A model generated the notes under the pieces. It searched no databases. It was not told the origin of the DNA and worked only from the letters and a program-made list of their open reading frames with translations. Made by a program: the position numbers and the translations under genes. 64,000 bases of DNA. Source: Bifidobacterium italicum (lineage in GTDB: Bacteria; Actinomycetota; Actinomycetes; Actinomycetales; Bifidobacteriaceae). Numbering within the stretch: the first letter of the stretch is position 1; every line of letters starts with the position of its first letter. The stretch spans positions 1-64,000 of the forward strand of contig NZ_MVOG01000011.1 of assembly GCF_002286915.1 (NCBI RefSeq), written 5' to 3'. Positions 1-64,000 of this stretch are shown in pieces.

Positions 1-916
1 CCGGCTGACCGTCGGTGCCGGGGATTGTGACGAGCCACGCGTTCGTGCCGTCCGCACGCACATAGCGCGAGATCGCTATCGTCGCATACGACAGCCCCGT
101 GCGGCCGCCGTCGCCGTTCGCGGCGGCGAGCCTGCGCAGGTCGTGCAGCGCCGCGGCGGTGCCGTCGACGTAGCCCACAGGCCGCTCGGAAGGAACCGGC
201 GACGTCCGCGTCACGACGAGGCGGTCGCCCTGTGCGCGGTCGTTGAGCGGCCCGCTCACGGCCGAGATCCGTCCGGCCGCCGCGGCGACATGGCGGCCGT
301 CGCCACGGAGCGCGCCGGCGCCCACCAGTCCGGGAAGCGCCGCCATGCCGGACAGATGCGCGCCGACGCCGGCCATCAGCCCTTCCTGCATCCACGATGT
401 GGCGCGCGACGCATGGGCGACGCCGAAGAAACCCTCGGCGGCGTAGCCGTACGCCGCGCCGCACAGGCCGACCCCGGCGCCGACGACCGTCATCGTCAGC
501 GGATTGAGCGTCGTCAGCAGCTGCACGGCCTTCGACGTCGATCCGCGGTTGGCCGATTCGGCCGCGCTGTACAAACCGTGGGCGCGCGCGACGAGATCGG
601 CGAGCCGTCCGCATTCATCGCCGACGCGGCGCAGCATCGCGCCGACGTCGTTGCAGGCGTCGACGGCGCGGGTGATGCGGTGCGTCGCCGACGCCGAAGC
701 GGCCGCCGCGCCGCCGGCCGTCTCGATGGCGGGCAGCCGCGCGAGCATGTCCATCTGCTGCGTCGACAGCGCGAAGGCCGTGCGCGTCCAGGCGGACGCG
801 CAGGCCGCGAGCGCCCGGTGCGTCGCCTCGAGCCGAGCCCAGGCCTCGAGATAGTCGCCGTCGTCGGCGACGCCGTAGGAGCCGCCGTGCACCGAGGAGG
901 TCACCCGTCTGGTCAT
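1..916 (-). CDS. Large protein with N-terminal helical (WXG/PPE-like) region, C-terminus cut by window edge
   Basis: Open minus-strand frame of about 305 codons that runs off the window edge, so its C-terminus is missing. The ATG overlaps the stop of the upstream WXG100-like gene (ATGA), indicating translational coupling. Residues about 20-110 are Ala-rich amphipathic helix with a pattern like the helical N-termini of type VII secretion substrates. A Gly/Ala-rich segment follows. The last visible residues include VTIPGTDGQ, reminiscent of the start of a lipase-like alpha/beta-hydrolase domain. Function is unknown. That it is a type VII-associated effector or partner is inference from the neighbouring small WHG protein; no secretion ATPase is in view. 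Confidence 0.7.
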   Translation of the reverse strand, partial: MTRRVTSSVHGGSYGVADDGDYLEAWARLEATHRALAACASAWTRTAFALSTQQMDMLARLPAIETAGGAAAASASATHRITRAVDACNDVGAMLRRVGDECGRLADLVARAHGLYSAAESANRGSTSKAVQLLTTLNPLTMTVVGAGVGLCGAAYGYAAEGFFGVAHASRATSWMQEGLMAGVGAHLSGMAALPGLVGAGALRGDGRHVAAAAGRISAVSGPLNDRAQGDRLVVTRTSPVPSERPVGYVDGTAAALHDLRRLAAANGDGGRTGLSYATIAISRYVRADGTNAWLVTIPGTDGQP

Positions 917-1203
917 CGCGCGCCTCCCGTCCCCAGCAGCATCGCCGGCGCGAGCTCGGCCTGCGCGCGCACGATGCGCGCCTGCGTCGAGGCCGCGCGG
1001 ATGCGCTCGCGGTAGAGCTCGCAGGCCTCGCCGTGCCATCCGTCGATCGTGCAGGCGCCGAGCGAGGCGACTGCCTCGTCGATCGTCGCCGCGCATTCGC
1101 GCGCCATCCGCTGCATGATCAGGTGGCAGTCGGCCATGGCCCTCTCGATCGTCGCCGTGGCGTCGGCGTCGCGCAGCAGGAGTTCCGGGGTCATCGGCGG
1201 CAT
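913..1203 (-). CDS. Small WXG100-like protein
   Basis: About 96 residues, helical, with a Trp-His-Gly turn at residues 56-58, the place where ESAT-6/WXG100 proteins carry their W-x-G hairpin. Size matches the family. The stop overlaps the start of the next large gene by ATGA, so the two are co-translated. The reading frame extends upstream to an ATG at 1290, but that extension uses ATA and CGA codons unlike the rest and looks non-coding. ATG 1203 or 1194 is preferred, although no clear Shine-Dalgarno is seen. Membership in a WXG100 pair is inferred from motif and length. Confidence 0.6.
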   Translation of the reverse strand: MPPMTPELLLRDADATATIERAMADCHLIMQRMARECAATIDEAVASLGACTIDGWHGEACELYRERIRAASTQARIVRAQAELAPAMLLGTGGAR

Positions 1204-1426
1204 GAGCGTAGGGGCTGCGCCCAGCGTTCGTATCGGCCGGCGCCCGTGGAGGGGACCGGCCGTCCGCATCGTGTCTTGTGTCGTGTCCATGACTCCATTG
1301 GACGCCGGGCGGGGCGGCCGTGTCCAGCCATGGCGGCCGCGGTGACCGGAAGGCCGGCTCGGCCCCGGAATGTGGACGACACGACGTGTGGATACCAGCC
1401 GTATGCATCCACACCGCATGTGGAAG

Positions 1427-1465
1427 GGGCCCGTCGCGTCCACGGCATGTGGATGCGACGGGCCC
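1427..1465. terminator. Hairpin between the VWA operon end and the WXG100-like gene
   Basis: A 17-bp stem (1427-1443 with 1449-1465, one G-U pair) and a 5-nt loop. No clear T-run. It lies just downstream of the last gene of the six-gene operon (reading minus) and upstream of the WXG100-like gene. Confidence 0.6.
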
Positions 1466-1501
1466 GCGGCATGGATGCGGATGCGTCGGTGCAGGGGCGG
1501 C

Positions 1502-2086
1502 TCACCAGGGTTTGGCGTCCCGATCGCCGCCCGTGCCGCCCTGCTGCGTGCGCTTGCCGTCCTGCGCAGGGTCGGATCGGTCGCCCTCGGTCGGCTCGTT
1601 GTTCTTGAGCAGCTCCTCGAGCTTGCGCCGTTCCTGCTCGTCGAGCGCCGGGTCGGCGTCGCGTTCGGCGTCCTGCGTCGATGTGCCGTCGGCGTCCTGC
1701 GGCTGGCTGTCGCGCTCCTCCTGCGCGATGCGTTCCTCGAGCCGTCCCGTCAGCGTCCTGGAGACCTCGACGTTCGCGTCGACGGACGAGGCGAGCCGCG
1801 GCAGCAGCGTCGCCTTCGCGGCCAGCAGCGCGTCATAGCGCGCGTCGGTCCGCCGCTGCTGCGTCAACAGCCGCTTGAGGTCGGCGTCGGGTTTGGACGC
1901 CTCGTCGATCGTGCGCGTCAGCGTCGCCGTGGCGTCGGCGTTCTCGTCGGCCGCGTGGATGTTCCACAGCGACCAGACCGCCGTGGCCGCGGCCACGGTC
2001 GCGACGACGAGCAGGACGATGCGGGCGGCGAGCGGCAGACGCCGTGTCCGCGTCGCGCGCGGCGCCTTGGATGATGCGTCGGTCAT
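1502..2086 (-). CDS. Membrane-anchored coiled-coil/acidic protein, last gene of MoxR-VWA operon
   Basis: 194 residues. A basic N-terminus is followed by one membrane segment (about residues 20-42), then a charged, helix-prone extracytoplasmic region and an acidic, Gln/Asp-rich low-complexity tail. It starts with ATG overlapping the stop of the preceding VWA gene, so it is the sixth gene of the operon. No family recognised. Position corresponds to the last members of Bat-type (Bacteroides aerotolerance-like) loci, which are often TPR or coiled-coil proteins; here I see no clear TPR motif. A role as scaffold for the VWA pair is inference. Confidence 0.75.
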   Translation of the reverse strand: MTDASSKAPRATRTRRLPLAARIVLLVVATVAAATAVWSLWNIHAADENADATATLTRTIDEASKPDADLKRLLTQQRRTDARYDALLAAKATLLPRLASSVDANVEVSRTLTGRLEERIAQEERDSQPQDADGTSTQDAERDADPALDEQERRKLEELLKNNEPTEGDRSDPAQDGKRTQQGGTGGDRDAKPW

Positions 2087-3093
2087 TGCAACAGCCTCCT
2101 CGATCGGCCGAACCACGCGCCGGCCTCCCATGCCATGACGGCGAGCAGCGCGAACACGACCGGCCATACGACCGGCGTCACGCGCACGCGTTCCTTGTAC
2201 GTCGTCGTCGAGCGCCAGCGTTGGGATTCCCTCGCGATCGCCGACGAGGCGACGGTGCCGCCGTCCTCGGTGAACAGCGCAGTGCCGCTCAGCTCGTCGG
2301 CGATCGACTCGATCTGGCGCCTGTCCATGATCGAGACGCCCGGCTGTCCGGTCGACGGGTCGACGACCCAACCGCCGTCGGCTCCGTCGGCCTCCGGCTT
2401 CGGCACCCTGCCGCCGGACTCGGTGCCCACGCCGATGACGCAGGCGTCGTCGAGATAGCGGCGCAGCGACGAGAACGTGCGTCGCGACGTCGGGATCGTC
2501 TGCTCGCCGTCGGTGATCAGATACAGCACGATGCGGTCGTCGGGATGCGCGTCGCGGATCGACTTGAGCGTGAGCAGCAGCTGGTCGATCGCCGCGTCCG
2601 CCGACGATCCCGACGAGGCGGCCGTCGCCTCGGGGCGCAGCGACGCCGCCCAATGGTCGATCGCCGCCGCGTCCGGGGTCAGCGGCACGTCGAGCGTGCC
2701 CGCCGAGCCGAAGCTGACCGCCGCGAAGCTCGAGTTCGCGTAGGTCGTCGTGATGTCGTCGATCGCGGCCTTCGCCGCATCGAGGCGGCTGATATCGCGC
2801 CGGTCTCCGTAGGTCGCGTCGCCCACGCCCATCGAACCGGTCACATCGGCCGCGATCACGACGTCGGTCGCGTTCACGGCGCGGCTCGTCGTCGTCGCGG
2901 CGACGCTCGGCGTGAACGCGAGCACGGCGAGCAGCACGCAGATCACGACGCGTCTGACGCACATGCCGAGCGTCTCGTCGCCACGCCGGCGCGCATGCAG
3001 CGCGACGACGCCGACGGCGAGCGCGGCGAGCGCGGTCGCGAGCGCCGACGCGGCGAGCCATCCGAGCGCGGGAGCGAAGGTGAATCCGTTCAT
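2083..3093 (-). CDS. VWA-domain membrane protein (BatB-like)
   Basis: 336 residues. Two N-terminal membrane segments (about 8-32 and 47-66), an extracytoplasmic von Willebrand factor A domain (about 75-295), and a C-terminal membrane segment (about 310-328). The metal-ion-dependent adhesion site is D83-V-T-G-S87, a Thr variant of D-x-S-x-S, followed by LITDGE later in the domain. Overlaps the gene before by ATGA. MoxR ATPases are known to act on VWA partners, so this protein and the next-door VWA protein are probable clients or effectors of the operon's MoxR. Substrate unknown. Confidence 0.85.
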   Translation of the reverse strand: MNGFTFAPALGWLAASALATALAALAVGVVALHARRRGDETLGMCVRRVVICVLLAVLAFTPSVAATTTSRAVNATDVVIAADVTGSMGVGDATYGDRRDISRLDAAKAAIDDITTTYANSSFAAVSFGSAGTLDVPLTPDAAAIDHWAASLRPEATAASSGSSADAAIDQLLLTLKSIRDAHPDDRIVLYLITDGEQTIPTSRRTFSSLRRYLDDACVIGVGTESGGRVPKPEADGADGGWVVDPSTGQPGVSIMDRRQIESIADELSGTALFTEDGGTVASSAIARESQRWRSTTTYKERVRVTPVVWPVVFALLAVMAWEAGAWFGRSRRLLQ

Positions 3094-4142
3094 CGTCTCA
3101 ACCTCCATGCCACAAGCAGCCATGCGCCGACGAGCGCGGCGAGCACGAGCGTCCACCAGCCTGGTGCGTCCGTCCACGCGGCGCGGCCCTCATCCTCGAC
3201 GTCCTTCGTACGCCGCGCGTCGATCGAGCGCACGAGCTCGTCGACCGAATCGCCGTTCGAACGCGTCAGGAAGACGCCGCCGTGCTCCTCGATGAGCGTG
3301 CGCATCCGCGTCGTCGCCTCGTCGCCTTCGCTCTGGGGCGGCCCGGAGAACAGGCCGTCGACGGCGATATCCGCCTTCGACGTCATCGCGAGCGCCTCGT
3401 CGAGCGTGTAAGTGGGGGTGCCGGAGACGACGTTGTCGGTCGCCAATACGATCGAGGCGTCGCGGCTCATGTCCGAGGACGAGCGTCCGTAGGAGAAGCC
3501 GGGCAGCATCGCCGCGCAGCTGACGAGGCCGTCGCCGATCAGGCTCGTCGCGTTCCTGCGGTTCTGCGTGCCGGCGAGCCAGTCGGAGACCTGCTGGTAC
3601 TGCCGATCGCTCATGCCGTCGATGTCGTCCTGCGATTCGACGCCGGCGAGCAGCTCGCTCGCCTCGTCGAGCTGCCTGCTGACCATCGCGTAGTCGTCGG
3701 TGAGCGGGAACACGGTGCGCGACGTCGAATTGAAGATGCTCATGCCGATGCGTTCGCCGCGGAAGCGCGTGACGAGCGAGCGGTAGGTGTCGATCACCTG
3801 ACGGTCGTAGGGGAGCGCCGAACCGGAGACGTCGAGGCACAGCACGATGTCGCGCGTCGCGCTGCGTTCGGACTGAGCGTCCACCTGGGCCGGACGCGCC
3901 GCGAACACGCAGGCGAGCATGAGCGCGAGCGCGATGAGCGCGGCGGCCGCGCGGTTGAGCCTGCGCCACAGGCGCAGCAGGCGGGCGCCCTGCTCGGTCT
4001 CGAGGCCGTCGTCGACGTCCCACGCCTCGGCATCCGCCGGGTCGGCGCCCCCGCGCGCGTTGAGCCAGAAGGCGAGCGCGCCGATCGCGCATGCCGCGGC
4101 GACGGCGATCGGGATCGCCCAGGGCCATTGCCAGTGCAGCAT
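3090..4142 (-). CDS. VWA-domain membrane protein (BatA-like)
   Basis: 350 residues, with membrane segments near 8-27 and 64-83 and a C-terminal one near 328-346 bracketing a VWA domain. The MIDAS motif is canonical, D104-V-S-G-S108, and a later LATDNV segment supplies the second metal loop. ATG 4142 lies 3 nt below the previous stop codon. Paralogous in layout to the downstream VWA gene; the pair probably forms a hetero-complex, as proposed for BatA/BatB. Inference, not shown by sequence. Confidence 0.87.
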   Translation of the reverse strand: MLHWQWPWAIPIAVAAACAIGALAFWLNARGGADPADAEAWDVDDGLETEQGARLLRLWRRLNRAAAALIALALMLACVFAARPAQVDAQSERSATRDIVLCLDVSGSALPYDRQVIDTYRSLVTRFRGERIGMSIFNSTSRTVFPLTDDYAMVSRQLDEASELLAGVESQDDIDGMSDRQYQQVSDWLAGTQNRRNATSLIGDGLVSCAAMLPGFSYGRSSSDMSRDASIVLATDNVVSGTPTYTLDEALAMTSKADIAVDGLFSGPPQSEGDEATTRMRTLIEEHGGVFLTRSNGDSVDELVRSIDARRTKDVEDEGRAAWTDAPGWWTLVLAALVGAWLLVAWRLRR

Positions 4143-4144
4143 CG

Positions 4145-4678
4145 TCAGCGCCACCTTTCCACGAGATCGGCCACCCATCCGGCGGCCGTCGCCACCGACG
4201 CCTCACGGACGCGCGGATGGTCGGCGTCGGCGAATTCGGGCGGGTAGAGCGCGGCGATCGTCATGCGCAGCGCATCCCAGTTGCCGGCGTCGCCGCCGCG
4301 CGGTTCGCGCTCGAGGTCGTGCAGCGTGCGCGCGGCGAGCGGACGGCCCGAGCGCTCCGACGCGAAGGCGCGCGCGATCGCGGCGAGGCGCGCATAGGCC
4401 TCGTCGGCCGTGATCCGCTGCGCGTCGTAGTCATGCACGACGGCGTCGATGCGCGCGAACCAGACGCGTCGGTCGGAGCCGTCGGCGTGCGCGCCGGCGG
4501 GGCGTCCCACCCCGTCCCCGCGCCGCGGCATGAACGCGAGCGCGACGCACACGGCGGCGACGGCGAGTGCGACGGCGCAGCAGATCCACAGCGGCGTTGC
4601 GAGCTGCGGCGCCGGAACCGGCCTGAGCTCATCGGATGCGGCGAGGCCGGCCGGCATCATCATGACGGACGGTCTCAT
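4145..4678 (-). CDS. Small membrane protein of MoxR-DUF58-VWA operon
   Basis: 177 residues. A Met-rich start leads into one clear membrane helix (about 28-49), then a soluble helical domain ending in a Trp-Val-x-D-L-V-E-R-W-like helix. ATG overlaps the DUF58 stop (ATGA). Genes in this slot of MoxR operons often carry a DUF4381-like membrane protein, and topology and position fit. I cannot confirm the family by eye. Expected to reside in the cytoplasmic membrane with its neighbours. Confidence 0.75.
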   Translation of the reverse strand: MRPSVMMMPAGLAASDELRPVPAPQLATPLWICCAVALAVAAVCVALAFMPRRGDGVGRPAGAHADGSDRRVWFARIDAVVHDYDAQRITADEAYARLAAIARAFASERSGRPLAARTLHDLEREPRGGDAGNWDALRMTIAALYPPEFADADHPRVREASVATAAGWVADLVERWR

Positions 4679-5652
4679 GCGGGCACCCCCTTGCGCGGCC
4701 GCGCCGCGCCGGCGCGCAGATGGGAGCGCGCGCCGGGCGCGCCCAGACGGCTCAGCGAGATCAGACGGACGAAATCGTGGAACATCGCCTCGCTCGAATC
4801 GGCGTGGATGAGGCGTGCGCCGGCGCGTGACAGCTCCTGGCGCAGCGCCGAGACGCGGTACGCGCGGTGCGTGGCGACCTCGTCGGCGAGTGTGCGGCGC
4901 GTCAGGAACGCGGGGATGCGCCGGCCGCTCACGCCGTCGACGACGCGCACGCCGCGCCGGCCCGCGACCGGATCGGCGGCGAAGGGGTTGACGGTGGCGA
5001 CGTCGATGAGGACGAAGGGATGGGTCTGCGCGATACGGCGCACGCGGCGCAGCTCGTCGTCGCCGACGGCGTCGCCGCAGGTCGCCAGCACGACGAGCGC
5101 GTGGCGGTCGCGCAGCCGGACCGCGTAGTCGAGCAGTGCGCCGAGGTTGCGCGGCCGGGACCAGGAACGGTCGGTCGCCTCGTCGATCTGGCGTTCGAAC
5201 TGCGCGAAGCCGCCGTGGAACGGCACGCGGGTGATGCGCGACATGTCGCCCAGGACGAGGGAGACGTCGTCGCTGCGGCGCAGCGTCAGCGCCGCGAACA
5301 TGCACAGCGCGTTCGCGGCGACGGCGTACGCATGTTCGCCCGACGGGCATGTGGCCGTCATTTCGCGGCCGGCGTCCATCAGCAGATGGACGCGGCTGCT
5401 CGAACGGCGCTCGCGCTGCACGACCATCGTGCGGCCTGAGCGCGCGCTGATCTTCCAGTCGATCCGGCGCGCCTCGTCGCCGATCTCGTAGGCGCGTACG
5501 TCGAGCAGGTCGTCGGTGCCGCCGCGCCGCGGGGAACGGTGCTCGCCCTCGAGCACGCCGAGAGCGCGCGCGACGGTCGGCAGCGACATCGACGTGCCCA
5601 GGGCCTCGATGCGCCGGCGCACCGGGTCTTCGTGTCGGCGGGCGTCGATCAT
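4675..5652 (-). CDS. DUF58 domain protein
   Basis: 325 residues. DUF58 proteins are VWA-like partners of MoxR ATPases. The signature segment near residues 50-75 is present: a D-x-R-x-Y-x-x-G-D-x-x-R-x-I-D-W-K run followed by a basic stretch and the helix region with a DAGREM segment. The frame starts at the ATG overlapping the moxR stop (ATGA). No membrane helices seen here, unlike many DUF58 proteins that have two N-terminal ones, so it is likely a soluble cytoplasmic adaptor. Function within the operon is inferred from MoxR-DUF58-VWA co-conservation. Confidence 0.88.
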   Translation of the reverse strand: MIDARRHEDPVRRRIEALGTSMSLPTVARALGVLEGEHRSPRRGGTDDLLDVRAYEIGDEARRIDWKISARSGRTMVVQRERRSSSRVHLLMDAGREMTATCPSGEHAYAVAANALCMFAALTLRRSDDVSLVLGDMSRITRVPFHGGFAQFERQIDEATDRSWSRPRNLGALLDYAVRLRDRHALVVLATCGDAVGDDELRRVRRIAQTHPFVLIDVATVNPFAADPVAGRRGVRVVDGVSGRRIPAFLTRRTLADEVATHRAYRVSALRQELSRAGARLIHADSSEAMFHDFVRLISLSRLGAPGARSHLRAGAARPRKGVPA

Positions 5653-6698
5653 GGAACCGGGACCGCCTTGACGATCTGGTCGACGACCTGATCGGCGTCG
5701 ACGCCGTCGGCGAGGGCCTCGAATGTCAGCAGGATGCGGTGGCGCAGCACCTCGTGGGCGAAGCGCTTGAGGTCCTCCGGGATCACGTAGTCGCGGCCGG
5801 CCATCAGCGCCGAGGCCTGGCCGATGCGCACGAGCGCGATCGAGGCGCGCGGCGAGGCGCCGAGTCGCACGAGCGACGACAACCCCTGAACGGGCTTGGG
5901 GCCGCCGCCGCGGGACGTGTCGGCGATGTCGACCGCGTATTTCATGATCGGGTCCGAAACGTGGACCTTCCTGGCGGCGGCGCGCAGGAACTCGACGTCG
6001 GGGATCGAGACGACGTCCGGCGTCACGGCCGTCGGGTCGAGCGTGTCGGAGCCGCGGCGCGTGAGCATCGCGAGCATCGCGACCTCCTGGTCGGGCTTCG
6101 GATAGGTCATGACGGCCTTCATCATGAATCGGTCCATCTGCGCCTCGGGCAGGTTGAAGGTGCCCTCCTCCTCGATCGGGTTCTGCGTGGCGATGACCAT
6201 GAACGGCTTGGGCAGCGGGATGCGCTGGCCGCCGATCGTCGTGGCGCCCTCGGCCATCGCCTCGAGCATCGCCGACTGCGTCTTCGCGTTCGAACGGTTG
6301 ATCTCGTCGAGGAGCACGAAGTTCGCGTGAATCGGGCCGATCTGCGTCGAGAAGCGCTGCGTCGAGAAGTCGAAGACCTGTGTGCCCACGAGGTCGGAGG
6401 GCATCAGGTCGGGCGTGCATTGGACGCGCTTGAAGGTTCCGGAGACCGACGTGGCGAGCGTCTGGGCGGCCGTCGTCTTCGCGAGGCCCGGCACTGATTC
6501 GATGAGGATGTGGCCGCCGGCGACGAGCGTCGTGATCAGCGATTCGCGCAGGTTGTCCTGTCCGACGAGCGTCCCCGCGAAACGGTTGCGGATCCGTGCG
6601 ACGAGCTGCTGGGCGCGCGCCGCGTCCTGGGAGGACGGCGCCGCGGGTCTGGGCGGGGCGGCCGGCGGCGTCTGTGGTTGCTGGTGGAACAAGGCCAT
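5649..6698 (-). CDS. moxR: MoxR-family AAA+ ATPase
   Basis: 349 residues after a Pro/Gln-rich N-terminal tail (1-25). Walker A lies at about 67-75 (E-S-V-P-G-L-A-K-T), Walker B FVLLDEINR is near 130, and the family hallmark ATQNPIEEEGTFNLPEAQMD is near 170. MoxR proteins are chaperone-like ATPases that mature or insert metal into VWA proteins. First gene of the operon. ATG 6698 has a GAAGAG-like ribosome site about 8 nt upstream; GTG at 6707 is an alternative. The rest of the operon is coupled by four-base overlaps. Confidence 0.95.
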   Translation of the reverse strand: MALFHQQPQTPPAAPPRPAAPSSQDAARAQQLVARIRNRFAGTLVGQDNLRESLITTLVAGGHILIESVPGLAKTTAAQTLATSVSGTFKRVQCTPDLMPSDLVGTQVFDFSTQRFSTQIGPIHANFVLLDEINRSNAKTQSAMLEAMAEGATTIGGQRIPLPKPFMVIATQNPIEEEGTFNLPEAQMDRFMMKAVMTYPKPDQEVAMLAMLTRRGSDTLDPTAVTPDVVSIPDVEFLRAAARKVHVSDPIMKYAVDIADTSRGGGPKPVQGLSSLVRLGASPRASIALVRIGQASALMAGRDYVIPEDLKRFAHEVLRHRILLTFEALADGVDADQVVDQIVKAVPVP

Positions 6699-6813
6699 GG
6701 CATGCACTCTTCTGTAGTTCGGATGGGTTCGAGAGCACATTGTACTTGCCATGCTTGAGCGTGGGCCGTGTTCACCGGGGGCGGCGCCGCCCCCGCGCAG
6801 GCGCCGCGGGCGT

Positions 6814-7515
6814 CTAGAGCGACCAGTCGATCGGGGAGGCGCCCATCGCCTCGAGCGCGGCGTTCGCGCGCGAGAACGGGCGCGAACCGAAGAACCCCCG
6901 CGAGGCGGACAACGGGCTCGGATGCGCCGAGGCGATGATGAAGGCGTTCGACAGCAGCGGCGCAAGCGTCTGCGCGTTGCGTCCCCACAGGATGGCGACG
7001 AGCGGCAGCGGGCGCCCCTGTTCGTCGACGCGCGCGTTGAGCGCCTTGACGGCGGCGTCGGTGACCGGGCGCCATCCCTTGTCCTGATGGCTGTTCGGAC
7101 GGTGCGCCTCGACCGTCAGGCTCCTGTTGAGCAGCATGACGCCCCGCCGCGTCCAGGGGCTCAGGTCGCCGTTGCGCGGCGGCGGCACATGCAGGTCGTC
7201 CTGCAGCTCCTTATATATGTTGATCAGGCTCTTGGGCAGCGGGCGCACGTCGGGCGCCACCGAGAAGCTCAGGCCCACCGGGTATCCCGGCGTCGGATAC
7301 GGGTCCTGCCCGACGATGAGCACCTTGACGTCGCGCATCGGCGGCACGCGGAACGCGCGCAGGATGTCGTGTGCGGCCGGCAGGATCTGCCTGCCCTCGG
7401 CGGCCTGTTCGCGCAGGAAGTCCCCCATGTGGTGGATCTGCTCCTCGACGGGCGCGAGGGCGAGCGCCCACTGCGGGTCGATCGATTCGTTCAACGGCTT
7501 GCATGGTCTGCTCAT
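6814..7515 (-). CDS. ung: Uracil-DNA glycosylase (family 1)
   Basis: 233 residues. Removes uracil from DNA to start base-excision repair. The water-activating loop G-Q-D-P-Y (Asp71) is followed by PTPGY, the variant common in actinobacterial Ung in place of the enterobacterial H. The DNA-intercalation loop [13 protein letters not shown] is present near the C-terminus. Length is normal. Monocistronic: it sits between the moxR operon promoter region and a divergent LytR_C-like gene, with its ATG at 7515. Confidence 0.96.
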
Positions 7516-7659
7516 GGCTCCAAGCGTACCCGCGGCGTGGGTCCGGCGGCGTTGCGGCGTGCCCAGTGCCTTCGTTATAGTGAATTGCGGGAACGTCGTG
7601 CGCGTGCCTTGACGGCCGCGCCGGCCGCGCACACGCCCGTACGACACGGAAGGACCATT

Positions 7660-8337
7660 ATGGCTCGCAAGGACAGCGAAGGTTACGACTCCTACCCGAA
7701 GGACGCCTACGACGACCCGCCCCAGGGGCCGGTCGGCGTGCACCGGGGCGCACGCTCGTGGGGCGTCCGGCTCACGCCCTTCGTCATCGTCGTCATCGCC
7801 GCGGTCGCCGCCGGCGTGCTGTTCTGGGGCATCTTCTCCGGCGAGGCGGCGAGCCTGCTGCGCGGGCGCGTCTCGTCGTCGTCGAGCTCGAGCGCGCAGG
7901 TCGCGCAGACGACGACGGCCGCCGGGGACGGTGCATCCTCGGCCTCCTCGGGCGAATCCCCGGCATCGTCGAGCGGGTCGGCCTCTCCGAGCGAGTCCGC
8001 CTCGCCGTCCGAATCGGCCTCTCCGAGCGAGTCGTCCCAGGCGCCGACCCCCGAGGAGTCGCAGCAGGTCAACAAGGCGGCGGCGATCAGCGTCGTCAAC
8101 GGCACCGCGCAGGACGGCTACGCATCCACCGAGGCGCAGAAGCTCGTCGCCGACGGTTATCCGAACGCGACGCCGATGAACCCCGGCGACATGGCGCTGC
8201 CCGGGCAGACCGTCGTGTGGTACCAGAACGACGCCGATCTGGCCACGGCGCAGGCGGTCGCCGACACGCTCGGCATCGCCGCCGTCGAACAGGCGCCCGG
8301 CATCGGGGCGCCGATCGTCGTCGTGCTCATGCAGTGA
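7660..8337 (+). CDS. Membrane-anchored LytR_C-like (cell envelope) protein
   Basis: 225 residues: a short cytoplasmic N-terminus rich in Asp/Tyr, one membrane helix (about 39-60), a long Ser/Ala/Glu/Pro spacer with repeats of SPSES, and a C-terminal domain (about 140-225). That domain begins [11 protein letters not shown] and ends V-V-L-M-Q, which matches the LytR_C (LytR/CpsA/Psr C-terminal) pattern. A role at the cell wall is inferred from this domain and the spacer. GGAAGGA precedes the ATG. Followed by a strong terminator. Confidence 0.85.
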
Positions 8338-8360
8338 GCCGCGGTTTGCGGAGGGATGTC

Positions 8361-8398
8361 ACGGGTCCGCGCGCCTTCGGGGGCGCGGACCCGTTTTC
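8361..8398 (+). terminator. Rho-independent terminator of LytR_C-like gene
   Basis: A 15-bp GC-rich stem (8361-8375 with 8380-8394, one mismatch), TTCG loop, followed by TTTT. Sits 23 nt after the stop. Confidence 0.85.
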
Positions 8399-8439
8399 GT
8401 GTGCGCCACGGACGGCGAAACGCCGTCCGTGGCGCACAC
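8399..8439. repeat. Perfect 19-bp inverted repeat
   Basis: Arms 8399-8417 and 8421-8439 are perfect reverse complements around AAA. It directly abuts the preceding terminator. No T-run follows, so it may be a second (bidirectional) terminator or a structured element. Confidence 0.8.
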
Positions 8440-8587
8440 AATGGGGGCGTGCGACATGTCCCGGCCATATGGGTGGCTACACTGGGGTAGCGATTGCGTT
8501 CTGATTCCCGATGATTGGGGACGTTTTAGGTCACGGGACATGACGATCGTGGTCTTCTATGGTTTGGCTAAAGAAAGAATTAGGGAA

Positions 8588-8797
8588 ATGACACAGGGAA
8601 CCGTCAAGTTCTTCAGTGCTGGCAAGGGTTATGGTTTCATCACGACGGCGGAGGGAGGTGACGACGTCTTCGTTCACTATTCGGCGATCCAGTCGGAGGG
8701 CTTCCGCACGCTGCGCGAAGGCGACGCCGTCGAATTCGAACTGGAGGACACGCCGAAGGGGCTTCGCGCGACGAAGGTATCGGTGATCAATCGGTAG
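8588..8797 (+). CDS. Cold-shock domain protein (CspA family)
   Basis: 69 residues, a complete cold-shock domain with RNP1 (GKGYGFIT) and RNP2 (DVFVHYSAI) RNA-binding motifs. Binds single-stranded nucleic acid and acts as an RNA chaperone. The upstream 150 nt lacks a gene and could be a structured 5' leader. ATG 8588 is preceded by AGGGAA. Confidence 0.93.
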
Positions 8798-8964
8798 CAT
8801 TCGGACGCAAGCCCGTCCCGGCCGGACGACGACCCGCATGAAACCGCCCGCGGGAACGTCGTCCGGCCTTGTCGTATCCGCGCCGCCCCGATATGCGCCG
8901 GCATCGCGCGCCGAACATCCGGCCGCCCATATCTTGCCCACAGCGCAATGTGCAGCATGTCGGG

Positions 8965-8991
8965 TTGGCACTCGAGCGGTGAGAGTGCTAA
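8965..8991. promoter_or_regulatory. CIRCE operator (HrcA site) upstream of groL
   Basis: TTGGCACTC, 9-nt spacer, GAGTGCTAA: one base from the consensus TTAGCACTC-N9-GAGTGCTAA. Located about 115 nt before the groL ATG. HrcA repression is the known function of this element. Confidence 0.93.
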
Positions 8992-8999
8992 TCTGCGAT

Positions 9000-9026
9000 G
9001 TAGCACTCGGGCGATGGGAGTGATCG
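9000..9026. promoter_or_regulatory. Second, degenerate CIRCE-like operator
   Basis: GTAGCACTC, 9-nt spacer, GAGTGATCG. The left arm is near-perfect and the right arm keeps only GAGTG. Lies 8 nt after the first CIRCE, so HrcA could bind two adjacent sites. Confidence 0.75.
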
Positions 9027-9079
9027 CCGAAAGCTGACGGTCGGCGGCCGCTTCGATGTTCCGGGTGATGTCGTAATGA

Positions 9080-10720
<1,641 letters not shown>

Positions 10721-10768
10721 TCCACGCCCGTGACCGTGCGACGATGACCATGGCCGCATGACCGTGGG

Positions 10769-10805
10769 AAGGTCCCGGCTCCCCGATGGGGAGCCGGGAC
10801 CTTTG
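10769..10805 (+). terminator. groL terminator
   Basis: A 16-bp perfect stem (10769-10784 with 10788-10803) with a 3-nt loop and a short T stretch. Also lies just beyond the convergent WXG100 gene, so it may serve both strands. Confidence 0.8.
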
Positions 10806-10813
10806 TCGTCCGG

Positions 10814-10853
10814 CACGGCTTTTCGCCGCGTCAGCCTGCGGCGAAAAGCCGTG
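10814..10853 (-). terminator. Hairpin built into the 3' end of the WXG100 gene
   Basis: A 16-bp perfect stem, 10814-10829 with 10838-10853. The right arm encodes the last residues of the minus-strand WXG100 protein and the loop holds its stop codon. The left arm contains TTTT on the plus strand and AAAA on the minus. Confidence 0.7.
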
Positions 10854-11124
10854 CGGCCGCGTGCTCTGCGTCGGCGTACACCGTCGACGCCTGCGTGAGC
10901 GCCTGCTGGATCGATTCCAGCGACCGCTCCATCTGCTGCTGCGCGGCGCGCCACTGCGCGGCGAGCGCCGTGAACTGCGTCGCCGCGGCGCCGTGCCAGC
11001 AGTCCTGCAGCGCGTTGAGGTTCGCGTACATGCCGCCCACCGCCTGCCTGATCTGCGCGACCGACGAGCACACAGCCGCGCTCGACGCCTGGATGCGTTC
11101 CGAATCCACCTGATACTGGGGCAT
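10831..11124 (-). CDS. WXG100 (ESAT-6-like) protein
   Basis: 97 residues, all helical, with W43-H-G45 in the central turn. The Gln/Ala-rich helices and length are typical of WXG100 proteins exported by type VII secretion systems. ATG 11124 has a clear AAAGGAAC site about 10 nt upstream. No type VII ATPase (EccC/FtsK-like) is nearby, so its exporter must be elsewhere. Divergent from the TPM-like gene and convergent with groL, from which it is separated by two hairpins. A similar WHG protein occurs at about 1 kb in this window. Confidence 0.88.
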   Translation of the reverse strand: MPQYQVDSERIQASSAAVCSSVAQIRQAVGGMYANLNALQDCWHGAAATQFTALAAQWRAAQQQMERSLESIQQALTQASTVYADAEHAAARLFAAG

Positions 11125-11221
11125 CGTCCCTGTTCCTTTCTTCCGTTGTGCCGATGACCTGCCGTTCCGCCTCGGCGGAACCCCGGAGGGCATGTGACCG
11201 CCGACCGGTACTGTGGAATGT

Positions 11222-12157
11222 ATGACAACGCGAATCGAGAACCAAGGCGAGACGACCTCTGTGTACGGACGGGACGGTCGTCCACATTCCACCGACGGCG
11301 TGATGCGTCGCCTCGCGCGTCGATGCGCGGCGTCCACGCTCGCCCTCGTCCTCGCCGCCGCGGGCGCCATCGCGCCGGCCGCCCTCGCCGACGATCCGTC
11401 GCCGTCGCCGTCGCCGTCGACGTCGACGTCGCAGGCGTCCGACGGCGCGGCCGCCGACGTCGACCCCAACGGCGGCTACATCCTCGACACGCAGAACCTG
11501 CTCGGCAACGACATCGCGAAGGTCTCCGACGCGATCACGCGCACGCGCGAGCAGACCGGCGTGCAGGTGCGCCTCATCTACGTCGATTCGTTCAACTCGA
11601 CCGACTCGCCGGACGAGTGGGCGCGCCAGACCCTCAGGTCGCTCGATCCGGGTCCGAACACCGTGCTGCTCGCCGTCGCCACGAACGACGGCAACCTCGC
11701 CGTCGTCGTCTCACCGGGCTCGGACGAATGGCTGGGCAGCCAGAAGAGCGTCGACGCGCTCTCCGAGGCGGCCTCGGCGCCGCTCACCGGCGTCAAGGCC
11801 GGGGAAAGCCCCGATTGGGCGCGTTCGGCGATCGACATGATGGACGTCATCGCCAAGGAGAAAGACACGGCGACGTCCCGTTCGGCCGTCTCGATCGGCG
11901 TCGTCGCGCTCGTCGGCGTCGTCGCGCTCGCGGCCGTCGCCGTCGGCGTCGTCATCGTCGTGCGCCGTCGCCGCGAGGTCGACTCCGACGCCGAGAAGGA
12001 CGTCCGCGACGAAGGGCCGACCCCGGATGACGACGAGTCCGCCGTCGCCGCTGACGCCGCTGATGCCGCTGATGCCGCTGAGAGCACGGATGCCGCTGAT
12101 GCCGCCGATACGCAGGCCGTGACCGCCGTCGATCCGCATGCGAAATACAAGGGATGA
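11222..12157 (+). CDS. Secreted/membrane TPM-like (DUF6676-type) protein
   Basis: About 311 residues. A signal peptide (hydrophobic about 37-53, ending ALA) is followed by a Ser/Pro/Thr spacer and an extracytoplasmic domain (about 80-215). That domain contains VRLIYVDSFN and VLLAVATNDGNLAVVVSPG, in the manner of TPM/YgcG-type domains. A membrane helix follows (about 220-245), then an acidic cytoplasmic tail with Ala-Asp-Ala tandem repeats (12050-12120). GTG 11213 and ATG 11303 are alternative starts; the latter begins right at the signal peptide. Function unknown. It precedes the two-component genes and could be functionally linked. Confidence 0.78.
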   Translation: MTTRIENQGETTSVYGRDGRPHSTDGVMRRLARRCAASTLALVLAAAGAIAPAALADDPSPSPSPSTSTSQASDGAAADVDPNGGYILDTQNLLGNDIAKVSDAITRTREQTGVQVRLIYVDSFNSTDSPDEWARQTLRSLDPGPNTVLLAVATNDGNLAVVVSPGSDEWLGSQKSVDALSEAASAPLTGVKAGESPDWARSAIDMMDVIAKEKDTATSRSAVSIGVVALVGVVALAAVAVGVVIVVRRRREVDSDAEKDVRDEGPTPDDDESAVAADAADAADAAESTDAADAADTQAVTAVDPHAKYKG

Positions 12158-12207
12158 GCCGGTTGTCGCGGGGATGCGCCGGCACGCGACGGAACTCACA
12201 GAGGACA

Positions 12208-12223
12208 TTCAGGAAACCTTCAG
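12208..12223 (+). promoter_or_regulatory. TTCAG-N6-TTCAG direct repeat, candidate response-regulator site
   Basis: Two TTCAG pentamers spaced 11 nt apart start-to-start, 15 nt before the response-regulator ATG. OmpR/PhoP-type regulators typically bind direct repeats with 11-nt phasing, so autoregulation is plausible. Inference. Confidence 0.45.
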
Positions 12224-12237
12224 ACGGCGAGTCCATC

Positions 12238-12984
<747 letters not shown>

Positions 12985-13048
12985 GCGCGCCCGGGACGGA
13001 GGGTGGATCCTCACGACGAACGGCAAGGAACGACAGGGGGCACGGACG

Positions 13049-14965
13049 ATGGGCAGGACCGGCACGGGCGCGGCCTCGCGCGGCGAGGGCGGGCCGCTCG
13101 CCCATGTCCTGCTGAGCGCGAAGCTCGTCGCCTCGATCATCGTGCTGCTGTCGGTGGGCACCGTGTGCATCTCGCTGGCGATCACGCAGCTCGTCAGCAA
13201 CTACATGATGCAGCGCACCGACAGCCAGCTGCTGCAGCAGGCGGAGCTCGTGTTCAAGAACACGGTGCTGCTCAACGACAAGGCGAACGCGTCGAACCCG
13301 ATGATCAGCTACTACGTGCAGGCCTACGACGCGGCCTCGCACACGTCGACGGTGCTGCTGCAGCCGGTCTACAAGGACGGCGTCGTCTCCCGCCCGCGGC
13401 TGCCGGCGAACGGCGACCTCGCCGGCCATGAACTCGCGAAGCCGTACACGACGCCGGCGATCGTCGACACGTCGAACGCGACGCGCACGCCCGACCATTC
13501 GACGATGACGATGGCCGAGTATCCGTGGCGCGTCGTCGCGCTGCGCTGGATCAGCGAGGACGCGAACGGCATCCAGCACGACCGCGGCATCATCTACATC
13601 GGACTGTCGCTGGGCAACCAGATCGACATGATCGACAATCTGACGAAGTTCTGCGTCATGGTGAGCATCGCCGTCGTCATGCTCGGCGGCGTCGTCAGCG
13701 CGCTGCTCGTGCAACGCACGCTCGAGCCGCTCAAGCGCATCGAGAAGACGGCCGCGAAGATCGCCAACGGCGATCTGTCGCAGCGCATCCCGTCGGCGCC
13801 GGAGGGCACCGAGATCGGCTCGCTGTCGCGTTCGCTCAATCTCATGCTCGCGCAGATCGAGCGCAGCTTCCACCAGCAGCAGGCGACGACCGACAAGATG
13901 AAACGCTTCGTCTCGGACGCGAGCCATGAGCTGCGCACGCCGCTCGCCGCGATCCACGGCTACGCCGAACTGTACAAGATGCAGCGCGGAGCCGGAGACG
14001 CAGCGGACGCGCTCGCCCGCGCCGACGATTCGATCGACCACATCGAGGCGTCGAGCGCGCGCATGACGGTGCTCGTCGAGGACCTGCTTTCTCTCGCCAG
14101 GCTTGACGAGGGCCGCGGCATCTCGATCACGCAGCGCGTCGACCTCGGCACCGTCCTCGCGGATTCGGCGAGCGACCTGCATGCGCTCGACCCGGAACGC
14201 CGCATCCGCACCGGCGTCGTGGGCCTCGACATGTCCGATCCGGCGCATCCGGCGCTGACGATGACCGACGGTCCGCTGCCGAAGGTCACGGTCGTCGCCG
14301 ACGGCGCGCGGCTGCAGCAGGTCGTCACGAACATCGTCGGCAACATCCACCGCTACACGCCGCACGATTCGCCGGTCGAGATGTCGCTCGGCGTCATCGG
14401 CGCGGCGATGGACGTCGACGAGCTGGCGCAGCTGCCGCCCGACGACGAGTCGATGGCGCGCGTGCTGCGCGCGGCCGCCGAATACACGACGACGAACCGG
14501 GGCATGATGGTCGCCGTCGCGCGCTTCGCCGACCACGGTCCCGGCGTGCCGGCCGAGGCGCGCGCGAAGATCTTCGAGCGCTTCTACACCGCCGATCCCT
14601 CCCGTGCGCGCCTCAAAGGCGGCACCGGTCTGGGCATGGCGATCGCGCAGTCGGTCATCAACGCGCACCAGGGCTTCATCTGCGCCGGCGAGAGCGACGG
14701 CGGCGGCCTGACGCTGACGCTCGTCCTGCCGCTCACGCGCGCCGGCGACGCGACGTTGGACGACGCGGCGGACGCGGACCGGACGCATACCAAGGACGCC
14801 GCCCATAAGGACACGGCGCGCAAGGACACGGCGCGCAAGGACAGGACACGCAAGGGCGTCGCGCACCATGGGGGCGCCGGCGAGACGAATCCCTCCGCGG
14901 TGCGCGCATCGTCCGGCGGCGCAAGGAAGGGCGCCGAGGCCGACGGGCGGCGAAGGACGGCGTAG
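13049..14965 (+). CDS. Sensor histidine kinase (HAMP-HisKA-HATPase)
   Basis: 638 residues. TM1 at about 22-48, an extracytoplasmic sensor (about 52-200), TM2 at about 201-222, and HAMP (about 222-276). The HisKA box is SDASHELRTPLA with His293, and the HATPase domain has FADHGPGVP and GGTGLGMAI. The C-terminal 75 residues after the kinase are unusual: a low-complexity basic tail with repeats of H/R-K-D-T-A (about 570-595), encoded by tandem DNA repeats around 14800-14860. Phosphorylates the preceding response regulator; no other gene intervenes. Confidence 0.95.
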   Translation: MGRTGTGAASRGEGGPLAHVLLSAKLVASIIVLLSVGTVCISLAITQLVSNYMMQRTDSQLLQQAELVFKNTVLLNDKANASNPMISYYVQAYDAASHTSTVLLQPVYKDGVVSRPRLPANGDLAGHELAKPYTTPAIVDTSNATRTPDHSTMTMAEYPWRVVALRWISEDANGIQHDRGIIYIGLSLGNQIDMIDNLTKFCVMVSIAVVMLGGVVSALLVQRTLEPLKRIEKTAAKIANGDLSQRIPSAPEGTEIGSLSRSLNLMLAQIERSFHQQQATTDKMKRFVSDASHELRTPLAAIHGYAELYKMQRGAGDAADALARADDSIDHIEASSARMTVLVEDLLSLARLDEGRGISITQRVDLGTVLADSASDLHALDPERRIRTGVVGLDMSDPAHPALTMTDGPLPKVTVVADGARLQQVVTNIVGNIHRYTPHDSPVEMSLGVIGAAMDVDELAQLPPDDESMARVLRAAAEYTTTNRGMMVAVARFADHGPGVPAEARAKIFERFYTADPSRARLKGGTGLGMAIAQSVINAHQGFICAGESDGGGLTLTLVLPLTRAGDATLDDAADADRTHTKDAAHKDTARKDTARKDRTRKGVAHHGGAGETNPSAVRASSGGARKGAEADGRRRTA

Positions 14966-15009
14966 GGCGCGTGATGGCCCCATGCGCCGCCTATGCCGAG
15001 CGCAAGCGC

Positions 15010-15039
15010 TCGACGGATGCGCAGGCGGTGCGGTAGAAT
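15010..15039 (+). promoter_or_regulatory. Candidate sigma-A promoter with long leader for cold-shock gene
   Basis: TCGACG at 15010-15015, 18-nt spacer, TAGAAT at 15034-15039. Leaves an untranslated leader of roughly 80 nt containing a GCGGGG/CCCCGC hairpin (about 15057-15075) before the ATG at 15125, as common for cold-shock mRNAs. Confidence 0.55.
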
Positions 15040-15124
15040 GAAGATTTGGTAAGAACGCGGGGGATGTCCCCGCGTCAGGACGGCAACAGCAACAAGACAA
15101 TCTGGTGAACAGTGAGAGGTGGAC

Positions 15125-15514
15125 ATGCCTAGCGGACGTGTACGTTGGTTCGATGCGAAGAAGGGATTTGGATTCATCGCCGGCGATGAGGGTCCGGACG
15201 TGTTCCTTCCGCAGACCTCGCTGCCTGCGGGGGTGAGCGAGCTGCGCAAGGGCGCCCGTGTCGAGTACTCGGTCGTCGACGGCAACCGCGGACCGGTCGC
15301 GATGAGCGTGACGCCGGTCAGGACGGCTCCGTCGCTCGTCAAGGCGACGCGGCCGAAGCCGGACGACATGGCCGCGATCGTCGAGGACCTCATCAAGCTC
15401 CTCGACGGCGCCGGCAACCAGCTGCGCCGCCACCGCTACCCGTCGCAGGCGGACAGCCGCAAGCTCGCGCAGCTGCTGCGCGCCGTCGCGGACAACTTCG
15501 ACGTACAGGAATGA
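15125..15514 (+). CDS. Cold-shock domain protein with C-terminal helical extension
   Basis: 129 residues. N-terminal cold-shock domain (1-66) with RNP1 KKGFGFIA and RNP2 DVFLPQTSL. The C-terminal half (70-129) is an extra domain of helical character not found in CspA. This arrangement with the DUF3027 gene 3 nt downstream is a conserved actinobacterial gene pair as far as I know. Start chosen at ATG 15125 with GAGAGG upstream; GTG at 15119 is in frame. Probably RNA-binding and co-translated with the next gene. Confidence 0.92.
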   Translation: MPSGRVRWFDAKKGFGFIAGDEGPDVFLPQTSLPAGVSELRKGARVEYSVVDGNRGPVAMSVTPVRTAPSLVKATRPKPDDMAAIVEDLIKLLDGAGNQLRRHRYPSQADSRKLAQLLRAVADNFDVQE

Positions 15515-15517
15515 ACG

Positions 15518-17128
15518 ATGGCAGAAGAATTTGACCCGGAGGCGCTCGCGCGCGCCGTCGCGATCGACACGGCCCAGGACGCCGCCCACGTCGGCGACTT
15601 CGTGACGAGCGAGACGACGGGCGACGGTGTGACCGATTTCCGTTTCGTGGCGACGATGGTCGGCTATGAGGGCTGGCAATGGTCGGTCACGTTGTTCCAC
15701 GACGTCGAGGCGGACCGATGGACCGTCGACGAGGCGTCCCTGATCCCGACCGACAAGGCGCTGCTGCCGCCGCCATGGGTGCCGTGGAAGAACCGTCTCG
15801 AACCATCGGACCTGTCGGTGACCGATTCGATCGGCACCGAGCCCGACGACGAGCGGCTCGAGGCCGGCGTCACCGAGGAGACGATCGAGCGGATCGAGAC
15901 GACGCATGGTCCCGTCGACGACGACGCCGTGCAGGACGCGGCCGGGGAGCCGCAGACGGCCGAGGAGGCCGCCGAGACGCGCCTCGACGACGCCGCGGCG
16001 GTCGTCGAAGGAGCCGAGACCGTGACGGAGGCCGTCGAGGACGTCGAGGACGTCACCGAGGACGTCGGGGATGCCGACGGCCGCCCCGACGGGGCGGATG
16101 GCGATGCCTGCTCGACGACGACGCAGCAGGACCTGCATGACGCGATCGAGGAGTTCGACCTGTCGCGGCGCTCGGTGATGTCGGCGATTGGGCGCGCGCA
16201 GACGGCGCAGCGCTGGTACGACGGTCCGCACGGCCCGAAGTCCCTTTCGACGAAGACGGCGAACGGCAACCTGTGCTCGACCTGCGGCTTCTTCATCCCG
16301 TTGCGCGGGGACCTGTCCGAGATGTTCGGCGTCTGCGCGAACCGTTGGAGCCCCGATGACGGCCGCGTCGTCTCGCTCGACCACGGCTGCGGCGAGCATT
16401 CGCAGATCGAACCGCCCGAGCCGAGCCGTCTGTGGATCCAGACGAAACCCGCCTACGACGACGTGCACATCGACATCGTCGAGCAGAGCCCGCGCGAGGA
16501 ACGCGGCGATGTCGAACTGATCGAAACGGTCGTCGACGCGAAGAAGCACGACCGGCACGACGCGGACGCGGCGCACGGCGACGACGCGCGCCGCGAGGAG
16601 CGGCGCGCCGCGCAGGACGCGGAGGTGCCGATGCCCGACGCCGACACGCAACGTGAGGCGGCCGACGCGACGATCGCGGACGAAGGCGCGGCCGGGACGA
16701 CGCTGCGCGAGCCGGCGCAGCGGATCGTCGACGCGGCCGACGACATCGTCGCCGACGAACAGCATGAGACGGTCGTCGCCACGGGAGACGAGGACACGAT
16801 CGGCCAGACGCAGGTCGTCGCCGAACTGACGACCGACGCCGAGGACGAAGGCGAGGACTTCGTCGATGCGCTCGAGGCGAAGGCCGACGCGTCCGAGGCG
16901 GCGCAGGACGCCGATGCCGCCGCGACGACGGCGGACGCCGGGGAGTCGGCCGCCGTCGAGCCGGAAGACGCTGTTCAGTCGGAAGATACGGCGCAGCCGG
17001 AGGACGCTGCGCGGCAGGAAACACTTGAGCGTGCCGAGATCGAAGTCGAGAACATCGCCGAGACCGCATCCGACGCGACGCAGGAGGATGAGGACGTCAT
17101 CGAGCCGTATCAGGAGGCGCACGACTGA
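15518..17128 (+). CDS. DUF3027 domain protein
   Basis: 536 residues. The N-terminal part (10-100) with VGDFV and the W-x-W-S-V-T-L region leading to LLPPPWVPW matches DUF3027. A Cys-rich segment (about 248-290: CSTCG, CANRW, CGEHS) looks like a zinc ribbon. Everything else is very acidic low-complexity (Asp/Glu/Ala) sequence, both between the two parts and after residue 310. Function unknown. Starts 3 nt after the cold-shock gene, so an RNA-related role is plausible by association. Confidence 0.88.
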   Translation: MAEEFDPEALARAVAIDTAQDAAHVGDFVTSETTGDGVTDFRFVATMVGYEGWQWSVTLFHDVEADRWTVDEASLIPTDKALLPPPWVPWKNRLEPSDLSVTDSIGTEPDDERLEAGVTEETIERIETTHGPVDDDAVQDAAGEPQTAEEAAETRLDDAAAVVEGAETVTEAVEDVEDVTEDVGDADGRPDGADGDACSTTTQQDLHDAIEEFDLSRRSVMSAIGRAQTAQRWYDGPHGPKSLSTKTANGNLCSTCGFFIPLRGDLSEMFGVCANRWSPDDGRVVSLDHGCGEHSQIEPPEPSRLWIQTKPAYDDVHIDIVEQSPREERGDVELIETVVDAKKHDRHDADAAHGDDARREERRAAQDAEVPMPDADTQREAADATIADEGAAGTTLREPAQRIVDAADDIVADEQHETVVATGDEDTIGQTQVVAELTTDAEDEGEDFVDALEAKADASEAAQDADAAATTADAGESAAVEPEDAVQSEDTAQPEDAARQETLERAEIEVENIAETASDATQEDEDVIEPYQEAHD

Positions 17129-17160
17129 CTGATCCGCGGCGCCGCCGATGCGAATGACGG

Positions 17161-17216
17161 CGGATACGACGGGGGCGTGTGACGGCATCGTTCGTCACAC
17201 GCCCCCGTCGTATCCG
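17161..17216. terminator. Perfect 24-bp hairpin between convergent genes
   Basis: Arms 17161-17184 and 17193-17216 are exact reverse complements with an 8-nt loop. It sits between the DUF3027 stop and the stop of the convergent membrane-protein gene, so it is a likely bidirectional terminator despite lacking T-runs. Confidence 0.8.
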
Positions 17217-17239
17217 TGAATCCTGGGTTCCTCCCGCCG

Positions 17240-18241
17240 TCAGCGGTCCGTCGACGGCGCCGCATCGCGCCCCGTCGTGCCGGACTGCGTGCCCGACTGC
17301 GTCGCCGCCGACCGCCGGGTGGCCGAGGAACCGGGCGATGGCGAGGGGCTGGCCGTAGGCGTCGCCGACGCGCTCGGCGAGGAGGTCGACGAGTCCGACG
17401 TGCTCGGTTCCGGCGAGGATGTGGCCGTCTCGTCGGGCGTCGGCGTCGCGCTCGCCGACGGGGCGCCCGTCGCGCTCGGCGTCGGCGTCGGCTCCTCGGT
17501 TACGGTCGCGGTCGGCTGCGGCGTCGTCGCATCGAAGGAGTCCGAGGCGACGAGGCCGTCAATCGTGCCGCCGGTGATCGCGAGCAGTTCCTTCGCGATC
17601 GTGATGTAGACGTCGTGCAACTCCTTCGCCGTCTTCGCGTGCGCCTTGAGGTCGTTGTCCCGCGTCGTGATCGTGCAGGCAGGGATCGCCGGCTCCTTGC
17701 CGGCGTCGTCCATCAGGACGTTGAGCCTGCGCAGGTCGTCGGTGTCGATCTGCGTCTTCGGATCGTCGATGTACGCCTTCGTCGAGCTGATCGCCATGTC
17801 CGCGAGCCGCTTCGCCTCGGTCGCCCTCGCCGCCTGCGTCTGGCACGAGGACATCGCCTGCGCGCGCAGTGTACCGCTGATGTTGCCGTTCGCGTACAGG
17901 TAGCCGAAGGCCGCGCACAGCACGAGCACGCCGACGACGATCGTCAGCCACGGCAGGCGGCGCCGCCTCTTCGCCGAACGGCGCAGCTCGGAGCGGTCCT
18001 CATGGTCTGGATGGTCGTCGCCGTCCCGATGGTTCGCGCGCTCCGACTTGCGTCCTTCGCCGTCGCCATCGTCATCGTCGTCGTGCGGCGCGAAGGAGGG
18101 AGGCGACTGCCTGCCGAACTCGGCCGTGTCCCCCGACGCCTCCCGCGTCGCGTCATACGATGCGATGGACTCCTCGATCTCGTGCGCCGACGCCGTTTCA
18201 TCGGTCGTTCCGTCGTCCTGTGTGTGCATGTCGTTCGTCAT
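17240..18241 (-). CDS. Single-pass membrane protein with Ser/Thr/Pro-rich tail
   Basis: 333 residues. A long acidic cytoplasmic N-terminus (1-85, Asp/Glu/His-rich) and basic stop-transfer RRAKRRRR-like cluster precede one membrane helix (about 97-117). An extracytoplasmic helical domain (about 120-235) follows with Cys residues (SSCQT, PACT) that may form a disulfide. A Pro/Thr/Ser-rich tail (240-333) looks like wall-spanning or glycosylated sequence. No family recognised. Met at 18229 is an alternative start. Likely envelope protein. Confidence 0.8.
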   Translation of the reverse strand: MTNDMHTQDDGTTDETASAHEIEESIASYDATREASGDTAEFGRQSPPSFAPHDDDDDGDGEGRKSERANHRDGDDHPDHEDRSELRRSAKRRRRLPWLTIVVGVLVLCAAFGYLYANGNISGTLRAQAMSSCQTQAARATEAKRLADMAISSTKAYIDDPKTQIDTDDLRRLNVLMDDAGKEPAIPACTITTRDNDLKAHAKTAKELHDVYITIAKELLAITGGTIDGLVASDSFDATTPQPTATVTEEPTPTPSATGAPSASATPTPDETATSSPEPSTSDSSTSSPSASATPTASPSPSPGSSATRRSAATQSGTQSGTTGRDAAPSTDR

Positions 18242-18352
18242 CGTGTCCTCATCAGCCTTCCGAATGCACTTAGTCTATGCGCCGCACCGGCGGACGCGCC
18301 GCGTCGCTGAGCTCAGGGTGAACCGCGGGCGCCCGCATCCGACGGGCGCCGC

Positions 18353-19330
18353 TCAGTGCACGACGGTGACGTTGCACTCGGCCGAGTTGATCACCTGCTT
18401 GGAGACCGAGCCGAGGAAATGCGCATCAAGGCCGCTCAGGCCCCGCGAACCGACGACGACGTGCCGCGCGTAGCGCGACGCGCTCACGAGGCCCTTGCCG
18501 GGGGAGATGTGGAACGCGTTCGGCGTCACGTCGATCGACCCGGGCAGCTTCGCGCCGTCGATGAACTCCTTGAGGCGGCGCATCGCGTAGCGCTGGGCGA
18601 CGTCCATCGGCGCGACGCTCGTCTCGTATCCGGGCACCGTGCCCAGATCCTTGATCCTCCAGAAGAACATGACGTGCAGCGGCGCGTCGTTGAGCCTGGC
18701 GAGGCCTGCCGCGAACACGAGCGCGCGCCGCGACGTGTCCGAGCCGTCGACGCCGACGACGATCGGCCGCGCCGTGCGGGGGATCTCGACATGCGGCGTC
18801 ACGAAATGCACGTCCTGGTCGTTCGGCGACAGCGCGTTCGCGATCTGGTCCTGCACGTCGATGTCCTCGTCCTGCGCGCTGCGGATGATCGTGACCGGCA
18901 CCTTCGCCTCCTCGGCGAGCGACGAGGAGAGCGATCCGAGCAGCCAGCGCGCGACGCGGCTCATCGAACGCCTTCCGATGACGATCTGCTGCGCGTTCGC
19001 GCCGATCTCGAGCAGCGCAGTGCTCGCCGCCGCGCGGAACGACGTCAGTTCGATCTGCTCGTCGGCGAGATCCATGTCCTTCGACGCCGCCTCGACCCAC
19101 ACATGCAGCTCGTCGGCGATGCGCTTGCGCAGCGCGTCCGCCTCCTCCTTGTTCGCCGGTTCGGGACCCATGTCCCATGAATACGACCATCCGTACACGG
19201 CGTTGACGCGCTGCCCGGACAGCCGCGCCTGCTGCAGCGCCCAGCGCAGCGCCGCGAACGACTCGGGGGAGCCGTCGACGCCGACGACGATGTCCCCGGA
19301 GGGATTGAGAGAATCGATTGTTGCGCTCAT
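18353..19330 (-). CDS. Universal stress protein, tandem UspA domains
   Basis: 325 residues made of two Usp domains (about 12-150 and 180-325). Each begins with IVVGVDGS. The second carries the nucleotide-binding pattern VGSRG-(x9)-GS; the first has IGRRS-(x9)-GS, which is close to ATP-binding type. Cytoplasmic. AGGAGC precedes ATG 19330. A GGCGCCCG/CGGGCGCC hairpin just beyond the stop (18329-18350) may terminate the transcript. Divergent from clpC, consistent with stress genes clustering here. Confidence 0.95.
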   Translation of the reverse strand: MSATIDSLNPSGDIVVGVDGSPESFAALRWALQQARLSGQRVNAVYGWSYSWDMGPEPANKEEADALRKRIADELHVWVEAASKDMDLADEQIELTSFRAAASTALLEIGANAQQIVIGRRSMSRVARWLLGSLSSSLAEEAKVPVTIIRSAQDEDIDVQDQIANALSPNDQDVHFVTPHVEIPRTARPIVVGVDGSDTSRRALVFAAGLARLNDAPLHVMFFWRIKDLGTVPGYETSVAPMDVAQRYAMRRLKEFIDGAKLPGSIDVTPNAFHISPGKGLVSASRYARHVVVGSRGLSGLDAHFLGSVSKQVINSAECNVTVVH

Positions 19331-19528
19331 GCGTTGCTCCTTCGTTGGTGGATGGGCCGGGGCGTGCGCGTGCGGCCTGCTTTGTTCCTCGCCGCGCCCC
19401 GCGCGGCTGCGCTCACCGTCTTCAAGCATAACGTAGTCGTCCCGCGGAGAAACTCGGACGGCATGGAAATAAACGTCATCAGAAATCTGTAGAGTGATGT
19501 GGAATTACCAAGTCATGGAAGGACAAGC

Positions 19529-22078
<2,550 letters not shown>

Positions 22079-22107
22079 TCTGCCGCTGACGGCCTTTGAT
22101 CCTACGC

Positions 22108-22150
22108 GAAAGGGCGCGCACCACTCCGGTGCGCGCCCTTTCACGTTTTT
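22108..22150 (+). terminator. clpC rho-independent terminator
   Basis: A 15-bp perfect stem (22108-22122 with 22128-22142), 5-nt loop, then ACGTTTTT. Confidence 0.93.
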
Positions 22151-22169
22151 CCGGGCTGTAAAGACGTGG

Positions 22170-22400
22170 CTCTTACGGGAAGTCGTCGTTCTTACGGGTA
22201 GCACGTCGTTCTTGCGGTACGTCATCCTTACGGGTCGTTGTACTTACAGGCAGCCTCACTCTTACGGGCGGCGTTGTTCTTACGGGCAGCGTCATTCTTA
22301 CAGGCAGCACCTTGCACTTACGGGTGGCATCGTTTTTATCGGCAGCACGTCACTCTTATAGGCGGCGTCGTTCTTACGGGCGGCACATCGTTCATGCTTA
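22170..22400 (+). repeat. Degenerate tandem array of TCTTACGGGYGGC-type units
   Basis: About 12 imperfect copies of a unit near TCTTACGGGCGGCGTCGT, each 16-22 nt, all on the plus strand. Variants include TTACAGGCAGC, TTATCGGCAGC and TTATAGGCGGC. No gene is convincingly present between 22079 and 22615. Part of a dispersed family seen throughout this window. Confidence 0.85.
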
Positions 22401-22615
22401 CCGGATGCGCGGTCCCTTGCACAACGCGACGCCGCATGCAGGTCGGTTCGCCATGCGTAAATGCGGCGCCCGGAAAATGCGGCAGAACCATGCCGAAATG
22501 GCCGTGCATATCTGGCGATTCCCCTGATGGGGAGAATCATTGGAGGTCACGGGCGGCGCGCCTACCATCATCAGTAGTCATCGAAAAAGACGATGAATAC
22601 GAAAGGACTTGCACT

Positions 22616-23215
22616 ATGGCTGCTTTGGAACTTGGCACGATTGACTCGCAGACAATCGACACGGAGGCGCTGACGCGCGCATATGAGGCGTATCAGCACG
22701 ACGCCTTCGACGGATACTTCCCTGACAGCGAAGGTGTCGGCGCGCTCGCGTCGGACTTCGTCAAGGCGGCGGTCTCGACGATCGCGGCACATGTCGGATC
22801 TGATGAGGAAACGTCGTTCATCAACGAGGACACGGCCGCGCAGGACGTGGACACGATGCGCTCGTCGCTGAAGACGGACAGCTTCCGCACGCCGCTGCTC
22901 ACGATCGCCCATGAGACGGTGAAGTCGTGGCTCGGCGCGCAGTTCGAGGATGCCGACGATCCGCTGCGCACCGCGATCGGCGCCTACGCCGACGACGTAT
23001 TCGCCGCCGCGCCGCGTGACGAGCAGGAGGCTTCGCTCAACGCCGCGCAGTACATTCAGGAAGGTCCGGCGCTCGCGGCCATCGTCAACGAGATCAGCGA
23101 AGTCAACATGGAGCACCTGAGCGGCAAGGACATGCAGTCCGGCGCTTTCCTCGTCTATGACGGCACCAAGTACGAGACCGCCACCGACGACCCGAACATG
23201 GTTCTCTTCGAGTGA
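22616..23215 (+). CDS. Conserved-looking hypothetical protein
   Basis: 199 residues, acidic, no signal peptide or membrane helix. Codon use and GC3 are like neighbours, and ATG 22616 has AAAGGAC 7-8 nt upstream, so it is a real gene. I recognise no domain. The sequence is helical at the N-terminus, with a middle region rich in Asp/Ala and a C-terminal segment GAFLVYDGTKYE. Isolated between two repeat-rich regions. Function unknown. Confidence 0.82.
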   Translation: MAALELGTIDSQTIDTEALTRAYEAYQHDAFDGYFPDSEGVGALASDFVKAAVSTIAAHVGSDEETSFINEDTAAQDVDTMRSSLKTDSFRTPLLTIAHETVKSWLGAQFEDADDPLRTAIGAYADDVFAAAPRDEQEASLNAAQYIQEGPALAAIVNEISEVNMEHLSGKDMQSGAFLVYDGTKYETATDDPNMVLFE

Positions 23216-23219
23216 CATC

Positions 23220-23405
23220 TGCGACCGCTACCGGTAGCGGTGGTTATCGGTAACGGACGAGGTGGTGCTGCCGGTAGCGATCGCGTTACCGGCAGCGGCG
23301 CTTATTGGTGGCGCGCGCTACCGATAACGGGCGGTGCTGTTTAGCGGTAGCATCGCCTAGGGGTGGCACTTACGGGCGGCGACCTTCTCGCTTACGGGGC
23401 GCTGC
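23220..23405 (+). repeat. Repeat array, GCTACCGGTAGC/CTTACGGGCGGC class
   Basis: At least eight degenerate copies on the plus strand, e.g. CTACCGGTAGCGG, TTATCGGTAACGG, TTACCGGCAGCGG, CTACCGATAACGGGCGG, CTTACGGGCGGC. The first contains the perfect 12-bp palindrome GCTACCGGTAGC. Confidence 0.82.
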
Positions 23406-23472
23406 CTGCGATGCGCTGATTATGCGTTGTTTTTGTGATTGCGATTTCTTATCGATCGCAGTGTTCTTCATG

Positions 23473-23515
23473 GTGCAGCGGACATCCGATTCGGGTGTCC
23501 GCTGCACTGTTGTTG
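23473..23515 (+). terminator. Hairpin with T-rich tail
   Basis: A 16-bp stem (23473-23488 with 23492-23507, one G-U) followed by TGTTGTTG. Probably ends read-through from the hypothetical gene at 22616; lies between oppositely oriented repeat arrays. Confidence 0.65.
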
Positions 23516-23554
23516 TCTCCGCGCATGTCATCGCAGGCAACGACATGTGTGCGT

Positions 23555-23712
23555 TCGGGTAGTGCTGCCCGTAAGCATGATGCGTGAGTGATACCGCCCG
23601 TAAGAAGACCGTGCCCATACGACCATGCTGCCCGTAAGACAATGCTGCCCGTAAGCGTCGCGTGCGATGCGAGCCGCCCGTAAGGATTGGGGAGCAGTGC
23701 TACCGGTAGCGG
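23555..23712 (-). repeat. Repeat array in opposite orientation
   Basis: Five or more copies of GCNGCCCGTAAG (reverse complement of CTTACGGGCNGC) plus GCTACCGGTAGCGG at the end. Together with 23220-23405 it forms inverted arrays flanking a hairpin. No gene seen between 23216 and 23820. Confidence 0.8.
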
Positions 23713-23756
23713 AAGGCGGCGGGGGAGGGCGACAAAGACAACGCACAAAGACAAAA

Positions 23757-23787
23757 AAGAAGGGACGCACCTTGGGCGCATCCCTTC
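23757..23787 (-). terminator. Terminator of DUF349 gene
   Basis: Read on the minus strand: GAAGGGATGCGCC stem with GGTGCGTCCCTTC, followed by TTTTTTGTC. Located 34 nt after the stop. Confidence 0.85.
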
Positions 23788-23820
23788 TCTTTGTATTGGC
23801 TGCGATGCGGCTGGCGGCGA

Positions 23821-25248
23821 TCACATGATCGCGTTGAGCCACTGCTCCTTCGTGGCCTTCTCGGCTTCGAGCTTCGCCTTGACCTTCGGGTCGCTCGCCT
23901 TGGCGATGCGCTCGTCGAGTTCGTCGAGCTGCGCCTTGAGCTGGCCCTCGAAGCTGGACTTGCGGGCGTCGGCCTCCGGATCGGTGCGCTTCCACGCGGC
24001 GTCCTCGACGGCCTTGATCTGCTTATCCACGTCGTCGAGACGCGATTCGATGCGGCGCATGTCCTCGCGCGGCACATAGCCGATCTGATCCCATTCCTCC
24101 TGGATCTCGGCGAGCTGCTGTCGCGCCTGCTTCGCCTGCGCCTCGTCCTTGACCGGCACGAGCGCCTCGGCCTTGATGAGGAGCGCCTCCTTCTTGGCGA
24201 GGTTCTCCTTCTCAGCGCTGTTCATCTGATCGCGGTCGGCCTGACGCGCGTTGAAGAACGTGTCGGCGGCCTCGCGGAACTGCGCCCACAGCGCGTCGTC
24301 CTCCTGGCGGCCGGCGCGTCCCGCCTGCTTCCAGCGGGCCATCAGGTCGTTGAAGCGATGCGAGGTCTCCGCCCATGCGGTCGAATCCTTGAGCTCGTTC
24401 GCCTCGGCGATGATCGCCTCCTTGGCCTTGCGCGCGGCCGCGCGTTCGTTGTCACGCGCCTGCGCCCACTTGCGGCGCGACTGGTTGAAGGTCGTGCGCG
24501 CCGACGAGAAGCGCTTCCACAGCGCGTCCGCGTCGGCCTTGTCGATGCGCACCGTCGTGCGCTGATGCTGCTGCCACTGGTCGAACAGCGAACGGAACTT
24601 GTCCGCCGTGGAACGCCAGTTCGTGTTGTCGCCGAGGCCCGCGGCGAGCTCCTCCGCCTTCTCGACGATCTTCGTGCGCTCGGCGACCGCCTTCGCGACC
24701 GCCTCCTTGCGTGCTGCGGCGATCGACGTCTTCTTCTCCTGCGCCTTCGCCTTGAGCTCCTCGAAACGGCCGCGCAGCGAGGGGATGTCGCCGACGACGT
24801 CGGGCTTGACGAGCTCCTCTCCCAGCGCCGTCACCGTCTCGTCGATCTCGCGCGGCTTGATCGAGTTCGACTTGAGGCGCTGCGCGAACAGGTCGAGCCT
24901 CGCCTTGAGGTCGAGGTAGCGGCGCGCGTACAGCGAAAGCGCCTCCTCCTTCGAGGCGTCCGGGAACTGGCCGACCTCGCGTTCCTCGTCGCCGTCCTTG
25001 ACGTAGACGGTGCCGTTGTCGTCGACGCGGCCGAAGCGTTCCGCGTCCTTGATCTCCGATTCGCCGAAGCCGCCGGTCTTCGCCGCAGGAGCGTGCGCCG
25101 CGCTCTTCGCGAACGCCGCCGGCGAGGGAGCATGGGCCTTGATGGCCGCCGGCGTCGGCGCCGCCTTCGCGCTCTTCGCCGCTTCGGTGGCGCCCGTCTG
25201 CCGCGTCGGGTCGTTGGTCTGGGGTTCGGTGACGTTGTTGTCGGCCAT
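23821..25248 (-). CDS. DUF349 repeat protein
   Basis: 475 residues. After a low-complexity Ala/Pro/Lys N-terminus (1-60) there is a short domain with FGRVDDNGTVYVKDGDE. Successive DUF349 helical repeats then fill about 150-475, each with the W-(x6-9)-K/R-F or DALW-F motif. Highly charged coiled-coil protein, cytoplasmic. DUF349 proteins have been linked to ribosome-associated or stress functions in other bacteria; nothing here specifies it. AAGGAGC precedes ATG 25248. Divergent from hisS across a 118-bp intergenic promoter region. Confidence 0.92.
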   Translation of the reverse strand: MADNNVTEPQTNDPTRQTGATEAAKSAKAAPTPAAIKAHAPSPAAFAKSAAHAPAAKTGGFGESEIKDAERFGRVDDNGTVYVKDGDEEREVGQFPDASKEEALSLYARRYLDLKARLDLFAQRLKSNSIKPREIDETVTALGEELVKPDVVGDIPSLRGRFEELKAKAQEKKTSIAAARKEAVAKAVAERTKIVEKAEELAAGLGDNTNWRSTADKFRSLFDQWQQHQRTTVRIDKADADALWKRFSSARTTFNQSRRKWAQARDNERAAARKAKEAIIAEANELKDSTAWAETSHRFNDLMARWKQAGRAGRQEDDALWAQFREAADTFFNARQADRDQMNSAEKENLAKKEALLIKAEALVPVKDEAQAKQARQQLAEIQEEWDQIGYVPREDMRRIESRLDDVDKQIKAVEDAAWKRTDPEADARKSSFEGQLKAQLDELDERIAKASDPKVKAKLEAEKATKEQWLNAIM

Positions 25249-25366
25249 GGTCAGCTCCTTAGGCTTGGTGGACACGTAAGAATGGGAACGTATTCACACT
25301 CTTACGCCCTTAGTGTAGGCAATGGTATCGATACATTTTCCGCGACATCCCTTATGATGTGGAACC

Positions 25367-26758
25367 GTGGCAAAAGGTGCATCTATATCAGGTTTCCCAG
25401 AGTGGCTCCCCTCTGAACGCGTAGTGGAGCAGCGTGTCATCGACACGCTCCGTGAAGTATTCGAGCTCAACGGGTTCATCGGCATCGAGACCCGTGCGAT
25501 CGAACAGGGGTCGAGCCTGCTCAAGAAGGGCGAGACGAGCAAGGAGATCTACCTGCTCTCGCGCCTGCAGGAGGTCGGCCATGAGTCGGACACCCCCGTC
25601 GAGCAGCGTCTCGGGTTGCATTTCGACCTCACCGTGCCGCTGAGCCGCTATGTCGTCGAGCATTCGGGACAGCTGCCGTTCCCGTTCAAACGCTGGCAGA
25701 TCCAGAAGGTGTGGCGCGGCGAGCGCCCGCAGGAGGGCCGTTTCCGCGAGTTCGTCCAGGCCGACATCGACGTCGTCGGCGACGGCACGCTTCCCGAGCA
25801 CTACGAGGTCGAGCTGCCGCTCGTCATGGTCGGCGCGCTCGAGCGGCTGCGTGGGTTCGGCCTGCCGAAGGCCACCGTCCACGCGAACAACCGCAAGCTC
25901 TCCGAAGGCTTCTACCGCGGCCTGGGCCTGACGGACATCGAAGGCGTGCTGCGTGAGATCGACAAGCTCGACAAGATCGGCGCCGACGAGGTCGCCTCGT
26001 TGCTCGTGTCCGAATGCGGCGCGACGCCCGACCAGGCGAAGGCGTGCCTCGAGCTCGCGCAGATCACCGCGTCCGACGGCGCCGCGCTCATCGACCGTTT
26101 CGACGGCCTGTGCGAGATCCACCACATCGACATGGACGGCGACGACTACGCGATGGCGAAGGAGGGCCTCGACACGCTGACGATGATCGTCGACGGGGCC
26201 GCGCGCATCCGCCCGGGCTCGGTCATCGCCGACCTCAAGATCGCCCGCGGACTCGACTACTACACCGGATCCGTCTACGAGACCTTCCTCGACGGCGCCG
26301 ACTCGCTCGGCTCGATCTGCTCGGGCGGCCGCTACGACAACCTCGCTACGCAGGGCAGCCGCAAATACCCGGGGGTCGGCCTGTCGATCGGCCTGTCGAG
26401 GCTCGTCTCCTACATGCTGCATTCGGCCGGCGCGACCGCGTCGCGCATCTCGCCGGCATGCGTACTCGTCGCCGTGTGGAACGAGGAGAACCGCGCCGAC
26501 TCGAACGAGGTCGCGCGCCGGCTGCGCGCCCGCGGCATCGCGGCGGACGTCGCGCCGACCGCCGCCAAGCTCGGCAAGCAGATCAAATACGCCGACAAAC
26601 TCGGCATCCCATACGTGTGGTTCCCCAACGAGGACCCCGCGGACGACGGCCCCGACCAGGTGAAGAACATCGTCAGCGGCGAGCAGATCGACGCCGATGC
26701 ACGGTCATGGGAGCCGGATACTGTGTATGCCCAGCAAACGGTGACGACGAACGCCTGA
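25367..26758 (+). CDS. hisS: Histidyl-tRNA synthetase
   Basis: 463 residues, class II synthetase charging tRNA-His. Motif 2 is present as FKRWQIQKVWRGERPQEGRFRE. The histidine-specific signature RGLDYYTGSVYE is near 290, followed by the GGRYDNL motif. The C-terminal anticodon-binding domain begins near 360. Start is GTG 25367. Followed 90 nt later by aspS, the usual hisS-aspS pairing. Confidence 0.98.
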   Translation: MAKGASISGFPEWLPSERVVEQRVIDTLREVFELNGFIGIETRAIEQGSSLLKKGETSKEIYLLSRLQEVGHESDTPVEQRLGLHFDLTVPLSRYVVEHSGQLPFPFKRWQIQKVWRGERPQEGRFREFVQADIDVVGDGTLPEHYEVELPLVMVGALERLRGFGLPKATVHANNRKLSEGFYRGLGLTDIEGVLREIDKLDKIGADEVASLLVSECGATPDQAKACLELAQITASDGAALIDRFDGLCEIHHIDMDGDDYAMAKEGLDTLTMIVDGAARIRPGSVIADLKIARGLDYYTGSVYETFLDGADSLGSICSGGRYDNLATQGSRKYPGVGLSIGLSRLVSYMLHSAGATASRISPACVLVAVWNEENRADSNEVARRLRARGIAADVAPTAAKLGKQIKYADKLGIPYVWFPNEDPADDGPDQVKNIVSGEQIDADARSWEPDTVYAQQTVTTNA

Positions 26759-26848
26759 GCCGCCCGCGCCGGCACGTTCCGCGGATGCGGGCGCGCCGGC
26801 GCGACGAAGGAACCACAACAACCGAAAAACGAACAGAATAGAGGAAGT

Positions 26849-28645
<1,797 letters not shown>

Positions 28646-28687
28646 GTCCGCGCCGATTCGGGCGATTCGGCCGATCTGACTGATTCG

Positions 28688-28729
28688 AAGAGGGCCGGGT
28701 GCGGTTCAAACCGCACCCGGCCCTCTTTC
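28688..28729 (+). terminator. aspS rho-independent terminator
   Basis: About 19-bp stem of AAGAGGGCCGGGTGCGGTT with its complement, very short loop, then TTTCG. Lies 43 nt after the stop. Confidence 0.9.
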
Positions 28730-28947
28730 GCCATGCTCGCCACGCCCCGCTGCCGGCGGGTTCTCCCGGCGCATATGCGCTGCCGGTTGCGGGCCTGTGG
28801 GCGGTCGTGACGCTTATCGGCGGCGGTATTTGGCGTGTCCGCCGCCGGTCGTCGGCCCGGGTTGGCCCTCGGCATGACGGCGGTCGTCCCGCGGCTGCGG
28901 CGTCTACGATGGCCGGTAGTGCACGCCAATGGTCAGGAGGACAGCAG

Positions 28948-29730
28948 ATGACGGACAGGACAAGCGAGGAAATCGAAGTCAAGCGCGACGGGCTCACGCT
29001 GCGCGGACTCGTCGAACGGCCGGGGGATGCGCCGCACGGGCCGGCCGTCATCTTCATGCACGGCTTCATGCGCGACATGGGCGCCAAAGAGGGTGACGTC
29101 TACCAGCAGATCGCCGACGGGCTCGTCGGGCAGGGCTTCACCGTCGTGCGCTTCGACTTCAACGGGCGCGGACGCAGCGACGGCGCCTTCGAGGACTCCG
29201 ACGTGTTCAACCAGATCGAGGACGCGATCGCCGTGCTCGATGACGTGCGCACACGCATCCAGCCGACCGAGATCTCGCTGATGGGGCATTCGCAGGGGGC
29301 GGTCATCGCCGGGATGACCGCGGGCATGTACTCCGATGTGATCAACAACCTCGTCATGCTCGCGCCGGCCGCGACGATCAAGGACGACGCGCTGCGCGGC
29401 ACGCTGCTCGGCGTGCCCTTCGACGCGAACCACGTCCCCGACGAGATCACGCTCAGGAACGGCAAGGACGTCGCCGGCAAATACGTGCGCATCGCGCAGA
29501 CGTTGCCGATCTACGAGACGACGGCGATGTTCCGGGGGCCCTCGCTCGCCATCCAGGGCGAGGACGACGCCGTCGTCGGAGACGGCGCGGCCAGACAGTA
29601 CGGCGCGGCGATGCCCAATTGCGCGGTGAGCCTGTACACACACCTCGGCCATCCCCTCACCGGCGCCGACCGCGACGCCGCCGTCGCCGAGGCCGTGCAG
29701 TTCCTCTCGTCGCACAAGCGCATCGTCTGA
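28948..29730 (+). CDS. Alpha/beta hydrolase (serine esterase/acyl hydrolase-like)
   Basis: 260 residues. Nucleophile elbow GHSQG with Ser115, oxyanion loop VIFMHGFM, a likely acid in QGEDD near 210, and His in HLGHPL near 235. The fold resembles cinnamoyl-/feruloyl-esterase-like alpha/beta hydrolases known from bifidobacteria and lactobacilli, but the substrate cannot be read from sequence. CAGGAGGACAGCAG gives a strong ribosome site for ATG 28948. A single repeat-family copy (TTATCGGCGGC) lies upstream near 28810. Confidence 0.93.
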   Translation: MTDRTSEEIEVKRDGLTLRGLVERPGDAPHGPAVIFMHGFMRDMGAKEGDVYQQIADGLVGQGFTVVRFDFNGRGRSDGAFEDSDVFNQIEDAIAVLDDVRTRIQPTEISLMGHSQGAVIAGMTAGMYSDVINNLVMLAPAATIKDDALRGTLLGVPFDANHVPDEITLRNGKDVAGKYVRIAQTLPIYETTAMFRGPSLAIQGEDDAVVGDGAARQYGAAMPNCAVSLYTHLGHPLTGADRDAAVAEAVQFLSSHKRIV

Positions 29731-29862
29731 ACCGGCCGCCGCGCCGGCACGCGGATCCGCGGGATCATCGCCGCTTCGTCCGCCATGCGGGGCCGATAAT
29801 GATACACCGTTTCACGATATGACCGGATAATATTCGGAATCGGCGAACGGGGGTCTGCGCGT

Positions 29863-29892
29863 TTGCCATATGAAACACACAAACCCTAGACT
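29863..29892 (+). promoter_or_regulatory. Promoter of amino-acid ABC operon, leaderless type
   Basis: TTGCCA at 29863-29868, 18-nt spacer, TAGACT at 29887-29892. The ATG is at 29901, where transcription would be expected to begin. No Shine-Dalgarno is seen, so the first gene is probably translated from a leaderless mRNA. Confidence 0.7.
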
Positions 29893-29900
29893 GTGCGCCT

Positions 29901-30680
29901 ATGACAGCAACTACAGCAACACAACAGGACGCGCAGGGCGACGACCGCTACCTCGTCGAGCTCGAGCACGTGGAGAAGCACTTCGGCAATCTGCACGTGC
30001 TGCGCGACATCAACCTCAAAGTCAAGAAGGGCGAGGTGCTCGTCATCGTCGGTCCGTCCGGCTCCGGAAAATCGACGATGTGCCGCACGATCAACCGTCT
30101 CGAGACGATCGATTCGGGCGTGATCCGCATCGACGGCCAGCCGCTGCCGAAGGAGGGCCGCGCGCTCGCGCAGCTGCGCGCCGAGGTCGGCATGGTCTTC
30201 CAGTCCTTCAACCTCTTCGCGAACAAGACGATCCTCGACAACGTGACGCTCGCGCCGATCAAGGTCCGCCACATGGACAGGACGCAGGCCGAACGCGAGG
30301 CGATGGACCTGCTCGCGCGCGTCGGCGTCGACTCCCAGGCGAACAAGATGCCGTCTCAGCTTTCCGGCGGCCAGCAGCAGCGCGTCGCGATCGCCCGCGC
30401 GCTCGCGATGCACCCGAAGGTCATGCTCTTCGACGAGCCGACCTCGGCGCTCGATCCGGAAATGGTCAACGAGGTGCTCGACGTCATGGTCGAGCTCGCC
30501 CACGAAGGCATGACGATGCTGTGCGTCACCCATGAGATGGGCTTCGCGCGCAAGGCCGCCGACCGCATCATCTTCATGGCCGACGGGCAGATCCTCGAAC
30601 GCGGCACGCCCGACGAGTTCTTCGAGCATCCGCAGACGGAGCGCGCGAAGGACTTCCTGTCGAAGATCCTCACCCACTGA
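29901..30680 (+). CDS. Polar amino-acid ABC transporter ATPase (GluA/GlnQ type)
   Basis: 259 residues. Walker [11 protein letters not shown]-loop VFQSFNLF, signature [16 protein letters not shown], Walker [15 protein letters not shown], switch His in VTHEMGFA. Typical of glutamate/glutamine uptake ATPases. First gene of a four-gene operon with a binding protein and two permeases, the layout of actinobacterial GluABCD. Initiates at the likely transcription start. Confidence 0.96.
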
Positions 30681-30747
30681 CGCAGCCGGCGGCTCCCTTG
30701 GGAGGAACGGGGCCGCACCGCGAACGAAAGCAAGCAAAGAAGGAACA

Positions 30748-31599
30748 ATGACCCAACGAACAACCATGCGCACGCTGTTGCGCAAAGGGCTCGCCGCGCT
30801 GTGCGCGCTCGCGTGCGCCGCGGGGGTGGCGGCGTGCGGATCGGGCGCCGACGACGGCGACGGCGACGTCATCAAGGTCGGCATCAAATTCGACCAGCCG
30901 GGGCTCGGCTTCAAGAAGTCGGGGACCTATGAGGGCTTCGACGTGGACGTGGCCCGCTACATCGCGAACCAGCTCGGTTACACCGATTCGCAGATCGTGT
31001 TCAAGGAGGCGCCGAGCAAGCAGCGCGAGGCGATGCTGCAGAACGGCGACGTCGACATGATCCTCGCCTCGTATTCGATCACCGACGAGCGCAAGAAGGC
31101 GGTCGATTTCGCCGGCCCGTACTTCGTGGCCGGACAGGACCTCATGGTCCGCGCGAACGACGACTCGATCAAGGGTCCGCAGGACCTCAACGGCAAGCGC
31201 CTGTGCTCGGTCACCGGATCGACGTCGGCGAAGGTCGTCAAGGAGAAGTTCGCGAAGGAAGTGCAGCTCATGGAGCAGCCGGGATACGCGGAATGCGCGA
31301 CGGCGCTGCTCTCCGGCATCGTCGACGCCGTGACGACCGACGACATCATCCTCGCCGGTCTCGCGTCGGCCTCGCGCGGCAAGCTCAAGGTCGTCGGCAA
31401 GCCGTTCACCGAGGAGTACTACGGCGTCGGCATCAAGAAGGACGCCGGCTCCAAGGACTTCGCGACGAAGATCAACGCGGCCATCGAGGAGATGGAGAAG
31501 ACCGGCGAATGGGAGCGTGCGATCGAGAACGCGACCGAGGGCACCGGCTACAAGCCGAACCCGAAGTACAATCCGCCGAAACCGGACGAGGGGGAGTGA
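30748..31599 (+). CDS. Amino-acid-binding lipoprotein (GluB-like)
   Basis: 283 residues. Lipoprotein signal peptide with lipobox VAAC (Cys near residue 29), then a family 3 solute-binding domain with VGIKFDQPG, YEGFDVDVARYIA and DMILASYSIT. Ligand-binding residues are consistent with acidic or amide amino acids, but specificity is inferred. Ends 1 nt before the permease start region. GGAACA precedes the ATG. Confidence 0.95.
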   Translation: MTQRTTMRTLLRKGLAALCALACAAGVAACGSGADDGDGDVIKVGIKFDQPGLGFKKSGTYEGFDVDVARYIANQLGYTDSQIVFKEAPSKQREAMLQNGDVDMILASYSITDERKKAVDFAGPYFVAGQDLMVRANDDSIKGPQDLNGKRLCSVTGSTSAKVVKEKFAKEVQLMEQPGYAECATALLSGIVDAVTTDDIILAGLASASRGKLKVVGKPFTEEYYGVGIKKDAGSKDFATKINAAIEEMEKTGEWERAIENATEGTGYKPNPKYNPPKPDEGE

Positions 31600-31600
31600 C

Positions 31601-32278
31601 ATGGAAGGATTCATCTCGCTGTTCCAGCAGTACAACGTGCCCGCCGCGTTCCTCGTCAACCTCGAACTGACGTTCTGGTCGGCGCTGTTCTCGGCGATCC
31701 TCGGCATCGTCCTCGTGCTCATGCGCATTTCGCCGATCGCGTCGATGCGGCACGTCGCGGGCGGCTACGTCGAGTTCTTCAAGAACATGCCGCTGACGAT
31801 CATCATGGTCTTCATGGTGCTCGGCGCGTTCGCGCAGCTCAAGCTGAGCTTCTCGGACAACTTCGAGACGAACTTCTTCTGGCTCGCGGTCGTCGGCCTG
31901 TCGCTGTACACGGCGGCCTTCGTCTGCGAGTCGCTGCGCAGCGGCATCAACACGGTGCCGCTCGGACAGGCCGAGGCCGCCCGCGCGATGGGGCTCAACT
32001 TCATGCAGTCGGCGACGCTCATCATCATGCCGCAGGCGTTGCGCGGCTCCGTCGCGCCGCTCGGCAACACGCTCATCGCGCTGCTCAAGAACTCGACGGT
32101 CGCCGCGGCCGCATCGGTCGCCACCGAGACCTCGTCGCTGATGAGCGAGATGATCGAGTTCCGACCGGACGTCATCATCCAGATCTTCCTGATCTTCGCG
32201 TTCGGCTACGTCATCCTGATCATCCCGATCGGTCTGCTGACGACGTTCCTGTCCAACAAGCTCGCGGTGCGGAGGTGA
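31601..32278 (+). CDS. Amino-acid ABC permease (GluC-like)
   Basis: 225 residues, about five membrane helices. EAA-type loop GQAEAARAMGLNFMQS precedes the last helices, which is the coupling site for the ATPase. HisM/GlnP family. Adjacent to the binding-protein stop (1-nt gap), therefore the same operon. Pairs with the following permease to form a heterodimer. Confidence 0.95.
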   Translation: MEGFISLFQQYNVPAAFLVNLELTFWSALFSAILGIVLVLMRISPIASMRHVAGGYVEFFKNMPLTIIMVFMVLGAFAQLKLSFSDNFETNFFWLAVVGLSLYTAAFVCESLRSGINTVPLGQAEAARAMGLNFMQSATLIIMPQALRGSVAPLGNTLIALLKNSTVAAAASVATETSSLMSEMIEFRPDVIIQIFLIFAFGYVILIIPIGLLTTFLSNKLAVRR

Positions 32279-32281
32279 GTC

Positions 32282-33388
32282 ATGGCCGCAAATGAAAGCG
32301 CATTGCTCTTCGACCAGCCCGGTCCGAGGATGCTCAGAAGGATCAAGATCATCAACTGGGTCGCCGCGATCGTGTTCGTCGCGATCGCCGTCCTCATCAT
32401 CATGCGGCTGCACAACCCGCCGGATGGCGAGAACCAGCTCAGCTGGGAGCTGTGGAAGCCGGCGCTCGACGGCGAGGCGTGGGCCGACTTCTATCTGCCG
32501 GGCCTGTGGGCGACGCTGCGTGCGACGTGCCTCGCCGTGATCGGCGCCGTCGTGTTCGGCCTGCTGTTCGGCGTGGGCCGACTCATCCCGAACGCCGTCG
32601 TGCGCGGCGTGTGCGGCGTCGTCATCGAGTTCTGCCGCGCCGTGCCGGTGCTCATCATGATGATCTTCTTCTGGCGTTGGTTCGCGTTCATGGACCTGCC
32701 GAGCCCGGCGTACTGGGCGGTCGTCATCTCGCTCGTGCTGTACAACGGCTCGGTCGTCGCCGAGCTCGTGCGCTCCGGCGTCGGCAACCTTCCCAACGGG
32801 CAGCATGAGGCGGCCGTCGCGCTCGGCCTGACGCGTACGCAGTCGCTGCTGAGCGTCGAGGTGCCGCAGGCGATCTACGCGATGATGCCGGCGGCCGTCA
32901 CGCAGCTCGTCGTCGTGCTCAAGGACACGGCGCTCGGCTCGATCATCATGTACACCGATCTGCTGCAGGAATCGCGCCGGCTGGGCTCGATGTACTTCAA
33001 CATCCTGCAGACGCTCGTCGTGGCCGGCGTCGTCTACTTCATCCTCTGCTGGCTGCTGTCGCGGCTCGCCGAATGGCTGCCGGTGCGCATGCAGCAGCGT
33101 ACGATGGCGCCCGCCGAGCCCGAACCGGTCGCGCCGATCGCGATCCTCGACCCGTCGAACGTCAACCAGATCGCCGTCGCGCGCGAGGAACGCCCGCTGG
33201 GTGGTTCGCAGCGCCTCTACCATGTGCATCACCGCGGCACGAACGCGTCGATCCACAACTGGAGGCGCACGCGCTACACGCAGGGCTACGACGAGACGCA
33301 GCCGCAAAGCCAGATCGCCAGGGATGGCCATCAGCATCACCACAAGGGGCGCAACGGCCGTACGAGGCCTGACCCCGACATGCAGTGA
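32282..33388 (+). CDS. Amino-acid ABC permease (GluD-like) with long C-terminal tail
   Basis: 368 residues. N-terminal TM, then HisM-family membrane domain (to about 280) with EAA loop GQHEAAVALGLTRTQS. The last 85 residues are a hydrophilic His/Arg/Gln-rich cytoplasmic tail (HQHHHK cluster) that is longer than usual for the family and has no recognised domain. Starts 3 nt after the GluC-like gene. Followed by a strong terminator that closes the operon. Confidence 0.94.
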   Translation: MAANESALLFDQPGPRMLRRIKIINWVAAIVFVAIAVLIIMRLHNPPDGENQLSWELWKPALDGEAWADFYLPGLWATLRATCLAVIGAVVFGLLFGVGRLIPNAVVRGVCGVVIEFCRAVPVLIMMIFFWRWFAFMDLPSPAYWAVVISLVLYNGSVVAELVRSGVGNLPNGQHEAAVALGLTRTQSLLSVEVPQAIYAMMPAAVTQLVVVLKDTALGSIIMYTDLLQESRRLGSMYFNILQTLVVAGVVYFILCWLLSRLAEWLPVRMQQRTMAPAEPEPVAPIAILDPSNVNQIAVAREERPLGGSQRLYHVHHRGTNASIHNWRRTRYTQGYDETQPQSQIARDGHQHHHKGRNGRTRPDPDMQ

Positions 33389-33406
33389 GGCGTCCACGGT
33401 CCCAAG

Positions 33407-33457
33407 ACGGCCGCGGACGCAACGGGGTCCGTTTCCCGTTGCGTCCGCGGCCGTTTT
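33407..33457 (+). terminator. Terminator of amino-acid ABC operon
   Basis: A 20-bp perfect stem (33407-33426 with 33435-33454), 8-nt loop, TTT tail. Confidence 0.93.
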
Positions 33458-33650
33458 CGTCGTTACGGATGGCTTGTCGTTATAGGTTGGCGACGTCGTT
33501 ACGGGTGGTGCATCCTTATGGGCGGACGTTTTCACCGGCGGACATGATCGGCGGCCGTCATGGGAGGCATCGGCATGCGGATACGCCGCCGGCGGGGATC
33601 CGGGAAGGTTTGCGGTGACGGGGGAGATGCCGCCCGTAAGCGCTGGCGAG
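33455..33650. repeat. Scattered repeat-family copies in gene-free interval
   Basis: GTTACGGATGGC, TTATAGGTTGGC, GTTACGGGTGGT and CTTATGGGCGG lie on the plus strand (33461-33525); GCCGCCCGTAAG is on the opposite strand near 33630. Gene-free between the operon terminator and the PPK2 gene. Confidence 0.7.
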
Positions 33651-33719
33651 GGAAGGATGGGAGGGGAGGGCGTTTCGGACGATGGGGCGCACCGTGGATC
33701 GGACGCTAGACTTGGGGAT

Positions 33720-34700
33720 ATGGCGAAGGACAAGCAGTCGAAGAACATCAAGAAGACGATGAAGCGGATCGCCTCGCAGGCTCAGGGCGTCGAGGACGCG
33801 GACACGATCACCGAGCGCCTCGCGCGTGCGGCGAAATCCAGCGACATGCTCAGCTCGGTGTGGACGCTGCCGCCGGCGCAGCGGCTGCGGTTCTCGGCGA
33901 ACACCGAGCTCACCGCCGTCGACGCCGGCTCGACCCCCGGATTCGACGGCGATCAGGAGGACGGAGAGCGGTTCATCGCGTTGAGTGCCAACGAGATCGC
34001 GCGCTACCAGCGGCTCATGTACGCCAACGGCATACGCGGAGATCATCACCGGCTGCTCATCGTGCTGCAGGGCATGGACGCCTCCGGTAAGGGCGGCATC
34101 GTCCGTCATGTGTTCAGCCAGGTCGACCCGATGGGCATCCACTACCATGGCTTCGGCGCGCCCACGCCGCAGGAGCGCCGCCACGACTACCTGTGGCGCA
34201 TCCGCAGGGAGCTGCCGGCAAACGGCTGGATCTCTATCTTCGACCGTTCGCAGTATGAGGACATCGTCATGCCGCACATCTACGGGACCGTTCCGGAGGA
34301 GGTGTGGAAGGGACGCTACGATGAGATCAACGCCTTCGAGCGCGACCTCGTCGCCGGCGGCTGCGCGATCATCAAGATATTCCTCGTCTCCAGCAAGGAG
34401 GCCCAGCGCAAGCATTTCCTCGATCGTCTCGACGATCCGCGCAAATACTGGAAATTCGATCCGAGTGATCTCGACGCGCGCGACCGCTGGGACGACTACA
34501 TGGGTGCATGGCAGGACGTGTTCGAGCGCACGAGCACCTCCTATGCGCCGTGGTATCTCGTGCCGGCCGACAAGCGCTGGTATTCGCGCATCGTCGTCTC
34601 CGAGCTGCTGCGCACGACGATGAAGAACTTCAACATGACATGGCCGCCGCTCGACGTGGACCGGAACGAGGCCATCCGCAGGCTCGACGCCGATTCGTGA
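33720..34700 (+). CDS. PPK2-family polyphosphate kinase
   Basis: 326 residues. Transfers phosphate between polyphosphate and nucleotides. Walker A-like QGMDASGKGG near 118-127, Walker B-like FDRSQYED near 177-184, and GFGAPTPQERRHDYLWR in between are diagnostic. Single-domain; whether it favours ADP, GDP or AMP (PPK2 class) cannot be decided by eye. TAGACT at 33707-33712 is 7 nt upstream of the ATG, as at other promoters in this window. Polyphosphate is also used by ppgK at 53.9 kb. Confidence 0.94.
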   Translation: MAKDKQSKNIKKTMKRIASQAQGVEDADTITERLARAAKSSDMLSSVWTLPPAQRLRFSANTELTAVDAGSTPGFDGDQEDGERFIALSANEIARYQRLMYANGIRGDHHRLLIVLQGMDASGKGGIVRHVFSQVDPMGIHYHGFGAPTPQERRHDYLWRIRRELPANGWISIFDRSQYEDIVMPHIYGTVPEEVWKGRYDEINAFERDLVAGGCAIIKIFLVSSKEAQRKHFLDRLDDPRKYWKFDPSDLDARDRWDDYMGAWQDVFERTSTSYAPWYLVPADKRWYSRIVVSELLRTTMKNFNMTWPPLDVDRNEAIRRLDADS

Positions 34701-34737
34701 TCGGGACTGCCCGCCTCCGCCGGCGCCCCCGCGCCGC

Positions 34738-37305
34738 TCAGTCGGATTCGGTCATGTTCCTGACGCTGTAGTCCCGGAAGACGACCTCGCCCTGCTCCTG
34801 CGTGGCGTCCAGATCGACGACGCCGGTGATCGCCCAGTCGTGGTCGCCGTCCGAGTCGTCGAGGATCTGGCGCACCGTCCATGTGTGGCCGCGTTTCTCG
34901 TCGCGGTCGTCGATGATGAAGAACTCGCCGCTGCGCGCCTTCATGTCGGTGCCGACGTATTCATGCTCGTCGTAGAACGCGTCGAGCGCGTCCTCCCATT
35001 CGTGCACGCCGTAATGCCAGTCCTTGTCGAGCGTGCCGAGCGCCTCGGGATCGTCGAGGTCGATGAGCTGGACGCGGCGGAACAGCGCGTTGCGCACGAG
35101 CACGGTGAGCCCACGGCGGTCCTCGACGACGGCATCCGTCGTGGCGGGCGCGGCGAGCGTCGCCGCTTCGCCGGCGTCGAGACGGCCGGCGTTCTCCCAT
35201 TCGTCCACCAGACTCGAATCGATCGAGCGGACGACGACGCGCAGCCATGCGATGATGTCGTCGAGCCGCTCGTCGCGCTTCTCGGGGGGCACCGTGCGCG
35301 ACAGCACGCGGTAGGCGTCGGACAGGTAGCGCAGCAGCGTGCCTTCGGAACGCGCGATGTTGTAGCGGGCGATGTATCCGGTGAAATCGGACGCCGTCTC
35401 GACCATGTCGCGCACGACCGACTTCGGGCTCAGCCAGTAGTCGTTCGCCCAGGGCACGTCGTGCCGGTATCTGGCGAAGGCGGCGTCGAGCAGTTCGGCG
35501 AGCGGCTTCGGATAGGTGATCTCCTGGATGCGTTCCATGCGTTCGTCGTAGTCGACGCCGTCCGCCTTCATGTCCGCCATCGCCGCGTCGCGCGCATGGC
35601 GCTCCTGGGCGCGCAGCACCTGCTTGGGGTCCTCGAGCGTCGCCTCGACCATCGAGATCACGTCGAGCGCGTAGGTCTCGCTGTTCGGATCGAGCAGCTC
35701 GAGCGCGGCGAGCAGGAACGGGCTCAGCGGCTGGTCGAGCGCGAAGTCGCGCGGGACGTCCACCGTCAGGTAATAATCCTTGCCGCCGTCGGGACGGTCC
35801 TCGGTCTCGATGACGTCGGTGTCGAACAGCGTCGTGAAGATCTCATCGGCGCGCGTGTGCAGCTGGTCCTTCTGCTCGGGGGTCTGCTGCGAATCATCGA
35901 TGAGCGCGTCGATGCGCCGGCGCGCGTCGCCGCCCTGTTCGACCTCGTTGAGCACCATCGCATGCGTGATCCTCATCTGGGGGACGAGGGTCTCGGGCGC
36001 GGCGTCGATCAGCTTGTCGAAGGTCTGCCCGTTCCAGGTCACGAAACCCTCCGGCGCCTTCTTGCGCTTGATCTTGCGCAGCTTCTTCGGATCATCGCCC
36101 GCCTTCGCGACGGCCTTCGCGTTCTCGATCTCGTATTCGGGCGCCTCGGCGATGACGAGCCCCTCGGTGTCGAATCCGCTGCGGCCGGCGCGGCCGGCGA
36201 TCTGATGGAATTCACGGGCGCGCAGACGGCGCATATGCGAGCCGTCGAACTTCGTGAGCTGCGTGAGCACGACGGAATGGATTGGCACGTTGATGCCGAC
36301 GCCGAGCGTATCGGTACCGCAGATCACCGGCAGCAGCCCTTTCTGCGCGAGCTGCTCGACGAGACGGCGGTAGCGCGGGAGCATGCCGGCGTGGTGGATG
36401 CCGACGCCGTTGGACAGCAGGCGCTTGAGGATCCTTCCGAAGGCCGTCGTGAACTTCGTGCCGGCGATGGCCTCGGCGATCGCCTTGCGCTGCTCCTTGC
36501 TGGAGACTCCGGCGCTCGCGAGCGACTGCGCGGTGTCGAGGGCGGCGTCTTGCGAGAAGTGAACGACGTAGATCGGCGTCTCGTGCTTCGAGATGGCCAG
36601 TTCGACGGTCCTCTCGAGCGGATCGAGCGTGTACTCGTAGGAGAGGGGAACGGGTCGCGGCGCATCGGCGATGACGTCGACGTCCGCGTCGGTCATCGCC
36701 TCGAGTTTGTCCGCGATCGCGTCCACGTTGCCGAGCGTGGCGCTCATCAGCAGGAACTGCGTCTGCGGCAGCGTGAGCAGCGGCACCTGCCATGCCCAGC
36801 CGCGCTCGGGGTCGCCGTAGAAATGGAACTCGTCCATCGCGACGCAGCCGATGTCGGCGTGCACGCCCTCGCGCAGCGCCTGGTTCGCGAGGATCTCCGC
36901 CGTGCAGCAGATGATCGGCGCCTCGGCGTTGATATGGGAGTCGCCGGTGATCATGCCGACGTTGTCGCGGCCGAACACGTCGACGAGGTCGAAGAACTTC
37001 TCCGAGACGAGCGCCTTGATCGGCGCCGTGTAGTAGGAGCGCCTGCCGGTGCACAGCGCGGCGAAGTGCATGCCGAGCGCCACGAGGGACTTGCCAGAGC
37101 CGGTGGGCGTGTTGAGGATGACGTGGTCGCCGGCGAGCAGGTCCATGATCGCCTCCTCCTGATGCGGCCATGGCTCGACGCCCTTCACGTCGTTGACCCA
37201 CGTGAAGAAGCGCTCGTAGATCTCGTCGTCGCTCAGCGGCTCCATCTGCGATCCCCAGCTCGGCGCGAGCTCGCCGAGGGAACCGTACTTCGTTGCATCC
37301 GTCAT
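34738..37305 (-). CDS. DEAD/DEAH helicase with C-terminal DUF3516
   Basis: 855 residues. Motif I TPTGSGKS, motif II DEFH, motif III SATLG, motif VI HQIAGRAGRSG. The HFSQDAA and GVGINVP segments place it with Ski2/Mtr4-like SF2 helicases. The C-terminal approximately 450 residues match the DUF3516 accessory region common in actinobacteria. Probably an RNA helicase; the role is inferred. ATG 37305 begins about 7 nt after a TAGACT -10 box. Divergent from rarA. Confidence 0.93.
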   Translation of the reverse strand: MTDATKYGSLGELAPSWGSQMEPLSDDEIYERFFTWVNDVKGVEPWPHQEEAIMDLLAGDHVILNTPTGSGKSLVALGMHFAALCTGRRSYYTAPIKALVSEKFFDLVDVFGRDNVGMITGDSHINAEAPIICCTAEILANQALREGVHADIGCVAMDEFHFYGDPERGWAWQVPLLTLPQTQFLLMSATLGNVDAIADKLEAMTDADVDVIADAPRPVPLSYEYTLDPLERTVELAISKHETPIYVVHFSQDAALDTAQSLASAGVSSKEQRKAIAEAIAGTKFTTAFGRILKRLLSNGVGIHHAGMLPRYRRLVEQLAQKGLLPVICGTDTLGVGINVPIHSVVLTQLTKFDGSHMRRLRAREFHQIAGRAGRSGFDTEGLVIAEAPEYEIENAKAVAKAGDDPKKLRKIKRKKAPEGFVTWNGQTFDKLIDAAPETLVPQMRITHAMVLNEVEQGGDARRRIDALIDDSQQTPEQKDQLHTRADEIFTTLFDTDVIETEDRPDGGKDYYLTVDVPRDFALDQPLSPFLLAALELLDPNSETYALDVISMVEATLEDPKQVLRAQERHARDAAMADMKADGVDYDERMERIQEITYPKPLAELLDAAFARYRHDVPWANDYWLSPKSVVRDMVETASDFTGYIARYNIARSEGTLLRYLSDAYRVLSRTVPPEKRDERLDDIIAWLRVVVRSIDSSLVDEWENAGRLDAGEAATLAAPATTDAVVEDRRGLTVLVRNALFRRVQLIDLDDPEALGTLDKDWHYGVHEWEDALDAFYDEHEYVGTDMKARSGEFFIIDDRDEKRGHTWTVRQILDDSDGDHDWAITGVVDLDATQEQGEVVFRDYSVRNMTESD

Positions 37306-37312
37306 ACCGTCC

Positions 37313-37318
37313 AGTCTA
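37313..37318 (-). promoter_or_regulatory. -10 box TAGACT of DUF3516 helicase
   Basis: TAGACT on the minus strand, 7 nt before the ATG, no Shine-Dalgarno, so probably leaderless. A divergent TAGACT box serves rarA 62 bp away. Confidence 0.55.
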
Positions 37319-37351
37319 ATGCCGGTCGGGGTGGTGAGCCCGGGCGGCGTG

Positions 37352-37367
37352 TCGAACAAATGTTCGA
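37352..37367. promoter_or_regulatory. LexA (SOS) box at rarA promoter
   Basis: TCGAACAAATGTTCGA matches the actinobacterial/Gram-positive LexA consensus TCGAAC-N4-GTTCGA exactly. It covers the -35 zone of the rarA promoter (TAGACT at 37380-37385), which would block initiation. Confidence 0.85.
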
Positions 37368-37379
37368 AATGGAAGACGT

Positions 37380-37385
37380 TAGACT
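37380..37385 (+). promoter_or_regulatory. -10 box TAGACT of rarA
   Basis: TAGACT 7 nt before ATG 37393. The GGAGG between them is only 2 nt from the ATG, too close for normal use, so leaderless initiation is likely. Confidence 0.6.
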
Positions 37386-37392
37386 GGAGGAC

Positions 37393-38808
37393 ATGACGGA
37401 AGATCTGTTCTCGGCCACCGACGCCGATGATGAACTCGTGCGGCCGCTCGCCGTGCGCATGCGCCCGACGACGCTCGACGACGTCGTCGGACAGCGGCGC
37501 GTGCTCGCGCCCGGCTCGCCGTTGCGCAGGCTCGCCGACCCCGCGTCGCGCGGTTCGCTCACGGCGCCGAGCTCCATCATCCTGTACGGACCGCCCGGCG
37601 TGGGCAAGACGACGCTCGCGTACATCGTCGCGCAGCAGTCGGGGCGCGTCTTCGAGGAGCTGTCCGCGGTCACGTCCGGCGTCAAGGACGTGCGCGCCGT
37701 GCTCTCGCGCGCCCATGAGCGGCTCGTGACCGAGGGGCGCGAGACGGTGCTGTTCATCGACGAGGTGCACCGCTTCTCCAAATCGCAGCAGGACGCGCTG
37801 CTGCCGAGCGTCGAGAATCGCGACGTCACGTTCATCGCGGCAACGACAGAGAACCCGAGCTTCTCGGTGATCAAGCCGTTGCTGAGCCGATCGGTCGTCG
37901 TCAAGCTCGAACCGCTCGAGCCGGACGAACTGAGGGCCGTGGTCACGCGCGCCGTCGACGATCCGCGCGGCCTCGACGGGAAGGTCGCGATCGAGGCCGC
38001 GGCGCTCGACGACGTCATCCGCATGGCCGGAGGCGACGCGAGGAAGTCGTTGACGATCCTCGAGGCCGCCGCCGGCGCGCTTGACGGTGCGCGGGACGCC
38101 GCAGAGGACGGTTCGCGCACGGCGAAGCCGGCCATCACGCCGCAGATCGTCGCGCAGGTCATGGATGCCGCCACGGTGCGCTACGACAAGGACGGCGACG
38201 ACCACTACGACGTCATCTCCGCGTTCATCAAATCGATGCGCGGATCGGATCCGGACGCCACGCTGCACTATCTGGCGCGGATGATCCGGGCGGGGGAGGA
38301 CCCGCGGTTCATCGCCCGGCGCATCATGATCGCCGCCGCCGAGGAGGTGGGCATGGCGGCCCCGCAGATCCTGCAGGTCGCTGTCGCCGCGGCGCAGGCG
38401 GTGGCGATGGTCGGCATGCCCGAGGCGCGGATCATCCTGTCGGAGGCCGCGCTCGCCGTGGCGACGGCGCCGAAGTCCAACGCGAGCTACCGGGCGATCA
38501 ACGACGCGCTCGCGGATGTGGACGCCGGCCGTATCGGGCAGGTGCCGCTGCATCTGCGCAACGCGCCGACGAAGCTGATGGAAAGCTGGGGCAACCATCA
38601 GGGGTACCAATATGCGCATGACGCCCCCGGGGCGGTCGCCGCGCAGCGGTATATGCCGGATGAATTGGTAGGGCGGCAGTATTATCATCCCAATGACAGA
38701 GGGTACGAGCGCGAGCTCGGCCCCCGTCTCGACGCCATCCGATCGATTCTTCGTCAGGCTGATTCAGCCGGTGACTCGAAGCCACGTGATGGCACGTCCA
38801 ACCATTGA
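37393..38808 (+). CDS. rarA: Replication-associated recombination ATPase RarA/MgsA
   Basis: 471 residues. AAA+ domain with YGPPGVGKTT and FIDEVHRFSK. The C-terminal MgsA region includes YDVISAFIKSMRGSDPDA and HLRNAPTKLMESWG. Acts at stalled forks together with the clamp-loader/RecA pathway. An upstream ATG at about 37361 lies in the LexA box and is not favoured. SOS control is indicated by the LexA box. The C-terminal tail is 20-30 residues beyond the conserved region. Confidence 0.96.
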   Translation: MTEDLFSATDADDELVRPLAVRMRPTTLDDVVGQRRVLAPGSPLRRLADPASRGSLTAPSSIILYGPPGVGKTTLAYIVAQQSGRVFEELSAVTSGVKDVRAVLSRAHERLVTEGRETVLFIDEVHRFSKSQQDALLPSVENRDVTFIAATTENPSFSVIKPLLSRSVVVKLEPLEPDELRAVVTRAVDDPRGLDGKVAIEAAALDDVIRMAGGDARKSLTILEAAAGALDGARDAAEDGSRTAKPAITPQIVAQVMDAATVRYDKDGDDHYDVISAFIKSMRGSDPDATLHYLARMIRAGEDPRFIARRIMIAAAEEVGMAAPQILQVAVAAAQAVAMVGMPEARIILSEAALAVATAPKSNASYRAINDALADVDAGRIGQVPLHLRNAPTKLMESWGNHQGYQYAHDAPGAVAAQRYMPDELVGRQYYHPNDRGYERELGPRLDAIRSILRQADSAGDSKPRDGTSNH

Positions 38809-38862
38809 CATCTGCGCGGCGGGACCGTTCCGTTTTTCGGGTGCCGCCGGGAAGGAAGGAGT

Positions 38863-40371
38863 GTGCCTCTTTTGCGCGAACAGCGAACCAGGGCCACCAG
38901 CGCCGCGGTACATGACGGTACGCCGGTCGAGACCACGCCGGGGGACGAGCGGATTCCACGCAGGCTCATCGGCTCGATCATCGCGGTCGGCTCGCTTGCG
39001 TTCATCGGCATCCTTACGGAAACGGTCATGACGGTGCTGTTCCCCCAGCTCATGGAGGAATTCGGCGTGAACATGGCCACCGTACAGTGGATCACGACCA
39101 TCTATCTGCTTTCGGTCGGCGTCACGATGCCGCTGTCCTCGTATCTCAACCGCCGGTTCACGATGAAGTCGACGTTCGTGGCGGCGGTGGCGCTCGCCGT
39201 CCTCGGATCGGCGATCATGGTCTTCACATCGCATTTCGCCGTCATCCTGCTGGCGCGTGTCATCCAGGGCGTCGGCTCGGGCGTCGCGACCCCGCTGATG
39301 ATGAACATCATTCTGCAGCAGTCGCCGCGTTCCAAGGTCGGCAGGCTCATGGGCGTGGGGTCCCTTGTCATCACCGTCGCTCCGGCGATCGGCCCGACGG
39401 TCGGCGGAGCGACGGCGAGTGCGTTGCCGTGGCGCAGCATCTTCGTCGTCGTCATCCCCATCGTGCTCATCGTCTCGCTGCCCATCGGATTGGTGTGCAT
39501 CCAGCAGAGGCGCCCGCTTGAGGAGGCGCGGCTGAACCCATTGCAGTTCCTTGCGATCGTGGTCGGATTGGCCGCGCTCATCCTCGCGATCAACCAGGGC
39601 GGTGTGGCGATCAGCGATTCCGTGTCCGGCAAGGACGCGGTGCCCACGATCGTCGTGGCGGTGGCGTCGCTCATAGTCGGCGCCGCTTCGCTCGTGTTCT
39701 TCGGCTGGTCCACGAAGCGGTCGTATTCGCCGCTCATCCGTCTGGGATGGATGCGCGACCGCGTCGTCATGTTCCATCTCGCCGCCTATCTGCTCATGCC
39801 GATGGTCGGCATCGGCTTCGGCTACGTCATCACGAACCTCGCGCAGCTTTCGCTTGGCACGACGGCGCTCGTCGCGGGCCTGCTTGTGCTGCCGGGCGCG
39901 CTCATCGGCGCGTTCTTCGCACCCGTCGGCGGCATGTTCTATGACCGCTATGGTGCGCGGCGCCCGATTCTTGCCGCGTTCACCGCCTGCATCGTGGCGG
40001 TCGCGCTGATGTTGGCGTTCTCCATGCACATGACTCCCGCATTGCTCGCCGGACTGTATTTCGTCTTCGGTGTGGGCTACGCGCTCGGCTATTCGAACAT
40101 CCTAACCTCGGCGCTGCGCGGCGTCGCTCCCGAATTCTCCCCCGATGGCAACGCCGTGTTCAACACGTCGCTGCAGTTCGGCGGCGCCGCCGGCACGACG
40201 CTGTTCTCGACCGTGTTCGCGATCGCGCAGGCGGGTGCGGGAGCCCAGGGCACGGCGCGGTTCGCGCATGCGACCGCGGTCGGCGGCGCCTGGACTTTCG
40301 GGGTCATGCTGCTCATCGTCATCGTCTCATGGTGCCTGCTGTTCGCCGCCTTCCGGCTGCGGGGACGCTGA
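38863..40371 (+). CDS. MFS drug-efflux transporter (DHA2/EmrB type)
   Basis: 502 residues with about 14 membrane helices. Motif A-like SYLNRRFTMKS follows TM2 and motif C-like segment VAPAIGPTVGG lies in TM5, typical of H+-coupled drug antiporters. GTG 38863 is the frame's best start with an overlapping GGAAGGAAGGAG ribosome site. Codon use looks slightly less GC-extreme than neighbours (AGG, TTG, TTC) but not dramatically. Substrate unknown. Separated from convergent fadD by a terminator. Confidence 0.92.
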   Translation: MPLLREQRTRATSAAVHDGTPVETTPGDERIPRRLIGSIIAVGSLAFIGILTETVMTVLFPQLMEEFGVNMATVQWITTIYLLSVGVTMPLSSYLNRRFTMKSTFVAAVALAVLGSAIMVFTSHFAVILLARVIQGVGSGVATPLMMNIILQQSPRSKVGRLMGVGSLVITVAPAIGPTVGGATASALPWRSIFVVVIPIVLIVSLPIGLVCIQQRRPLEEARLNPLQFLAIVVGLAALILAINQGGVAISDSVSGKDAVPTIVVAVASLIVGAASLVFFGWSTKRSYSPLIRLGWMRDRVVMFHLAAYLLMPMVGIGFGYVITNLAQLSLGTTALVAGLLVLPGALIGAFFAPVGGMFYDRYGARRPILAAFTACIVAVALMLAFSMHMTPALLAGLYFVFGVGYALGYSNILTSALRGVAPEFSPDGNAVFNTSLQFGGAAGTTLFSTVFAIAQAGAGAQGTARFAHATAVGGAWTFGVMLLIVIVSWCLLFAAFRLRGR

Positions 40372-40400
40372 CGGCGGCCCGGACGCCGGATACGATACGG

Positions 40401-40433
40401 ACGGGGGCGGTTCATTCATTGAACCGCCCCCGT
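40401..40433. terminator. Bidirectional terminator between MFS and fadD-like genes
   Basis: A 14-bp perfect stem (40401-40414 with 40420-40433), 5-nt loop. It sits between two convergent stops. Confidence 0.88.
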
Positions 40434-40455
40434 CCCGTCCGCGTGCACCGTTGGA

Positions 40456-42333
40456 CTACTTTTTGCGCGGCACGTAGATGACCGTGTCGATGAGCTTGCG
40501 GTAGTGGTCGATGATCTGCTTGCGGCGCGTCTTGAGGCTTGCCGTGATCATGCCGTTGTCCTGTGTGAACTCGTCGGGCAGTATCTCGAACTTGCGGATC
40601 GATTCGGCGCGCGAGACGCCCTCGTTCGCCTTGTTGACGATGCGTTCGACCTCCGCGTAGACGATCGGGTTCTTCGAGAGCTCCTCGAGCGAGGCGGCCG
40701 GCTCGGCGCCCTGTGACGTGAGCCATGCGTTCGCGTCGTCGAGGTCGAGCGTGATGAGCGCGGCGATGAACGGCTTGCGGTCGCCGATGACGAGGCACTG
40801 CGCGACGACCGGCGACGTCATGACCGTCGTCTCCAGCTGGCCGGGGGAGACGTTCTTGCCGCCGGCGGTGATGATGAGGTCCTTCTTGCGGCCGGTGAGC
40901 GTGATGAAGCCTTCGTCGTCCACATCACCCAGATCGCCGGTGTGCAGCCAGCCGTCCACGATCTGCTGGGCGGTGACCTCGGGCTGGTTGTGGTAGCCCA
41001 TGCACACGCTTTCACCCTTGAAGCACAGCTCGCCGTCCTCGGCGACGCCGACCGTCGTCCCGCACAGCGGCTGCCCGATCGTGCCGATGTGGTTGTTCTC
41101 CGGCAGGCTCACGCTCACCGGTCCGCAGGTCTCGGTCATGCCGTACCCCTCGAGCAGAGGCATGCCGATGCCGTTGTAGAAGTGCGCCAGATCGGGGTCC
41201 ATCGGCGCGCCGCCGGTGATCGCGAAGTCGGCGTTCGGCCCGAAGACGGTGCGGATCTTCCTGTAGACGACCCGATCGTAGAAGGCGTGCCGCATCCTGA
41301 CCGACATCGGCATGCGCTCGCCGGACTGTTCGTAGGACGACCAGTCCTGCGCCGCCCGGACACCGCGCAGGAACATGCGCCCGGCGAGGCCGGTGCCGGC
41401 GCGTTGCGACGCGGCGTTGTACACCTTCTCGAATACGCGTGGCACCGCGAGCAGCAGCGTCGGGCCGAAGTTCTCGAAGTCCTTGATGATCGTCTTCATG
41501 TTGCTGCTCAGGCCGAGCGTGAGCGTACCCGCGAAGGCGACGATCGTCATGAAGCGCGCGAAGACGTGCGACATCGGCAGGAACAGCAGCAGACGCCGGT
41601 CGGGGATGTCGATCGCACGCGGCATGTACTGCAGCGCGTGCATGCATTCGGCCGCCATGTTGCGGTGGCTGATCTCGATGCCCTTGGGCGTGCCGGTCGA
41701 TCCGGAGGTGTAGATGATCGTCGCGAGCGTGTCGCCGTGCGCGGCCTTGCGGCGCTTCTCGAACTCCTCGTCGTCGACGTGGGCGCCGAAGGCGATGATC
41801 GCGCCGACGGCGTCGGACTCGATGATGTAGGTCGCGCGCAGCGACGCGACGTCGGCGTTGATCGATTCGACCTTGTCTCGCTGGCCGTCGTCCTCGGCGA
41901 ACGCGAGCACGACCGACGCGTCGTTGAAGACGGTGCGGATCTGCGCGGGGGAGTTCGTCTCATAGACGGGGACCGTCACGCAGCCGATCGCCATGATCGC
42001 CAGATCGAGCGCGACCCATTCCCAACGGGTGTGCGCGATGATCGCGATCGATTCGCCCGGACGCGCGCCCCATCCGATGAGGCCCTTCGCGATCTGGATG
42101 ACCTTGTCGCGGAACTCGGCGGCCGAGAACGTCCGCCATGCGCCGGCGTCGTCCTTGTAGCAGACCATCGAACCGTCGGCGTCGCGTTGCACGCGCCGCG
42201 CAAGGAAGTCGAAGAGGTTGATGTCCGGGTCGATCGGCTTGTGCAACGGCGTCGTGTACTCCTTGACGATCGCCGTCGCGTTCGTGGCTTCGTCGTCGGT
42301 GCGCCCGACGCGCTTCGTGTTGTCTTCGCTCAT
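40456..42333 (-). CDS. fadD: Long-chain acyl-CoA synthetase (FadD-type AMP-ligase)
   Basis: 625 residues. AMP-binding P-loop YTSGSTGTPKG near 213-223, EGYGMTETCG, the D-G-W-L-H-T-G-D-L-G-D motif near 474, and GRKKDLIITAGGKN. Activates fatty acids to acyl-CoA through acyl-AMP. Full length. In an organism that lacks beta-oxidation, as known bifidobacteria do, the likely role is activation of exogenous fatty acids for lipids; that is inference. ATG 42333. Confidence 0.94.
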   Translation of the reverse strand: MSEDNTKRVGRTDDEATNATAIVKEYTTPLHKPIDPDINLFDFLARRVQRDADGSMVCYKDDAGAWRTFSAAEFRDKVIQIAKGLIGWGARPGESIAIIAHTRWEWVALDLAIMAIGCVTVPVYETNSPAQIRTVFNDASVVLAFAEDDGQRDKVESINADVASLRATYIIESDAVGAIIAFGAHVDDEEFEKRRKAAHGDTLATIIYTSGSTGTPKGIEISHRNMAAECMHALQYMPRAIDIPDRRLLLFLPMSHVFARFMTIVAFAGTLTLGLSSNMKTIIKDFENFGPTLLLAVPRVFEKVYNAASQRAGTGLAGRMFLRGVRAAQDWSSYEQSGERMPMSVRMRHAFYDRVVYRKIRTVFGPNADFAITGGAPMDPDLAHFYNGIGMPLLEGYGMTETCGPVSVSLPENNHIGTIGQPLCGTTVGVAEDGELCFKGESVCMGYHNQPEVTAQQIVDGWLHTGDLGDVDDEGFITLTGRKKDLIITAGGKNVSPGQLETTVMTSPVVAQCLVIGDRKPFIAALITLDLDDANAWLTSQGAEPAASLEELSKNPIVYAEVERIVNKANEGVSRAESIRKFEILPDEFTQDNGMITASLKTRRKQIIDHYRKLIDTVIYVPRKK

Positions 42334-42482
42334 AGGTATACGATTACTCGATCGCTGATACAAAAGCGTGGCCTGACGTGTCCCTTCCCTACGGTTACGT
42401 AAGCGTTCCCGGAGCGTTCCGGAGCGCGTCCCGTGCGTGTCGCGCGCCGACGCGCGTAGTTCGCTATCAGAGAACAAACTGC

Positions 42483-42488
42483 TATACT
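42483..42488 (+). promoter_or_regulatory. Candidate -10 TATACT in AT-rich region before SWIM gene
   Basis: TATACT preceded at 17 nt by TTCGCT (weak -35). The 42334-42618 interval is notably AT-rich compared with its surroundings and has no gene. Confidence 0.4.
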
Positions 42489-42618
42489 AAATGCAGCATT
42501 AATACTGAATGATGACTATTGATCGCCCTGTTTTGCTGGTGGCCGATAATCATTTCCTTGAAAGGCGGGGCACAAGGGATAATGCCCCTACGCTCGTAGA
42601 CCGGTGAAGGAGGCATGC

Positions 42619-44184
42619 TTGGTCAGGAGACAGTGCATATGCGGCGCCCCGCTGCACGGACTCGACACGCAGGGTCCGCAGATGTTCGGGTTCATCCCCT
42701 CGTCGTCGCTCGCCCATTACAACTACGACTGCGAGTTCGACACCGGCGTCACGCTGCCCGGCGGCCGTGTCTTCGAGCACTGCCTGACATGCGGCGCGAT
42801 GACGCTGTGCGAATACCCGACGCTCGACGGCTCGCTACGCGGCGACGACCCGCTCATCACCTACGGGCCCGGGACCGTCTACGAACAGTGCGACATCGCG
42901 TCCGTGCCCGTGACCTACCGGTCGTTCCGCGCGCTCATGTCCTCGGGTGTGACCGGCGGCGTCATGTACTCGCAGGCGTTCCGGACCAACCTCGCCGAGC
43001 TGTTCCACACCGACGAGCGGCACATGCCCAGCTGGAAGGTCGCCAAGGACGCGATGCTGGACGTCGCCAACAACGCGCTCGACGAATGGTGGTATGCGTC
43101 GATCGGCCGCAACTTCATCGTGCTGTACGAGGACTCCAAGGTGCTGCAGATCGTCAGCGCCTGGCACCGCGTCCCGGGGACGGCGATCAAGAACTCCGAC
43201 ATCGTGCGCATCAACGGCCTCAACGCCGATCCGCTGCGCCACGGCGCGAGCGACACGATCGAGATGGCCGCCGAGCGCGAACTCGAGATCCCCGACGAAC
43301 GCCGCGCCGCGCTGCGCATCGGCAACCATGCACGCCTGCGCCTCATCGAATCAGGCATCATCATCGGACGCGGCATGCGCGAGCTCGCGTCATGGTCAGG
43401 ACCGGAGGCGCTCGCGGCGGGCGCCCAGCTGTTCGATCAGGACGCCGTCGTCGGACTCGTCGACACGTCCTTCGGCATACGCCACGCCGTCGTGCGCGAC
43501 GCGGGACGTGACGAGCAGGTGGAGCTGCTCACGCGCCACGACGTCGTCGCGAAGGTCACCTGCACCTGCGACGTCGCGCAGTCGCGGCACGTGTGCGCGC
43601 ACATCGTCGCGATGGTGCTCGAGATAGCGCGACGCTACCGTTTCCGCATCGCGTTGCCGACGCCCGCGGAGTCGACGGGCGGCGCGATGACGCGGCCGGG
43701 CGGCGCGGCGACGGTCGACCGCGCCATGTTCGGCCACTACGCGGACGTGCTCGACGTGATGCGCGAGGACGAGATCGACGGTCCGCGCTACGACTGGCTC
43801 ACCGCGTACATCGAACCCTTCGAGACGCCGTCGGCGCCGCTCTACCACGTCGAGTTCCTCACGGCGGCGCCGCTCGCGATGCACAACATGGGATACTGCG
43901 TGTACAACGAGGTCGTCCTGAGCTTCATCGACATCGTCATCAACCAGGGCGATCACGACTACGTGCGCACGTTGCGCAGATACGGGCTCGACAAGGACGT
44001 GTCGATCCCGATCCTCAACGTCGACACGCTCGACGCCGAGCTCATCGACGCGCTCGTCACGATGATCGTCTACCGGGAGCGCCGCAACGAGGGCTACCTC
44101 GCCGAATGCCTCGAAAGCGGGGTCCTCGTGCGGCTGCTCAGGCGGCTGCGCGACATCGACGGCGTCAGCGGGCGGCTCGTGTGA
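42619..44184 (+). CDS. SWIM-type zinc-finger protein
   Basis: 521 residues. Cysteines near the start (CICG) and at about 57-60 (CLTCG) suggest a zinc ribbon. The SWIM motif C-T-C-(x9)-C-A-H is near 318-332. SWIM domains bind DNA or proteins and often accompany Swi2/Snf2 ATPases; none is adjacent. TTG 42619 is taken as start because AAGGAGG lies 5 nt upstream of it; an in-frame GTG at 42604 would add five residues without a ribosome site. Function otherwise unknown. Confidence 0.82.
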   Translation: MVRRQCICGAPLHGLDTQGPQMFGFIPSSSLAHYNYDCEFDTGVTLPGGRVFEHCLTCGAMTLCEYPTLDGSLRGDDPLITYGPGTVYEQCDIASVPVTYRSFRALMSSGVTGGVMYSQAFRTNLAELFHTDERHMPSWKVAKDAMLDVANNALDEWWYASIGRNFIVLYEDSKVLQIVSAWHRVPGTAIKNSDIVRINGLNADPLRHGASDTIEMAAERELEIPDERRAALRIGNHARLRLIESGIIIGRGMRELASWSGPEALAAGAQLFDQDAVVGLVDTSFGIRHAVVRDAGRDEQVELLTRHDVVAKVTCTCDVAQSRHVCAHIVAMVLEIARRYRFRIALPTPAESTGGAMTRPGGAATVDRAMFGHYADVLDVMREDEIDGPRYDWLTAYIEPFETPSAPLYHVEFLTAAPLAMHNMGYCVYNEVVLSFIDIVINQGDHDYVRTLRRYGLDKDVSIPILNVDTLDAELIDALVTMIVYRERRNEGYLAECLESGVLVRLLRRLRDIDGVSGRLV

Positions 44185-44302
44185 CACGGTCCCGCGCCGA
44201 TGCCGCGGACATCGCGCGGACGTCGCCGGCATCGTCGGGCGGCGCCCACGCCGGAAGGTGAATCGCGGCGTGGCGACGCGTCCGGCGCGTAGCATGTGAG
44301 GT

Positions 44303-45025
44303 ATGAACGAAGCAATCACGTATAGGACGCTGCGCCGCGAGGACTACCCGGCGATCACGCAGATGCTGTGCGACGCATGGCACACCGATCCGACGATGGA
44401 CCACGATCTGGAGATGAAGCTCGCCGAGATCGATCTGGAGCATTGCCTGGGCCGTGCGACGGCCGCGCAGGTGGCCGTCAGCGCGGGCGACGTCGTCGGC
44501 GTCGTACTCGGCAGGATCGACTCGCATGAGACGCGCAACGGGCTCAACAGCCACCATGTGCGCAACATGAGGCTGCTCACGTCGCTGCTCGCGTCGTCGC
44601 GCGGCCGCAAGGCGTTGCTCGACATGAAGCACTATGAAGACACGAACCTGAAGATGATCGCCGAGGCGAAGAAGGACGGCCACGCCTATCAGGGCGAGCT
44701 CGTGCTGCTGCTCGTGCGGCCCGACATGCGCGGCAACGGCGTCGGCGCCCATCTGTTCGAGTGGATGACCGACCGCTTCCGTCAGGCGGGCGTCGAACGC
44801 TACTTCCTGTTCACCGACAGCGCGTGCGACTACTCGTTCTACGACAAGGCCGGCCTGACGCGGCGCGCCGAGTCGATCGTGCTCGACAACGAACCGCATA
44901 CGCCGAAGGAGGACGCCGAGGTGCACGCCGAACACGACGCGCTCGACGACCATCTGCACGCCTTCGTCTATGACAACGAGACGTCGCCGGCGAACGAAGG
45001 CGTCAACCCGCTCGGTCGCGACTGA
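44303..45025 (+). CDS. GNAT-family acetyltransferase
   Basis: 240 residues. The acetyl-CoA-binding motif A is ELVLLLVRPDMRGNGVGAHLFEWM, with the R-G-x-G-x-G/A type loop, followed by YFLFTDSACDYSFYDKAG. Substrate unknown. GTGAGGT precedes the ATG. Ends 3 nt before mazG, so the two are probably co-transcribed. Confidence 0.92.
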   Translation: MNEAITYRTLRREDYPAITQMLCDAWHTDPTMDHDLEMKLAEIDLEHCLGRATAAQVAVSAGDVVGVVLGRIDSHETRNGLNSHHVRNMRLLTSLLASSRGRKALLDMKHYEDTNLKMIAEAKKDGHAYQGELVLLLVRPDMRGNGVGAHLFEWMTDRFRQAGVERYFLFTDSACDYSFYDKAGLTRRAESIVLDNEPHTPKEDAEVHAEHDALDDHLHAFVYDNETSPANEGVNPLGRD

Positions 45026-45028
45026 ACG

Positions 45029-45841
45029 ATGGCGCATATGCACAAACAGGAGGCCCAAGGCGCCCACCGGCTGCCCGAGGGCTATGAACGATGCCCGAAG
45101 CTCGACCCGGTGCGCGAGGCGCCGGACGCGTTCGGGCGTGTGCGCGCGCTCGTGGCGGTGCTGCACGGCCCCGACGGCTGCCCATGGGACGGCGCGCAGA
45201 CGAACGAGTCGCTCCTCAAGCCGCTGCTCGAGGAGACGTACGAATACATCGACGCCGTCGAGACCGATGATCGCGACAACATGCGCGAGGAACTCGGCGA
45301 CATGCTGCTGCAGTCGGTGTTCCAGGCGCAAGTGTGCTCCGAGGACCCGGAGGACCCCTTCGACCTCGACGAGGTGTGCGACAGGCTCGTCGACAAGCTC
45401 ATCACGCGTCATCCGCAGGTGTTCGCGTCCGACGACGGGACGTCGCGGGCGCTCGGGGCGGACGAGACGCTCGCGCTGTGGGAGCGGATGAAGCAACGCG
45501 AGAAGCGTCGCGCGTCGGTGCTCGACGGAATCTCGAAGGCGCAGGGCGCGCTGCCGCGCGCCGCGAAGGTCGTTTCGAGGGTCGGCAAGTCGCAGCGGGC
45601 GGACGAACTGGACGCCGCCTTCGACGCACCGAGCGCGCTCATGCATGACCACGCCGACCGGATCCTGCGGATTGTGCGCGAGGCGGCGCGCGACGGCGTC
45701 GACATCGAACGCGACCTGCGCATGCGGCTGCGCGAGGTCGAGACGGCGGTCGCGGCCATCGAGGCCTCGCACGCCGATGACGCAACGGCGACCGCCGCCA
45801 TGCACGGCGGCGCGGAGGGAGACGACGATGCAGATCAGTAA
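45029..45841 (+). CDS. mazG: MazG nucleotide pyrophosphohydrolase
   Basis: 270 residues. The MazG catalytic signature EETYEYIDAVE and REELGDMLLQ supplies the EExxE...ExxD metal site. The first of the two usual MazG domains is intact; the C-terminal half is shorter and Ala/Asp-rich. House-cleaning of NTPs and (p)ppGpp modulation are known family roles. Its 3' end overlaps the following zincin gene by 14 bp. Confidence 0.94.
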   Translation: MAHMHKQEAQGAHRLPEGYERCPKLDPVREAPDAFGRVRALVAVLHGPDGCPWDGAQTNESLLKPLLEETYEYIDAVETDDRDNMREELGDMLLQSVFQAQVCSEDPEDPFDLDEVCDRLVDKLITRHPQVFASDDGTSRALGADETLALWERMKQREKRRASVLDGISKAQGALPRAAKVVSRVGKSQRADELDAAFDAPSALMHDHADRILRIVREAARDGVDIERDLRMRLREVETAVAAIEASHADDATATAAMHGGAEGDDDADQ

Positions 45842-46196
45842 ACAGGATTTCAACGCCGCCGTGCGCGAGGCGATCGCGGGGCTGCCGCAGAGATTCAAGG
45901 ACGCGCTGCAGAACATCGCGATCACGACCGCCGACGAACCGACGAAGGAACAGCTCGAATCGGTCGACGCCGAACACGGCGAGCTGCTCGGCCTCTATCA
46001 GGGCACGCCGATCACGAAGCGCGGGTTCAGCTTCGCCGGCGAGCTGCCGGACGTCATCACGATCTTCCGCGGCCCGCACGAGCGCGTCTGCCGCACGCAC
46101 AAGGAGCTCATCACGCAGATCCAGAAGACGGTGCTGCACGAGATCGGACACTACTTCGGCTTCGACGACGCGTATCTGCACTCGCACGGCTACTGA
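45828..46196 (+). CDS. Metallopeptidase-like zincin (MMP20/DUF1025-type family)
   Basis: 122 residues. The zinc-protease motif H-E-I-G-H-Y-F-G-F-D-D is present. Length and motif match small single-domain zincin proteins of actinobacteria. GGAGGGA is 9 nt before ATG 45828, inside the mazG 3' end. Substrate unknown. Cytoplasmic (no signal peptide). Confidence 0.9.
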   Translation: MQISKQDFNAAVREAIAGLPQRFKDALQNIAITTADEPTKEQLESVDAEHGELLGLYQGTPITKRGFSFAGELPDVITIFRGPHERVCRTHKELITQIQKTVLHEIGHYFGFDDAYLHSHGY

Positions 46197-46311
46197 CCGG
46201 CGTGCGAGTGCCCGGTCCGTCGATCGGTCCTCGCACGGCGTCATGGGATGGGCGCGGCAGATTGTCCGGACGACGCGCCGCCCTCGTCGTTCCGTGCGGA
46301 TCCGATATGCC

Positions 46312-46671
46312 TCAGACGATCTGCGAGCCGAAGGGCCACAGGGACAGCTTCGCCATCTTGAATGATTGGATGCCGAAGGGGACGCCAATGATCGTGATGC
46401 AGTTGAGCAGGCCGGCGATGCAGTAGCCGATCGCCATCCATACGCCGACGAGCACGACCCAGATGATGTTGAGCAGCAGCGATCCGGCGCCGCCGCCGTA
46501 GACGACATGCGTGCCGAAGGGGGTCAGCGTCAGCTTCGCCATCTTGAACGCCTGCACCCCCAGGGGGATGCCGACGATCGTGACGCACAGCACCAGGCCG
46601 ACGACGAGCCACGCGAACGCGATCTCCAGGCCGCCGAGGATAAGCCACAGGATATTGCCGATCAATCTCAT
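46312..46671 (-). CDS. YccF-domain membrane protein
   Basis: 119 residues. Two near-identical halves, each with a hydrophobic hairpin and the I-G-x-P-(L/F)-G-(V/I)-Q-(A/S)-FKMAKL-(T/S)-L-x-P-F-G motif, which is the YccF signature. Function unknown in the family. Its promoter region toward 46690 contains repeat-family copies. Confidence 0.92.
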   Translation of the reverse strand: MRLIGNILWLILGGLEIAFAWLVVGLVLCVTIVGIPLGVQAFKMAKLTLTPFGTHVVYGGGAGSLLLNIIWVVLVGVWMAIGYCIAGLLNCITIIGVPFGIQSFKMAKLSLWPFGSQIV

Positions 46672-46689
46672 ACCAGCAGTATACGGGCG

Positions 46690-46747
46690 CCTGCCGCTCA
46701 TCGGTAGTCGCCGCTTACGGGTGGCCGTACCGTCTTACGGGCGGTCG
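46690..46747 (+). repeat. Repeat-family copies upstream of TPP riboswitch
   Basis: TCATCGGTAGTC, CTTACGGGTGGC and CTTACGGGCGGT in a row. Together with the riboswitch they fill the 300-nt interval between YccF and tenA. Confidence 0.7.
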
Positions 46748-46874
46748 CTCTGGAAGGATGTCCGATGCCGTCGTCCGCAAGCGATCGGCCGGCTGCAGGG
46801 CGGCCGCCGGTGGGGGCGCGAAGCGAATCGTCGCGGAATGCTGACATACTGGGGGCGCGCGTCATGCGCAGTAC

Positions 46875-46972
46875 ATCACACGCAGGGGAACCCCGCGGCC
46901 GTCGCGTCCGGGGTTGAGAAGACCTCGGTCTGACCCTTTGAACCTGTTGGTTGATACCAGCGTAGGGAGTCG
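46875..46972 (+). ncRNA. TPP (THI-box) riboswitch
   Basis: Contains the conserved core GTTGAGAA, then TGACCCTTTGAACCTG, then TTGATACCAGCGTAGGGAG. The tenA ATG is 4 nt beyond it and the AGGGAG near 46963-46969 doubles as ribosome site, so thiamine pyrophosphate should block translation initiation. Confidence 0.93.
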
Positions 46973-46975
46973 ATT

Positions 46976-47725
46976 ATGATCACAGCCGAATCCGGCGATG
47001 CCTCCGCCATCACGTTGACGAATCTGCCGCCGTTCGCACAGCGGATGCGCGACGCGGCGAATCCGGTATGGGAGGAGGGCTACCAGCAGCCGTTCATCCG
47101 CGAACTCGGCGCCGGCACGCTGCCGACGCGCAAGTTCGCGTTCTACCTCAAGCAGGACGAGCTCTATCTCAACGATTACGCGAAAGTGCACGCGCTCGCG
47201 CTCACGAAGACCGACGACGCGGAGATCATGAAGTTCATGGTCGACGTGCAGCGTGCGATCTTCGACGTCGAGAAATCACTGCACGGCGACTATCTGGCGT
47301 CATACGGCATCACGCCCGAGGAGATGGCCCATGCCAAGCAGTCGGCGTTCGCTCGTGCGTACACGACGCATATGCTCTCGGTCGCCTATGGCGGCGACCT
47401 GCTCGACGTGCTCGTCGCCGTGCTGCCATGCGCGTGGGTGTACGCCGACTACGGGCAGCGGCTCGCGGCCGAGTTCGCGGACACGCTCGACGACAACCCG
47501 TACAAGAGCTGGATCGACACCTACAAGACCGACGAGTTCTGGCGGTCGTCGGCGTGGCTGCTCGAGCACATCGAACGTCTCGTCGCGCACGCCGACGAAG
47601 ACAAGCGCGAACGGCTCGTCGAACTGTTCATTCACGGCGTCGAGAACGAATACATGTTCTGGGCGAGCGCGTACGACGAGCAGATGAGCTGGAAGCCGCA
47701 GTGGGCGGCGCTCGACGCGCAGTGA
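46976..47725 (+). CDS. tenA: TenA-family thiaminase II / aminopyrimidine hydrolase
   Basis: 249 residues. Active-site Cys152 in VLPCAWVYADYG and Glu in HGVENEYMFW near 223-225 match TenA. Salvages the thiamine pyrimidine (HMP) from degraded thiamine. Direct control by TPP riboswitch. No thi genes follow; the next gene is in the opposite direction. Confidence 0.95.
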   Translation: MITAESGDASAITLTNLPPFAQRMRDAANPVWEEGYQQPFIRELGAGTLPTRKFAFYLKQDELYLNDYAKVHALALTKTDDAEIMKFMVDVQRAIFDVEKSLHGDYLASYGITPEEMAHAKQSAFARAYTTHMLSVAYGGDLLDVLVAVLPCAWVYADYGQRLAAEFADTLDDNPYKSWIDTYKTDEFWRSSAWLLEHIERLVAHADEDKRERLVELFIHGVENEYMFWASAYDEQMSWKPQWAALDAQ

Positions 47726-47749
47726 CCTCGCGGCGGTCGCTCTGGCGCC

Positions 47750-47812
47750 TCCCGCAGGGAGAGGCGCTTCCCGTAAGAGGTTCCTCCCGTAAAAGGGCGG
47801 CCGGCGATCGGC
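47750..47812 (-). repeat. Reverse-oriented repeat copies after tenA
   Basis: GCTTCCCGTAAG and CCTCCCGTAAAAG, plus the CCTCCCG/CGGGAGG mini-hairpin. No gene between 47726 and 47930. Confidence 0.55.
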
Positions 47813-47855
47813 GAAGGATCGGTGACGGCCGCGGAGGGGAGGAGCCCGGAACGGA

Positions 47856-47899
47856 GTGAGGGGTGCGGTTCGCCTTGATCGGTGAACCGCACCCCTCAC
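47856..47899. terminator. Hairpin between tenA and yhbY-type genes
   Basis: A 16-bp perfect stem 47856-47871 with 47884-47899, 12-nt loop, between convergent genes. Confidence 0.8.
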
Positions 47900-47930
47900 G
47901 CCTTCTGATATGCGCTTCGCTCGGTGCGCG

Positions 47931-48236
47931 TCACTCGCGCACGAGGCGGATATGCTCCACGTCGTTGCGCTTCGAGACGCGGAACAGGACGAAGCGGTTG
48001 CCGATGACCTGCACGACCTCGGCGCCGAGCGCGGCTGCGAGATGTTCGGCGGCCTCCCGCGCGTCCAAGCCGGAGCCGTCCTGGACCTGCCCCTTGATCA
48101 GCTCACGCTTCTCGATCGTCTCGTCCGCCTGCCGGATCGCGGATTCGGTCAGGTCGTTCCTGCCGATGTACACGAGCGGCTTGAGCTGGTTCGCCATCGC
48201 GCGCAGCTGCTTCGTCTGCTTCTTCGTCAATGCCAT
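47931..48236 (-). CDS. YhbY/CRM-domain RNA-binding protein
   Basis: 101 residues, a complete CRM domain: LTKKQTKQLRAMANQLKP, GRNDLTES, and the GxxFVLFR end. Associates with pre-50S ribosomal subunits in other bacteria. ATG 48236 with GAAGG about 10 nt upstream. Monocistronic. Confidence 0.95.
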   Translation of the reverse strand: MALTKKQTKQLRAMANQLKPLVYIGRNDLTESAIRQADETIEKRELIKGQVQDGSGLDAREAAEHLAAALGAEVVQVIGNRFVLFRVSKRNDVEHIRLVRE

Positions 48237-48350
48237 GGGTGTCGTCTTCCTTCTGTGACGTGGTTCATCGATTCATCAAGTGCGTAACCGCGCCATCATA
48301 TCCGACGCACCCGATCGACGGCCGGCGCAGATCCGCGTCGCCATACGGCA

Positions 48351-49181
48351 TCAGAAGTCGAAGTCGTTCGGGTCGGCGCCGTTGCGCTTGCCGGTGTCCA
48401 TCGCGCTGATCCTGCGCATGTCCTCGTCGTCGAGTTCGAAATCGAACACATGGATGTTCTGCTGGATACGCGTATCGTGCACCGACTTCGGCAGCACGAT
48501 CACGTCGCGCTGCAGATGCCAGCGGATGACGACCTGCGCCGACGACTTGCCGTATTTCTCGCCGATCTCGATGAGCCGTTCGTCCTTGAGGAGGTCGCTG
48601 CCGGTGCCGCCGAGCGGGCTCCACGCCTCGACGGCGATGCCCAGCGCATGGCAGTAGTCGACCATGTCCTGGTTCGGGAAGGTCGGGGAGGATTCGATCT
48701 GGTTCACCGCCGGCTTGACGTCGGTGTGCGCCAGCAGCTCGTCGAGGTGGTTCTTCGCGAAGTTGCTCACGCCGATGGCGCGCGCGCGGCCGCTGCGGTA
48801 GATCTCCTGCATCGCGTCCCATGCGTCCTGCCAGCCTTCCGCCGGCCAATGGATGAGGTAGAGGTCGACGTAGTCGGTGCCGAGGCGGTCGAGGCTCTCC
48901 TGGAACGCGTCCATCGTGCGGTGCTTGCGGATGTCCTCGTTCCACAGCTTCGTCGTGATGAACACGTCCTCGCGCGGCACGCCGCTCGTGGCGACGGCCT
49001 CGCCGACCGACTTCTCGTTGCCGTAGACGCTCGCCGTGTCGATGTGACGGTAGCCGCATTCGAGCGCCGCATGCACGGCGTCTACGGTGGTCTGGCCGTC
49101 GGGCGTCTGGAAGACGCCGAGGCCGACCTGTGGGATGAGCACGTCGTTGTTGAGTACGACGTCATGTGTGGTGGGCTTCAC
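48351..49181 (-). CDS. Aldo/keto reductase
   Basis: 276 residues, AKR5-like. Catalytic tetrad visible: Asp47 and Tyr in DTASVYGNE, Lys in TKLWNED, His in LIHWP; NADPH-site IPQVGLGVFQ at the N-terminus and LPKSVHDTRI near 230. Substrate unknown; family members reduce 2,5-diketogluconate or methylglyoxal. Start is GTG 49181 with a duplicated GAGGAATC motif upstream. Confidence 0.94.
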   Translation of the reverse strand: MKPTTHDVVLNNDVLIPQVGLGVFQTPDGQTTVDAVHAALECGYRHIDTASVYGNEKSVGEAVATSGVPREDVFITTKLWNEDIRKHRTMDAFQESLDRLGTDYVDLYLIHWPAEGWQDAWDAMQEIYRSGRARAIGVSNFAKNHLDELLAHTDVKPAVNQIESSPTFPNQDMVDYCHALGIAVEAWSPLGGTGSDLLKDERLIEIGEKYGKSSAQVVIRWHLQRDVIVLPKSVHDTRIQQNIHVFDFELDDEDMRRISAMDTGKRNGADPNDFDF

Positions 49182-49364
49182 GATTCCTCGATTCCTCGTT
49201 CGCTGCGACGCCCCCTCGGACGGCTGCGCGTCATGTGCGCCTGATGCGCCGGATGATGCGCGGACGGCCCGAAGGGACTTGTTCCTGTGCGTCCTATCGT
49301 AGGGGGCGCCCGCAGCGTATGCGTCGCAATCAGCGATGCGAGGAACGGCGGCCTCCCCGCATCG

Positions 49365-49690
49365 CCTACGGGCGGTATCTCGGCCATGACGTCCTCGCCG
49401 CGCCGAAGACGTCATGTGCTTACGGGCGGTACGCGTCGTCCGGAGGTGCATGGCGGTTTGCTGAGCGGCCGCTTACGGTCCGTAGCCGTTTTACGGAAGG
49501 TGGCCGCTTACTGGAAGCGTTCGCTTGGGGCGGCCGTTCGCTACGGGTGGCTGCCCGCCACTTAGGGGGGGCGGACGCCTACGGGAAGCAGCGCCTGCGG
49601 ATATCGAATCGCTTATGGGCGCTTATGTGCGGTGGAGGCATCCTGCATCGCGGCGATCGATCGTCTACGGGCGATCGCTTACGGGTGGCG
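49365..49690 (+). repeat. Long degenerate repeat region without genes
   Basis: Within the gene-free 49182-49958 interval, about a dozen copies on the plus strand: CTACGGGCGGT, CTTACGGGCGGT, CTTACGGTCCGT, TTTACGGAAGGTGGC, CTTACTGGAAGC, CTACGGGTGGC, CTTAGGGGGG, CTACGGGAAGC, CTTATGGGCGCT, CTACGGGCGAT, CTTACGGGTGGC. ORFs here are low in coding character. Confidence 0.8.
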
Positions 49691-49958
49691 ATGCCGCGCG
49701 GTGCAATATCCGGGATCGTGCATGGACGGATGCGCCAAAAAGGATGTGCGGCTGCCCGTGGTTGCCGGACGGCCGCACATATACGACTCGCGAAGGAAGC
49801 CCGTGCACGGCTTGTTCCTTGTGGGAACCGTGGGCGATGACTCCGCTCCGTTGACGTTATCGTCTTCTGTTCGCGAACAGATGAAGATTGTGTCATCAGC
49901 TGTTCGCTTGTCGCTGAATCACATCATGCCATACCGTGAGCTGCCTCACATGTTTTGT

Positions 49959-52535
49959 TCACATATTGAACACATGCGCCACGATGACCAAGGTGATGGT
50001 GAGCGCCACGCCGCCGCAGAACAGCCAGTCGCGCGTATGCATCGTCAGCGGATGCCATTGCGTGCGCCGCACGCCCTCCTGGTAGCAGCGGGCGTCCAAT
50101 GCGAGCGCGAGGTTGTCGGCGTGCCGGATCGCGCCGGCGAACACGGGGATGACTATCGCGCACATCGCACGCACCCGTTTGGCCATACCGCCTGACTCGA
50201 TCGAGCCGCCGCGGGCCGCCTGCGCGTCGCGAATCGAGACGGCTTCGCGCACGAGCGTGGGAAGGAACCGCAGCGCGAGCGAGAGCACCAGACAGATCTC
50301 CTGCACATGGATCCACCGGCGCAACGGATGCAGCATCCGTTCGAAGGCGCTCGACATCGCCGTCGGCGTCGTCGTGAGCAGCACGACCGCCCCGAGGACG
50401 ATGACGAAGGCGAAGCGGAGCATGTACAGGAGCGCGACATGCACGCCGCCCGTGGTGATCGCCCATCCGCCGACGCGCAGCAGCGGCGTGCCGTCGCGGA
50501 CGACCGCGAGGTTGAGCAGTCCGGTCACGACGAACAGCGCCAGGAAGACGCGCACCGACGTGAGCAGCCGGCGCACGCCGACGCGGCTCGCGAGCGTGAT
50601 CGCGGCGGTCGCGGCGAAGCCGACGGCGAGTTGCGGCCACGTCGACATCGCGAAGGCCGTGAACATGAGCGCGAGAATGCCGAGCATCTTCGCGCGCGGA
50701 TCGAGGGAGGAGATCCAGGAATAGTCGGCGTCGCTCATGGAGATCGTCTCCGACGGCATCGGACGGGACGATTGATCGCAGGGGCGCGGGCCGTCGTCCC
50801 GATCCGCGTCGCCGCTACCGGCGGCCCGGGCGGATGCGATGCCGCCGCTCGCGTCGCGGAGGGGGCGGTCGCACCGGTCCGTGCTGCCCGTAACGTTCTC
50901 GCAGGGTTCGCCGACGCCGTCGGACGGCGGGAATTCGACGACGACGTCCGCGAGTGCGTGCGCCATCGCGAGGTCGTGCGTGATCATGACGATCGTGACG
51001 CCGCGCGCGCGCATGCTGCGGATGATGTCGCGGACGCGCACGCGGGCGGCGTCGTCGAGCGATGCGGTGGGCTCGTCCATGACGAGCACCTTCGGGCGGC
51101 ATGCGAGCACTCCGGCGATCGCGACGAGCCGCTGCTGGCCGCCTGAAAGCGTGAAGGGGTCGCGGTCCGACAGATGTCCGGCGCCGACGAGGCGCAACGC
51201 CTCGTCCACGCGTGCGCGCACGTCCTCGTCGGGAAGCCCCTGGTTGCGCGGGCCGTACGCCACGTCCTGCGCGACGGTGCTCGCGAACAACTGCCGTTCG
51301 GGATGCTGCATGATGAAGCCGAGCCGGCGGCGCAGGGCTGCGCGTTCCCTGCGGTTCGCGTGGACGAGTTCGACGTCGGCGACGCGGATCGAACCGGCGT
51401 CGGGCTTCAGCAGCGCACACAGCAGCTTCGCGAAGGTCGTCTTGCCCGAACCGTTCCTGCCGACGACCGCGAGCGTCGATCCGGACGCCACCCGCAGTGA
51501 GAAGTCGTCGAGTACCGCGGTGGCGCAACCAGGGTAGCGGAAGGTCACATGGTCGAAGACGACGGCCGGCGCCGACGTTACGGGCTGCATCGTTAAGGGC
51601 GGCACGTCGTGGACATGCGTCGACGGTGCATCCGGTAGGGCGTCGGCAAGGAAGGGTCTGGTCGTTGGCGGTACATCCCATGGCGAGGCGGAGGGCGGCG
51701 TGGTGGGCGTCGCAGGTGCTGCCGGTAGGGAATCGGCGAGAGCGGATGCTGCCGGCAGCGGTACATCATCGGCTGCCATCGGTAGTGGAGGCTGAGAGGC
51801 TGCTACAGGTAGCGGATGGGTGCATGCAGGCGAAGAATGGTCGTCCGCCGGATGCAGACGCCCGTGCTCCAGACGCAGTGTGCGCGTCGCATGCGCGAGC
51901 TCGGCGGCGTCATGCGTCACGATGATGATCGCGGTGCCGCGGGCCTGGATGTCGTCGAGCGCGGCGAGCACGTCGGCGCGCGCCTCCGGGTCGAGCATCG
52001 CCGTCGGTTCGTCGAGGATGAGCAGCCGCGAACGCATCGCGAGCATGCCGGCGATCGCGACGCGCTGCTGCTGTCCGCCCGAAAGATCCGCCGGATTCGC
52101 CTCGGCGAACGCGGTCATGCCGACGGTCGCGAGCGCGTCGTGCACGCGCTCGCCGATCTGTTCGCGTGGAGTCGAGAGGTTCTCCGGGCCGAACGCGACG
52201 TCCTCGGAGACGACGGTCGTGACGATCTGGTCCTCGGGATTCTGGAAGACGATGCCGATGTCGCGGCGCGCGCGGCGGTAGGCGTCGGCGCGCGCGCCGA
52301 CGGCGTCGTCGAAGACGGGTACGCCGGCGAGTTCCACGGTGCCGCCGTCGGGGGCGGCGAGTCCCGCGGCGAGCAGCGACAGCGTCGACTTGCCCGAGCC
52401 GTTCGACCCGACGAGCGCGACGCGTTCGCCCTCCCGCACGAGAAGGTCGACGCCGTCGAGCGTCCATGTCGTTCCGCCGTCGTAGCTGAACCGCACGCCG
52501 CGCATGTCGACGACGGCGTGTGGGGTCGCCGTCAC
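49959..52535 (-). CDS. ECF transporter energising protein: EcfA-EcfA'-EcfT fusion
   Basis: 858 residues in one frame with no internal stop. ATPase domain 1 (about 1-222): Walker A SNGSGKS 44-50, [22 protein letters not shown]. Pro/Ala/Ser linker (225-320), ATPase domain 2 (320-530: GRNGSGKT, LSGGQQRLVAI, MDEPTASLDD), linker 532-599. EcfT membrane protein occupies 600-858 with both conserved Arg motifs (AARGG and LDARCYQEG). GTG 52535 overlaps the RibU-like stop (GTGA), so expression follows the FMN riboswitch. An internal ATG at 50738 with GGAG upstream could also give free EcfT. Both linkers contain the dispersed repeat motif. Confidence 0.9.
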   Translation of the reverse strand: MTATPHAVVDMRGVRFSYDGGTTWTLDGVDLLVREGERVALVGSNGSGKSTLSLLAAGLAAPDGGTVELAGVPVFDDAVGARADAYRRARRDIGIVFQNPEDQIVTTVVSEDVAFGPENLSTPREQIGERVHDALATVGMTAFAEANPADLSGGQQQRVAIAGMLAMRSRLLILDEPTAMLDPEARADVLAALDDIQARGTAIIIVTHDAAELAHATRTLRLEHGRLHPADDHSSPACTHPLPVAASQPPLPMAADDVPLPAASALADSLPAAPATPTTPPSASPWDVPPTTRPFLADALPDAPSTHVHDVPPLTMQPVTSAPAVVFDHVTFRYPGCATAVLDDFSLRVASGSTLAVVGRNGSGKTTFAKLLCALLKPDAGSIRVADVELVHANRRERAALRRRLGFIMQHPERQLFASTVAQDVAYGPRNQGLPDEDVRARVDEALRLVGAGHLSDRDPFTLSGGQQRLVAIAGVLACRPKVLVMDEPTASLDDAARVRVRDIIRSMRARGVTIVMITHDLAMAHALADVVVEFPPSDGVGEPCENVTGSTDRCDRPLRDASGGIASARAAGSGDADRDDGPRPCDQSSRPMPSETISMSDADYSWISSLDPRAKMLGILALMFTAFAMSTWPQLAVGFAATAAITLASRVGVRRLLTSVRVFLALFVVTGLLNLAVVRDGTPLLRVGGWAITTGGVHVALLYMLRFAFVIVLGAVVLLTTTPTAMSSAFERMLHPLRRWIHVQEICLVLSLALRFLPTLVREAVSIRDAQAARGGSIESGGMAKRVRAMCAIVIPVFAGAIRHADNLALALDARCYQEGVRRTQWHPLTMHTRDWLFCGGVALTITLVIVAHVFNM

Positions 52536-53422
52536 TGCTGTCCCCGGTTGAGCAGCGTGGAGACCGGCTTGTAGACCACGAACGTGATGACGCCGTTGAG
52601 CGCGAACTTGATGAGGTTGAACGGCAGCAGCACCGGGACGATGAGCTTCGCGACGTCGGCCATCGACATGTGCGCGTACATCGGCGTGATGACGAGGTTC
52701 GCGCCGATGGCGACCGCGAGCGCGAGCAGTGCGCCGACGAGGATGCCGACGAGCGCCGACGCGCGCGTGCGGCGACGACGGTAGATGAGGGCGGCGGGTA
52801 CGGAAAGGGCGAGCGCCACGAGCACGGACATCAGAGTGCCCCATGGATTCGTGAACAGGTGGGGCAGGAAGCCGAGGACGCTCACGATCGCGGCCGCCGA
52901 TGGGCCGAACGCGAAGCCGGCGACGAGGCAGACGACGCCGGAGGGGTCGTATTTGAGCCACGGCGCCGCCGGCATGAGCGGGAACTCGATGAAGCTGACG
53001 GCCATCGCGAGCGCGACGAACAGCGCGTACATCGCGATGCGGCGCGTGGACCAGCGGCCCACGTCCCCGACGCCCGTCGAATGCGCGTCGTCGGGACGGT
53101 GGTCGCGCGATGCGCGCGTGGAATGCGTCGATGGGGTCGGCGTGGCGGCGTCGGCTATGCGGGATGTGCCGCCGGTAGCGGTATCGGCGGCGGATGATGA
53201 CGTGCTACCGGTAGTGCTAGCGGATGCGTTATCGGTAGTGGGGGAGGACGTGCTGCCGGTAACGGATGACGCCGTGCTGTCGGAAGCGGATGGCGACGTG
53301 GTGTTGGTGGTGCTACCGGTAGGGGCGGGGGATGGGGACTTGGCGGCGTCGTCGGTGATTGGATGGGCGTCGTCGGTCGGTTGATTGGATGCGGGTGTGA
53401 GGGCATCGTTGATTGTGCTCAT
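52532..53422 (-). CDS. ribU: Riboflavin ECF substrate-specificity component (RibU-like)
   Basis: 296 residues. The first about 125 are a Ser/Thr/Ala/Pro low-complexity tail built from repeat motifs, unlike normal RibU. Then about six membrane helices with the RibU-type sequences KYDPSGVVCLVAGFAFGP and LLPFNLIKFALNGVITF. Binds riboflavin; control by an FMN riboswitch directly upstream supports the assignment. Works with the following EcfA-A'-T fusion. Confidence 0.92.
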   Translation of the reverse strand: MSTINDALTPASNQPTDDAHPITDDAAKSPSPAPTGSTTNTTSPSASDSTASSVTGSTSSPTTDNASASTTGSTSSSAADTATGGTSRIADAATPTPSTHSTRASRDHRPDDAHSTGVGDVGRWSTRRIAMYALFVALAMAVSFIEFPLMPAAPWLKYDPSGVVCLVAGFAFGPSAAAIVSVLGFLPHLFTNPWGTLMSVLVALALSVPAALIYRRRRTRASALVGILVGALLALAVAIGANLVITPMYAHMSMADVAKLIVPVLLPFNLIKFALNGVITFVVYKPVSTLLNRGQQ

Positions 53423-53430
53423 CGCAGAGC

Positions 53431-53570
53431 TCCGTTTCTTTCATCCGGACTGTCACCGTTGGCTTCGGAATCCGACCGAATCCACCGCTTTCGCGGGTTG
53501 CGGGCTTCGCCGTGGGCGCATCGGATGCGCGGCGCTACCGCCAGTAAGGAATTGCACCTTCCCTGAAACT
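53431..53570 (-). ncRNA. FMN riboswitch (RFN element)
   Basis: Reading minus: GTTTCAGGGAAGGTGCAATT, then CCTTACTGGCGGTA, AGCCCGC, GGATTCGGTCGGATTCCGA, GCCAACGGTGACAGTCCGGA, and GAAAGAAACGGAG. These are the conserved RFN blocks in order. The ATG of ribU lies 8 nt after the terminal GGAG (the ribosome site), so control is likely translational. Confidence 0.95.
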
Positions 53571-53902
53571 ACGTCTCCCATCTGTATACGTAGGCCGGGA
53601 TAAACGGATGCGGGCACCTCCCCGGACGCGTCGAAAAACGGGGCGGACGGGAGGGCGACGGGCAAACGATGGTCGTGAAAACCCCTTGTATGACGCGCAA
53701 GTGCGAGGAAACGCAACATGGCAATCGTTATCAGAAAACATCGTTCCATAATGTGGATAGTTTGCAAAACATGAATGTTTATCGGTTGAACTAATATATC
53801 ATGTAGTAAGGCCGTCATCCGCGGACGCATGGCGCATCCGCGGACGGGCCCGAGATGGTGGATCACTGGGTGACACCCTGGAAACGGTAAGGAAGGTTGA
53901 CG

Positions 53903-54688
53903 ATGATTGAGACCGCACAGGCGTTCGGCGTGGACATTGGAGGATCGGGCATCAAGGCTGCGCCGGTCAATCTGGAGAAGGGCGAGTTCGCGGAACCGCG
54001 CCTGAAGATCCTCACTCCGGAGCATTCGACGCCGAAGGCGGTCGGCGACATCGTCCGTCAGCAGCTCGAGCACTTCGAGGTGCCCGAGGACGTCCCGGTC
54101 GGCATCGCGTTCCCGGCGCCGATCAAGCCCGGACAGAAGCTCGACTACATGGCCAACCTCGATCAGTCCTGGATCGGCGTCGACGTCACCGAGGTCTTCT
54201 CGGAGGCTTGCGGTCGTCCGGTGACCGTCGTCAACGACGCGGACGCCGCCGGCGTCGCCGAGCAGCGCTTCGGCGCGGCGGCCGGTCAGGAGGGCCTCGT
54301 CATCGCGACGACGCTCGGCACCGGCATCGGTACGGCGCTCATCTACGACGGCGTGCTCATCCCGAACACCGAACTCGGTCACATCCAGCTGCCGAAAGGC
54401 AAGGGCGACGCCGAGAAGTACGCGGCCTCCTCGGTGCGTGAGAAGCTCGACATGGGCTACAAGAAGTGGGCGAAGCGCCTGACGAAGTACTACAGCCTGA
54501 TGGAGCTGTACTTCAGCCCGCAGCTGTTCGTCGTCGGCGGCGGCGTGAGCCGCGTCTCGGAGAAGTTCCTGCCGTACATCGACATCAAGACGCCGATCGT
54601 CGCCGCGAAGCTGCACAACGAGGCGGGCATCATCGGCGCCGCGTACCACGCGAGCACGCAGATGCAGAAGAACGAGAACGCCGACTGA
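53903..54688 (+). CDS. ppgK: Polyphosphate glucokinase (ROK family)
   Basis: 261 residues. Phosphate-binding GVDIGGSGIKA at residues 9-19, catalytic Asp in VVNDADAAG near 112, and GTGIGTALIYDG near 147. Phosphorylates glucose with polyphosphate or ATP. ATG 53903 has AAGGAAGG at about 8 nt. The region before it (53700-53890) is unusually AT-rich and holds its promoter; I could not assign -35/-10 boxes firmly. Confidence 0.95.
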   Translation: MIETAQAFGVDIGGSGIKAAPVNLEKGEFAEPRLKILTPEHSTPKAVGDIVRQQLEHFEVPEDVPVGIAFPAPIKPGQKLDYMANLDQSWIGVDVTEVFSEACGRPVTVVNDADAAGVAEQRFGAAAGQEGLVIATTLGTGIGTALIYDGVLIPNTELGHIQLPKGKGDAEKYAASSVREKLDMGYKKWAKRLTKYYSLMELYFSPQLFVVGGGVSRVSEKFLPYIDIKTPIVAAKLHNEAGIIGAAYHASTQMQKNENAD

Positions 54689-54733
54689 GCAGGCAGACGT
54701 CCAAGGCGTCGTGCGCGATGCCGAAATGTTGTG

Positions 54734-54775
54734 AGGGCGGCCGCCGGAGCGAACACTCCGGCGGCCGCCCTTTCC
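54734..54775 (+). terminator. ppgK rho-independent terminator
   Basis: A 16-bp perfect stem 54734-54749 with 54756-54771 followed by TTTC. Confidence 0.9.
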
Positions 54776-54827
54776 TATGCCCATGCGCCCCGGAGCACGC
54801 ATGTCGCCCATCGTCACCGTCGGTCGT

Positions 54828-55017
54828 GCTTACGGGTGGCGGTTCTTACGGGTGGTCGTGCTTACGGGTGGTCGTTGCCGCGGATGACTTGTTCTTATGG
54901 GTGGTCGTCGCTACGGGGAGGTCGTCGGCATGCAGAGAACGGCGAAGGACCCTCGAAGCGACGATCGCTACGGGCGGCGGCGACGGCCTACGGGAGGTCG
55001 CTACGGGCGGCGGATGG
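54828..55017 (+). repeat. Repeat array between ppgK and aminotransferase
   Basis: Nine or so copies on the plus strand: CTTACGGGTGGCGG (three close variants), CTTATGGGTGGT, CTACGGGGAGGT, CTACGGGCGGC (twice), CTACGGGAGGT. Fills most of the 393-nt interval. Confidence 0.85.
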
Positions 55018-55081
55018 ACGCCCTCGCCGAAGGCCGGCGAAAAACCGAACGAAGATGTGGAGGTGCGCGTAGATTGGGGAC

Positions 55082-56575
55082 GTGCGTTTTTCCCGAAGAG
55101 TAGACATCAATGAACCCAATCCGATCGCGAAGGCCGAGGCCGCGTTGAAGGCGGCGGGGATACAGCCGCTCGCGCTCAACGATTCGAATCCGACGCGGCA
55201 CGGCCTGGCGCCGTCATCGCTGCCGTCGGTCTACGACGCCGAGCCGCGCGGACAGCGTTACGCGCGCGAGGCGATCGCCGCATATATCAACGCGGCCGGC
55301 GATTGCGGCATCCTGGATTGCGCCGACGATCGCATCGGCGCCGATGCGGCCAACGAGGCGGGCGAGTCCGGCGTCGTTACGGGTGGCGCCGCCGATGACG
55401 ACGTCTGTGGGACGGCATGTGCGGATGGTCGCATATATAAAGGCATGGGTGAGGGCATGCAGCGTGCCGCCGCCGGAGACGGCGCCCCCGATAAGGATTC
55501 CGCCGCGCGCGGTGACGGGTGCGCCCGCGACGATGGCGGTGCCGCCGATAAGGATGAAGAAGACGCCGCCGGTAACGACAACCGGACCGCCGCCCGTAAC
55601 GAAGGGACGGTGGGGGAGGCGAGGCGGACGGTGGATGCCGACGATGTGTATCTGCTCAGCTCCACGTCGCAGGCGTATGCGTGGCTGATGAAGCTGCTGT
55701 GCGACGCCGGGGACGCGGTGCTCGCGCCGAAGCCAGGCTATCCGCTCATCGAATCGATCGCGCGGCTCGAATGCGTCGAGGTGCGCTTCTACCAGCTGCG
55801 CTTCGACGGCTCGTGGTTCATCGACGTCCCGCAGATCGAACGGATGCTCGCCGAGGACACGGACCGTCGCATCCGGGCGCTCGTCGTCATCAATCCGAAC
55901 AATCCGACCGGTTCCTACATCAAGCCGGGGGAGCGTGAGGCACTCGTCGCGCTGTGCATCCGGTACGGAATCGCGATCATCGCCGACGAGGTGTTCTTCG
56001 ACTACCCGTTGGAGCCGTTCGACGGCAACCGGCGCCTGAGCGGCGAGCCGCGCGTGCTCACCTTCGCGCTCGACGGATTCTCGAAGACGCTGGCCGCGCC
56101 GCATGCGAAGGTGGGAGGGATCCGCGTGTCCGGCCCCGTCGATGACGTGCGCGAAGCGCGGCGCAGGCTCGACGTCATCGCCGACGACTTCCTGCCGATG
56201 AGCGAATTCGTCGCCCGCGAGATCCCGACGATGCTGCGCGAGGCGCCGCGTCAGCTCGACGCCGTCGGCGCGCGCATCCGCGCGAACCTGGGGGCGCTGC
56301 ACCGCATGCTCGAAGGGGATGAGCTCGGCGTCGTCGACGTGCTGCGCGCCGAGGGCGGCTGGAACGTGCTGCTGCGGTTCCCCGGCGTCATCGACGAGAA
56401 CGACCTTGTGTTGTCGATGATCGACGACGCCCGTACGAGCGGGCAGCCGGGGTATTTCTTCGACATGACGTCGAACGGTTACCTCGCGATCTCGCTGCTG
56501 CCCGAACCCCCGCAGTTCGCACGCAACGTCGCGACCGTGCTCGACGCGGTGCGTCAGCGGCTCGACATCGACTGA
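55082..56575 (+). CDS. PLP-dependent aminotransferase with repeat-derived insertion
   Basis: 497 residues; fold type I, class I/II. PLP contacts: INPNNPTGS near 278, DEVFFDYPL near 303, and LDGFSKTLAAPHAKVGG with the Schiff-base Lys (FSK). Residues about 74-186 are an extra approximately 110-residue low-complexity segment (Asp/Ala/Gly-rich) not expected in the family, encoded by copies of the dispersed repeat. GTG 55082 follows a TAGATT -10-like box by about 7 nt, suggesting leaderless translation. The substrate is unknown. The 3' end overlaps the convergent ABC gene by 22 bp. Confidence 0.9.
   Translation: MRFSRRVDINEPNPIAKAEAALKAAGIQPLALNDSNPTRHGLAPSSLPSVYDAEPRGQRYAREAIAAYINAAGDCGILDCADDRIGADAANEAGESGVVTGGAADDDVCGTACADGRIYKGMGEGMQRAAAGDGAPDKDSAARGDGCARDDGGAADKDEEDAAGNDNRTAARNEGTVGEARRTVDADDVYLLSSTSQAYAWLMKLLCDAGDAVLAPKPGYPLIESIARLECVEVRFYQLRFDGSWFIDVPQIERMLAEDTDRRIRALVVINPNNPTGSYIKPGEREALVALCIRYGIAIIADEVFFDYPLEPFDGNRRLSGEPRVLTFALDGFSKTLAAPHAKVGGIRVSGPVDDVREARRRLDVIADDFLPMSEFVAREIPTMLREAPRQLDAVGARIRANLGALHRMLEGDELGVVDVLRAEGGWNVLLRFPGVIDENDLVLSMIDDARTSGQPGYFFDMTSNGYLAISLLPEPPQFARNVATVLDAVRQRLDID
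55375..55610. repeat. Repeat-family copies inside aminotransferase coding sequence
   Basis: GTTACGGGTGGC (55377), CGATAAGGAT variants, GTGACGGGTGCG, GCCGATAAGGATG, GCCGGTAACGAC and GCCCGTAACGAA, in frame with the aminotransferase but in both strand orientations. They encode the inserted segment. Confidence 0.8.
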
Positions 56576-57360
56576 TATTTGCTGCGGATGAGCTGCGTGT
56601 AGAAGTCGGTCGCATGCTGCGGGTCGCCGTCGAAGACGATGTGCGCCTCGTCCATGACGAGCACGCGGCGGATCTCATAGCGTTCGTCGGCGATGAGATC
56701 AACGTCGTGCGTCGTGAACACGACCGGCCTACCGTAGCGGAACAGCCGCTGCGCGACATGCGCCGAGCTGATCTCGTCGAGGCCGCGTGTCGGCTCGTCG
56801 GCGACGAGCATCGCCGGCAGGTGGCAGCAGGCGACGGCCATCGCGAGCAGATGCAGCCGTTCGCCGTCGAGCGTGTCGAGCCGCATATGGCGCACGTCGC
56901 CCAGATCGAAGGCGGCGAGCAGGTCGCCGATGCGCGCGGCGCGTTCGGTCGGCGGCACATGGTGGCGTTCGAGATAGCCGTCGAGCGCGTCCTCGAGGGA
57001 TCTCGCACGTTGGAAGTGCGCGCGCACATGGTCGAGGCCGACGTAGCCGATCGCCGATCGGATGGCCGGACGGTCGGCGCGGCGTGACGGGTCGCGCGGT
57101 TCGCCGTCGACGACGTAGGCGACGGCGCCGGACGTCGGCGACTCCTGTGCGCCGATCATCCGGATGAGCGTCGATTTGCCGGCGCCGTTGAGTCCGATGA
57201 CGGCCACGTTGCCGCCGTCGTGCATGATGCGCAGGTCGGTGGGCTCGCAGCCGACCGCGCCGTCCGCATAGACGTAGCCGGCGCCGCGCAGCTCGATGTC
57301 GACGGTCTTGGCGGGCGGCCGTCGCCGGCGGGAGGGGAACAACGAATCGAAAACGCTCAT
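56554..57360 (-). CDS. Orphan ABC ATP-binding protein (ECF/CbiO-like)
   Basis: 268 residues. Walker A GLNGAGKST near 60, Walker B MLVADEPTRGLD near 187, H-loop TTHDVD. The signature motif is degenerate (LDGERLHLLAMA instead of LSGGQ), though the context is conserved. No cognate permease of usual type adjoins it; the next gene is a polytopic protein of 713 residues. It may pair with EcfT-like proteins elsewhere or regulate the neighbour. Its stop overlaps the convergent aminotransferase. Start ATG 57360; ATG 57369 possible. Confidence 0.85.
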   Translation of the reverse strand: MSVFDSLFPSRRRRPPAKTVDIELRGAGYVYADGAVGCEPTDLRIMHDGGNVAVIGLNGAGKSTLIRMIGAQESPTSGAVAYVVDGEPRDPSRRADRPAIRSAIGYVGLDHVRAHFQRARSLEDALDGYLERHHVPPTERAARIGDLLAAFDLGDVRHMRLDTLDGERLHLLAMAVACCHLPAMLVADEPTRGLDEISSAHVAQRLFRYGRPVVFTTHDVDLIADERYEIRRVLVMDEAHIVFDGDPQHATDFYTQLIRSKYQSMSSR

Positions 57361-57415
57361 GGGGCCCATTGTATCCATGCGCCTCCATGAGCCGTCGGCA
57401 TGTGCGCGCGCCGAT

Positions 57416-57545
57416 GTTACGGGCGGCAGCCTCGCCTATCGGTGACAGGCGATCTTACGGAGGCGGCATCGACGGACGCCACAGGTCACGAAGTGCTGCC
57501 CGTAACGCGGTGCGACCGGTAGCGGAGCGGTGTTGCCGGTAGCGG
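57416..57545. repeat. Mixed-orientation repeat cluster
   Basis: GTTACGGGCGGC, CTATCGGTGAC and CTTACGGAGGCGGC on plus; GCTGCCCGTAAC on minus; GACCGGTAGCGG and TTGCCGGTAGCGG at the end. Fills the 189-bp gap between two minus-strand genes. Confidence 0.75.
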
Positions 57546-57549
57546 CCGG

Positions 57550-59691
57550 CTACGGCAGCGTGAACCAGCTGCGTACGCGGTGGAAGAGCGCCGGGTCGTT
57601 GGCGACGAGCATGTCGTCGCGGCCGACGACGAAGCAGGAGGCGACGGCGAACGCGAGCGCCGCGCATACGACGATCGCGACGAGCGCGCGCGTCCACGGC
57701 CATCGGCGCATCATCAGCGCGACGACGGGCACGGCGGCCACCATGAACAGCCATCCGAAATCGGCGATGTAACGCCATCCGAGACCGCCGACGAACGCGT
57801 CGAAGACGACGAGGAGCGTCGCGAGCGCAAGCGCCGTGGCGAGCATCGGCCACCAGACACCGCAACGGCGGCGCACGGCGGACCACGGCAGCGCGAACGC
57901 GCACAACGCGAGCGGCATCAACGCGAACAGGCCGCCGACGCACGGCTCGGTGAACGACCAGCGCGGCAGCGGCGTCGGCGACAACGCGACGAACGGGAAC
58001 GAGTCGGTGAGGCGCGGCGGCAGGAACAGGTAGTAGAAGACGGTCAGCGGCATGTTCGCGGCCGGCGTGTGGAAGCGCGTCATGTCGGTGACGGTGAGCT
58101 GGTAGGCGTTGCCGAAGTCGAAGGGCGACGCGAAGCGCAGCTGGTTGTAGACGAGGACCGGCGCCGCCGCGGCGAGCGCGGGGAGCAGCAACGCGGTCCA
58201 GAGGCGCGCGATGCGGCCGCGCTCGCGCTTCCGCGCCGAGCGGCGCAGGTCGGGCAGGAACAGCGGCAGCGCGAACAGCGCCGTGAACGCGAAGGTCGGA
58301 CGGCATCCGATCGTCGCCGCGATGCACAGCGCGCCCCAGGCGACGCGCGGCATCGAGACGATCCCCAGCGTGCGCGGGGCGTCCCCGTCGCCCCCCTCCG
58401 TCCGCACGGCGCCGAGCCACAGCCACAGGCCGAGCATCGCGAGCAGCAGCCCCGAGGAGAAGGGGATCGAGTAGAAGTTCGTGCGGAACCACAGATACGG
58501 CAGGTTCGCGCCGAGCATCATCGCGATGCACAGCAGCACGACGGCGGCGAGCGATGTGCGCGGCGCGACGAGGTCGAGCAGACGGATGACGAGCAGGCAG
58601 GCGACGACGCTCACGCCGGCCATCAGCCACAGTTGCGCGCAGGTCGCCGGCAGCATGAGGCCGCCGGGCGTGAACCATGATGTGACGGCGCGGAACGGCG
58701 CGAACAGCGCCACCGCGGGCAGCACGCCGAAATACGAGTACCAGCGGCCGTCATGGAACGCATGGTCCCAGTAGATCGGCGTCACGCCGTCGGCGAGCAT
58801 GCGCGCGCGTGCGGCGGCGTCGTAGGGATCGGGGGCGTCGGCGAGCTCGGCGGGGACGGGAAGGTCGAGCCAGACGCGGCCGCGCAGCAGCGCGTCGGCG
58901 AGATGGCCGTACTGATCGAAATCGAAGGTGTAGCCGCCGTCCTTGTGGAAGACGAGCGGCTGCGCGTAGCCGATGATGACGACGCTGCGGACGACGGCGT
59001 AGACTCCGACCGAGGCGGCTGCCAGCGCGAAGGCGAGCCGCTGTCGGCGGTTTGAGACGTCCAGCGCGACGCCCCACAGCCCGGTCGACGGCAGCAGCAG
59101 GACGACGAAGGCGGCGAGGGCCGCCATCGCCGCGACGCGCGCCCAGTCGAAGACGAACGGCACGCGCGCGTTCGCGCGGAAGTTCTCGATCGGCACGAGC
59201 GCGCCGCGCGGCTCCTCGATCCAGATGCGCACGGGGCCCCGCGCCGGCGCGCGGAACAGCAGCGCCGACGGCGTCGCCGGCGAGACGGTGACGGACGGGG
59301 AACGCATGTCCCAGCCGTCGCCGTCCCGCGTCGCCAGCCGCAGATGGACGGTGGAGACGACGTCGTCGCCGCGCGCGCCGTCGCGCACGGCCTGCACATG
59401 CGCCGCCGGCGTCGCGTCGGCGCGCCAGTACTCGCTGCTGCCGTCCGCCTTCACCTCGACATAGGCGCCGGCGGGATCACGCACCTCGAGCAGCCCCTGC
59501 GCGGTGCGCGACAGCCCCGGACCGAGGGCGTTGGCGGCCGACGTGGAATCGGTGGACGCGCCGATCGACCGCCAGTGCGCGAGATTGCATACGACGCATT
59601 CGACGATGAGGACGAGCGCGAGCGCGACGAGCGCGGCACGCAGGATGCGCATCGGACGCGGCCGATGACCAGAGCGGGAAATCACAGCCAT
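57550..59691 (-). CDS. Large polytopic membrane protein (glycosyltransferase-like topology)
   Basis: 713 residues. One N-terminal TM (about 20-37), a large extracytoplasmic beta-rich region (about 45-185) with WxEEPRG, then about 10 membrane helices to 700. Features such as YGHLADALLRGR, VTPIYWDHAFHDGRWYSYFGVLP and PTFAFTALFALPLFLPDLRR recall GT-C-fold mannosyl/glycosyltransferase-like proteins, but no firm family can be stated. Possibly cell-envelope polysaccharide transfer. Separated from the upstream ABC gene by a repeat cluster; divergent from the 1104-residue protein. Confidence 0.8.
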   Translation of the reverse strand: MAVISRSGHRPRPMRILRAALVALALVLIVECVVCNLAHWRSIGASTDSTSAANALGPGLSRTAQGLLEVRDPAGAYVEVKADGSSEYWRADATPAAHVQAVRDGARGDDVVSTVHLRLATRDGDGWDMRSPSVTVSPATPSALLFRAPARGPVRIWIEEPRGALVPIENFRANARVPFVFDWARVAAMAALAAFVVLLLPSTGLWGVALDVSNRRQRLAFALAAASVGVYAVVRSVVIIGYAQPLVFHKDGGYTFDFDQYGHLADALLRGRVWLDLPVPAELADAPDPYDAAARARMLADGVTPIYWDHAFHDGRWYSYFGVLPAVALFAPFRAVTSWFTPGGLMLPATCAQLWLMAGVSVVACLLVIRLLDLVAPRTSLAAVVLLCIAMMLGANLPYLWFRTNFYSIPFSSGLLLAMLGLWLWLGAVRTEGGDGDAPRTLGIVSMPRVAWGALCIAATIGCRPTFAFTALFALPLFLPDLRRSARKRERGRIARLWTALLLPALAAAAPVLVYNQLRFASPFDFGNAYQLTVTDMTRFHTPAANMPLTVFYYLFLPPRLTDSFPFVALSPTPLPRWSFTEPCVGGLFALMPLALCAFALPWSAVRRRCGVWWPMLATALALATLLVVFDAFVGGLGWRYIADFGWLFMVAAVPVVALMMRRWPWTRALVAIVVCAALAFAVASCFVVGRDDMLVANDPALFHRVRSWFTLP

Positions 59692-59740
59692 TATTCTAAC
59701 GGCACCATGGGTATAGGCGGCGACGTTGTACATTAGTCCT

Positions 59741-62700
59741 ATGAGACAACGGCACGCAGCGCAGGGACGACGGGGACGGCTCGAGGGACGGGGTCGCGGC
59801 GACGCGCACGAGAATGCGCTGCCGGCGCCGCTCGAGCGCATGCTGCGCTCGCTGCGCGCGATGCTGCGCTGGAGCGACGACGTTGCGCCGGACGCGCAGA
59901 CCTACCGCGTCGGTGCCTTCGCGCGCCGCCGCGTGTTCGAAGGATTCCCGATGGAGCGGCACGACGCCCTCCCCGGCTGGCTGCAGATCCCCGGCACGCG
60001 CACCTTCGCGATCGGCCTGTTCGTGCGCCGCGACCGCTTCGTGCAGCTTGCGCTCGCCGACGACCGCGGACGCGTGTTCGCGACCGGCGAGCCGCGCGCC
60101 GACCTGCAGGGTCTCGAACCGCGGCTCGTGCTCGAGGCCGACGATGCGCATGCGCGGCGCGACGGCGTCCGACGCGGCACGCTCACCGCCTCCGACGACG
60201 GCGGCGTCGTCGTCGGACGATGGACGAAGACGAGCTCCGGATACACACTCGAATCGATGCGCGCGGACCTGCCGGACGCGTTGCGGACCGGACTGGGCTA
60301 CCGCGACGCGGTGACGGTGGCCTTCTTCGCCGACTACCTGCAGCCTCGGCTGCGCGGCCGGCTCATCCCCTTCGGAGCCGGCGATCTGATCTGGCGGCTG
60401 TCTCGGCAGGCGCCGCTGAGCGCGATCCGCATGAGCGTGCGCGACGAGGAGGAGACGAGGATGCTCGGCATGCGCGTCTCGGGACTCGAGGAATACGCGA
60501 TGCGGCTCATGCGCGAATCCGGCGCGCTCGACGACGTGCCGGGGCTGCTTCCCGATCACGGCGCAGAACCGATGCACACGCTGCGCTCGCCGTATTCGGG
60601 CGGCTACTTCCTGACGTGGGACACGCCGATGCCCTTCGACGCCGCGCTCACGTCGCTCAAGATCGAAGGCGCCCTCAACCGCGTGGCCGCATTGCGCGCA
60701 TGGCTCGACGGGAACGCGGCGCGCGGCGCGCGGCCGACCGAGGACACGGCGACGGCGGCGCAGATCGCGCTCGTCGACCGCGCGTTCCTCGAGAATCCGG
60801 CGCTCGTCGCCTTCGACATGTCGCAGGACGTGAACCCCGGCGAGTCCGACTTCCGCGTCGTGGAAGGCTTCGTCCCCCTGTCCGCGCTGACGGCGCAGGC
60901 GATCGCGATGCAGCATCCGGACCCGGTGCGCGAGCCGGCGGCGAACGGCGGCGCGTTGTTCACCGAGGACCTGCACGAGGCGGCGTCCGACGACGGGGGA
61001 GCCGACGGTCGGCACGGCGAATGGGTCGTGCGCCAGACGCTCGCACGGCTCATCCGTTCGATGCGGCTGCCATACCGCTTCGACTGCGACTTTCGGCTGA
61101 ACCCCGAAGGGGGCGCCGCCGCGATCGCGCTCACGGCCGCGGGTCCGGCGCTCATGCCGCGCGGCGTCTACGACACCGGCCGACGTGGATGGACGCGGAC
61201 CGACGACGCATGGCGCGCACGGATGAGCGCGCGGTACAACCTGCGCGTCGGCATCATCCTCGCGGCGCTTGTGTTCGGGGCCGACGAACGGATCGACGAG
61301 GTGGCGGTACGCATCGACTCGTCCGGCCTCGAGGAGGCGATCGCCGAGCAGGACGACGTCATCCATTCGACGATCAGCGACGCGCTCAGCGCGTTCGAAC
61401 GGCTCGGTGACGCCGGCGCGGACCGTATCCGCGGCAAATCCGGACCGAAGGACGGCGACCGCCACGGCAACCCGACGCGCATCATGACGCCTCCGTCCGT
61501 GCCGCCGATGGACGTCGCGCCGATGGACGCGGCGCGCGGGGACGGCGGTCAGGAGGCCGGCGCGGACGACGACGAGGACTTCGACGCGCTGATGCACGGC
61601 GGCGGCATCGACGAGGTCTCCTTCGCCTTCGACGACATCCACGGCGACGACCGTCCCGACGCCGCGCCGCCGTTCGACGCGGCGCGCGAGGCGCGGGACG
61701 AGCACGCCGCGGCCGGCGGCGACGCGATCGAATGGCTGCGTCAGGGGCCGACGATGCGCGCGCTGACGACGGTCGTCTTCACCCGCGGCATGTTCCTCGA
61801 ACGTCTGAAGGCGGACGGTCTGGCCGATCCGTTCGGCACCTACCGGATGTTCGGCGCGTCGCTCTCGCCGGACGCCGACGGCGGACTGGGGCCCGTGGAG
61901 CCGGGATTCTCGATCTCGGACGCGCGCTTCTCGCCGCAAGGCGCGCAGGACGCCCCGGAGGAGCACGACAGGAGGCTCGACCCGGGTGCGGCCCATGTGC
62001 TCGGAGCCGACGACACCTTCGGGCTGGCGATACAGCGCGACGACCTCATCGGCAGCGCGCTGCGACGCTTCCACACGCTCGCATCCGACACACGGATGCC
62101 TTCGGCACTCAAGGCGCAGCAGGCGATGGACATCATCGAACGGATCGGCGACCCCGAACTGCTCGAGCGCGCGACCGACGTCACGGCGGCGCTCATCGAC
62201 GGCGACGACACGCCCGATCTCACCTCGACGCTGCTCAAGGACCTCGACGACGCGCGGCTCAAGGCACGCGACCTCTTCTTCTCCGGACAGCCCAAACAGG
62301 CGCTTGACGGCGTCGAACGGGCCGTCGAGGCTCTCGACGAGGTGTACCGCGGCATCGACGGCGTGCCGCGCTACTTCAATTCGTACGCCGACCGCGTCGT
62401 CTACAACCGGCTGTTCGCGCTGCCGGACGAGCGCACCGTGCTCATCCCGGACGCGTTGTTCTACGCGCATCTCGAACTCGCCGACGCACTCGGGCAGATC
62501 GAGGGGCCGGACGCCGCGCTCAGGCATCTCAACGCGCTCGTCGCCTATGCGCCGTCCTACGCGCTCACGCATCTCAAACTCGCCGTGCAGCTCGCGCAGA
62601 ACGAGGACTGGGATTCGGCGAGGGCGGCCTGCCTGAACGCGCTGCGCGTCTCGCTCGACCGCTCCGACGCCGCCTACGCCTACTACCGCCTCGCGCAGGC

Positions 62701-63055
62701 GGCGTGGATGCACGACGAGTTCGACGTCGCCTACGCCGCATATATGCTCAGCGGGGCGATCGGCGACGACACGGCGACGCGGACGACCGAGATGAACGAG
62801 GTGGGCGCGCGCGCCCGATCGCAGTGCATCCGCCTGCCGATGACGCTGCAGGAGGCGATGGACACGCTCGAGTCGCACGACGTGCCGGTGTGGCCGCGCA
62901 CCGAGGTCGTGCCGATCGTGCTCGACGCGGCGCGCGTATGCGTCGACCGCGCGATGTTCGTCCCGGCGCGCACGCTCGTCGTCGCCGCGATGCGCCTCGT
63001 CGGCGACGAGACCGACATCGTGCAGCTGCAGTTCCTGCGCTCGCTCAACGCGTAA
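59741..63055 (+). CDS. Very large unknown protein with C-terminal TPR-like region
   Basis: 1104 residues, soluble, no signal peptide. N-terminal half is a mixed alpha/beta domain with no recognised motif (FARRRVFEGFP, GDLIWRLSRQ, YFLTWDTPMPFDAALTSLK). A middle low-complexity Asp/Gly segment is at about 580-660. Helical repeats at about 900-1010 look like TPR: AHLELADALGQ, ALTHLKLAVQLAQNEDWDSA, YRLAQAAWMHDEFDVAYAAY. Two or three helices of the middle may also be repeats. ATG 59741 lies 7 nt after CATTAGT, possibly leaderless. ligA follows 125 nt on. Function unknown. Confidence 0.82.
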   Translation: MRQRHAAQGRRGRLEGRGRGDAHENALPAPLERMLRSLRAMLRWSDDVAPDAQTYRVGAFARRRVFEGFPMERHDALPGWLQIPGTRTFAIGLFVRRDRFVQLALADDRGRVFATGEPRADLQGLEPRLVLEADDAHARRDGVRRGTLTASDDGGVVVGRWTKTSSGYTLESMRADLPDALRTGLGYRDAVTVAFFADYLQPRLRGRLIPFGAGDLIWRLSRQAPLSAIRMSVRDEEETRMLGMRVSGLEEYAMRLMRESGALDDVPGLLPDHGAEPMHTLRSPYSGGYFLTWDTPMPFDAALTSLKIEGALNRVAALRAWLDGNAARGARPTEDTATAAQIALVDRAFLENPALVAFDMSQDVNPGESDFRVVEGFVPLSALTAQAIAMQHPDPVREPAANGGALFTEDLHEAASDDGGADGRHGEWVVRQTLARLIRSMRLPYRFDCDFRLNPEGGAAAIALTAAGPALMPRGVYDTGRRGWTRTDDAWRARMSARYNLRVGIILAALVFGADERIDEVAVRIDSSGLEEAIAEQDDVIHSTISDALSAFERLGDAGADRIRGKSGPKDGDRHGNPTRIMTPPSVPPMDVAPMDAARGDGGQEAGADDDEDFDALMHGGGIDEVSFAFDDIHGDDRPDAAPPFDAAREARDEHAAAGGDAIEWLRQGPTMRALTTVVFTRGMFLERLKADGLADPFGTYRMFGASLSPDADGGLGPVEPGFSISDARFSPQGAQDAPEEHDRRLDPGAAHVLGADDTFGLAIQRDDLIGSALRRFHTLASDTRMPSALKAQQAMDIIERIGDPELLERATDVTAALIDGDDTPDLTSTLLKDLDDARLKARDLFFSGQPKQALDGVERAVEALDEVYRGIDGVPRYFNSYADRVVYNRLFALPDERTVLIPDALFYAHLELADALGQIEGPDAALRHLNALVAYAPSYALTHLKLAVQLAQNEDWDSARAACLNALRVSLDRSDAAYAYYRLAQAAWMHDEFDVAYAAYMLSGAIGDDTATRTTEMNEVGARARSQCIRLPMTLQEAMDTLESHDVPVWPRTEVVPIVLDAARVCVDRAMFVPARTLVVAAMRLVGDETDIVQLQFLRSLNA

Positions 63056-63180
63056 GGTTTTTCGCGCGGCCGGCGGCGGGTCGGCGCAGCGCGGTCGATA
63101 TATTGGAGAGGGTCGGCGGCTTTCGGCGCCCGCGGCGCCGTGCCGGCCGGCCAAGGCACAAGGACGGAAAGGGGCGGCAG

Positions 63181-64000
63181 ATGCAGGCAGCTCGACACGA
63201 TGCGGACGGATGGGACATGAGGGACACGGGGGACGCCATCGGATCCGGCATGCGGATCGACGCGCTCCGATACGACGACAGCGACGCGATGGCCCTCGAC
63301 GACCTCGACGTGGACTCGCTGACCGCCGAACAGGCGGCGCGGCTGTGGGCGAGGCTCGCGGCGTGGGTGGAGACCGACCAGATGGCCTATTACGTGGACG
63401 ACGCCCCGGTCTCCTCCGACGCCGCCTACGACGCGCGCATGCGCTGCCTGCAGCGGCTCGAGGCGGCGTTCCCGCAGCTCGACTCGCCGTCCTCGCCGAC
63501 GCGGCGCGTGGGGGGCACGTTCTCGAACGAGTTCGCCTCGGTGCGCCATCCGTCGCGCATGATGAGCCTCGACGACGTGTTTTCCTACGAGGAGCTGCGC
63601 GCCTGGTACGACGGCGTGCGCGCGGCGCTCGACTGGCCCGAGGGCAAGCCGCTGCCGATGACCTGCGAGATCAAGATCGACGGTCTGGCGCTCAACCTCA
63701 TCTACCGCGACGGCGTGCTCACGCAGGGGCTGACACGCGGCGACGGCGTGACCGGCGAGGACATCACGATGAACGTGCGCACGTTCCAGACGATCCCCGC
63801 GACGCTCGGCGGCCCCGAAGGCGACATCCCCGAACTTGTGGAGGTCCGCGGCGAGGTGTTCATGCGCTGGGACGACTTCCGTGCGCTCAACGAACGTCAG
63901 GAGGAGGAAGGCAAGGCGCCGTTCGCCAATCCGCGCAACGCGGCGGCGGGCTCGCTGCGCCAGAAGGATCCGCGCATCACCGCGGGCAGGCATCTGAGCT
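63181..64000 (+). CDS. ligA: NAD-dependent DNA ligase, 5' part (cut by window)
   Basis: First 273 codons visible. N-terminal domain Ia with helical YYVDDAPVSSDAAYDA motif, then the adenylation site CEIKIDGLALNL, with the catalytic Lys in KIDG, near residue 165. VEVRGEVFMRWDDF and PRNAAAGSLRQ follow. A 45-residue extension precedes domain Ia. AAAGGGGCGGCAG precedes the ATG. The rest lies beyond the window. Confidence 0.95.
   Translation, partial: MQAARHDADGWDMRDTGDAIGSGMRIDALRYDDSDAMALDDLDVDSLTAEQAARLWARLAAWVETDQMAYYVDDAPVSSDAAYDARMRCLQRLEAAFPQLDSPSSPTRRVGGTFSNEFASVRHPSRMMSLDDVFSYEELRAWYDGVRAALDWPEGKPLPMTCEIKIDGLALNLIYRDGVLTQGLTRGDGVTGEDITMNVRTFQTIPATLGGPEGDIPELVEVRGEVFMRWDDFRALNERQEEEGKAPFANPRNAAAGSLRQKDPRITAGRHLS

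Follow-up and report, generated by a model that had tools for sequence, protein, structure and literature searches.

A putative single-chain ECF motor, EcfAA'T, coupled to ribU in the Bifidobacteriaceae

The ribU locus

The window, by which we mean the whole 64,000-nucleotide stretch of Bifidobacterium italicum DNA that was analysed, carries on its reverse strand a gene for a riboflavin S component, ribU, which is preceded by an FMN riboswitch and followed by one long gene in which two ECF ATPases (A and A') and the membrane subunit EcfT (T) are joined (Table 1). Translation of this frame gives 858 amino acids and a stop without interruption; Pfam recognises in the product two ABC_tran stretches and CbiQ at residues 606-825, and NCBIfam assigns the first ATPase to ECF_ATPase_1 (TIGR04520) and the second to ECF_ATPase_2 (TIGR04521). 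A first-pass annotation made from the letters alone had described one 858-codon frame with two ECF ATPases and EcfT, and the translation and both family searches bear this out. It had also placed an FMN riboswitch upstream and a GTGA, in which the TGA stop of ribU overlaps the GTG start of the fused gene, and both were found there. As a general feature, GTGA coupling was rejected: the overlap occurs only in the window and its nearest relatives, and most other loci have a gap of ~12-360 nt.

Table 1. Coordinates of the features of the ribU-ecfAA'T locus in the window.
Feature	Position	Strand	Remarks
FMN riboswitch aptamer (RF00050), ribU leader	53429..53574	(-)	81.9 bits (gathering 66.2), E 4.6e-17
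ribU, riboflavin S component	52532..53422	(-)	296 aa; transporter domain ~residues 124-292
RibU N-terminal extension, residues 1-120	53063..53422	(-)	low-complexity, Ser/Thr/Pro/Ala-rich; three TACCGGYAGC copies
Fused ecfA-ecfA'-ecfT gene	49959..52535	(-)	858 codons; GTG start overlapping ribU stop
First ATPase, EcfA1-type, residues 7-229	51849..52517	(-)	without usual C-terminal domain
Disordered linker A-A', residues 233-316	51588..51839	(-)	pLDDT <50
Second ATPase, EcfA2-type, residues 320-537	50925..51578	(-)	without usual C-terminal domain
Disordered linker A'-T, residues 542-601	50733..50912	(-)	pLDDT <50
EcfT membrane domain, residues 606-858	49962..50720	(-)	both Arg motifs (AARGG, DARCY)
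Internal in-frame ATG, proposed EcfT start	50736..50738	(-)	present; judged not functional

The residues expected of a working motor are conserved in the fused protein. In an alignment of 43 sequences, the Walker A, LSGGQ, Walker B and H-loop residues of both ATPases are invariant, and T carries two X-Arg-X coupling motifs, of which R775 is invariant and R816 is present in at least 90% of the sequences. AlphaFold2 modelled the whole chain with a pLDDT of 82.5 and a pTM of 0.79, which gives fair confidence for the three domains and their arrangement, and the disorder is restricted to the linkers. When the whole model was compared with the PDB, Foldseek returned mostly tandem-ATPase and single-ATPase chains, because the ECF motors in the PDB are split over separate chains.

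Among solved proteins, the best relatives of the window RibU are RibU of Thermotoga maritima (5kbw, E 1.4e-29) and then RibU of Staphylococcus aureus (3p5n, E 1.2e-15). Like both of them, the window RibU is an S component; it shares an LKYDPS stretch with the T. maritima protein, has an AxxxA motif in helix 1 and differs from both in the addition of the low-complexity, 120-residue N-terminal extension. The FMN riboswitch was detected in every Bifidobacteriaceae RibU locus scanned, and also in both of the Coriobacteriia loci considered below. With riboflavin as the substrate indicated by RibU homology and by the FMN riboswitch, the RibU system is in all likelihood a riboflavin importer. Passages of PMC7522473 describe ribU as universal and single-copy in the genus Bifidobacterium, with an FMN riboswitch, report a ribU homologue as essential in B. 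breve and state that most bifidobacteria need external riboflavin.

Distribution of the fused gene

A gene of this kind could arise on paper, if separate genes were run together by an error of assembly or sequencing, and the window genome is indeed a draft of 72 contigs; nothing else favours this explanation. The same architecture, however, recurs in dozens of independent genomes, with proteins that share 32-84% identity with that of the window along the chain, and this conservation across the family rules out a sequencing error or frameshift at the junction, which makes an artefact extremely improbable. The gene is present in 99 of the 101 genomes of the genus Bifidobacterium, and in all 95 of those that are near-complete or of good quality. 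Fifty-one full-length loci, drawn from genus and family searches and from named records, with at least one species represented twice, hold A, A' and T in this order in one frame, and a focused check found the RibU-linked T within a frame of 787-1117 aa in 21/21 genomes.

Outside the family the picture is different. The nearest named records to the window protein are from Bifidobacterium, and among the 80 nearest loci of GTDB representatives the triple fusion was seen in 7/7 Bifidobacteriaceae vs 0/73 others; these 73 loci, in a few of which the contig ends before T, keep the gene order as an A-A' fusion plus T or as three genes. Long frames were followed up in 78 further actinobacterial genomes sampled across the class, and one triple fusion came out, in genome G226 (L078:2687-5275), which lies outside the Bifidobacteriaceae, stands behind a TPP riboswitch and has a thiamine-type T. 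Elsewhere in the actinobacteria, long open frames that surround T are mostly products of chance: the G226 gene was the one true A-A'-T among 16 regions, which had been picked mainly for their long frames. The A-A'-T architecture beside RibU is a trait of the family Bifidobacteriaceae and is rare elsewhere among the sampled genomes. In two genomes, G070 (C22) and G173 (C2), the reading frame of the fused gene seems to be split in two, which may reflect errors of assembly or may mean that fusion is dispensable.

The triple fusion had been singled out at first reading as a notable architecture. It is common within the Bifidobacteriaceae and so not peculiar to this genome, but the open literature searched yielded no description of an A-A'-T fusion, whether RibU- or YkoE-linked. 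The published arrangements of ECF ATPases are the homodimer, the heterodimer and the A1-A2 fusion, and A-A'-T is not named among them (PMC6828968); the fusion is likewise unmentioned in the passages of PMC7522473 referred to above. The triple fusion looks undescribed, RibU and its riboswitch in bifidobacteria being already known; new as well is the loss of the ATPase C-terminal regions described next.

Loss of the ATPase C-terminal regions and of a docking residue

Both fused ATPases lack the C-terminal 50-60 residues that form the group II dimerisation helices, and disordered linkers take their place. Such helices are a hallmark of group II ATPases and play a part in dimerisation (PMC6828968). 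The loss was measured with profiles of 290 and 287 positions built from stand-alone clostridial ATPases. In the triple fusions (n=51), the match ends at a median of 234/290 (range 229-261) for the first ATPase and 223/287 (range 214-249) for the second, whereas in fusions of A and A' only, those of the Coriobacteriia included (n=15), the corresponding medians are 284/290 (271-288) and 282/287 (278-285), and the ranges of the two groups do not overlap. The C-terminal regions are thus lost in 51/51 triple-fused loci and kept in 15/15 A-A'-only fusions. NCBIfam agrees, with matches covering 2-215/269 and 3-216/279 in the window protein vs 2-268/269 and 4-278/279 in the coriobacterial locus L140. 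The linkers vary in length and sequence over the 51 loci, and we infer that the tether now does what the C-terminal helices did before.

The fused protein departs from group II in a second respect, in its T domain. In group II, two phenylalanines of the CH3 helix of T dock the S components (PMC5037267). In the fused T, the first is kept in ~90% of the sequences and the second is replaced by Leu/Ile, so that the group II pair is not retained.

It had also been suggested that an internal ATG, with GGAG upstream, allows a free EcfT to be made. The sequence exists, at a suitable spacing, and the linkers are long and disordered, as would suit either such a start or cleavage of the chain within a linker. 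Against this, a linker ATG with a Shine-Dalgarno-like stretch was found in only 5/51 loci, the frequency of this combination per codon is 0.0012 in the linkers vs 0.0019 elsewhere in the same genes, and its two nearest relatives retain only the ATG, without the GGAG. Since it is not conserved, and since such sites are no more frequent in the linkers than elsewhere in the gene, the internal start was rejected, and release of free EcfT by either route is very unlikely.

Descent of the motor

A tree built from 80 T domains groups the RibU-linked fusions in a supported clade (100/96), which is sister to Olsenella/Tractidigestivibacter (100/99); this clade lies next to Clostridia modules and apart from the YkoC-type T, and so does not belong to the group I clade. 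A PDB sequence search with T gave group II EcfT proteins as the best matches (4hzu, E 3.6e-30; 5d3m, E 6e-27), and the A, A' and T sequences all fall in the group II clade. By descent, as the T tree and the PDB matches show, the motor belongs to group II, and in this respect the initial view of a dedicated transporter in place of a shared group II module is not supported. The group II module of lactobacilli (4huq/4hzu, 5d3m, 5jsz) has A, A' and T subunits homologous to those of the window motor, with no difference in the catalytic motifs or the coupling Arg motifs, but it consists of three proteins, retains the C-terminal helices and serves several S components, whereas the window motor is one chain, has lost the helices and is linked to ribU.

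The sister loci in the Coriobacteriia (L140, L141) likewise have an FMN riboswitch, RibU, a fused A-A' and then T. There, however, T has a gene of its own, and neither ATPase is shortened at its C-terminal end, whereas both are in the window protein. Because these loci show the expected intermediate, with A-A' fused and T separate, it appears that the joining of T was the last step and took place on the bifidobacterial branch.

Probable dedication to RibU

RibU adjoins the fusion on the same strand in 49/49 fused loci with enough context, so that the motor and its S component share one operon, which is a group I trait. This adjacency and the decay of two group II hallmarks support in part the view that the motor is a dedicated one, and FMN control is a further point in its favour. 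The module is probably devoted largely to RibU.

A different reading is that the fused motor still works as a shared group II module and energises, besides RibU, the orphan biotin S component BioY. The BioY gene of the window genome (C17:2657-3160, L196) has no ATPase or T gene within ~3 kb, BioY is an orphan likewise in 10 other bifidobacterial genomes scanned, with a BioMNY-type cluster only in G175, and the T components found in G076 number just two, the RibU-linked fusion and that of a YkoE thiamine operon. On the other hand, a solitary BioY is able, in other bacteria, to transport biotin unaided by a motor, which counts against sharing. The first helix of the orphan BioYs is also atypical: it lacks the AxxxA motif at the place where RibU and the clustered BioY of G175 possess it, with some uncertainty in the register. 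The replacement of the second CH3 phenylalanine in T likewise counts against sharing. Taking both sides into consideration, we regard sharing with BioY as somewhat less likely than not; the claim of the first-pass annotation that the locus encodes a dedicated riboflavin transporter is favoured by the RibU adjacency and the decayed hallmarks, and is tempered by the orphan BioY. A 1011-aa frame around BioY is a chance frame.

Other ECF modules in the same genome

A second A-A'-T fusion, of ~1000 aa, lies 40 kb away on the same contig (L054:4525-7650; G000:C3, ~88-91 kb), with a TPP riboswitch and a YkoE-like S component upstream of it. In the T tree its T belongs to a different clade from the RibU-linked T and has unfused bifidobacterial YkoC as neighbours. 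A single origin of the two fusions is not supported, their T domains being in separate clades, and since the second T stands near unfused YkoC, the A-A'-T architecture has arisen at least twice in the family.

The known thiamine transporter YkoEDC, a group I system (PMC5037267), resembles the RibU module in that it is riboswitch-led and its fused ATPases are too short for the C-terminal domain; it is a dedicated operon. In Bacillus, the T of YkoEDC is separate and falls in another clade, while the YkoEDC homologue of the window genome is itself A-A'-T, independently.

The riboflavin and thiamine T genes lie ~19-47 kb apart in 16/18 genomes (17 and that of the window), a long-range conserved neighbourhood. 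The window also contains a TPP riboswitch at 46874-46985 (+) directly before a TenA/THI-4 family gene at 46976-47725 (+); the end of the aptamer overlaps the first ATG of this frame, and the true start may be further in. A third ECF module (L055:3937-6305; G000:C53) consists of a fused A-A (534 aa) and an overlapping T (255 aa), right after which the contig ends.

Proposed mechanism

We propose that the locus encodes an ECF riboflavin importer with a single-chain EcfAA'T motor, derived from group II, tethered and mainly dedicated to RibU, a reading that we consider very probable. Extracellular riboflavin would be bound by RibU, and the A-A' pair, as it binds and hydrolyses ATP, would move the coupling helices of T and so cycle RibU, as in known ECF transporters, in which such helices of T have been described (PMC10368641). 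The riboswitch would leave the operon on at low FMN and allow FMN to repress it. In the ancestor of the Bifidobacteriaceae, where A and A' already formed one chain, EcfT would have been joined to them and both ATPases would have shed their C-terminal dimerisation helices, with flexible tethers holding A, A' and T at 1:1:1 and keeping them apart from the subunits of the other ECF motors of the cell. More tentatively, we suggest that a covalent tether came to stand in for the C-terminal dimerisation domains of EcfA and EcfA', that this and the decay of the S-docking surface made a once promiscuous group II motor into a single chain dedicated to riboflavin, and that the thiamine transporter of this lineage underwent such a fusion too, as insulation between coexisting ECF motors. 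This wider scheme is possible, and somewhat more doubtful than not.

A natural single-chain ECF motor has its subunit order and stoichiometry fixed, and would be a convenient object for structural and single-molecule study of S-component toppling. It would also test whether the C-terminal helices serve only to hold A and A' together. The system is likely the route by which vitamin B2 enters bifidobacteria. The transporter itself being known, the surprise is modest; what should draw the notice of specialists is that neither ATPase has its C-terminal domain any longer and that the thiamine system was fused in parallel.

Regional repeats

Two short motifs, which occur in either orientation and are often clustered, are enriched in this part of the genome. 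TACGGGYGG is present in 22 copies in the window (22263-57426) vs 0.6 expected, and in 80 copies on the contig of the window (C3, 145 kb; ~20-130 kb) vs a single copy in the 100 kb sampled from other contigs. Its longer form CTTACGGGYGG has 34 of its 35 genome copies on this contig and, in the relative G027, 29 of 30 on one contig. For TACCGGYAGC, 33/41 genome copies are on C3; one lies in the A-A' linker (51718-51727), three are in the N-terminal extension of RibU (53204-53213, 53252-53261 and 53312-53321), and the motif recurs in the stretch that holds the thiamine fusion gene, a pattern that would suit spread through unconstrained coding DNA.
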